The notes beneath the pieces were generated by a model, which ran no database searches, was not told where the DNA came from, and was given only the letters and a program-made list of their open reading frames with translations. Made by a program: the position numbers and the translations under genes. Positions 1 through 36,210 of a stretch of 36,210 nucleotides of DNA are shown piece after piece. Origin of the DNA: Candidatus Baldrarchaeota archaeon (GTDB taxonomy: Archaea; Asgardarchaeota; Baldrarchaeia; Baldrarchaeales; DXJG01); assembly GCA_016840485.1 (NCBI GenBank), contig JAEOSG010000011.1, forward strand, positions 1-36,210, read 5' to 3'. The stretch's first letter is position 1, and each line of letters opens with the position of its first letter.

Positions 1-869
1 CTTACTGTTCGTTTAAATTGAAACGGAATGTTATTTTCCTTAGCTGTCTCGACGAGTCTTCTTAATATTTTAGGATGTGTTATCATGCTCCTATCGGCTA
101 TTGTTATTGCGGGACCATGCCCCATTTTTGTAGACGTTAAATGCTCTGGAGTTCCAGGTGTGTCAGATGCTGTGGTTCCCTCTATTGCTAATCCCATGTC
201 TGGTTCTACCTGCCATGCAGCCGTTCTTGCTCCTCTAAGCCCTACTTCTTCTTGAACCGTTGCAACGGCATATACTGTGCATGGCGAATCTTTAATTCTT
301 CTCATTGCCTCTATTAGGGCTGTACATCCAGCGCGATCGTCAAAAGCCTTACCCATTACCCTATTGTTTTTTAACTCTCTAAATCTAGGAACAAAAGTTG
401 CAGTTGATCCTATGGATACTCCTAGTTTCTCAACTTCCTCCTTTGATGATACTCCGATGTCTATGAAAAGTTGATCTATGTCTGGTGTCTTTTTCTTTTC
501 TTCTGGTTTAAGTAGATGAGGAGGTTTTGCGCCTATGTAACCGTGAACAACTCCATTCTCAGTTTTTATTACTACTTCTTGGGAGTAGAGTACTCGTGGA
601 TCTATGCCCCCCAGTACGTGAAATCTGAGAAAACCATTCTTATCTATATGTGTTATTAAAAGTGCGACTTCATCCATGTGTGCCGTTAACATAATTTTTG
701 GACTATTGCCTTTATGTACTGCTATAACATTTCCAAGATTATCCACATAAACTTCATCAGCTACCTTCTCCAACTCTTTTATCATTATTTGGCGTATTTC
801 ATCTTCATAGCCTGGTGGGCCATAAGCTTCTGATAGTTTTCTTAGGAGATCAATAAGTTCGTGGTTCAT
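1..869 (-). CDS. M42 family aminopeptidase, truncated at the contig edge
   Basis: A metal-dependent aminopeptidase of the M42 family (tetrahedral/deblocking aminopeptidase group), expected to trim peptides in the cytosol. About 289 residues are present, starting at ATG 869 with a strong ribosome site (GGGAGG) just before it. Visible motifs are the metal-site AHMDE (H64, D66), FDDRAG (bridging Asp about 177), QEEVGLRGA (catalytic and ligand Glu about 207-208) and IEGTTASDTPG (about 229-238). Full-length members have roughly 340-360 residues; the missing C-terminal part carries the last metal-binding His, so that residue cannot be checked here. The reading frame is open to base 1 with no stop, so this is edge truncation and not a pseudogene. 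The gene is divergent from the HAD hydrolase. Family assignment is firm; substrate is unknown. Confidence 0.93.
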   Translation of the reverse strand, partial: MNHELIDLLRKLSEAYGPPGYEDEIRQIMIKELEKVADEVYVDNLGNVIAVHKGNSPKIMLTAHMDEVALLITHIDKNGFLRFHVLGGIDPRVLYSQEVVIKTENGVVHGYIGAKPPHLLKPEEKKKTPDIDQLFIDIGVSSKEEVEKLGVSIGSTATFVPRFRELKNNRVMGKAFDDRAGCTALIEAMRRIKDSPCTVYAVATVQEEVGLRGARTAAWQVEPDMGLAIEGTTASDTPGTPEHLTSTKMGHGPAITIADRSMITHPKILRRLVETAKENNIPFQFKRTV

Positions 870-1075
870 TTTCTTCCCTCCCTTATGTACGTCCTTTTAA
901 TACAAAATTTGCGTTAATACTTTATGATGTTTTGGGAATATGTTGTTTGCGGTAGTTTTTAGGTTTATGAAATTTCTTTAAGTGAAGTGTTGTTAGTAGT
1001 GTTTATATTCGGGATTGTAAAAGGTGATAAATGTTTAATACATGATCTTTAATTATGATGCTTGAAGGGGAGTTT

Positions 1076-1747
1076 ATGAGGGTTAAAGCTGTCTTGTTTG
1101 ATCTTTATGGAACGCTTATATATGTTGAAAATGAGGTTTCTGATGAGGAAGCTTCTGAATTTCTTTTTAGTCGCGGCTACGAAATTTCTCCACAACAGTT
1201 GAATGCAGCGTGGTATTTTGTAACGATGGTTGATTATCCTAAATATGGTTATGCAGATTTAGATTCCTTTTTAATGCAAATGTTTTGGAGACTGGGCGTT
1301 GAGGTTGATAAGGAGACATTCAGGAAATTCAAAGAATTATGTAAGAAACGTAGGCAGAAATTGTACCCTGAAGTCGAGGAAGTTCTTAGCAAGGTAAAGG
1401 ATCACGGTTTTAAAACTGCTATTGTCACCACGACTGCTCACTTCTTCTTTAAAGAAACTTTAAGGCCTATTGAAAAGTATTTTGACTTTATTTGCACTGG
1501 GTATGAAGCTGGATGCGATAAGTCAAATCCTAAGATATACATAAAGGTATTAGACGTTTTAAACATTAAACCTGAAGAAGCTGTTGTTATTGGCGACAAT
1601 CTTCAATATGATGTTCTACTTCCTAAAAAACTTGGCATGCATGCAATACTACTAGATAGGAAGGGAGGAAAACGGAAACAAGCCTCGAATGTTGTTGCAA
1701 AAGATTTAAGAGAAGCAATAGAAATGTTGTTAAATCGTTTTAAATAG
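1076..1747 (+). CDS. HAD-superfamily hydrolase
   Basis: A haloacid-dehalogenase-superfamily phosphohydrolase of 223 residues with cap domain. Motif I is FDLYGTL at the N-terminus (nucleophile Asp; the +2 position is Tyr, as in dehalogenase-like members, rather than the Asp of typical phosphatases). Motif II is IVTTTA at about 120, motif III is the Lys region near SNPKIY (about 155), and motif IV is VIGDNLQYD (about 175). I chose ATG 1076 over the upstream ATG 1055 because AGGGGAG lies directly before it and family members begin at the equivalent of MRVKAVLFD. The +2 Tyr leaves open whether it is a phosphatase or a dehalogenase-like enzyme; the substrate cannot be told from sequence. No operon partner: the next gene follows after 128 bases with its own ribosome site. 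Confidence 0.88.
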   Translation: MRVKAVLFDLYGTLIYVENEVSDEEASEFLFSRGYEISPQQLNAAWYFVTMVDYPKYGYADLDSFLMQMFWRLGVEVDKETFRKFKELCKKRRQKLYPEVEEVLSKVKDHGFKTAIVTTTAHFFFKETLRPIEKYFDFICTGYEAGCDKSNPKIYIKVLDVLNIKPEEAVVIGDNLQYDVLLPKKLGMHAILLDRKGGKRKQASNVVAKDLREAIEMLLNRFK

Positions 1748-1875
1748 AATATGGATAAGATTTTACCCATGTGTGATTTTCAGAAATAGTTAATTTGGGT
1801 TATCCTAAATTTTGTGAGGGTAGAATCCTAATGTTTTAAAAGGATAATATGATATTATTTGAGGGGTGAGGTGTT

Positions 1876-3024
1876 ATGGAGAATTGGCGTTTAATCGATT
1901 TAGGTATGGCTGAGCCCTATGTGGCTCAATGTTTTTATGAAGCTGTGGCTCTCGCTGTCGATAGAGGTCTATCTCCGAGTACCATTATTTTGGTTCAGCC
2001 TTCAAGTCCCTATGTTTGTCTAGGGTATCATCAAGTTTTGGAGAAGGAAATTGATATTGAGTATTGTAGGGAACGTGGTTTGCCTATTATTAGGAGGTCT
2101 CAGGGTGGTGGTGCTGTCTACTTGAATAGTGATCAGATATTTTATCAGGTCGTTGCTAGTGAGGATAGTAAGGTTATTCCACGTAAGGTTGATGAGCTTT
2201 TTGAAAAGTTGCTGCAAGTTACTGTTTATGTTTATCGTGAACTTGGTCTTAATGCTGAGTTTAAGCCTTTAAATGATGTTATGGTTAATAATAGGAAGAT
2301 TTCTGGTAATGGTGCAGGTAGAATAGGCAAAGCAATTATTCTTGTTGGTAATATTATTTTAGATTTAGACTATGATTCTATGGCTCGCGTATTGAAGATT
2401 CCTGATGAGAAGTTTAGGGATAAAATGGCTAAGAGCATGAGGGAATGGGTTACTTCCATTAGAAGAGAACTGGGCTATATACCTCCTGTAGATGAAATTA
2501 AAAAGCTTCTTGTAGAGGGATACGAGAAAATCTTAGGAATTAAGCTTATTCCTTCTGACCCCAGTGAAGATGAAATGAGTATTTTTGAACGTGAGGTTAA
2601 GCCTAAGCATATGTCGTATGAGTGGCTTCATATGCCCGAATTAACGCACAAAGGATTGACTATCGACAGGGCTGTTAAAATCGCTGATGGCATTAAGGTT
2701 ATTGAAGTTGCTCATAAAGCTAGGAAGCTTATTAAGGTTACAGCTGAAGTTATTGGTGATAAAATTTTGGATATTATGATTACTGGTGACTTTTTCATGG
2801 TTCCCGAGGACGGAGTTTCAAAAATTGAAGCTGCATTAAAGGGCATGATACTTAACCGTGAAGAAATAGCGAAGAAAATTAGGGAGGTATTTGAAAAACA
2901 TGATATACAGTCTCCCGGTATTTCCGCTGAGGATTTTGCTGACGCAATTATGAGACTCAAAGAATACACCGAAAAGTATCCTCCAGAAGTTCGTCCCTTT
3001 GCTGAACCAGAAAAGAAAGATTAG
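1876..3024 (+). CDS. lplA: Lipoate-protein ligase A family with fused C-terminal accessory domain
   Basis: A 382-residue biotin/lipoate A/B ligase-fold protein, expected to activate lipoate (or octanoate) to the adenylate and transfer it to lipoyl domains such as GcvH or E2 proteins. The catalytic domain (about 1-220) shows the RRSQGGGAVY motif (73-82) and the conserved Lys of RKISGNGAG (K141). From about 245 to 360 there is a second domain resembling the LplA C-terminal/LplB accessory domain. In several archaea these are two separate genes; here they form one chain. Start at ATG 1876 follows a purine-rich GGGGTGAGG. It converges on the broken aminotransferase with only 7 bases between. No lipoyl-domain protein is in the window, so the target is unknown; octanoyltransferase activity is the main alternative. 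Confidence 0.86.
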   Translation: MENWRLIDLGMAEPYVAQCFYEAVALAVDRGLSPSTIILVQPSSPYVCLGYHQVLEKEIDIEYCRERGLPIIRRSQGGGAVYLNSDQIFYQVVASEDSKVIPRKVDELFEKLLQVTVYVYRELGLNAEFKPLNDVMVNNRKISGNGAGRIGKAIILVGNIILDLDYDSMARVLKIPDEKFRDKMAKSMREWVTSIRRELGYIPPVDEIKKLLVEGYEKILGIKLIPSDPSEDEMSIFEREVKPKHMSYEWLHMPELTHKGLTIDRAVKIADGIKVIEVAHKARKLIKVTAEVIGDKILDIMITGDFFMVPEDGVSKIEAALKGMILNREEIAKKIREVFEKHDIQSPGISAEDFADAIMRLKEYTEKYPPEVRPFAEPEKKD

Positions 3025-3031
3025 CATTCCT

Positions 3032-4243
3032 TTATATTTTTGTTAGTATTTCCTGTGCAGCTTCTAGTCCTACTCCGAGTTTAATTTTGTATCCACATTT
3101 CATTAACGAGTTTTCTATCGCGGCTATCGTTGCTAAAATGTCTGTTGGTTGAACTGTTCCCATGTGACCTACTCGGAAGATCCTGCCTTTAAGTTTTCCA
3201 AGTCCCCCCAGCGACTATAACCCCGTTCTTCGCCATGTTTTTTCTAAACTCTTCGTCTATTACTCCTTCAGGATAGTATACTCCTGTTACAGTATTTGCG
3301 GCATATTCTTCGCTTATAGGTACTATTTGTAGTTCTAGTGCTTTTAGAGCTTCTCTAAATGCTTTTGCAATTGTTTGATGTCGTTTAAATCTTTCTTCTA
3401 TCCCTTCTTCTAGAATTTGCTTTACACTTTCGTATAATGCGTATATCATATTTACCGGTGGTGTTGCAAAGTAAGCTGCTTGACCTTCAGCGTATGCGTC
3501 CATTATGGGTTTCCATAGACCGATATCCATGAAGTATGATTTTACTGGTTCTTTTCTTTTCTCGTATGTTTCTAAAGCTTTTGTGGAAAAGGCTATTATT
3601 GCTAGTCTAGGTGGGACTCCCAAGGCTTTTTGTGATGCTGTAAATAGTATGTCTATATTCCATTCGTCCATTCTTTCCTCTTCTCCAGCTGTTGCACATA
3701 CGCCATCAACTATGAAAACCGTATCTGTATTTTTCACGATTTTCCTATTTCTTTTACTTTAGCTGACACACTTGTGCTTGTGTCTACGTGTGTTAGGGTT
3801 ACTGCTTTGTATTCCTTCCTTTGCATCTTTTCCCTTACAGTTTCCGGCTGTATGTTTTCGCCCCACTCCTTTACTTCAACATAATCTACTTTAAGATTGT
3901 ATCTTTCGCATATTTCTTTGAATCTCTCTCCAAAGTAGCCGTTTGAAAGAATAAGTACGTTATCTCCCGATTCACATATGTTTACAATTGCCATTTCCAT
4001 GGCTAGAGTTCCGCTTCCAGCTACAACGAAAATCTCTCCCTTTTCGGTTAAGAAAATCTTTTTTAGACCTTTAAGAGTTTTTGAGAATATTTCTATGAAT
4101 TTCGGGCTTACATGAGATAAAGTTGGTTTGCTTAAGGCCCTTAGAACTTCTGGATCACAAATTATAGGTCCTGGTATCATTAAAAGCGGTCTTCCGATTT
4201 TCAAGTTTCTCTCCCCCATTTCATTTAGAATAGTGGTTGACAT
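3032..4243 (-). pseudogene. Class V (alanine/serine-glyoxylate type) aminotransferase, two frameshifts
   Basis: A PLP-dependent class V aminotransferase of the alanine/serine-glyoxylate or phosphoserine type, split over three frames. Segment 1 (4243 down to about 3740) encodes the LLMIPGP N-terminus and AGSGTLAME PLP-phosphate region and stops at TGA 3736-3734. Segment 2 (about 3739 to 3208) carries FIVDGV and the PLP-lysine motif TASQKALGVPP, then stops early. Segment 3 (about 3207 to 3032) supplies the C-terminus including RIFRVGHMGTV. One extra A in the A4 run at 3740-3743 restores EIGK-IVKNTD; removing one base of the C6 run at 3204-3209 restores VIVAGG-LGKLKG. The repaired product is about 403 residues, close to family length. 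The middle frame is clearly the native one, so this is not a compensating pair. It may be a pseudogene or an assembly error. Confidence 0.88.
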
Positions 4244-4317
4244 AAAAGTTTAATTGACTTTCGAAGAGGTTGTTCGATTGGTATTTGTTTTAATAGGTAT
4301 TACTACATTTCGATGCA

Positions 4318-4325
4318 TTTATAAG
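4318..4325 (+). promoter_or_regulatory. TATA box of the zinc-ribbon/LURP-one gene
   Basis: TTTATAAG centred near 4321 predicts transcription start near 4347-4349, giving a leader of about 20 nt that contains a near-consensus ribosome site GGAGTTGAT (4356-4364) before GTG 4369. The spacing is inferred from general archaeal promoter geometry. Confidence 0.55.
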
Positions 4326-4368
4326 GATGCAAGCCAAATAAAATATCAGATATCCGGAGTTGATTAAA

Positions 4369-5034
4369 GTGGATTTTTGTCCACACTGTGGAAGTAAAAT
4401 CGATGTTCCAAGTGTAAAATTTTGTTCGAAATGCGGGCAACCACTAGCTGACGAAGTTGTATCTTCACCACCTACTCGCGGCGGTCTTTTGGATCCCTCA
4501 AGGAAATATTACTTTGTTAAGGAAAAACACTGGGACCTAGGTTACGGAGACATATATGATGAACATGGAAATATTATTGGTCGTATGCATCGTAGATTGC
4601 TCTCTTTGAGAGCTTTAATAGAGCTTAGAGAAGCTGATAATCAAACAATGGTCGGTGCGGTTCATAGAAAAATTGTTGCGCTGCGTCCAACTTATGATAT
4701 TAAGGATGTAAACGATAGGCTTGTTGGTAGGGTTGCTAAAAAGCTTTTGAGCTTCTTCCGACCGTCTTTGTGGCTTGAAGACGAAAATGGCAGGAAACTT
4801 TTGACTGCAAAGGGCAATTTGTTTGGCTGGGACTTCAAGATATTTGATGATAAGAATAATTTAGTGGCTACCATTAGTAAAGCCGATAGGCTCAGGGACA
4901 TATTTCTTAGCGGTGTTTTTGATTACAGCGACAAGTATGCTGTCCATGTTGTTAAGGACGATGTAGATAGATTACAGTTGCTTGGTTTCGTAATTGCAAT
5001 AGACAACATAGTTCACGATAAAAGACGACGATAA
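4369..5034 (+). CDS. Zinc-ribbon protein with a LURP-one/Tubby-C-like domain
   Basis: A 221-residue soluble protein. The N-terminus is a double-CxxC zinc ribbon (CPHCG and CSKCG, residues about 4-24). The rest is a beta-rich repeat-like region built of short strands such as YDEHGNIIGRM, YDIKDVNDRLVGRV, WLEDENGRKLLTA and FKIFDDKNNLVATI; this pattern fits the LURP-one-related/Tubby-C-like fold, which is structurally related to phospholipid scramblases. The start is GTG 4369, not the upstream TTG 4360, because the ribosome site overlaps the latter. No catalytic motif is visible and the function is unknown. It is a single gene, divergent from the broken aminotransferase and convergent with the transporter. 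The LURP-one assignment rests on strand pattern only and needs a profile search. Confidence 0.72.
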   Translation: MDFCPHCGSKIDVPSVKFCSKCGQPLADEVVSSPPTRGGLLDPSRKYYFVKEKHWDLGYGDIYDEHGNIIGRMHRRLLSLRALIELREADNQTMVGAVHRKIVALRPTYDIKDVNDRLVGRVAKKLLSFFRPSLWLEDENGRKLLTAKGNLFGWDFKIFDDKNNLVATISKADRLRDIFLSGVFDYSDKYAVHVVKDDVDRLQLLGFVIAIDNIVHDKRRR

Positions 5035-5131
5035 TCAACAAATCTTACTCATTTTATTTAATTTTTGTAAATTTTAAATTTAGAATCTTGAACTGATTTT
5101 GTAAGATTATAGGAAATGTTGCTTCGAAGTT

Positions 5132-6982
5132 TTAGATGTAATGTTTTACTGCTATCATTCGAACGTGATCTCCTGCATCTTCGGCAGTGTCTATTGCAAA
5201 CTCTATTAAGTTTATGAAATCTCTAACCGTTAGGAGGGTTGGTGTACTAAGTTTATCGCTAAGTTTGATTATTTCGCTTGAGGTTTCATGGTACCAGTCA
5301 TCCATATCTGTCTCTAGTTTTTCGATTTCCTCTACTATTCTAAGCGCTTCTTCAACATTTATTCTTAAAGCTTCGATTGCCTGTTTTACCAAATCTGCAA
5401 TCTTTGTTACACCCTTAGAAAACATGGCGAAATCTTCTCTGATCTTTCTTGGAAAGTCTTTTGGATTAAGTAGTGTAAGTCTACGGCCAGCGCCAACAAC
5501 GTATCCAGCGACATCGTCGACAAGTTCTGTTAACCGTAAGAAGTCAGCTCTATCTGGGGCTTCTAACACTCCTATGGATAATCTAAGCATAATTTCTCTC
5601 TTAATTTCATCTGCTTTTCTTTCTAATATCTTTGCTTCATGTACCAACTTTTTTGCTGCCTCTACATCTTCGCTGACAAATGCATGTACTGCCAACTCCA
5701 CTCTTCTTGCCGCTTCACATACTAATTCAGTGTGCTTAATGGAGTATTCGAAAGCTGGCCAGCCTGGTCTCGTTTCTTTGACGATTATTAAAACGGCGCC
5801 TGCACAAACAATTAGCAAAGAAAATACCAAAGAAAAAGCCAACTTAATGTTGTAGATATCAATAATTAGACCTAGAATGAGAGGCCCTGTAAAGTATCCT
5901 GCATCTCTAAGACTTCTATATAGTCCAAGGGCTGATCCTTTTAACTCTGGTCTGACGACGTCTGCTGAAACGGCTGGTAGAACCGGGTAATATAGGCCTA
6001 CACCAATACCCGCTAAAATTATAAATACTAACACGATTGGAAAGCTTTGTGCCCAAAGAAGTAAGAACAAAAATGTGCCATTTAGTAGGAGCCCGGTGAT
6101 GCAGGGTATTTTTCTTCCAACCATATCGCTTATTTTACCGCTTAGGGGCATTGAGAGGGCCCAAACAATTGTGAAGGCTCCTTGAATAATACCTATTTGT
6201 TCTATGTTAAACTGGATGACCTCGCTAAGATATATGGGTAGGAAAACCCATACTAGGCCATCTCCGATTTTTGTTACATGTCCAGCGAAATATATGGTTA
6301 CAAGCCCCGGGTTCTTGGCGAACTTTGATAAGTTCCTTCTTTTAGAAGTTCTATACTTGATGTTATATTCCCTTTCTTCAATGAAAATTTTCGTTTCTTT
6401 GATGAGTGTTGTTGAAATGGCAAAGACGATTAAAGACATTAATACTGTGAAGAAAAGGGGTTTTCTGAGTGATTGATATATTATTGCTAATATTCCTGCT
6501 ATTAGTGCACCTATGCTTAAACCTGCGTACACAGAGAACTCCATTAATCCAAAGGAAAATGCTCTTTCTTCAGAGCCTCCTATATCACTTAAGGAAATCA
6601 TGGCAGCTGCAAGAAACATTCCAGTGCCTGCTCCGATTAAACAGTTTGCGGCTAAAATTTCAAAATAAGAATTCGAATATGCAAGTATGAACGCTCCTAA
6701 AATATATGTGATGCTACCCATAATGAGTGCCTTTTTCCTTCCGATTTTGTCACTAATTATGCCGCTTGGCATGTCCATGGTTGCTTTAAAGGCCCCAAAA
6801 GCTGATATCACAGCTCCAATTTGAACGCCTAATGTAACATATTTTTCTGCATATAGGGAAATTATGGTTCTCTCTACTCCGGTGGCTGAACCAAGAAGGA
6901 ACACGGTAATGAGAATTGTTAATGCTATTTTTGGATGTAATTTTATTCCAATTTTTTTCGTTTTTTCTTTCAATTCAGTCAT
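5132..6982 (-). CDS. MFS transporter fused to a C-terminal DUF47/PhoU-like domain
   Basis: A 616-residue fusion. Residues about 18-405 form a 12-helix major facilitator transporter, with the loop 2-3 signature GIISDKIGRKKA and its second-half counterpart GKISDMVGRKIP. Residues about 412-616 are an all-helical DUF47/PhoU-like domain with the metal-cluster motifs ILERKADEIKRE and EIEKLETDMDDWYHE. DUF47 proteins normally accompany PiT phosphate transporters and act as cytosolic regulators, so phosphate or another anion is a plausible substrate; this is inference. I place the start at ATG 6982, preceded by AAGGGG, instead of ATG 7012, which lacks a ribosome site. The frame crosses the domain junction with no stop or shift, so the fusion appears real. 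Single gene; Roadblock lies upstream on the same strand after 159 bases. Confidence 0.9.
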   Translation of the reverse strand: MTELKEKTKKIGIKLHPKIALTILITVFLLGSATGVERTIISLYAEKYVTLGVQIGAVISAFGAFKATMDMPSGIISDKIGRKKALIMGSITYILGAFILAYSNSYFEILAANCLIGAGTGMFLAAAMISLSDIGGSEERAFSFGLMEFSVYAGLSIGALIAGILAIIYQSLRKPLFFTVLMSLIVFAISTTLIKETKIFIEEREYNIKYRTSKRRNLSKFAKNPGLVTIYFAGHVTKIGDGLVWVFLPIYLSEVIQFNIEQIGIIQGAFTIVWALSMPLSGKISDMVGRKIPCITGLLLNGTFLFLLLWAQSFPIVLVFIILAGIGVGLYYPVLPAVSADVVRPELKGSALGLYRSLRDAGYFTGPLILGLIIDIYNIKLAFSLVFSLLIVCAGAVLIIVKETRPGWPAFEYSIKHTELVCEAARRVELAVHAFVSEDVEAAKKLVHEAKILERKADEIKREIMLRLSIGVLEAPDRADFLRLTELVDDVAGYVVGAGRRLTLLNPKDFPRKIREDFAMFSKGVTKIADLVKQAIEALRINVEEALRIVEEIEKLETDMDDWYHETSSEIIKLSDKLSTPTLLTVRDFINLIEFAIDTAEDAGDHVRMIAVKHYI

Positions 6983-7141
6983 TGAATACCCCTTTTGCAT
7001 CAAATATGCCATTAAGACTTGGTAAAAATTCGTTTAATAAATTTGTCTAAAAAAGGTAAATATTTTGCAATTTTACGCCAAAATTTAAATGTTAATCGTT
7101 AGTTATTAGCTGCATAAAGCTCCAATTTGTTGGTCAACAGA

Positions 7142-7447
7142 TTATTTCGCGAGTAGAACGCTCATGAAGGTTGTATCTTCTTTTATGAGTATTATTTCGG
7201 TGTTTTCTGTTTCAACGGTTAATCCCACAACCTTGGTGCCGTCAAGTTTTTCGGCAAATTTGTCTAGTTTGCCAAGTAGATACGCCATTCTGGCTGTGAA
7301 CTCTTCAGTTATATCTGTTTCTAAGGTGGACTTTACTGGAAGTCCATCGATTGTCGAGAGTATTACGCCTAAAAACCCTTTTTTATCTTTAAATCTGTCA
7401 ATTAGTTCTTTAAACATTTTATCGCTTAAAGTTATTTTCTTAGCCAT
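7142..7447 (-). CDS. Roadblock/LC7-domain protein
   Basis: A 101-residue protein with the Roadblock/LC7 fold: amphipathic helix (about 9-20), then GFLGVILSTIDGLPV strands (about 23-38), a central helix containing ARMAYLLGKLDKFAEKL, and a C-terminal sheet with TEIILIKEDTTFMSVLLA. Roadblock proteins dimerise and act as platforms, exchange factors or GAPs for small GTPases of the MglA/Rag/Ras type. The window encodes two such GTPases 8 kb away, which makes a partnership possible but unproven. Start is ATG 7447 with AGGTGA ahead of it. Single gene. Confidence 0.87.
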   Translation of the reverse strand: MAKKITLSDKMFKELIDRFKDKKGFLGVILSTIDGLPVKSTLETDITEEFTARMAYLLGKLDKFAEKLDGTKVVGLTVETENTEIILIKEDTTFMSVLLAK

Positions 7448-7568
7448 AGAGTTCACCTTGATGTTTAAGTACATTTATTAGATTATTTGTTTTTAAACGA
7501 ATTAACCTTCGAGCTACATGTAATCACAATATTTAACAAAGCAGTATAAAAATGTGTGGTGTACTTCT

Positions 7569-8723
7569 ATGTCAAATCTTAGAATTGAAAAGGCGCAACA
7601 ATATCTTAGAGATCACGGAATAGATTTATGGTTGATTGTAACAGCCGAAGGAAAAGATATACATAGCCCCTTTCTATTAGGGGCACGTTGTTTTGGTAGA
7701 CATGCAATAATTATACCTAAAGATGGAAGTTCGGTAGCTATTTGTACATTAATGGAAGCCCCTATGGCGCGAAAAGCAAAACAAATAGAAGAGATATTAT
7801 CATATAAAAAGAGTGAAGAGTTTATTGAAAAACTTAGAGAAATTGTTTACAAAATTTCTAAAAAACCGGTCATAGCGCTTAACTATGTGGAAAATCTATA
7901 TAAAGAGGGAGGAGAAGCCATTAACACTTTGACGCATGGAGATTACTTAGCATTAAGAAAAATTTTTCCAGATGCAACTTTTGTTTCTGCTCAAGGACTT
8001 TTAGAAAATTTAAGGACGATAAAAACTCCTGAGGATGTAAAATTACATGAAAAAGCTGTGGAAATTGCTCTTGGAGCCATGGAGAAAGCCGTAGAATCGA
8101 TAAAACCTGGTATAACAGAAGCTGAAGTTGCTGCTGAAGCTGAACATTTTATGAGAAAAAGAGGAGCAACCCCAAGTTTTCCAATAATTGTAGCCTCTGG
8201 TCCAAACAGTGCCGATCCACATCATGAAACTGGGGAAAGGAAAATTCAAGAAGGAGATTTAGTGATTATCGATCTTGGTGCAGAATATAAATTAAGGGTC
8301 AGTGATATAACTTGGACGGTTTATGTGGGAGAAAATCCTCCAGAACTATTCCAACGAATGTTTAACGCGGCTCTCGAAGCTCAGAGAAAGGCGATCAATG
8401 CGATAGGTCCTGGGGTGGAGGCATGGAAGATAGATAAAGTAGCTAGGGATATTATTTTAAAGCATGGTTTTAAGGAAGAGGAGTTTCCGCATTCAACGGG
8501 GCATCCTATTGGCATTGATGTGCACGATATAGGGCCGTTGCTGGGAGAGAGGGGCAAGTCTAAGAGAGCGGAAATGAAATTGCTGCCAGGGATGATTGTA
8601 ACAGTGGAGCCTGGAATTTATATTCAGGGTAAGGGTGGGGTTAGAATTGAGGATGACGTGCTTGTAACTGAGAAGGGACATAGGGTATTGTCGAGAACTC
8701 CAGACAAATTAATTTGTATTTAA
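7569..8723 (+). CDS. pepQ: M24 family Xaa-Pro dipeptidase/aminopeptidase
   Basis: A 384-residue M24 metallopeptidase, expected to cleave X-Pro bonds in short peptides. An N-terminal creatinase-like domain (about 1-135) precedes the pita-bread catalytic domain. The dinuclear metal ligands are all visible: Asp in VIIDLGA (about 234), Asp in VSDITWT (about 245), His in HSTGHPIGIDVHD (about 311), Glu in TVEPGIY (about 347) and Glu in VRIEDD (about 361). I chose ATG 7569; the in-frame GTG 7554 has no ribosome site. The downstream flavoprotein begins 36 bases later on the same strand with a very strong ribosome site, so the two may share a transcript. An Xaa-Pro aminopeptidase is the alternative reading. 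Confidence 0.9.
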   Translation: MSNLRIEKAQQYLRDHGIDLWLIVTAEGKDIHSPFLLGARCFGRHAIIIPKDGSSVAICTLMEAPMARKAKQIEEILSYKKSEEFIEKLREIVYKISKKPVIALNYVENLYKEGGEAINTLTHGDYLALRKIFPDATFVSAQGLLENLRTIKTPEDVKLHEKAVEIALGAMEKAVESIKPGITEAEVAAEAEHFMRKRGATPSFPIIVASGPNSADPHHETGERKIQEGDLVIIDLGAEYKLRVSDITWTVYVGENPPELFQRMFNAALEAQRKAINAIGPGVEAWKIDKVARDIILKHGFKEEEFPHSTGHPIGIDVHDIGPLLGERGKSKRAEMKLLPGMIVTVEPGIYIQGKGGVRIEDDVLVTEKGHRVLSRTPDKLICI

Positions 8724-8759
8724 TTTTGTCAAAATTCGGTTTGTTAGGAGGAATTGGTT

Positions 8760-10118
8760 TTGGTTGGAAAGATTGTTATTGTTGGTGGTGGGGCTGCTGG
8801 TGTTTCAGCAGCTTTATGGGCTAGAAAAGTGGATAGAAAAGTGGAGATAGTAGTGGTAAATCGGGAGAATTATCCGGAGTATTCACGTTGCGGCTTACCA
8901 TACGTTATTAGCAAGGTGATTCCCGATCCAAGTAATCTTATAGAGCATCCCTCTTCTTGGTACAGTAAATTTTTAAGGATAGAGCTTAAACTTGGGCGTG
9001 TTGTAATAGACGGTGACCCTGATAAGAAGATTTTGGAAATAAAGAATCTTAGAAACGGTAAAGTCGAGAAAGAGCAATATGACAAGTTGGTAATAGCTAC
9101 AGGAAGTTCCCCAAGCGTTCCGCCCATACCTGGCGTTGATAAAAATGGCGTTTTCACGCTCAAAACGATTGAAGATGCTGTAAAGATTCGTGAAGCTGCT
9201 GAAAAAAGCAAAAATGCTGTTATTGTCGGCGCTGGAATGATTGGACTTGAAGTTGCTGAAGCATTACATAGTTTAGGGTTAAAAATTACCGTTGTAGAAC
9301 TTCTTCCACAGATTTTACCCACGGTTCTTGATGCTGATTTTGCTAGGATCGTGCAAAATAGAATGGAAAAAGATGGAGTAACCGTGTTAACTGGAAAACG
9401 TGTTGAAGAAATTTTAGGCAATGGAAAAGTAAGGGGAGTTATTGTTGAGGGAGAAGAAATACCAGCTGATTTGGTAGTTGTTTCTACTGGAGTTAAACCG
9501 GAAACAGAACTTGCACAAAAACTGGGTATCGAGCTAGGGAAAACCGGTGGAATAAAGACGAATGAGCATATGGAGACAAAGGTGGAAGATGTTTATGCTG
9601 CAGGGGACTGTGTAGAAACAAAATACCTTGTAACAGGTGAACCGATTTTAGCTGCAATGGGAACTGTTGCTGTGAGACAGGGTAAAGTGGCTGGTATAAA
9701 TGCTGCTGGAGGAACTGCGATTTATCGCGGAACTGTTCTTACAAGAGTCACTAAGCTTTTTGGTCTTGAAATAGCTTCAGTTGGTTTAACTGCTCAACAA
9801 GCAAAGAATAGAGGTATAAAACCTATCATTGGAACTGTGAGAGGAAAAACGAAACCTGAATATTTCCCAAATAGCAAAGAAATACATGTAAAAATATTAG
9901 TGAATCCAGAAGATGAACGTGTAATCGGTTCTCAAGTGATTGGTGAAAACAGTGTAGCGACTAAAGTAGATATCGTGTCGCTGGTTCTAATGAAAAACTT
10001 GACAGTAGACGATTTACTTTCGCTGGAAACAGCTTATGCGCCTCCAATATCACCGGTATGGGATCCATTGATCGTGGCTGCTGATGCGGTTGTCAGGAAG
10101 CTGAAGAAAAAGAAGTAA
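8760..10118 (+). CDS. FAD/NAD(P)-dependent disulfide-type oxidoreductase (CoA-disulfide reductase/NADH oxidase group)
   Basis: A 452-residue flavoprotein of the pyridine-nucleotide-disulfide family. The FAD-binding GGGAAG lies at about 10-14 of the N-terminus, the redox-active Cys in SRCGLPY is C44, the second NAD(P) Rossmann motif VIVGAGMIGLEVAE is near 155, and the second FAD motif VYAAGDC is near 275. A dimerisation domain occupies the last 120 residues. A single active Cys at this place marks the CoA-disulfide reductase, NADH oxidase, NAD(P)H sulfur reductase and persulfide reductase group; sequence alone does not separate them. I place the start at TTG 8760, 8 nt after AGGAGG; TTG 8754 is too close to that site. 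Likely role: thiol redox balance or sulfur/oxygen reduction. Confidence 0.88.
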   Translation: MVGKIVIVGGGAAGVSAALWARKVDRKVEIVVVNRENYPEYSRCGLPYVISKVIPDPSNLIEHPSSWYSKFLRIELKLGRVVIDGDPDKKILEIKNLRNGKVEKEQYDKLVIATGSSPSVPPIPGVDKNGVFTLKTIEDAVKIREAAEKSKNAVIVGAGMIGLEVAEALHSLGLKITVVELLPQILPTVLDADFARIVQNRMEKDGVTVLTGKRVEEILGNGKVRGVIVEGEEIPADLVVVSTGVKPETELAQKLGIELGKTGGIKTNEHMETKVEDVYAAGDCVETKYLVTGEPILAAMGTVAVRQGKVAGINAAGGTAIYRGTVLTRVTKLFGLEIASVGLTAQQAKNRGIKPIIGTVRGKTKPEYFPNSKEIHVKILVNPEDERVIGSQVIGENSVATKVDIVSLVLMKNLTVDDLLSLETAYAPPISPVWDPLIVAADAVVRKLKKKK

Positions 10119-10192
10119 AAATATTTATGATAAAGCGACACATGTGATTTCCAGCTAAGTTAAATATTTATCTTTTTATAATAGCATCAATG

Positions 10193-10208
10193 AAAGGAAG
10201 ATTCCTTT
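10193..10208. promoter_or_regulatory. Dyad upstream of the chelatase ATPase
   Basis: AAAGGAA and TTCCTTT form a perfect 7-bp inverted repeat with a 2-base centre, upstream of a likely TATA (ctttatat near 10220) and about 60 bases before the chelatase start. It is a candidate operator; no regulator is identified. Confidence 0.35.
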
Positions 10209-10268
10209 TATCATCGAATACTTTATATCGTTTTTCGAATTTTTATAATTTGGGGGTCAGACTTTAAA

Positions 10269-12767
10269 ATGTCGAGAAATTCTTCTGAGGAAAGAATAGT
10301 TTTTCCGTTTACAGCTGTGGTTGATCAAGATTTATTAAAATTAGCTTTAATTTTGAATGCAATAAATCCTAAGATAGGTGGCTTGCTAGTAAGGGGAGAA
10401 AAAGGTTCTGGTAAAAGCACCGTGGTAAGGGCTTTAGCAGATTTGCTACCTGAAATAAAGGTTGTGAAAGGTTGCCCTTTTAATTGTAATCCTGAAGATC
10501 CGACAAATATGTGTGATGTTTGCAGAGAGAAATTTGAGAGAGGCGAAGAACTACCAGTTGAAAAGAGGAAAATGAGAGTTGTTACGTTGCCGATTGGTGC
10601 AACAGAAGATAGGGTTATAGGTTCTTTGGACATAGAGAGGGCTTTGAAAGAAGGGGTAAGGGCTTTACAACCTGGGATTCTTGCGGAAGCTAACCAAAAC
10701 ATTCTGTACGTCGATGAAATTAATTTGCTGCCAGACCACATAGTTGATGATATTTTAGATGCAGCTGCTTCAGGCTGGAATATTGTTGAGCGAGAAGGAA
10801 TCTCCATTGCTCATCCTTCCCGATTTATACTTGTAGGGACAATGAACCCGGAGGAGGGTGAATTACGGCCCCAATTGCTGGATCGTTTACCTTTATCGGT
10901 TTCGATCAGAGGAATTCGGGATGAAGAGCTAAGGGTTGAGGTTATAAAAAGGAACTTGGAGTTTGCTGAGGATCCTTTAGGATTTAGGAAAAAATATGAA
11001 GAAAAGCAGAGGGAACTTAGAGAAAGGATAACAAAAGCAATAGAAATACTTCCAAGTGTGCAGATACCTGACCCCATTTTGAAAGCTGTAGCGAAATTAT
11101 GTTTAATTCTTCAAGTTGATGGCCATAGACCTGACATAGTTATTGTTCAAACTGCGAGGACTCTTGCCGCTTTTCAGGGAAGGACAGTAGTTGAACCTGA
11201 GGATATTAATGTTGCAGCTAAGCTTGCACTGGGTCATAGAACTAGGCGTGGAGGGTTTGAGGAACCAGCAACATATGAGGAAATAGATGCTGCCTTTAAG
11301 AACGTGATGAAATCCATGAAGGAATTTTTTCGTCAAGGAGGGGGTAGATACGTCTTACGGGAAACTACTGCCGAAATAGAGCATGGAAAAAGACGCGACA
11401 AATCTCCAGAGGTCGAGGATGTTCATAAGGTTTTAACGGAAAAAACTTCTAGGTTTAAAAGACTTTTTATGCTTACTCGCACGCCCGAAAAAGAAGAGAA
11501 GGAAAAACTTCGTGACCTGTTTAGAAAGGGTCGAAAAAGTGGTAAGATAGGTAAAATAGGAGATATGGCATCCAAGCCCGGAAGTAGCGTACAAAAGTAT
11601 CTAGGCGGAATTGCATATTCTTTTAAAACGAAAGAAGGTTTTTTTAATAAGGTTGCTAGTAAGTTAAAGTCTATTTGGAGTGAAAAAATTTCAAAAAGCC
11701 GTATGATTGTAAAGAGCGGCGAAGAAGAAGAAAAAGTCATGATAGATATAGCTCCCATGGGATTTTCAGCATTAGATATTTCTAGGAAAATGCCTTTTGG
11801 TTTTGGTAAAACCGTGCTCAAAGAGCTTAGGTCACGTAGGGAAAAATTCGAATTTAATTTTGATGTAAAGGTTAGGGCTAGAAAGGGTAGATATCTTTCT
11901 GGTAAAAGAGCTTTGGCAGTGACGTCAGTTCATAAAGGTAGGGTAGTAGGTTACGAAATTCCTGAGGCCTTTAATGTCGATATAGCCTTAGAGCCAACAT
12001 TGAAAGCTGCAGTGCTACGTCAAGGGCGACTTGCTGAGCAATTAGCTATACAGATTGAACCTCAAGATTTGAGAACAAATGTTAGAATGTATAAAGCTCC
12101 AATTACTATGCTATTGGTTTTAGATTTGAGTGAAAGTATGTTATACCATCTTAAAGCAATTTCTGAAGCTGTATTCTCTTTGCATAGGAAAGCTTATCGT
12201 TATAGAGATCGAGTAGGATTGATTGTTCTTCAGGGAGAGAAAGCTAGGGTAGTGTTTCATCCAACTACAAATATTAATGTGGTAGCAAGAAAAATTACAG
12301 AGCTAAAGGTTGGCGGTAGTACGCCGTTGGCTGATGGATTACTTAAGGCTAACCAAGTGTTAACGCAGGAATTGAGGAGAAATCCTGATACAGTTCCAAT
12401 AATTGTATTAGTTAGTGATGGACTAGCAAATGTACCGCTAAAAAGGCCAATAAGCCCTTCATTAAGAGATAGAATTCCGATGCCAGCGCAGGCTGATGTG
12501 ATAGCTGCGACTCTCCTTTTAGCGAGAAAAAATATTCCTGTTGTAGTTATTAATCCTCTTCACTTAGATAAGTGGGACGCAAAACTCATCATATCTCCTA
12601 CGCATCTCTTAATATGGTTAGCGCAAGTCACAAGGGGTAGATATTTTGGTTTTAAGGCTGAGATGTTTAAAATAACGTTGACGCCCGAGAGAATGATTAA
12701 AGCTATTGAAAAAGCTGTAACTAGTATAGTTACTGAAACTAGAGCACCTTCCTTTATACGGACTTAA
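10269..12767 (+). CDS. Fused ChlI-ChlD type Mg/Co-chelatase AAA+ ATPase with VWA domain
   Basis: An 832-residue putative magnesium/cobalt-chelatase ATPase subunit. The AAA+ part (about 1-360) has Walker [10 protein letters not shown] (43-51), the Cys-containing insert CPFNCNP...CDVC (about 75-95), Walker B ILYVDEIN (about 145) and a sensor GTMNPEEG. A basic, low-conservation linker (about 370-590) resembles the usual proline/acidic linker region in place but is Lys/Arg rich. The VWA domain (about 610-820) has the MIDAS motif DLSES, the Thr in GGSTPLADG and the Asp in VSDGLAN. Such I-D fusions energise metal insertion by a large CobN/ChlH subunit. No such subunit is in this window, so it may be elsewhere or the protein may serve another MoxR-like role. 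Start ATG 10269 follows GGGGGTCAG. Confidence 0.9.
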
Positions 12768-12787
12768 GGTGATCACTAAAGCAATAA

Positions 12788-12802
12788 TTTTTAATATTTT
12801 TA
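12788..12802 (+). promoter_or_regulatory. TATA-like element for the small membrane protein
   Basis: A TTTAATAT-type AT block centred about 25 nt before ATG 12819, with no ribosome site in between. This geometry fits a leaderless transcript. Confidence 0.4.
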
Positions 12803-12818
12803 AGAAAAACATCTTGTT

Positions 12819-13022
12819 ATGGAAAAACAGCCCTTAATATTTACGCGGCGACTTATAGTCGGATTATTTTTGGGATCGATTGTAACATTGGTAGGGATTT
12901 ACCTAAGTTTCGTTTTTAGGTCGATTTTTCTTATGCTTGTGCTGATTCTTGTTTTTGCGTTTATGTTTGGCTTGCTCATTACTGCATATTTTGAGTGGTT
13001 AGAATGGAGGATGTTTAAATAG
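12819..13022 (+). CDS. Small two-helix membrane protein
   Basis: A 67-residue hydrophobic protein that I do not recognise. Two transmembrane helices are evident (about 12-32 and 36-58), with RR before the first and an acidic-aromatic tail (EWLEWRMFK). A short polar N-terminus gives an N-in, C-in topology by the positive-inside rule. No ribosome site precedes ATG 12819, but an AT-rich element sits at leaderless distance. It follows the chelatase gene by 51 bases on the same strand, so read-through is possible. A T-rich stretch (13040-13080) downstream could end transcription. Confidence 0.6.
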   Translation: MEKQPLIFTRRLIVGLFLGSIVTLVGIYLSFVFRSIFLMLVLILVFAFMFGLLITAYFEWLEWRMFK

Positions 13023-13394
13023 GTATTTGCAGAGTTTAAGGTTTTTGCGATTTTGTTTTCTTTTACATTGTTTTACGTTTAGACTTTCTGATTGTTTAGC
13101 TATGCTATTTGTAGCTTAGCTGGTGTAATATTTTATTAGATGTTGGTTAAAGGTACTTAAGAAGTATTTTATCTTCCATCCGGTTAGATTTTGTTTAATG
13201 TAGTTTGGTAACGATATTCCACGGTTAAAGTAATTAAACGAAGTACTGGAATTTGGTAACCTGTATTGTTATATTAACAGCAGATATAAGAGTTGAGAGA
13301 GTTTGTAACTTTTTATAAACGGTAAAATTTAACTAGGTAAAAACTAACTTGATATTGAAAGGTATATTAAAATTAGAAGGAGAGCACGATTTCT
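13023..13394. other. Gene-free interval of about 370 bases
   Basis: I see no tRNA, no supported ORF and no strong hairpin. The left part has T-rich runs (13040-13080) suitable for archaeal termination. A 9-bp direct repeat TTTGGTAAC occurs at 13204-13212 and 13252-13260. Near 13310 there is a TATA-like ttttataaac that could serve the nucleotidyltransferase. Confidence 0.5.
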
Positions 13395-14117
13395 ATGTAT
13401 GCGATAATATTGGCTGGAGGTTTGGGTCTTCGCTTGAGGCCTCTGACCAACCGAAAACCGAAGCCTATGGTCGAAATACTTAGGAAACCCATCTTGGAGT
13501 ATCAAATAGAGTGGTTAAAATCACAGGGAGTTGATAACTTCGTTATTGCTTGCGGATATAAGCATGAAAAAATAGTAAAATATTTTGGAGATGGAGAAAA
13601 ACTTGGCGTGAGAATACAATATTCTGTTGAGAAAGAAAAGCTGGGAACCGGAGGAGGCATAAAACAAGCTTTAAACTATGTTGACGAAAACGAAGAAGAT
13701 ATTATAGTCACTAACGGGGATATAATTACAACAATAGATTTGAAACCTATGATAGAGTATCACAAAGAAACTAATTTCATGGCTACAATGCTCCTGGTTC
13801 CATTCAAAAGCCCTTACGGAATTGTAGATGTTGATGAAACTAATAGAATAAGAGGATTTAGAGAAAAACCCGAGTTACCTTATTGGATTAATGGAGGAGT
13901 ATACATAATTAAAAGAAACATTGTAGATTTTTTGCCCGACAAAGGAGATATTGAAAAGGAAACATTTCCAGTTTTAGCTGAAAAAGGATTATTGGGTTCA
14001 TATAAGTCTAGAGGGTTTTGGAGAGCAATAGATACTATAAAAGATTTATCAGAAATAGAGGATGATCTTAAAAAGCTATTAATGAAAGCACTTCTCGAAA
14101 AGTCTCGAAAAGGGTAA
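13395..14117 (+). CDS. Sugar-1-phosphate nucleotidyltransferase
   Basis: A 240-residue NTP-transferase that joins a nucleoside monophosphate to a sugar 1-phosphate, giving NDP-sugars for glycans or lipids. The N-terminal signature LAGGLGLRLRPLT followed by KPKPM (about 6-24) binds the triphosphate. The metal-binding Asp is in VTNGDI (about 110), and FREKPELPYWINGGVY (about 155-170) is the sugar-binding region. It lacks the left-handed beta-helix extension, so it is a minimal catalytic domain, most like archaeal mannose-1-phosphate guanylyltransferase-like or glucose-1-phosphate transferase proteins; the substrate is not decidable. A GGAG site lies about 13 nt before ATG 13395, rather far. Its stop is separated from the trpS stop by a single base. 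Confidence 0.88.
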   Translation: MYAIILAGGLGLRLRPLTNRKPKPMVEILRKPILEYQIEWLKSQGVDNFVIACGYKHEKIVKYFGDGEKLGVRIQYSVEKEKLGTGGGIKQALNYVDENEEDIIVTNGDIITTIDLKPMIEYHKETNFMATMLLVPFKSPYGIVDVDETNRIRGFREKPELPYWINGGVYIIKRNIVDFLPDKGDIEKETFPVLAEKGLLGSYKSRGFWRAIDTIKDLSEIEDDLKKLLMKALLEKSRKG

Positions 14118-14118
14118 A

Positions 14119-15231
14119 TTAAGGGAGCTTAGCTAGTAAATCTTCATCTATTTCGTGTATAAAAAATTCTTTCAACTTATATTTGTATTTTTCTCTTTCT
14201 CTTTTATGTTTTTCTAGAAATTTAATTACGTAGTCCGTTAATTTGAGTTTGCACTCGCCACATAGAATATTTCCATTTATGCAATCACTTCTCAGTTTTT
14301 CCATCTCTTTATCATCTTCAATGAAATATATGTTTAACATTTCGTAGACTACACATATGTCCGGGTTTCCACCTTTTTCTCTTTGTTCTTTGACTGTTGG
14401 CTGCCCTCCCGTGAAAGCGTTCCAAATTTTTTTCCTTGCTTCTTCAGGGCTATCTGTTGCAAATATGCAGGTTTCTGGTTGACTTGAACTCATAGGTTCT
14501 CCGGTCAATCCTCTTAGATACTTAAGGTATATGCCTGCAGGTTTAAACACCCTGATTTTCTCTGCGACGTCCCTACTGATTCTAATGTAAGGATCTTGGT
14601 CAATAGCTACCGGTACTACGGTTGGTAGATTATAGACTAAAATGGGGTAAAGTATGTGTGCCATTTGAATACATGAGTAAAATATTTCTCCAGGGTTGTT
14701 TTCTCCTTTAAATCCAAAAACAGCTTTTACAGTACTGTATGTTAAGTGTCTTGATAATTTTATTGCAGTTTTGTATACCCACGGTAGTTCTGTGGAAATG
14801 AAACACTCAGTTTTTCTAGGATCATAGCCTAAAGCAATAATATCCAAAGCGTTATCTAATGCCAGATATTTTGCTTTTTCTAAGCTTTCAACTTTTTTAA
14901 AGACATATTTTTCATCGTCGGAAAAAGGTATGTAAACATTAGCTCCCATTTTCTTTTGAAGATATAAATTGAATTCGTAAAGGGTTAAGTGACCTAGATG
15001 CATTCGATCTGACGGCCCCCGTCCACTTAGAACCGCAAAGATATTTCCTTTGTCGACTTCATCTAAAATTTTGTCGAAATCTCTATGAGCAAAGACAATG
15101 TTGCGTTTTAAGAGTCTATGGGGTTCCTTAAATCGATCTAAGATCGGTTCTATTTTAGACACACCGAAATATTTAATGAGTTTTTCATAATCTGTAATTT
15201 TTTTGACTTCTCCACCTTCAACAAGTGACAT
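14119..15231 (-). CDS. trpS: Tryptophanyl-tRNA synthetase, archaeal/eukaryotic type
   Basis: A 370-residue class I aminoacyl-tRNA synthetase charging tRNA-Trp. The HIGH-type motif is MHLGH (77-81), preceded by the GRGPSDR loop; the KMSKS-type motif is PMSSSQ (247-252), as in archaeal and eukaryotic TrpRS. Both the conserved substrate-pocket stretch around PVAIDQDPYIR and the C-terminal CGECK region are present. Start ATG 15231 has a clear AGGAGAT ribosome site. It converges on the nucleotidyltransferase. Two tandem inverted repeats lie 25-70 bases upstream in the promoter/leader (15256-15300), suggesting regulation. Confidence 0.96.
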   Translation of the reverse strand: MSLVEGGEVKKITDYEKLIKYFGVSKIEPILDRFKEPHRLLKRNIVFAHRDFDKILDEVDKGNIFAVLSGRGPSDRMHLGHLTLYEFNLYLQKKMGANVYIPFSDDEKYVFKKVESLEKAKYLALDNALDIIALGYDPRKTECFISTELPWVYKTAIKLSRHLTYSTVKAVFGFKGENNPGEIFYSCIQMAHILYPILVYNLPTVVPVAIDQDPYIRISRDVAEKIRVFKPAGIYLKYLRGLTGEPMSSSQPETCIFATDSPEEARKKIWNAFTGGQPTVKEQREKGGNPDICVVYEMLNIYFIEDDKEMEKLRSDCINGNILCGECKLKLTDYVIKFLEKHKREREKYKYKLKEFFIHEIDEDLLAKLP

Positions 15232-15255
15232 TGTTTATCTCCTCTTAAATCGCAT

Positions 15256-15300
15256 CATCTAAGGTTTTAGATGTAACTCTTAACTTAATTGCTTAAGTTA
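15256..15300. promoter_or_regulatory. Two tandem inverted repeats in the trpS promoter/leader
   Basis: Repeat 1 is CATCTAA-ggtt-TTAGATG (15256-15273). Repeat 2 is TAACTTAA-ttgc-TTAAGTTA (15281-15300). Both are perfect with 4-base centres; the dyad centres are about 26 bases apart. On the minus strand a TATA-like ttatat lies at 15322-15327, which would place the transcription start near repeat 2 and repeat 1 in the leader. The remainder of the interval to 15575 holds only promoter-like AT-rich DNA for the GTPase gene. Confidence 0.5.
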
Positions 15301-15575
15301 TGGAACAACAGATAAATTAACATATAACTTTGTTGTGTTTCTTTTTCCACATGGTATTTTTATGTTTTAAAATTTATTTAACCAATGATTTCAACACAAG
15401 TCATGAAATTACTTGCAAAGTTATATGCTGTGAAGAGAATTTAGACATCTGCCTTTTTGATGCTCTTACCTAAAATTTAAAATATTGCAATTACTTAACG
15501 TATCTTAAAACCGTAAGAGTTAAGAAATACTACTACAATAACTCAAATACTAACCCACTTTGAGGTTGATTAACG

Positions 15576-16118
15576 ATGGTTTATCTTTTCAAGATAGTTT
15601 TGATCGGCGACGGCGGTGTCGGGAAAACAACTCTGAGAAAAAGGTTCATGGGTGAAGGATTTACCGCATCATACCTAGTTACCATTGGTGCTGATTTTGC
15701 TGTAAAGAATGTTGAAACATCCGACGGCACACAAGTTAAGTTTCAGATATGGGACTTAGCTGGACAACCACACTTCAAAGCAGTAAGAGAAGGTTTCTAT
15801 AGAGGTTCAAGAGGAGCTCTCCTTGTCTATGATGTAACGAGAAGGGAAACTTATGAACATCTTGAGCTTTGGATGAAAGAGCTTTTGAATAATGCAGGTG
15901 CGAAAGTTCCAATAGTTCTAGTTGGAAATAAAATTGATTTACGTGTTCCTGGACGAGATCATATTACTACCGAAGAAGGGCTTCAGATGAAACAGCTTTT
16001 GGAAGATAAGTACGGGGTTCAAGTTCATTTCATAGAAACATCTGCTAAGACTGGAGAAAATGTAAATACTGCGTTTATAACACTTGCTGACATGATTTTA
16101 AAGGCAGTTAAGGAATAA
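15576..16118 (+). CDS. Ras/Rab-like small GTPase, copy 1
   Basis: A 180-residue GTPase with every G motif: G1 GDGGVGKT (11-18), switch I Thr in TIGADF (T36), G3 WDLAGQP (59-65, with the catalytic Gln Q64), G4 NKID (118-121) and G5 ETSAK (154-158). The complete motif set predicts a working nucleotide switch. It has no C-terminal Cys for prenylation. It resembles the Rab-like GTPases known from Asgard and some other archaea. Start ATG 15576 follows GAGGTTGAT. The next gene is a paralogue with the same motif order. Downstream effectors are unknown; the Roadblock protein at 7.1-7.4 kb is a candidate partner. Confidence 0.94.
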   Translation: MVYLFKIVLIGDGGVGKTTLRKRFMGEGFTASYLVTIGADFAVKNVETSDGTQVKFQIWDLAGQPHFKAVREGFYRGSRGALLVYDVTRRETYEHLELWMKELLNNAGAKVPIVLVGNKIDLRVPGRDHITTEEGLQMKQLLEDKYGVQVHFIETSAKTGENVNTAFITLADMILKAVKE

Positions 16119-16260
16119 TTAAATTCTCATAATCTTTATTTGAATATTGAATCACTCGCAAAACAGTAGTTCTAATTTTTAGATTTCCTCAATCTACACG
16201 GTTAAACAAGCCATAGGGTTATCAAAAAATTTATAATTTATGTTGTAGTAACTTTATTTG

Positions 16261-16282
16261 CCCATCCTTAACGAGGGATGGG
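16261..16282 (+). promoter_or_regulatory. GC-rich hairpin before the second GTPase
   Basis: CCCATCC and GGATGGG form a perfect 7-bp stem with an 8-base loop, ending a few bases before the ribosome site AGAGGTG (about 16286-16292) of the second GTPase. Its GC content stands out in very AT-rich flanks. It could be a leader structure, a terminator for copy 1 or an operator. Confidence 0.45.
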
Positions 16283-16299
16283 ACAAGAGGTGCGAATTT

Positions 16300-16878
16300 A
16301 TGAGAAACATGTATCTTTTCAAGGTTGTATTGATTGGCGATGGCGGCGTTGGGAAAACAGCTCTTAGGAAAAAATTCATGGGTGAAGGATTCAGTGGTGC
16401 ATATATAATGACCATTGGCGCTGACTTTGCCATAAAGAGCATTAAATTATCCGATGATGCACAAATTAAGTTTCAGATATGGGACTTGGCTGGACAACCA
16501 CACTTCAAAGCAGTAAGAGAAGCATTCTATAAGGGTACGAGTGGAGTTCTTTTGGTTTACGATGTAATGAGGAGAAACACGTTTAAAAACACTGTTTTTT
16601 GGATGGAAGAGCTAATAAAAAATGTGGGAAGAATACCGGTTGTTTTAATTGGAAACAAAATAGATCTCAGACCCATGGCGGATGCTCCACCTGACCCAAG
16701 ACGTAGTTGGGTTAGTAATGAAGAAGGACAAATACTGAAAAGATATTTAGAAGAACGATTCGATGTTCCGATAGTTTTTATAGAAACGTCTGCTAAGACT
16801 GGAGAAAATGTTGATTTAGCATTTCAGGAACTAGCATATTTACTGCTACAAACTGTTAAAAATATAAAAACTATATAG
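16300..16878 (+). CDS. Ras/Rab-like small GTPase, copy 2
   Basis: A 192-residue paralogue of the upstream GTPase. It keeps G1 GDGGVGKT, switch I TIGADF, WDLAGQP, NKID and ETSAK. It differs by a 10-15 residue insert after NKIDLR (PMADAPPDPRRSW), by a lysine-rich tail and by several surface changes, so the two may have different partners. The start is ATG 16300, 7 nt after AGAGGTG; the longer TTG start at 16258 would read through a hairpin. It lies 181 bases after copy 1 on the same strand. No C-terminal prenylation Cys. One 57-bp stretch around switch II is almost identical to copy 1. Confidence 0.93.
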   Translation: MRNMYLFKVVLIGDGGVGKTALRKKFMGEGFSGAYIMTIGADFAIKSIKLSDDAQIKFQIWDLAGQPHFKAVREAFYKGTSGVLLVYDVMRRNTFKNTVFWMEELIKNVGRIPVVLIGNKIDLRPMADAPPDPRRSWVSNEEGQILKRYLEERFDVPIVFIETSAKTGENVDLAFQELAYLLLQTVKNIKTI

Positions 16879-16933
16879 GCGATATCAATTATTGATAAAA
16901 TTTTAAATTGTTCGTTTTGGGTTCGTAAGTAAA

Positions 16934-17512
16934 ATGTCAAACGTTGAATTTTTAAGTAATATGGAAATTGAGGTTAAAGCAAAAATCGATAATGTTGAGG
17001 AAATAAAGGAGAAAATACTGGTTAGTGGTGGAATTCTTATTTCTAAAAATTTAATTAAGGACTTTAGCCTTGATTTTGAAGATGGAAGGCTTCAGAAAAG
17101 GGATTGCGTACTAAGAGTAAGGGTTTTTGAAAATGGCGAAGGAATATTAACTTTTAAGGGTCCACGAAAGGCGGATGGACAATATAAAATTAGAGAGGAA
17201 TTAGAAGTCCGCGTTGATGACGGTATAAACGTTGTTAAGATCTTTGAACGCTTAGGTTTTAGAGTTACATTTAGGATTGATAGAATTAGAGAAATATATG
17301 AGTTTAGAGATGAGAAAGTACGAGTTATGTTAGATGTTTTCCCAGAAATTGGAGCTTTTATAGAAGTGGAAGGAAATAAAAGGGGTATTGAGAAAGTTAT
17401 TAAAAAATTACAGATGAAAAGGGAAGAGTTTACGGCTTTGACGTTGCATCACTATATCGAAGATTATAAGAACCGATTTGGCAAAATTCCAAAGCTAACT
17501 TTTGACGACTAA
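16934..17512 (+). CDS. CYTH-domain protein (CyaB/thiamine-triphosphatase type)
   Basis: A 192-residue CYTH phosphohydrolase/cyclase-fold protein. The signature ExExK is MEIEVKAK (E11, E13, K15). Charged beta-strands typical of the tunnel follow: LRVRVFENGEGILTFKGP, REELEVRV, IDRIREIYEF, VRVMLDVFPEIGAFIEVEG. Family members bind triphosphate groups with Mg2+ and act as triphosphatases, class IV adenylyl cyclases or polyphosphatases; archaeal ones are mostly uncharacterised. The start may be ATG 16934, with a TATA-like attttaaat about 30 nt before it and no ribosome site, or ATG 16961, which begins right at the motif. Its end overlaps the convergent downstream gene by 18 bases. Confidence 0.88.
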   Translation: MSNVEFLSNMEIEVKAKIDNVEEIKEKILVSGGILISKNLIKDFSLDFEDGRLQKRDCVLRVRVFENGEGILTFKGPRKADGQYKIREELEVRVDDGINVVKIFERLGFRVTFRIDRIREIYEFRDEKVRVMLDVFPEIGAFIEVEGNKRGIEKVIKKLQMKREEFTALTLHHYIEDYKNRFGKIPKLTFDD

Positions 17513-17989
17513 TTTTTTGATACAGGTGTTTTCCTCTGTAGGCGGTTGGACTATTACCATTTCAATGTTTGGTGAAACTGCCTTTGCAAATGATTCAACA
17601 TATGGTAGACAGAGGGTTTTACAGTAGATTTTTCCTTTTGATTTAAAGAAGTTCCACATAGGGCAGTATGGATGATGAAATTCTATCTCATTTTTATTGA
17701 GTTTCTTAGCGATCATTTTAACTTTGAAAACATTACCCATGATAAGCCATGCATCAGCAGCATCTTCCAAACTGTCACCAAGGTTAAGTTCCTCTTTCAA
17801 TTTTTTCCCGTCTTCCGCTCCAAATTTCTCCATAAGATTAACGAGCAAATGTTCACCTTCATCTCCGAGTCTTTCTGTTAGTAAATCGGCAACGCCCACC
17901 ATTAATTTGTAGAAACTTTCACTTACAATGTTAAAACGAACTCCGTTTGTTATTAAGCCGTGTTTAGCGAAAAATCTTTTTATATTCAC
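17495..17989 (-). CDS. Cys-rich protein, possibly ATC-hydrolase/DUF-type ligand-binding domain
   Basis: A 164-residue soluble protein that I do not firmly recognise. The N-terminal half is helical and acidic (ADLLTERLGDEGEHLL and KLKEELNLGDSLEDAADAWLIM). The C-terminal half has a conserved-looking Cys/His pattern: HHPYCPMW, YCKTLC and a late ENTC, interleaved with beta-strands (IEMVIVQPP). This layout resembles the L-2-amino-thiazoline-4-carboxylic acid hydrolase-like and related sensory families, but only weakly. The start is GTG 17989, 7 nt after GAGGTG; a TTG at 18016 would overlap the upstream gene. It follows the small membrane protein by 10 bases and is probably co-transcribed with it. 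Confidence 0.68.
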   Translation of the reverse strand: MNIKRFFAKHGLITNGVRFNIVSESFYKLMVGVADLLTERLGDEGEHLLVNLMEKFGAEDGKKLKEELNLGDSLEDAADAWLIMGNVFKVKMIAKKLNKNEIEFHHPYCPMWNFFKSKGKIYCKTLCLPYVESFAKAVSPNIEMVIVQPPTEENTCIKKLVVKS

Positions 17990-17999
17990 GTAAAACACC

Positions 18000-18227
18000 T
18001 CATTTTGACTCCTCAATTAAGTCTCCAACCCATGCAAAAAACGCTGAGACGACAAATGCTATAAAAGCTGAAACTAAACTGAATGCTTTCTGAAAGGGAG
18101 TTGTTTTTAGGAAACCAGCTATAACGAACAGACTTCCTAGGAATATACCCGTAGCTACAAAGAGAAGTACTACTGATATCCCTTTAAGCTTCAATTTGTT
18201 TAATATTCTCTTAATTTCTTTTTTCAT
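18000..18227 (-). CDS. Small two-helix membrane protein
   Basis: A 75-residue protein with a basic N-terminus (KKEIKRILNKLKLK), two transmembrane helices (about 16-39 and 47-68) and an acidic tail (GDLIEESK), so both ends probably face the cytosol. Start ATG 18227 has AGGTGA 6 nt upstream. It is followed after 10 bases by the Cys-rich unknown on the same strand, forming a likely two-gene operon; the pair might work as a membrane anchor and a sensor, which is inference only. Family not recognised. Confidence 0.7.
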   Translation of the reverse strand: MKKEIKRILNKLKLKGISVVLLFVATGIFLGSLFVIAGFLKTTPFQKAFSLVSAFIAFVVSAFFAWVGDLIEESK

Positions 18228-18477
18228 CGCAAGTCACCTAATGTAGTTTATTTAGATGATTGTTTTGACGGTTGCTGTGATATAATCTTTTCTCTCCTCA
18301 AGATGTAAGTAAATATTAGTACGCTGGCATAAATATCTTTTCGTAAAACTAGTTTAAGGAAATAAAATAGTTAGAGGTCTTTTTGAAGTAAGTCATGATC
18401 GATGTTCTAGGAGAAATTTAAGAAGAAAATGTAGCCATTTAACAGTTTTGCGTATTACTTTTTAATTTTACAAAATT

Positions 18478-19383
18478 TTAAGTAACTTTAGGTAATTTCA
18501 CAAAAATAACGGATTTTGTGGGAGATCTTTTCGTGAATTCATTTAAAAGCATGAAAATAGCTTCTTTGACATCTGTGGTTATCGCGCCGGCTGCTTTTTT
18601 ATGGCCGCCGCCCCCTAACTTTCTTGTAATTTCTTCTGCATCTATAGCGTCACTATCACGTCTCACCCTAATAGAAATTCTGATTTTTGAAGGTTCAGAA
18701 GCATCTCTATAGAGAACTGCAACGGCGTCGCAACCACGATCTAAAAGCATATGTGCAATATCTTTTGCTGAATGGTAAGATATTGCATCAATTTCATCAA
18801 CTATGACAAAACCGCTGTTAACGCCAAGACTGTCAACAAAAGTTTTTAGAAAGATTTTGATTTTTGAGAGTTCTGTCTCGATTTCTTTTTGTTTCTTTTT
18901 TAACCATTCGTCGCTTAGGAAATCTTTCCCTTTCTTAGCTAGGATTTTAGCGATTCTCAGTAGATCTTCTTCATTGTTTAGAGAAGCTTTAATAATTTTA
19001 TCTAGAATTAGTGTTTCCTCGGTGTGCCTAGCTGTATCAGCGGCAACAGCGATTTCAACAAGTTCTCTAGCTTTTTTATCATTTTCCAGGTTCAAATATT
19101 TCATAAGCAGAAGAGCTGCTGCGGGAGCATTTGGGTCTACTACGTCTTGTGGGCTAAGCAAACCTTCTGCTTTTAACCTTTCCAAGTTGCTTTTATGATG
19201 ATCTATGTTTACTTTACATTTCTTTGGTTTTGGAAGATCTACAACGAGGTCAAATTCCTCATTAACTGTAAAGATGCTTCTAGGATTTAGAAATCTTATT
19301 TTTGCATTTGGAAATTTTAGAAGTATCAATGCTGCTGAACAAATGCCATCGCAATCGTCGCCATGGACTGCAACCCTCAACAT
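18478..19383 (-). CDS. DHH-family phosphoesterase (RecJ-like/NrnA-like)
   Basis: A 301-residue DHH-DHHA1 phosphoesterase. Motif I is HGDDCDGICSAA (about 7-18), the later catalytic Asp lies in VVDLPKP, the DHH motif is IDHHKSN (about 60), a further Asp lies in AADTARH (about 115), and the DHHA1 nucleotide-binding signature is KLGGGGHKKAAGA (about 258-270). The family cleaves short oligonucleotides, cyclic dinucleotides or pyrophosphate-type bonds; archaeal members include RecJ-like exonucleases. Motif I has one residue more between His and DCDG than the common HxDxDG spacing. Start ATG 19383 has GGAG nearby. It lies 56 bases after the phosphodiesterase gene on the same strand. Confidence 0.86.
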   Translation of the reverse strand: MLRVAVHGDDCDGICSAALILLKFPNAKIRFLNPRSIFTVNEEFDLVVDLPKPKKCKVNIDHHKSNLERLKAEGLLSPQDVVDPNAPAAALLLMKYLNLENDKKARELVEIAVAADTARHTEETLILDKIIKASLNNEEDLLRIAKILAKKGKDFLSDEWLKKKQKEIETELSKIKIFLKTFVDSLGVNSGFVIVDEIDAISYHSAKDIAHMLLDRGCDAVAVLYRDASEPSKIRISIRVRRDSDAIDAEEITRKLGGGGHKKAAGAITTDVKEAIFMLLNEFTKRSPTKSVIFVKLPKVT

Positions 19384-19439
19384 AATTCCGCTCCAACGTG
19401 CCTCTCAGTGATGAATTATTTGCTATTATTTTATTGTTC

Positions 19440-19949
19440 TTATAGAGTGATTTTTTTGACTTCCATTCGCTTCGTATCTAAAATCATCATGGTAGACATA
19501 TGTGTTAAGTATCCGCAGACCTCTCCAGGGTTTAAAACTAGGGTGTCTCCTATTTTTTGTTTATCGTATTTGTGTGTATGTCCGTAGGCAACGATGTCGT
19601 ATTTGCCGGTTTCAGCGAGTTTGTATGCGATACTAATGGTCATTTCTGGAGAACGGTATCCATGTAAAATCAGAACCCTTAATCCGTCGATTTCAATTGT
19701 ATGCGGACCGTCGTGAAGTTGAAAACCTATGCTGGAGAACTTTTGGGTAAGGGTATATTTATCTCCGTCATTGTTACCGAAAACTCCGATCAGTTTACAG
19801 TTTAGTTTTCCAAGTTCTCTTACAACAAACGGAGAAATAAAGTCTCCACAGTGAATAACCATTTCAACTTTTAATTCGTTAAGTTTACTAACAGCTTTTG
19901 CTATGGCTTCTAAGCGATCATGAGTATCAGAGATAATACCAATAAGCAT
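19440..19949 (-). CDS. YfcE/MJ0936-family metallophosphodiesterase
   Basis: A 169-residue calcineurin-like phosphodiesterase. The five metal-binding blocks are in order: SDTHD (about 7-11), HCGDF (about 35), GNNDG (about 60), LHGYR (about 97) and GHTHK (about 122). Family members hydrolyse phosphodiesters in a Mn/Ni-dependent way; the physiological substrate is usually unknown. I start at ATG 19949, exactly 7 nt after GGAGGT; the longer ATG starts at 19988 and 19964 overlap that site. Together with the downstream DHH protein it could form a two-gene phosphoesterase operon. Confidence 0.9.
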   Translation of the reverse strand: MLIGIISDTHDRLEAIAKAVSKLNELKVEMVIHCGDFISPFVVRELGKLNCKLIGVFGNNDGDKYTLTQKFSSIGFQLHDGPHTIEIDGLRVLILHGYRSPEMTISIAYKLAETGKYDIVAYGHTHKYDKQKIGDTLVLNPGEVCGYLTHMSTMMILDTKRMEVKKITL

Positions 19950-20206
19950 ACATTCTACCTCCATATAGGGCTTATAATAATTTATCACTCTATCTTTTAT
20001 AGCTGACTTAAACTTAAATGAAACATTAGTTATTCAAATTATACACTAAGTGAGTAGAAAGTTTGTAAATTCATCAACAAAAAATTCTGTAGGGGGGTTT
20101 CACATAATAAGAAAGTAATGAAAGTAAAAGCGTTAGCTATTACAAAATGATAATAGAAAAGTTTATCTACTCTCCTAGATTTTTCATGTTGAAAGGTGGT
20201 TCTAAA

Positions 20207-20503
20207 ATGGTTACAAAGGAACAAGTAATGGAAGCTCTAAAAAACGTTTATGACCCAGAAATAGGGGTAAGCGTTGTAGACTTAGGCCTAATATATGATG
20301 TTAAAGTTGAAGACGAGAAAGTTTACGTTAAAATGACTTTAACGACCATTGGATGCCCCCTAGCTTTAGTGATACCAAGACAAGTTGAAGATGCGATAAG
20401 AAAACTTGGAGTAAAAGATGTTGAAGTAGAGTTGACCTTCGACCCACCATGGAATCCAAGTATGATGTCTGAGGAATTAAGGAAAAGATTTGGCTTTGAA
20501 TAG
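20207..20503 (+). CDS. MIP18/DUF59-family iron-sulfur assembly factor (SufT/PaaD-like)
   Basis: A 98-residue MIP18-family protein, a class that helps Fe-S cluster delivery to apoproteins. Signature blocks: VYDPEIGVSVVDLGLIYDV (about 13-31), the TTIGCPLA segment with the conserved Cys (about 46-53), and VELTFDPPWNP near the C-terminus (about 75-85). Start ATG 20207 follows AAAGGTGGTT; the ATG at 20147 is without a ribosome site. A TATA-like gtttatc near 20161 fits the start. The gene is convergent with the acyl-CoA synthetase gene. Confidence 0.9.
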   Translation: MVTKEQVMEALKNVYDPEIGVSVVDLGLIYDVKVEDEKVYVKMTLTTIGCPLALVIPRQVEDAIRKLGVKDVEVELTFDPPWNPSMMSEELRKRFGFE

Positions 20504-20533
20504 CGTTAACTAAAAGCGTTCCACAGCTCACTT

Positions 20534-21943
20534 CTAATTTTGTTCAGCTGTTTTTTCTTTGATTTTTCCGTAACCATATAGTGCATGTGCGGCAGCTACA
20601 GCTCTTTCAGGTATAGGATAAACCGGAATCCCTATTTTTTCCAAGATTTTTGACATTTTTCTGGTATAAGGTCCACCTGCAGCCCCAACAACAATGGGCT
20701 TATTTGATTTCTCATTTAATTCTTTCATAACATCAATGATACCTTCATCCAACGGTGTGTCCTGAAAAACGAAGAACGGCATTAAAATGTGTACATTTGT
20801 GTCTTCAAGAAAAGCCTCAAGAACAATTTTATAATCCTTGCTATTAGCACTACCAGTTACGTCAACGGGATTATTAACAATATAGAATGGGGGTAATTTT
20901 TCCTTAAGTTTGCTTATCGTTTCTTGGGACAATTTAGCTATTTTTAAGCCCTTTTCGATACATGCATCAACCGCTTGAACCATTGGTCCAGCTCCGTTGC
21001 TTACCATAGCAACTCCTGAGCCTTGAGCTGGAGGCTGCATGGCTAGGGCCTTCGCCATGTCGAAGAGTTCTTCAAAAGTGTCCGCCCAAATTATACCTGC
21101 TTGTTTGAATGCCCCCCGATAAATTCGTTCTTCTCCGCCAAGCCAACCTGTATGGCTTTGAGCAGCTTTGGCTCCTTCTTTTGTTCTTCCTCCTTTAAGG
21201 ACAATTACAGGTTTTTTCTTTACAACCTCTTTTGCTGCTTCAATAAATTTTTTCCCATTGCCTAAGCCTTCTAGGTAAATCGCAATTACTTTAGTATCTT
21301 CGTCTGCAGCTAGGTAGCGTAGTAAGTCTGCTTCGTCAACATCGATTCTGTTTCCGTAGCTAACGAATTTACTGATGCCAATACCACTTTCTGCAGCCCA
21401 TTCGAGGAACGCGCAGCCGTATGTACCGCTTTGAGTAAGAAAAGCTATAGGTCCAGGTGATGGTCTTATCATACGTTCTCTGCTTTGGAAAAATGTGTCC
21501 AGTCTTGTTTTTGAATCGAAAACTCCTATGCAGTTTGGTCCGATAATTCTTATTCCATATTTTCTTGCTATTTCAGCTGTTTTTCCCTCTAATTCTTTTC
21601 CATGTTCTCCGAGTTCTTTGAAACCTCCAGAGATTATTACGATGTTTTTTATACCTTTTTTACCGCATTCTTCAACGGCTTTAGGTGTGTGTTCTGCTGG
21701 TATAACTAAAACAGCTAAATCTATTTTTTCGGGTATGTCAAGAACTGAGGGATAACATTTGAGTCCTAAGATTTCATTTCTTGCGGGGTTAACGGGAAAA
21801 ACTTTGCCTTTATATTCAAAACAAGCAAGGTTACGGAGAACTTCGTAACCGATTTTTCCAGGTTTGGAAGACGCTCCAATGACTGCTACAGACTTAGCTT
21901 TGAAAAATTTGTCAAATTGAGTTTTCTCAACACTGTTTCCCAT
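20534..21943 (-). CDS. acdA: ADP-forming acyl-CoA synthetase, alpha subunit
   Basis: A 469-residue alpha subunit of NDP-forming acetate/acyl-CoA ligase, which makes ATP from acyl-CoA, ADP and phosphate. Domains: CoA-binding (KSVAVIGASSKPGKIGYEVL, about 17-36), succinyl-CoA-synthetase-like domain 2 with the phosphohistidine loop QSHTGWLGGEE (about 250-262), and the third, ligase-CoA-like domain (GAAGGPYTRKM). The size fits a free alpha subunit; the beta subunit with the ATP-grasp fold is not in the window. WLGG replaces the usual ALAG after the active-site HTG. Start ATG 21943 has GGGGAT 4 nt upstream. Typical of archaea fermenting peptides or organic acids. Confidence 0.92.
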   Translation of the reverse strand: MGNSVEKTQFDKFFKAKSVAVIGASSKPGKIGYEVLRNLACFEYKGKVFPVNPARNEILGLKCYPSVLDIPEKIDLAVLVIPAEHTPKAVEECGKKGIKNIVIISGGFKELGEHGKELEGKTAEIARKYGIRIIGPNCIGVFDSKTRLDTFFQSRERMIRPSPGPIAFLTQSGTYGCAFLEWAAESGIGISKFVSYGNRIDVDEADLLRYLAADEDTKVIAIYLEGLGNGKKFIEAAKEVVKKKPVIVLKGGRTKEGAKAAQSHTGWLGGEERIYRGAFKQAGIIWADTFEELFDMAKALAMQPPAQGSGVAMVSNGAGPMVQAVDACIEKGLKIAKLSQETISKLKEKLPPFYIVNNPVDVTGSANSKDYKIVLEAFLEDTNVHILMPFFVFQDTPLDEGIIDVMKELNEKSNKPIVVGAAGGPYTRKMSKILEKIGIPVYPIPERAVAAAHALYGYGKIKEKTAEQN

Positions 21944-22194
21944 GTTTATCCCCTATTTAAATAATTTTTAAACGTGAAATTACTAGTGATTTCTACATCA
22001 CCATTTATGAGACTGTGACATTTTTAATCTTCCGTTACATCCCAAGTTTTTATCTCTATGTTTATTTTATAAAACTTTGAAGACCAGAATCAGCTAGATG
22101 GTATCAGACAGCTTTAAATAAAAATAGTGGAGAAGAGGGTTCATTAGAAAGGGGTTAGACCTTTCCTCAGCGTTTAAGGAACACGTTTAAATTT

Positions 22195-22674
22195 TTACTT
22201 TGTCTGAACTTTTAATGGCATTCTAAGTTCTAGTATTCTGTTTTTAAATTTCTTTTTGATATTGTTAATGTCGATGTCTCTTTCCATTTCGATTTCGTGA
22301 ATTAATTGTCCTTTACAAAATATTTTGACTTTTCTGTTTTCCACGTGGAAGCTTACGTCCTTTTCGTCTAGTGTTGGCACTTCTGCGATAACTATGACTT
22401 CATTTGCTGTTTGAATAACATCGTTGAGAAAGTCTTGAGATTCTTGCATAGTTTGTGTTGTTTTATCTATGGTCGACATGTAGTTATTGAATGTCGGTGG
22501 ATACCTTTGTTCTTTTATTATCCTTTTACCGTTGGGTAATGTGATTTCTACTTTTTCGTATCCAAAGACTTGCGTGTTTTGAGGGTTAATTTTCGAGGTT
22601 ATCATGAAGTTTTTTATCATTTGTCTAAGTATTTCTCTCATTTCCTTTTCTAGGTCGTCTTCCCAATCTTTCAA
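22195..22674 (-). CDS. hsp20: Hsp20/alpha-crystallin-type small heat-shock protein
   Basis: A 159-residue small heat-shock protein. The acidic/basic helical N-terminal arm (1-90) precedes an alpha-crystallin-like beta-sandwich (about 88-155): EVIVIAEVPTLDEKDVSF, VENRKVKIFC, then the final strand ILELRMPLKV, matching the conserved VxLPxxVD/LxVxxPK layout loosely; the canonical GVL box is RILELRMP. Members hold unfolding proteins as oligomers. Start is TTG 22674, placed by AGAGGTG 7 nt upstream. It is divergent from a winged-helix protein across an operator-like array that overlaps its expected transcription start, so control by that neighbour is likely. Confidence 0.84.
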   Translation of the reverse strand: MKDWEDDLEKEMREILRQMIKNFMITSKINPQNTQVFGYEKVEITLPNGKRIIKEQRYPPTFNNYMSTIDKTTQTMQESQDFLNDVIQTANEVIVIAEVPTLDEKDVSFHVENRKVKIFCKGQLIHEIEMERDIDINNIKKKFKNRILELRMPLKVQTK

Positions 22675-22697
22675 GTTATTACACCTCTTGATGTTAT

Positions 22698-22731
22698 GTC
22701 ACTAATAGGTGACCAATGTCACCTATAGGTG
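22698..22731. promoter_or_regulatory. Triple overlapping dyad operator between hsp20 and the winged-helix gene
   Basis: Three dyads overlap with centres exactly 10 bp apart. Dyad 1: GTCAC-n6-GTGAC (22698-22713, centre 22705.5). Dyad 2: ATAGGTGAC-caat-GTCACCTAT (22705-22726, centre 22715.5). Dyad 3: palindrome CACCTATAGGTG (22720-22731, centre 22725.5). The block lies between the shared TATA at 22739-22747 and the hsp20 start. Each dyad thus faces the same side of the helix. Confidence 0.78.
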
Positions 22732-22738
22732 GGTAACA

Positions 22739-22747
22739 TATATAAAG
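22739..22747 (+). promoter_or_regulatory. TATA box, possibly bidirectional
   Basis: TATATAAAG reads as a TATA box on the plus strand, predicting a transcription start near 22770; on the minus strand CTTTATATA can serve hsp20, with a start near 22717 inside the operator. Confidence 0.6.
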
Positions 22748-22821
22748 TTAACGTTCTCATTTAATCTCTATGGGAGGGAACAACAATAACCAGGGAAGAA
22801 ATTGAAAAAGAAATAGAGAAA

Positions 22822-23328
22822 ATGATCGAATTGTTAAAGGTCCTATCAGGGAAAAACTGCTTAAAAATACTTCAAGCACTCAGCGAACCAAAATATTGGT
22901 CTCAATTAATTGAAGAACTAAATATGCATAGATGGGTGCTTAAAAAATATATAGATAAACTTCTTCAATGCGGCTTAATTGAATCATTTATAAAACCTGT
23001 AGAACGCGGACCACCTAGAAGATACTTTCAAATATCTCGTAATCTGACACTTCTTTTAGAAGTATCACCTGAAGGCGTACATATACACCAATTTGCATTG
23101 CCCCGTATAAGAAACATCCGTGAAATTTTTAGGAAGTATCCTTCAATTAAAAAGATAGTTGAGGAACTTAAAAAAATGGAGCAAGCATCAACTCCCTTTA
23201 GGCAGGAAGAGCTTATAGAACAGCTTAAAAGGCAGATAGAGGAGGAATTATCTACGTTAAGTGTAGCGATAGATTTTCTCAGAGACTTATTGAAGCAGTT
23301 AGAAGATCTAGTAGTTAAAAAAGCTTAG
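22822..23328 (+). CDS. Winged-helix transcriptional regulator
   Basis: A regulator with an N-terminal winged helix-turn-helix (about 1-75: LKILQALSEPKYWSQLIEELNMHRWVLKKYIDKLLQCGLIES, then the wing VERGPPRRYFQIS) and a C-terminal helical/coiled-coil part rich in Glu, Lys and Arg (about 110-165) for dimerisation. It is most like ArsR/MarR-type archaeal regulators. Divergent from hsp20, it is a candidate heat-shock repressor analogous to Phr of Pyrococcus; that role is inferred from context. The ATG at 22822 has no ribosome site. The frame is open upstream, and GGGAGG (22772-22777) sits 8 nt before an in-frame ATA at 22786, giving TREEIEKEIEK at the N-terminus. The true start is therefore uncertain. 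Confidence 0.83.
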   Translation: MIELLKVLSGKNCLKILQALSEPKYWSQLIEELNMHRWVLKKYIDKLLQCGLIESFIKPVERGPPRRYFQISRNLTLLLEVSPEGVHIHQFALPRIRNIREIFRKYPSIKKIVEELKKMEQASTPFRQEELIEQLKRQIEEELSTLSVAIDFLRDLLKQLEDLVVKKA

Positions 23329-23400
23329 ACAACATTTTTAAGAAACTTATAAACAAATATCTTTCTGTTCTAATTTGCAGTCTATAGGAGGTTTAATGAT

Positions 23401-24495
23401 ATGGATGTTGAGGATCGCGTTAAATTAGTCGCTAGAAACACGGAGGAAGTTGTGACTTTAGATGAGTTAAGGAATTTGTTTGAGACTACTGAGAGACCTA
23501 AGGGTTACATAGGTTATGAACCAAGTGGTCTTGTTCATCTTGGATGGGTAATTACAGCTAATAAAGTTATAGATTTTATTGAAGCTGGTTTTGATTTTAC
23601 AATTTTGCTTGCTGATTTGCATGCCTATGCGAATGAGAAGTTAGGAGGGGTGCTTGAGAATATTAGAATGTGTGCTAAGTATATGGAACATACGTTCACG
23701 GCTTTAGGTGTTCCCAGAGATAAGGTACGTTATCTGCTTGCGACAAAATTTGTTGAGGATATGGGAGCAGAATATTTGGAGATGATGATTAGAATAGCTA
23801 GAAGTGCAACTCTTATGAGGATCAAGCGATCTTTGACGATATTAGGTAGAAAAATGGAAGAAGCAGAGATGAAGTTTAGTATGTTGATTTATCCTCCTAT
23901 GCAGGCAGCAGACGTTTTTCTTCTCGATGTGGATGTGGCTTACGGTGGAATGGATCAGAGAAGTGTCCATATGTTGTGTAGAGATATTGCGCCCAGGGTT
24001 GGAAGAAAGAAGCCTATAGCTGTTCATACTCCTCTTCTTTCGGGTTTGGCTGGTGTAGGAAGAATGGATATCGCTGGAAAGTCCAGGGAAGAAGTCCTTT
24101 TAGATACGAAGATGAGCAAAAGTTTGCCGGAAACGTGTATATTTGTTCATGATTCTCCAGATGATATAAGAAAGAAAATTAGACAAGCTTATTGCCCACC
24201 GAAGGATGTGGCATTTAATCCTGTGATGGAAATAAACAAATATTTGTTGTTTGCTCGTGATGGTTTTACTTTGGAGATTCGTAGACCAGAAAAATATGGT
24301 GGAGATTTGGTTGTTGAATCGTATTCTGAATTGGAGCAATTGTATTTGAAGGGTGAGCTTCATCCCTTGGATCTAAAAAATGCAACTGCTGATGCACTAA
24401 TAGAATTTTTAAAACCGGTAAGAGAATATTTTGAAAGAAATAGTGAGGCTAAAAAATTACTTGAGAAAATGAAGACTATTAAGAAAACGAGATAA
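23401..24495 (+). CDS. tyrS: Tyrosyl-tRNA synthetase, archaeal type
   Basis: A 364-residue class I synthetase charging tRNA-Tyr. The HIGH-type motif is HLGW (46-49), the tyrosine-binding segment is near YGGMDQR (about 181), and the KMSKS loop is intact at 237-241. The C-terminal domain (about 270-360) is the short archaeal/eukaryotic anticodon-binding part, with no S4 domain as in bacteria. Start ATG 23401 is 9 nt after GGAGG; the ATG at 23396 is out of frame. A TATA-like acttataaac lies near 23350. Its end is 6 bases from the convergent TrmB gene. Confidence 0.96.
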   Translation: MDVEDRVKLVARNTEEVVTLDELRNLFETTERPKGYIGYEPSGLVHLGWVITANKVIDFIEAGFDFTILLADLHAYANEKLGGVLENIRMCAKYMEHTFTALGVPRDKVRYLLATKFVEDMGAEYLEMMIRIARSATLMRIKRSLTILGRKMEEAEMKFSMLIYPPMQAADVFLLDVDVAYGGMDQRSVHMLCRDIAPRVGRKKPIAVHTPLLSGLAGVGRMDIAGKSREEVLLDTKMSKSLPETCIFVHDSPDDIRKKIRQAYCPPKDVAFNPVMEINKYLLFARDGFTLEIRRPEKYGGDLVVESYSELEQLYLKGELHPLDLKNATADALIEFLKPVREYFERNSEAKKLLEKMKTIKKTR

Positions 24496-24501
24496 AAATA
24501 T

Positions 24502-25356
24502 CTACGTCATTACATATTCCTTACTTTCGCGGAGTTTTCCGATTATTTCAAGTTCTTTTGTTGTTAGTGTCAATAGTTTTTGAGCAAAGTATCCAAAAGA
24601 TTTTGCGTACAGAGGATTTCTAGTAAAAATGCCAATGTTATAAGATATAATTGGCGACCATTTACCAACCATAGTAACTAGGCAGCAACTGTCATCAGCA
24701 ATATAGCAACCAAGAGGTAGCTCACCATAAGGCCAGAGATAAAGTACGGAAATTTTTGATAATTCACGTATCTGATATTTGTAATTGTCATTTGCCTTTA
24801 AACCTATAGTTATATCTACGTTTGCTTTAGCTAAATGTTTAATAGCTTTAACTATCTTCTTTCCCTCTACCTCTAAGATGTCGGGAGTAATTATAGCAAT
24901 TAATTTGGATTTTGCAGATTCTACGGTTTCCTCGATAATCTTTAGTATTTTTTCTTCTTCGTTAACCAATTCTATTGTACCCATAGCTGAGAACCTTGTT
25001 TCACTCATACTCTTGGTAAGTAATTTCTTGAACTGTTCCATTGTTTCGTTGATTAATTTTAAGCGATGTTCATATTTTGTACGCAGTATTTCTAACATCT
25101 CATCTGGAAGGACAGCTACGTATCTTCCACCCCTACTAGAAGCTTCCTTTAAGACAAAGCCTTTTTCTATAAGTCTATTTATAGTTTCATAGACGTTTGG
25201 GCGAGGAACATTAGAATAATTCGATATCTCGGATGCATTCAGAGGAGCACCTGAGGAAATTAAGACTAAGTATATTTTTGCTTCATTTCGAGTGAAACCT
25301 AGTTTCTCTAAAATTTTTAGTAGCTTTTTTTGAAGTGATGTAGACATTGCGATCAT
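24502..25356 (-). CDS. TrmB-family transcriptional regulator
   Basis: A 284-residue TrmB-type regulator. The N-terminal winged helix (about 12-80: LEKLGFTRNEAKIYLVLISSG, then PRPNVYETINRLIEKGFV) is followed by a coiled coil (about 95-115) and a C-terminal sensor domain with IIEETVESAKSKLIAIITP and a late DDSCCLVTMVG. TrmB-family proteins sense sugars or related ligands and repress or activate transport and metabolic genes. ATG 25356 and ATG 25347 are both possible starts; neither has a strong ribosome site. An imperfect inverted repeat just upstream (25369-25410) may be its own operator. Ligand and targets are unknown; the divergent PhoU/RCK_C pair is the nearest other target. Confidence 0.9.
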   Translation of the reverse strand: MIAMSTSLQKKLLKILEKLGFTRNEAKIYLVLISSGAPLNASEISNYSNVPRPNVYETINRLIEKGFVLKEASSRGGRYVAVLPDEMLEILRTKYEHRLKLINETMEQFKKLLTKSMSETRFSAMGTIELVNEEEKILKIIEETVESAKSKLIAIITPDILEVEGKKIVKAIKHLAKANVDITIGLKANDNYKYQIRELSKISVLYLWPYGELPLGCYIADDSCCLVTMVGKWSPIISYNIGIFTRNPLYAKSFGYFAQKLLTLTTKELEIIGKLRESKEYVMT

Positions 25357-25368
25357 CGCGAGTTTGTT

Positions 25369-25410
25369 ATAGTAAATATTACATCTTTATGTGGTAATAT
25401 ATTTTACTAT
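25369..25410. promoter_or_regulatory. Imperfect inverted repeat upstream of the TrmB gene
   Basis: Left arm ATAGTAAATATTAC (25369-25382) and right arm GTAATATATTTTACTAT (25394-25410) pair with a 3-base asymmetry. The block sits just 12 bases before the TrmB start and overlaps its AT-rich promoter. The rest of the 340-base interval to 25696 holds AT-rich DNA and promoter-like elements such as atttaaattt near 25655; I see no gene in it. Confidence 0.45.
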
Positions 25411-25696
25411 TATTCAAATAACCGTTAAAAACTCTAAAAAACATTAACAAACATAATTTTTCTTATATAGCATCAGTATCAGATAGAACATGAAGTTTTT
25501 AGGATTTAAAATTAATAGGTTCACAATAGCTATTTGATGAAAGTGAAAAGGTCTCATAATAATGGAGAAAATAAATAAGAAATTTATAATATGTTTTGGA
25601 AATATCAATTTTAGAGAAATTAAAATTGCTAATAGTAATGCTGTAAAATAGATTTAAATTTGAAAGTATGATATTGAATGTGGAGGAGTAAAGGAA

Positions 25697-26311
25697 GTGG
25701 TTACTCAGGAAGTTGAATATAAGCCGCTTTCTGTCAGAGAGATTTTAAAGGAAATGAAAGATTTGTCATCTCTCATGATAGATTTGGCATATTCCGCTTT
25801 TCTTTATAATCATAAAAAGCTGGCAGAAGAAGTAATGAGATTAGAGGAAAGAGTAGATTATCTTGGTTATCTTCTCGGCATACAGGCGGCTCTAGCAGCT
25901 CGTGATAGAGAAGACGCTGAGCAAGTATCGGGAATTCTCAAAGTTGCAACAGCAGTTGACAAGATATCTGATGCAGCAGCAGACATAGCGAACCTGGTGC
26001 TTCTTAACATATCGATTCATCCATCTATTCATTCAGCCTTTAAGAAAACTGAGGAAATTCTTGGGAGAGTCAAAGTAAGAGAGGAAAGCGTGTTAGCTGG
26101 TAAAACTCTTGAAGATTTAATGTTAGAGACAAGAATGGGTGTGGATATTATAGCTATTAGGCGGGAAAAGATTTGGATTTTGAATCCGGGTAAGAAAGTT
26201 AAACTAAGATCCGGTGATATTTTAATCGCTAGAGGAAGTGTTGAAAGCATAGAACTTCTCGATAAACTGTCCTCAGGTAAGGTTAAAGAGCTTCCGGAGG
26301 TAACTAAGTGA
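25697..26311 (+). CDS. PhoU-like/RCK_C (TrkA-C) regulatory protein, copy 1
   Basis: A 204-residue cytosolic protein with an N-terminal PhoU-like helical bundle (about 12-115: MIDLAYSAFLYNHKKLAEEVMRLEERVDYL; KVATAVDKISDAAADIANLVL) and a C-terminal RCK_C/TrkA-C domain (about 125-200: VREESVLAGKTLEDLMLETRMGVDIIAIRRE...LRSGDILIARGS). RCK_C domains bind ligands such as nucleotides or cations and gate transporters or channels. This architecture is a known archaeal type often near divalent-cation or potassium transporters; no transporter adjoins it here. Start GTG 25697 lies 9 nt after GGAGGAG. The stop overlaps the next start (GTGA), so the two are translationally coupled. Confidence 0.9.
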   Translation: MVTQEVEYKPLSVREILKEMKDLSSLMIDLAYSAFLYNHKKLAEEVMRLEERVDYLGYLLGIQAALAARDREDAEQVSGILKVATAVDKISDAAADIANLVLLNISIHPSIHSAFKKTEEILGRVKVREESVLAGKTLEDLMLETRMGVDIIAIRREKIWILNPGKKVKLRSGDILIARGSVESIELLDKLSSGKVKELPEVTK

Positions 26312-26892
26312 CAGATAATGAAGATTGGGCTACAATTGAAAACATGATTAGACAATTGAAAAATACCTGTGAGTTTATGATAGATTTGGCATATTCTGCT
26401 TTAATTTTTGGTGATAAAGAATTAGCAGAACGTGTTATGGACTTGGAAGAATACGTAGATAAACTACATACCAAGTTCGAGCTAAAGGTTTTGGAATTAG
26501 GAATTAAAAGGAAAGAAAACGAAAAGAATTTGTTAGGACTTTTACGGCTTGGTGTTGCAACGGAAAATTTGGCTGATGCAGCAGCTGAAATAGCGGATGT
26601 TGTGCTTAGAGGAGTAGAACCGCATCCGATATTAAGAATGGTGATGGAAGAGGCTGAAGAGGCAGTAATGGAAGCAAAGATTTCAGAAAATTCCTCGCTG
26701 ATAGGGAAGATGTTAGGAGAACTTAAACTTGAAGAAAAGATTGGGGTAAAGATAATAGCGGTAAAAAGAGAAGATATATGGTTTTATAATCCTCCCGACG
26801 ATTTTATTCTGAGACCTGGAGACATCATAGTTGCAAGGGGTTTTATAGAGGCGAAGGATGCTCTTAAGAAATTGGCTGAAGGAATTGACTGA
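26308..26892 (+). CDS. PhoU-like/RCK_C (TrkA-C) regulatory protein, copy 2
   Basis: A 194-residue paralogue of the preceding gene with the same two domains: PhoU-like bundle (about 8-110: MIDLAYSALIFGDKELAERVMDLEEYVDKL; GVATENLADAAAEIADVVL) and RCK_C (about 120-190: ENSSLIGKMLGELKLEEKIGVKIIAVKRE...LRPGDIIVARG). The GTG start at 26308 overlaps the upstream TGA and has a near-perfect GGAGGTAA ribosome site within the upstream gene's tail, so a 1:1 product ratio is likely. The two may form a heteromeric regulator. Function in ion or phosphate transport is inferred from the domains. Confidence 0.9.
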   Translation: MTDNEDWATIENMIRQLKNTCEFMIDLAYSALIFGDKELAERVMDLEEYVDKLHTKFELKVLELGIKRKENEKNLLGLLRLGVATENLADAAAEIADVVLRGVEPHPILRMVMEEAEEAVMEAKISENSSLIGKMLGELKLEEKIGVKIIAVKREDIWFYNPPDDFILRPGDIIVARGFIEAKDALKKLAEGID

Positions 26893-26928
26893 TCATGTTA
26901 TTTCGTATTTTTAGATATTAGGAACGCT

Positions 26929-27797
26929 TTATGCATCTTGCTCAATTGCTGCTCCGCATCTGGGACAGAACTTTGCGCCTGGCGGTAGTTGTGATCCGCA
27001 ATACGGGCAATACCTATAAGTAATTGAAGGGACTTCCTTTACTTCCATCTCCGGTTCCACATATGGTGTTGGGGGAGGAAATGATGGGACGACGGCTGCT
27101 TTTTTCCTTGCTAAGAGATCAAAGTATAAGACTGTTAACACTATCCCAAAAATTGGGCTGATAAAACTTGAAATAACTTTTTCAACTATTAGAGCCAACA
27201 GTGTAGACAGTAATAGGGCGAATATATTTCTAATTACTCTTCCTATTAGAGATGCTATCAGAACTATTATTGCAACAACTATGAGCACGCCCAATGTGTG
27301 GAACCAGTTATCTTTTGTTAATTCTTTGCTTCTACTTATAGCGTCAGTTGCCCCCCTTTCTCTAAAACTATAACTATTGGAGTTAAGCAAAACCAAACTA
27401 AAAATATGATTCCCAGTATAATGAAGAGAATTAAACCTACTATAACGATTGCACCAACTATAACTATTCCTATAATTAGAGGAACAATGACATCCAAGGC
27501 TGAATTAAAACTTTTTTTGAGATTTGTTTTCCGACCTAAGAACTCATCAGCTGCAAGTTGCGTAACTATACCCGTACTTATAGCGTCAAAAAACAACGTT
27601 AAAAACAAGGATCCAAGCGCTTCTAAAAGAGCAATGCCCATTAAAATTGGATGATGAAGACGAATAGGTGGAAGGCTACTGGAAATTACTCAGAACATCC
27701 ATTCAATTAATGATATTACTAGGAACGGCAATACGAACGAGAAATATCGTCTAGAGAAAATGGATAGTGATGTGCCAATGATTTCAGAAATACTCAT
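26929..27797 (-). pseudogene. Zinc-ribbon multi-helix membrane protein with an in-frame TGA and a frameshift
   Basis: A membrane-protein gene read from ATG 27797: MSISEIIGTSLSIFSRRYF... gives a first helix, then TGA at codon 36 (27692-27690), then the same frame continues through LPPIRLHHPILMGIALLEALGSL and further helices to FCLTPIVIVLEKG. At the C6 run 27351-27356 the frame shifts; downstream the other frame continues as GATDAISRSKELTKDNW, more helices and a C-terminal zinc ribbon (CPYCG, CPRCG). The repaired protein would have about 288 residues and five to six helices, like archaeal DUF-type glycerophosphodiester-phosphodiesterase-like or YciC-like membrane domains with a C-terminal zinc ribbon. 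The internal ATG 27641 has no ribosome site. Two lesions make a real pseudogene likelier than in a single-error case, though sequencing error remains possible. Confidence 0.82.
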
Positions 27798-27946
27798 AGG
27801 TTTTAAAGCCTCATTGCCTATTTCAACCAACCGTACCACCACAAATTTTTCTATGACAGGTTTGGATCAATGAAGTATCCATATCATTTTGTTATCTCAT
27901 ATATTTTACTGACAACTAGTCGAAATTGACAATTCCTTGCTACAAA

Positions 27947-29323
27947 CTATAATGCAACAATAATCATTAGGTCGTTTACGTTGGTGCCTGTTGGACCAGT
28001 AAATATAATATCACCAAGTTTTTTGAAAAACTCATAAGAATTGTTATCAACTAAATATTTTATTGGATCAAGATCAAGTTCTCGGGCTCTTTTTAAGGTG
28101 TGCCCATCGGCAATAGCTCCAGCCGCATCGCTATTGCCATCTATACCGTCGGTAGCTATTGAAGCGATAATAGTGCCATTTAGCCCTGAAAGTTTGAGTG
28201 CTGATCCTAATGCTAGTTCTTGGTTTCTTCCTCCTTTTCCACTGCCAGTGACTGTTACGGTCGTTTCTCCGCCGCATACTATGACTGCTGGTTTTTTAAT
28301 CGGGGTGTTGTAATTATGTATTTCTTTTGCAAGCCCAACGAGCACTGTACCCACATGTTTGGCTTCACCTTCTATGTAAGTTGAAAGTAGCATGGAATTT
28401 GTTCCAAGTTCTTTTGCTTTCTTCACTGCTGCTATGCATGCAGTTCTATTGCTGGCTATAAGTATATTATGTACATTCCTAAAGATTTTATCTCCTGGTT
28501 TTGGTGTTTCTTCAATTTTACCTGATAAGCCTAATTGGATTCTCTTTTTTATGTTCTCCGGTATTTTATTTAACAGATCATACTTTTTCAGGACATTGTA
28601 GGCGTCTTGAAATGTTGAGCTGTCTGGTACAGTTGGACCTGAAGATATGATATCAAGTGGATCACCGACTACGTCAGATATAATCAAGCTTACTAGGGTT
28701 GCTGGATATGCTGTCTTAGCAAGCTGTCCTCCTTTAAAGGCTGATAAATGTTTCCGAACAACGTTTATTTCGTTTATTGTGGCGCCACATTTTAAGAGAA
28801 GATTTGTAACTATCTTCTTGTCTTCCAATGTTACGGGGTCAGCCGGGCAGGGCATCAGAGCTGATCCTCCCCCTGAGATAAGAGCAATTATCAAATCGTC
28901 TTTTCCTGCTTTTCTAGCTATTTCTAACATTGCTTTAGTGCTATTAACTCCCTCCTCCCCAGGTATTGGATGCGTTGCGCCGTTAATCTTAATTTTCTTC
29001 GTTTTCACCATTTTTTCTGTTCCTTTTAAAACATTTATGACCCCACTAGTTATTTTGTCACCTAATATTTCTTCAATAGCCTCAGCCATCAAACCGCTGG
29101 CTTTACCACCACCTAAAACGTAAATATTTCTGTATTCTGTTAAATCGAAGTTGTAACGGCCTATCACCAGCAAGTTTCCCCTACGTTTAACATTGTTAAA
29201 AACCGCCTTCTTGGGGTTAACGGCATTTAAAGCTGACAAAATACAGTCTAAAGCTATGCGTCTTGCATTTCTATCTTTTTGTGTCAGTCCATTCTCGATT
29301 AATTTTTCGTAATTCTTTATCAC
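27947..29323 (-). CDS. gck: Glycerate 2-kinase (MOFRL/DUF4147 family)
   Basis: A 458-residue glycerate kinase of the archaeal/bacterial class II type, phosphorylating glycerate at C2 with ATP to feed glycolysis. N-terminal glycerate-kinase domain: VLGGGKASGLMAEAIEE (about 69-85), ATHPIPGEEGV (about 115), LISGGGSALMPCP (about 148-160) and ISDVVGDP with the ISSGPTVPD loop (about 214-232). The C-terminal MOFRL domain has VCGGETTVTVTGSGKGGRNQE (about 348-368) and TDGIDGNSDAAGA (about 393-405). Start is GTG 29323 after GAAGGTGTG. It could connect metabolically with the glyoxylate-type aminotransferase at 3-4.2 kb (serine/hydroxypyruvate/glycerate route), an inference. Confidence 0.94.
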   Translation of the reverse strand: MIKNYEKLIENGLTQKDRNARRIALDCILSALNAVNPKKAVFNNVKRRGNLLVIGRYNFDLTEYRNIYVLGGGKASGLMAEAIEEILGDKITSGVINVLKGTEKMVKTKKIKINGATHPIPGEEGVNSTKAMLEIARKAGKDDLIIALISGGGSALMPCPADPVTLEDKKIVTNLLLKCGATINEINVVRKHLSAFKGGQLAKTAYPATLVSLIISDVVGDPLDIISSGPTVPDSSTFQDAYNVLKKYDLLNKIPENIKKRIQLGLSGKIEETPKPGDKIFRNVHNILIASNRTACIAAVKKAKELGTNSMLLSTYIEGEAKHVGTVLVGLAKEIHNYNTPIKKPAVIVCGGETTVTVTGSGKGGRNQELALGSALKLSGLNGTIIASIATDGIDGNSDAAGAIADGHTLKRARELDLDPIKYLVDNNSYEFFKKLGDIIFTGPTGTNVNDLMIIVAL

Positions 29324-29388
29324 AGATGTTCACACCTTCGCCCATCAAATAATGAAGATGAACCGTATTAGTGATTAAGTTTACCAGT

Positions 29389-29424
29389 AAACTATCTGCT
29401 CCCGTGGACGAAACTATCTGCTCC
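29389..29424. repeat. Two 14-bp direct repeats in a divergent promoter region
   Basis: AAACTATCTGCTCC occurs at 29389-29402 and again at 29411-29424, a 22-bp period (about two helical turns), between the glycerate kinase start and the unknown gene at 29513. Either side may be regulated; I found no third copy by eye. Confidence 0.6.
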
Positions 29425-29512
29425 AATTGCTAAAGTACTTATTATTTATATTATTTTGTTGACAATAATAGGTGAGTTTTATGGTAGTTAAGTCCTTGGT
29501 TGTGGTGATCTT

Positions 29513-30049
29513 ATGGTTAGAGATGAGATTGTTCCGTTGCATGCTGAAAGTTTTTTCTTTGTTTCAAATAGCGGTGAATTTTTTCAAGTTTTGATTTACG
29601 ATTACTATGATGAAGAAGAATATTATCGTAAGTTGAGCCATGATGAAGAAGCGTTTGTTCGTGAAGTTGATAAGTTGTGGTTAAATATGCAGTCGATTCT
29701 TGATGAGGGAGAACTTTATGTTAATGGTGTACGTGTTAGGCCTCGTGTTATTTTTATGGATGTTCAGCACCGTGGTAGTGGTACTCTTCCATATTTTATT
29801 TGGATAATTAATTTTAAGGGTAAATTTAGGCGTGGTGTTAATATTTACAGGTCTGTCTACGAAGAAGAAGTCTTAGAGTATGATTGTGAGGCTTACTGGT
29901 GTTTTCCAGCTGGAACCAAAATTCTTGACGTAAAAACCTACATGAATAAAGATATTTTTGGTAACTTTATGGTTTTGTGGGCTAGGAAGGGAGATAAAAT
30001 TGGGGGAGAAGAAGAAATAAAATTTAGATTAAGTCCTACTTTTATCTAG
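29513..30049 (+). CDS. Unrecognised acidic soluble protein
   Basis: A 178-residue protein that I do not recognise. It has no membrane segment or signal peptide and no nucleotide-binding motif. The N-terminal part is rich in Tyr, Asp and Glu (IYDYYDEEEYYRKLSHDEE); the C-terminal half is beta-rich with several Trp (YFIWIINFKGKFRRGVN, YDCEAYWCFP, NFMVLWARKGDKIGG). Start ATG 29513 follows the perfect ribosome site GGTGATC. The codon use is like its neighbours (NN-T rich), so it looks native. The methyltransferase follows on the same strand after 113 bases, with its own ribosome site. The only nearby promoter-linked peculiarity is the direct repeat at 29389-29424. Confidence 0.72.
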   Translation: MVRDEIVPLHAESFFFVSNSGEFFQVLIYDYYDEEEYYRKLSHDEEAFVREVDKLWLNMQSILDEGELYVNGVRVRPRVIFMDVQHRGSGTLPYFIWIINFKGKFRRGVNIYRSVYEEEVLEYDCEAYWCFPAGTKILDVKTYMNKDIFGNFMVLWARKGDKIGGEEEIKFRLSPTFI

Positions 30050-30162
30050 GTATAAGTCGCCTATAAATTTATTTACGCTTCAAGTGAAATAATTTATGGA
30101 CACTTGAATATTTAAGGGATTATGATTCGTAATTTAAGCGATTAAGGAAGGTGCATATATCG

Positions 30163-30951
30163 ATGGAAGAAACCTTCTACCACATTCTTGCAAAGCAAAG
30201 ATTAACGGAGAAGGATAAAGAAAAGTTAAGTAAAGTGTATGCACGTTTGCTTCGAGAACAAGAGCTTTTGAAAGACGTATTTTCGTCTATATCTCTGGAA
30301 GAGAAGCGGATATTGGATGTAGGTACCGGTCAAGGTTTTGCTTGCAAATTTTTAGTTGAACACGCTAAGAACTCAGAGATTGTAACTGTTGACAAAGATC
30401 CTTTATCTCTGAATAGATTAAAAAATATAGTTGGCGACGATATCGATAAAATCACTTTTTTAAAAGCGGATCTATCTAATATGCCCTTTTTAAAAGATAA
30501 TTACTTTGATATTGTCCTTTCACATTATACTCTTAGTACTGTTGATAAAAACATTTTTCATGCAGTTTTAAATGAAATTCACCGCGTATTAGTAGCTGAT
30601 GGTCTTTTTGTTGTTATTGAAAGTTTTGGGACGGGCATAATGGATTATGCAAGAAGGTTAACGCTGGAACTTGAAGGAATATATCATCAAGTAACAGGTA
30701 GCGAAGAAGAGCTTGATTTAGATAATTTACTGGCGATATTTAGAAGTTTTAAGGGTTTTGATATAATTGAAGTAAGAAAGTTAAATGATGGATTAATTGA
30801 TCTAACCATCGAGGATTTTGGAAAATATTTGTTGTCGCTAGTTAGTGAAGAAGACTTGAAAAGAAAGATTGAAAAAATTCTCGAGAGGGGAAGAGTTCAT
30901 GGTTTTCGGGAAGCTCCTGATTACGCTATATACTTAAGAAAAATAGGATAA
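30163..30951 (+). CDS. SAM-dependent class I methyltransferase
   Basis: A 262-residue Rossmann-fold methyltransferase. Motif I is ILDVGTGQGFACKFL (about 50-64), the acidic SAM-ribose residue is in IVTVDKDP (about 75-82), motif II-like FLKADLSNMPF lies near 103-113, and the post-II YFDIVLSHYTLS (about 118-129) follows. A helical N-terminal part (1-45) and a mixed C-terminal substrate domain are unassigned; quinone/small-molecule methyltransferases of the UbiE type are the nearest group. The start is ATG 30163, about 10 nt after AAGGTG; the GTG at 30151 overlaps that site. Substrate unknown. Confidence 0.87.
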   Translation: MEETFYHILAKQRLTEKDKEKLSKVYARLLREQELLKDVFSSISLEEKRILDVGTGQGFACKFLVEHAKNSEIVTVDKDPLSLNRLKNIVGDDIDKITFLKADLSNMPFLKDNYFDIVLSHYTLSTVDKNIFHAVLNEIHRVLVADGLFVVIESFGTGIMDYARRLTLELEGIYHQVTGSEEELDLDNLLAIFRSFKGFDIIEVRKLNDGLIDLTIEDFGKYLLSLVSEEDLKRKIEKILERGRVHGFREAPDYAIYLRKIG

Positions 30952-31022
30952 AGCTTGTTGAAATGCAAATTTAACATATTAATGACCTAATTTTAACGTT
31001 TAAAGTTTTAATTACGTTTTGT

Positions 31023-31850
31023 CTATGTTTTCACTTCTATTTTTAGTTCAGTTTTCTGCTTATTCTCTATGTTTATGCCTTTTAGAGTTGATAACATGGA
31101 TAGGACTGTTGTTTTTATTATTTTTTCAACAAACGGTGTTGTTGGTATTTCTTTGTTATTGACTAAGATTTTTAATTTCCTTTTTCGTGTTAAAACCACA
31201 CATTCATTTTTTGAGGCTTTATTATTCATTATGGCTTTTGATAGGTTTAAACATGTCTTGAACTGGCATTTCCCGCAGTTTAACCCTGGTAGATCTTTAT
31301 ATATGTTGATGAGCTGTTCCTGGTTCTCAATGTATGCTATGGTTTTTTCTAGTATTTGGTGGAAATCTTCAATTATGTGTAATGTTTCTTCGTGTTTTAT
31401 TTTGTTTAAGCTACTGAAAAGTATGATGTTTTTCCCTTTTTCTTTATATTCTCTTAGTTCTTCCTCGTTTTTTACGCAAACTATTTTTGGTATATTTTCA
31501 TTACTTAATACTTGACCCGAGAAACCTTCTAATAATATTACGTTAACATTTTCTGGGATGTTTTCGAATATTGTTTCTAACGGTCGATCTATGTGATTTT
31601 TCCTTATTATGACTGTTTCGTTTTCCGATATAGCTATTACTGGGTTTGCTCCAGCTTCTAAGTGTTTTGAGGTGTCTTTCCGTGGCATGTCGAATGTGTG
31701 GCCTTTTCGACCTATATGTTTGGCGGATGCTACGTTGTATCCTTTCTCTACTAGTGCTTTTATTAGTTTTTCTATTAGTAGGGTTTTCCCGGAGTTTTTA
31801 TGTCCTATTATGGCTATTGTTGGTTTTGTCGGTATTTCCAATTTTTCCAC
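31023..31850 (-). CDS. mobB: MobB-type GTP-binding protein with a C-terminal [4Fe-4S] domain
   Basis: A 275-residue fusion. The N-terminal MobB domain (about 8-170) has the P-loop GHKNSGKT (16-23), AKHIGRKGHTFDMPRKDT (43-60) and the LLEGFSG loop (106-112), typical of molybdopterin-guanine dinucleotide synthesis accessory GTPases. Residues about 185-220 hold a Cys cluster C192-x2-C195-x4-C200-x16-C217 (the LPGLNCGKCQFKTC pattern) as in small [4Fe-4S] ligand domains. The likely start is GTG 31850, but TTG 31841 better fits the site GAGGTGG; either overlaps the 3' end of thyX by 44-53 bases. With moaB nearby it points to Mo/W cofactor work. The Fe-S part may sense redox or cluster supply. Confidence 0.88.
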   Translation of the reverse strand: MEKLEIPTKPTIAIIGHKNSGKTLLIEKLIKALVEKGYNVASAKHIGRKGHTFDMPRKDTSKHLEAGANPVIAISENETVIIRKNHIDRPLETIFENIPENVNVILLEGFSGQVLSNENIPKIVCVKNEEELREYKEKGKNIILFSSLNKIKHEETLHIIEDFHQILEKTIAYIENQEQLINIYKDLPGLNCGKCQFKTCLNLSKAIMNNKASKNECVVLTRKRKLKILVNNKEIPTTPFVEKIIKTTVLSMLSTLKGINIENKQKTELKIEVKT

Positions 31851-32523
31851 CTCTTTTCAACATTTCTCTTAGCTTGCATGGAAATTCTTCTTCTGGACAT
31901 ATTCCTTCCGATATACATGGTGGTCCTGCGTTTTCAAATATTGTTGGTGCTACTTTTTTAACTAAGCTTAGCATTCTCCATGCTAATGCTCTTATTTCCC
32001 ACTGTGCTCTCATACAGCATCTTAGTTTGAAGAAGTGGAGCAACTCTCTTGCATTCATAGTTACTACTATGTTTGTTTGTACTGCTTGAGGAACTACGTA
32101 TCTTGCATCCTCCTCCGGTACTCCCAGCTCCAATAATTTTTTATATGTGTTTTTTGATTCCTCTAAAATTCTATTAAAAATCTCTTCTGCTTCTCGGTTT
32201 CTTCTTATCGTTGGTGGAACTACAAAATTAGCGTTTTCAAGTGACACGTATCTTTGGCTTTGTTGGCTGTACGATGCTATTCTGTGTCTAACTAACTGAT
32301 GAGTGCACGCGCGGGAAACACCTTCAATACTGAATGTAAAGACCGAATGCTCTAAAATACTGTGATGTCCGATTTTTACGAGTTTTTTTATTAGTTTACT
32401 GGCTTTTTTGGTGGTTATTTTTTTGATTATTTGGCTTCCGGGTTTTTTGGAGTAGCAGGTTCTGGCTGCTGCTGCAACTAGTAGTTCCGGGTTTGGAGTG
32501 TAGCTTAAAAGTTCTACCTTCAA
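31798..32523 (-). CDS. thyX: FAD-dependent thymidylate synthase
   Basis: A 241-residue ThyX making dTMP from dUMP with methylene-tetrahydrofolate (or archaeal pterin), FAD and NADPH. The ThyX motif RHRxxSxxxxSxR is exactly present at 79-91 (RHRIASYSQQSQR). Other conserved pieces are HSILEHSVFTFSIEGVSRA (54-72) and LRCCMRAQWEIRALA (about 177-191). The C-terminus is extended by a Lys/Asn/Thr-rich tail that overlaps the mobB start. The start is TTG 32523 after GAGGTAA. The overlap with mobB implies a shared transcript. Confidence 0.95.
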   Translation of the reverse strand: MKVELLSYTPNPELLVAAAARTCYSKKPGSQIIKKITTKKASKLIKKLVKIGHHSILEHSVFTFSIEGVSRACTHQLVRHRIASYSQQSQRYVSLENANFVVPPTIRRNREAEEIFNRILEESKNTYKKLLELGVPEEDARYVVPQAVQTNIVVTMNARELLHFFKLRCCMRAQWEIRALAWRMLSLVKKVAPTIFENAGPPCISEGICPEEEFPCKLREMLKRGGKIGNTDKTNNSHNRT

Positions 32524-32655
32524 AGTTTTACCTCACTTCCCTTTTTACAAGCTATAGAAATTTAGATTGAATATTGCTTAAAATACTTAGTGATAGACCT
32601 ATATTTCTCATTCCATTATGTTATTTGGCAGTTCGTAGGACAAAATTGTATTGTT

Positions 32656-33087
32656 TTAACCGTCTTTCTTTTCCTTAATTAGCTTTTTTATTTTTGATAG
32701 GTATCTACTTGTTTTTATGCATTCTCTCGGTATTTCTATTAATTCTCCCTTGCTTATTACGTAATATTTGTAGTTTGTTTCCGGGCTTAGTTTTTCTACA
32801 AGTTTTCTAACTTCTTCAACCGTCATATGCAATTGAACACAATGTGGTGATCCATCCACCGTTAAAACTGTTACTTGACTTGGTTTTATGTTTTTAATCA
32901 TTGTAGCTAATTTGAAGGCAACCATGTTCATATGTTCTGCTTCCAAACATGTCGAAACAGCGAAGTGGTCTTTCAGAAATTTTTCGAAAAACTGTGGCCA
33001 CATGTTCTTTACGCATTCACCATATATCAGTATTTTTCCTATCTCTTTTGCTCTTCTATCGCCAGCGTTTATTCTTAGAAGTTTCAT
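32656..33087 (-). CDS. Unrecognised Cys/His-containing protein
   Basis: A 143-residue soluble protein that I do not recognise. Candidate metal or redox positions: GECVKNMW (Cys about 25), STCLEAEHMNM (Cys about 47), DGSPHCVQLHMTVEE (Cys/His about 81-86) and PRECIKTSR (Cys about 123). An alpha/beta pattern (KPSQVTVLTVDGSPHC, NYKYYVISKGELIEI) suggests a Rossmann-like or ferredoxin-like fold. The basic tail (IKKLIKEKKDG) is notable. Start ATG 33087 has GAGGTG upstream. It sits 132 bases ahead of thyX on the same strand and diverges from the small ferredoxin 219 bases away, so an Fe-S or redox role is a reasonable guess only. Confidence 0.72.
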   Translation of the reverse strand: MKLLRINAGDRRAKEIGKILIYGECVKNMWPQFFEKFLKDHFAVSTCLEAEHMNMVAFKLATMIKNIKPSQVTVLTVDGSPHCVQLHMTVEEVRKLVEKLSPETNYKYYVISKGELIEIPRECIKTSRYLSKIKKLIKEKKDG

Positions 33088-33306
33088 GAAAACACCTCGA
33101 GAATGTGTCTAACTTATCTTTATCCCATAGTCGGTAGGTTGTTAAGTTGTTAATTGATTGTAGTATATAAATTAGTTCTACATAGTTTTAAATTAGGGCT
33201 TATTTATGTGGTGTTAGGCTAAGCTAACTTTTCCTCACGCTCTTAAGTTTAGAATACTAAAAAATTTATATTGGTATTTGTAGTTTGCTTTTTGAGGTGA
33301 ATAGCT

Positions 33307-33483
33307 ATGCCGCCGAAAATTGATTTAGAAAAGTGTACTGGTTGTGGAACATGTGTTGACACATGTCCAATGGGCGTTTTAGAACTAAAAGATGATAAAG
33401 CGTATGTGGCTAATCCTGATGAATGTACTGAGTGTCAAGCATGTGAAGCTGCCTGCCCGAATAACGCCATATCCTTCGACTAA
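33307..33483 (+). CDS. 2[4Fe-4S] ferredoxin, 58 residues
   Basis: A minimal bacterial-type ferredoxin. Two cluster motifs: CTGCGTCVDTCP (Cys 10, 13, 16, 20) and CTECQACEAACP (Cys 40, 43, 46, 50), with the usual cross-ligation. It carries two low-potential [4Fe-4S] clusters for electron transfer in the cytosol. Start ATG 33307 follows GAGGTGA with normal spacing. Its stop lies 36 bases before the 3' end of the convergent moaB. The donor or acceptor cannot be named; oxidoreductases of the ferredoxin type are usual partners. Confidence 0.95.
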   Translation: MPPKIDLEKCTGCGTCVDTCPMGVLELKDDKAYVANPDECTECQACEAACPNNAISFD

Positions 33484-33519
33484 CTAAGGACTACCGATGA
33501 CCTTTCTCTCCCATTTCTT

Positions 33520-34050
33520 TTATTCTTTTGCATGTTTTATTATGTGTGGCGCTTCTGGTAATATTAGTTTTTTAACTGCTAGTTTTGCTGCCTGAGGTGA
33601 CCCTGGAATACAGAAGACTAATGTGTTTCTATATATTCCAGCTACAGCTCTTGTAACGATGGCTGCGGTTCCTATTTCTTGGAATGATAGAAATCTGAAT
33701 ATTTCTCCGAATCCTGGAAGATCTTTCTCAAGGAGGGGCAGTATTGCTTCTATTGTTACGTCTCTTTTTGATACTCCAGTTCCGCCAGAAAATATTACAA
33801 CGTCAACTTTGTGTTCATATATTGCGTCTGTTAGTGTTTTTCTTATCTCAAGGATATCGTCTGGGATTATTTTTCGTAGTTTTACGTCGTGATTGGCCTT
33901 TTTTAAAAGTTCGCATATTAGATCTCCAGATATATCGGTTGGTTTTTCTCCTTTTATTCGTTTTTGGTATCTTGACGAACTTACTGTTATTACTGCAAAT
34001 GTAAGTTTTGTTGGGGCTTCTTTCTTATGTTCCTCCGAGGTTGCACTCAT
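33520..34050 (-). CDS. moaB: MoaB/MogA-type molybdopterin adenylyltransferase-family protein
   Basis: A 176-residue MoaB-like protein of molybdenum (or tungsten) cofactor biosynthesis, which adenylates molybdopterin in archaea. Motifs: AVITVSSSRY (about 18-27), the pterin/phosphate loop FSGGTGVSKRDVT (about 86-98), PGFGEIFRFLSFQEIG (about 111-126) and FCIPGSPQAAKLAV (about 145-158). The start is ATG 34050 with GTGAT just upstream; GTG 34059 is the alternative and lacks a site. It lies 29 bases after the OsmC-like gene on the same strand and 1.6 kb from the mobB fusion. Likely housekeeping in a molybdo- or tungsto-enzyme user. Confidence 0.93.
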   Translation of the reverse strand: MSATSEEHKKEAPTKLTFAVITVSSSRYQKRIKGEKPTDISGDLICELLKKANHDVKLRKIIPDDILEIRKTLTDAIYEHKVDVVIFSGGTGVSKRDVTIEAILPLLEKDLPGFGEIFRFLSFQEIGTAAIVTRAVAGIYRNTLVFCIPGSPQAAKLAVKKLILPEAPHIIKHAKE

Positions 34051-34079
34051 ATGTATCACTTATTAGGTTTAATTTGAGA

Positions 34080-34502
34080 TTAAGTTTCAAATGTTGTTTT
34101 TATCCGTATTTTTGTTTGCTCCTTTAGGGTGTTACATACTATTGAGTTTCTTTCTAGTCGTCTTACTAGTTCTTGTAGTTTTTTTACATCTTCGTCATGG
34201 GCGGTTATTGTAGATACTTGTACATTGATATCTGTGAATCTTGGGATTTTTTTGCCTGTTTTTACACCTTTAACCTTTATTTCAACATTATCGATAGGGA
34301 TTCTCATTTTTCTTGCTTCTTTTAGCATTTCTGTTGCTAAACTACTACCAACTGCAGCTAATAAGAGTTCCGGCGCTGTCGGTCCTCTCTCCTCTTCCTC
34401 AACAGTCCTTATAGTTAATTTTGCCCCTCTTATATTGGCTTCAAGTTCACTTTTACCTTTCCAGACAACATTAACAATAATTTTTTCCTTAACCTGTGCC
34501 AA
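34080..34502 (-). CDS. OsmC-family protein lacking the first catalytic Cys
   Basis: A 140-residue OsmC/Ohr-fold protein. Typical features are the N-terminal strands (VNVVWKGKSELEANIRG), the GPTAPELLLAAVGSSLATEML helix (40-60) and the late SIVCNTLKE. Peroxidases of the family need two Cys; here the first, normally in GSC, is Ser (S54), while the second is C123. It therefore probably lacks organic-peroxide reductase activity and may bind a thiol or lipid instead. The start TTG 34502 follows GGTGTT and the TATA-like ttataaa at 34551-34557, which would place transcription after the upstream ATG 34535 and 34550. It is followed by moaB. Confidence 0.85.
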   Translation of the reverse strand: MAQVKEKIIVNVVWKGKSELEANIRGAKLTIRTVEEEERGPTAPELLLAAVGSSLATEMLKEARKMRIPIDNVEIKVKGVKTGKKIPRFTDINVQVSTITAHDEDVKKLQELVRRLERNSIVCNTLKEQTKIRIKTTFET

Positions 34503-34550
34503 AACGCAACACCATTGTTTTAAAATTAAAAGCATTTTACCTAAACACAC

Positions 34551-34557
34551 TTATAAA
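34551..34557 (-). promoter_or_regulatory. TATA box of the OsmC-moaB pair
   Basis: ttataaa on the plus strand reads tttataa on the minus strand; a start about 26-27 bases downstream (near 34527) lies before TTG 34502 but after the upstream ATG codons, supporting the shorter protein. Confidence 0.45.
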
Positions 34558-34654
34558 GTTTCCTACCAAGATTCCAGTTAGGAAGAAATAAACACATACG
34601 GTATGCTACTATTTTATTTAAATAAGAAATTTAAAGAATTATTAAAAATGATTA

Positions 34655-34697
34655 AGGAAGCAATGTAAAGAAATTTATTGTAGAACAATTGCTTCCT
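34655..34697. promoter_or_regulatory. 10-bp inverted repeat between OsmC and the reductase
   Basis: AGGAAGCAAT (34655-34664) and ATTGCTTCCT (34688-34697) are perfect arms with a 23-base AT-rich spacer in a 370-base gene-free divergent region. Could be a factor-binding site or a long hairpin; no ORF or RNA gene is visible there. Confidence 0.45.
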
Positions 34698-34748
34698 CTG
34701 TTTTAGATCGTAGATAACGCGAAAAGATCACTGTGACATCCTTTCACT

Positions 34749-34772
34749 TATGATTATAAGACGATAATCATA
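34749..34772. promoter_or_regulatory. 9-bp inverted repeat upstream of the reductase gene
   Basis: TATGATTAT (34749-34757) and ATAATCATA (34764-34772) are perfect arms with a 6-base centre, about 100 bases before ATG 34872 and upstream of a TATA-like tttaaat near 34831. Candidate operator. Confidence 0.42.
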
Positions 34773-34871
34773 ATGCTAAAATAATCTAGTAACTTTATTC
34801 TCTACTACAACAACTTAATCTTAGGCTTTAAATTTATCAATAATTTGTTCATCTGGAAAGGGGGTTATTAC

Positions 34872-36191
34872 ATGAGCAAATATGATGTCATAGTTGTTGG
34901 TGCTGGTACAGGTGGCACAATGGCTGCAAAAACCTCAGCCAAGGGTGGCCTAAAAGTTCTTTTGATTGATAAGAAGCCTAGGGATAAGATAGGGGATAAG
35001 GTGTGTGGAGACGCTATAGGCAGGCATCATTTCGATAATTTGGGATTATCCTATCCGAAAGGCGATGAGTTAGAAAGTGTTTTTGAAGGTATAGAAGTAT
35101 ATTCGCCGGATCTTGAAACAGTATTTAAGGTTAAAGGTGAAAAACTTGAAGGATTCGGTGTGAACAGATATCTCTTTGGGCAAAGGCTGCTTAGGGAAGC
35201 GTTAGATGCGGGTGCGGAATTACTAGATAATGCTAATGTAATAAAACCTATAGTTAAAGAAAATTTTGTTAAGGGAGTTGTAGTTAAGAACGGAAATGAA
35301 ACAAAGGAAATAGAAGCAAATATTGTTATCGATGCTAGTGGTGTCACGGGAGTTGTTCGTAAAAGGTTACCATCTGAGTTCGGTGTTGAAAGGGAAATTC
35401 TTCAGGAAGATCTAATTGTTGCTTATAGAGAAATTAGAGAATTGAAGGAACCTGATGAAAACCCTAATTATGCGAAGATATATTTAACTCAAAGAGTTGC
35501 GCCAGGTGGTTACTATTGGATATTCCCAAAGAAAGATGGAACTATTGCTAATGTTGGTATAGGCGTTCAGAGTGGCCCAAATGCTCCGAACCCTAAGAGA
35601 CAACTTTATGAATATGTGTTAAACCGTGAGCTGTTTAAGGATTCAAAAATTATTCATGGTGGTGGGGGAGCTGTTCCGACACGACGACCTCTAGATTGCT
35701 TAACTGGGAACGGCGTTATGTTTGTCGGTGATGCCGCTTTTCAAGTGAATCCTGTTCATGGAGGTGGTATCGGCCCTTCGATGATTGCAGGCAAAATTGC
35801 TGGAGAAATTGCTATAGAGGCATTAGAAAAAGGCGATGTTAGTAGAGAAGGCTTGTGGGATTATAATGTTAGGTTTATGAAGGAGTATGGTGCTAAGCAA
35901 GCTGGTTTAGATATTTTCAGATGGTTTCTTCAAAAGCTGAGCGACGACGAGTTGAATTGGGGCATGAAACACAAGTTGGTCACGGAACGGGATATTTTGA
36001 AGGCAAATCTAGGCGAAGATTTAAAATTGAATATAACTGAGAAGGCTATTAGATTCTTCAGAGGGATCAGGAAATTATCTTTTTTGCAAAAACTTAGAGA
36101 AGTTGCAAACATTATGAAAACGGTTAAGCAGCTTTACAGAAATTATCCAACGCCGGAGAAATTTGAAGACTGGAGAAATAAGGTTCAAGGT
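34872..36191 (+). CDS. Geranylgeranyl reductase family flavoprotein, truncated by the contig end
   Basis: A flavoprotein of the geranylgeranyl reductase family, which saturates isoprenoid chains of archaeal membrane lipids. About 440 native residues: FAD motif GAGTGG (10-15), KVCGDAIG (43-50), the substrate motif PGGYYWIFP (211-219, matching PxxYxWxFP) and GDAAFQVNPVHGGGIGPSMIAG (286-307). The C-terminal helical part runs to the contig end. Start ATG 34872 follows GGGGGTTATTAC. The frame is open into the terminal adapter, so the true stop is missing; the length is already near family size (about 390-460), so little is lost. It stands alone after a 370-base divergent region. Confidence 0.93.
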
Positions 36192-36210
36192 CTGTCTCTT
36201 ATACACATCT
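36192..36210. other. Tn5/Nextera mosaic-end adapter at the contig end
   Basis: The final 19 bases, CTGTCTCTTATACACATCT, are the reverse complement of the 19-bp Tn5 mosaic end used in Nextera libraries. They are not genomic; the last native base is 36191. The geranylgeranyl-reductase frame reads LSLIHI through them, which is meaningless. Confidence 0.97.

Follow-up and report, generated by a model that had tools for sequence, protein, structure and literature searches.

A conserved array of four GTCAC/GTGAC half-sites (22698-22733) lies between an hsp20 gene and a divergent winged-helix gene in a genome of the Baldrarchaeota (Asgard archaea), and we consider it likely to be the operator of that winged-helix protein, a homologue of Phr that would act, in the manner of the Phr/HSR1 family, as repressor of hsp20 and as autorepressor through a lineage-specific, doubled site and would be released by heat. 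A conserved pair of sites on the hsp20 start, next to a Phr-related gene, is very probably a temperature-controlled off switch. Positions are those of the window, the stretch of 36,210 nucleotides that was analysed. Our comparison set consists of three Baldrarchaeal promoters from MAG assemblies (G000 with 8% contamination): that of the window, and those of the nearest named records, Candidatus Baldrarchaeota MAG_95 (L036; ~70% protein identity) and Candidatus Baldrarchaeum yapensis (L037; 44-47%). The pair of divergent genes, hsp20 on the minus strand and the winged-helix gene on the plus strand, is kept in both relatives.

Architecture of the array

Read from the sequence, the half-sites are h1 GTCAC (22698-22702), h2 GTGAC (22709-22713), h3 GTCAC (22718-22722) and h4, a degenerate GTGGG (22729-22733), whose counterparts in L036 and L037 read GTGAT and GTGAC, respectively. 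They form two tandem dyads whose centres are separated by 20 bp: dyad 1 (GTCAC-TAATAG-GTGAC, 22698-22713) and dyad 3 (GTCAC-CTATAG-GTGGG, 22718-22733), the latter with a perfect palindrome of 12 bp, CACCTATAGGTG. The putative assignment of the whole array as an operator draws on its conserved geometry and position. A middle dyad, GGTGAC-CAAT-GTCACC (22708-22723), uses half-sites of the outer two. An earlier note on this DNA had placed the three dyad centres at 22705.5, 22715.5 and 22725.5, exactly as we find them, and had let the array run from 22698 to 22731; the start stands, but the end has to be moved, since the full h4 extends to 22733. The equal 10-bp spacing, from which the note had argued for cooperative binding, carries no weight of its own, since any two palindromes in tandem at a distance of 20 bp produce a further dyad at their midpoint. 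The 20 bp is thus the single free number, and the middle dyad probably just follows from the tandem repeat. Nor do we retain the idea that all three sites are occupied together: the middle dyad takes one half-site from each outer dyad and therefore excludes them, so that at most two dimers fit. On the conserved 20-bp repeat, which is about two turns, these two dimers would lie on about the same DNA face, and cooperative binding along that face is therefore plausible.

Conservation of the array

All four half-sites recur at offsets 0, 11, 20 and 31 in the orthologous promoters of L036 (2880-2915) and L037 (798-833), at the same promoter position, and the 20-bp dyad repeat is thus kept in three of three Baldrarchaeal genomes. 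As an independent test, the same four-half-site geometry scores 19/20 and 18/20 in these two promoters, and none of 20,000 dinucleotide shuffles per intergenic region attains the observed score. Scored by dyad symmetry alone, with half-site sequence ignored, the tandem has a shuffle frequency of 0.006 in the window, which is weak, and is not significant in the two relatives. The significance sits in the conserved half-site sequence together with the geometry, not in the symmetry. The comparison with related genomes that the earlier note had proposed thus finds the half-sites conserved, and the dyads, as judged from these alignments, are real.

The array is also singular. A pattern of the four half-sites written from the window alone, and allowing up to three mismatches, finds one place each in G000, G001 and G003, always the hsp20/regulator promoter (on both strands, the array being palindromic); one of the two matching relative genomes belongs to another family. 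G002 gives no match to the pattern, nor do four Asgard genomes that are more distant, and the reversed pattern, used as a control, has none in the window genome and a single one in G024. The middle dyad, as GTGAC-N4-GTCAC without mismatch, occurs once in the 3.2 Mb of the window genome. A sequence model of the dyads, with 150 first-look candidates scored per genome, gives no second convincing place. A wider Baldrarchaeal regulon was considered and rejected, the only extra match (G000:C90:27771) being weak (E 3.8), lacking a fitting gene start and best put down to chance. A second hsp20 gene adjoins a thermosome gene in Baldrarchaeal genomes (L073, L074, L075), and the dyads, which were sought there, are absent. 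The operator therefore does not define a global heat-shock regulon in Baldrarchaeia, and heat control must differ at the thermosome-linked gene.

Promoter geometry

The hsp20 gene (22195-22674, minus strand), the probable target, encodes a small heat-shock protein of the archaeal Hsp20 type by its NCBIfam match (NF041800, E 1e-14, under the curated cut-off); Pfam yields a weak CS match and nothing stronger. Its Shine-Dalgarno-like AGAGGTG lies at 22682-22688 (minus strand; CACCTC is conserved). The three-genome alignment places a TATA box, TATATAAA (TTTATATA toward hsp20), at 22739-22746, which apparently serves both genes and whose ATATATAA columns are invariant; on the hsp20 side it is flanked by a BRE-like element, GTTAAC (22747-22752). 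Archaeal promoters follow a 26-nt rule for the distance from TATA box to start. Counted from the centre of the box, this rule puts the computed hsp20 start at 22716.5 (minus strand) in the window, at 2896.5 in L036 and at 813 in L037, in each case no more than 2.5 bp from the centre of the array. The earlier note's view that the array covers the hsp20 start agrees with the predicted geometry, with the array spanning about -16 to +19 and dyad 1 lying at +5.5/+16.5 in the window and at +3.5/+14.5 in L036. The same box predicts a regulator start at 22768.5 (plus strand), with regulator leaders of 12-18 nt in the three genomes. The gap between array and TATATAAA-type box is 5 bp in the window and 1-5 bp across the three genomes.

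This arrangement bears on two other readings. First of all, the dyads could form an RNA thermometer in the hsp20 leader that masks the Shine-Dalgarno sequence, and the half-site CACCU is indeed able to pair with AGGUG of that sequence; h3 and h4, however, fall before the predicted start and hence are not part of the leader, and are nevertheless conserved, which makes a role in RNA highly improbable. Folding of the hsp20 leader gave energies at shuffle level (z -0.5 to -1.1), a shared hairpin was not found, and the thermometer was rejected. Second, the protein might activate its own gene from the array while repressing hsp20, since on the plus strand the array precedes the TATA box of the regulator, as with archaeal activators, and at the short distance just given. 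Phr and HSR1, on the other hand, are described as autoregulated repressors (PMC9133787), and in the f10 group of Asgard relatives the regulator gene has a separate dyad near its own start; we regard activation as quite unlikely.

The divergent winged-helix protein

Repression thus remains our preferred reading, and its probable agent is the product of the divergent gene (22822-23328, plus strand). NCBIfam gives Phr_regulator as the best family (E 1.2e-7, 31.5 bits), far short of the curated cut-off (320 bits; model type 'exception'), and the protein is therefore a relative of Phr and not Phr itself; Pfam gives weak ArsR-type matches, below the curated cut-off. A profile built from 18 Asgard relatives has PDB 2p4w, which we take to be Phr of Pyrococcus furiosus, as its top match (E 6e-32) over nearly the whole length, and a profile restricted to the three Baldrarchaeal proteins still reaches it at 2e-5, with the next match at 0.048 and none other below 0.01. 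Judged by these profiles, the regulator is homologous to Phr over the wing and the C-terminal part. The likeness to Phr that the earlier note had seen in the layout therefore goes further, to the winged-helix protein itself. The Phr structure paper is cited in PMC10746257. An AlphaFold model built with three sequences has low confidence (mean pLDDT 56, with the winged-helix part below 50) and for that reason was not taken into a fold search.

The regulator's frame stays open upstream of ATG 22822, and the N-terminus of its relative in L036 aligns from ATA 22786, a position at which L036 has ATG. A Shine-Dalgarno-like GGGAGGG (22772-22778, plus strand) stands 7 nt 5' of this ATA. The gene may have an AUA start, or encode a shorter protein, or contain a sequence error. 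Downstream of the regulator, the window has a W/Y-type class I tRNA synthetase gene; in L036 a synthetase of this kind is on the opposite strand, and the regulator is followed by a 452-aa frame (3652-5010) that by eye is of homing-endonuclease type.

As the earlier note had proposed, the divergent protein is the best candidate binder of the array. Its recognition-helix region reads NMHRWVLKKY, against GQQAILRHL in the f10 relatives, and the link between protein and operator therefore rests on neighbourhood and conservation. Binding by some other transcription factor would make use of just this indirectness, and of the difference in recognition helix from relatives that carry the HSR1 motif. 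However, the site occurs once per genome and always beside the regulator; G002 (84% complete), which lacks the site, also lacks such an hsp20 and an ortholog-level regulator, its sole regulator match being weak and in a much longer frame. Furthermore, the f10 relatives show a like arrangement with related half-sites. We thus consider another binder distinctly improbable.

For the divergent protein as repressor, we infer the following course of binding, repression, autorepression and release by heat. At normal temperature one or two repressor dimers would occupy the tandem GTCAC-N6-GTGAC dyads and, in a Phr-like manner, block the recruitment of RNA polymerase to the TBP/TFB-TATA complex. The array abuts the shared TATA box, and autorepression is therefore expected, the regulator's own transcription being damped by the same binding. 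Heat would free the operator of repressor, and both hsp20 and the regulator would then be made.

Relatives in other Asgard archaea

Among 30 Asgard loci surveyed around relatives of the regulator, with Pfam checks on representatives, 22 have a heat-shock or protein-quality gene adjoining: a divergent hsp20-type gene in 10, a cdc48-type AAA gene upstream in five, dnaJ in three (two of them with a thermosome gene close by), grpE with dnaK in three and a PAC2 gene in one. In the remaining eight, no heat-shock neighbour was recognised within the stretch fetched.

The hsp20 promoters of the f10 group carry ACTAAC/AGTCAC-type half-sites in tandem dyads with centres 14 bp apart, and one-turn phasing is therefore no rule of the regulator family. 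Loci L011, L012 and L013 have exact CTAAC-N5-GTTAG, the HSR1 motif, at the hsp20 start; the downstream dyad, GTCAC-ATAAT-GTTAG, is at roughly +3/+14 relative to the predicted start, a place similar to that of Baldrarchaeal dyad 1; and the regulator's own start has a single related dyad. Searching the genomes for ACTMAC-N5-GTKAGT gives 0-3 places per genome, including the start of an HtrA-like protease gene in two genomes. The reversed control finds 0-2, so that the count by itself is not significant and the positions are what is informative; the f10 regulator probably controls the HtrA-like genes as well. These genes, of trypsin + PDZ type, lie at 547-1506 of L065 and 1527-2474 of L069, each with a perfect ACTCAC-N5-GTGAGT dyad at its start. 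The f12 regulator promoter has a different inverted repeat, TATACAACTTGA...TCAAGTTGTATA, read by eye, which is apparently a third operator type within the family. This repeat is long and stands at the promoter of a regulator-grpE-dnaK operon (L025 1969-2200; L031 and L032, 1-60).

The f10 sites also bear on which dyad is the real unit. The middle dyad, GGTGAC-N4-GTCACC, might be the actual core, bound by a single dimer, with the outer half-sites as extra contacts or weak side sites: in three of three genomes its symmetry equals or exceeds that of the outer dyads, and the predicted hsp20 start falls at its centre. The Phr site likewise has three parts, at about -10, start and +10 (PMC9133787), in keeping with such a core. 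Against it, in the HSR1 motif and in every f10 site CTAAC or GTCAC comes first and GTTAG or GTGAC second, across N5, which is the order of the outer dyads (N6) and not of the middle one. Also, for winged-helix dimers, an 11-bp distance between half-sites suits better than the 9 bp of the middle dyad. We thus judge a middle core unlikely and keep the two outer dyads as the binding units.

Implications

The only named transcription regulators of the archaeal heat-shock response are Phr and HSR1, both from Euryarchaeota (PMC9133787, PMC10653856), and in Sulfolobus a conserved binding motif was searched for and none was found (PMC10653856). Our literature search, of partial coverage and hence weak as evidence, found no paper on Asgard heat-shock regulators. 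A conserved Asgard regulator-operator pair would extend the Phr/HSR1 system to relatives of eukaryotes and, since both the protein and the DNA site of 36 bp are defined, makes in vitro study possible without culturing the organism. It is possible, and we put it forward tentatively, that Phr/HSR1-type repressors are general heat-shock regulators of Asgard archaea whose operator, spacing and targets have been rewired by lineage, with recognition helix and half-site changed together in Baldrarchaeia. The targets would then be hsp20 only in Baldrarchaeia, hsp20 and an HtrA-like protease in f10, and elsewhere possibly dnaK/grpE, cdc48 or the thermosome, and in Baldrarchaeia a pair of dimers, bound two turns apart, would make the thermal switch steeper.

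Comparison with Phr and HSR1

We take the motifs of both known systems from one review (PMC9133787). Phr, a repressor, covers the start region and stops the recruitment of RNA polymerase (PMC9133787). The Baldrarchaeal system resembles it in the homology of the protein over the wing and C-terminal region, in a site that overlaps the predicted hsp20 start and in the three-part layout. It differs first of all in operator sequence: the half-sites are GTCAC/GTGAC, and the TTTA/TGGTAA/AAAA of Phr is absent from the array; a different sequence had been remarked on in the earlier note. Second, the Baldrarchaeal site consists of two tandem dyads 20 bp apart. Third, one target promoter was found in Baldrarchaeia, whereas for Phr the number of genes is about ten or higher. 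The motif of HSR1 from Archaeoglobus fulgidus, CTAAC-N5-GTTAG (PMC9133787), is absent from the array, which has GTCAC-N6-GTGAC instead. The two agree in half-site order and type of spacing (N6 against N5), in the linked hsp20 and in the autoregulatory layout, and the Asgard f10 relatives carry the HSR1 motif itself. The Baldrarchaeal system, on the other hand, has GTGAC in place of GTTAG, a doubled site, and a divergent gene pair where HSR1 has an operon with hsp20 downstream.
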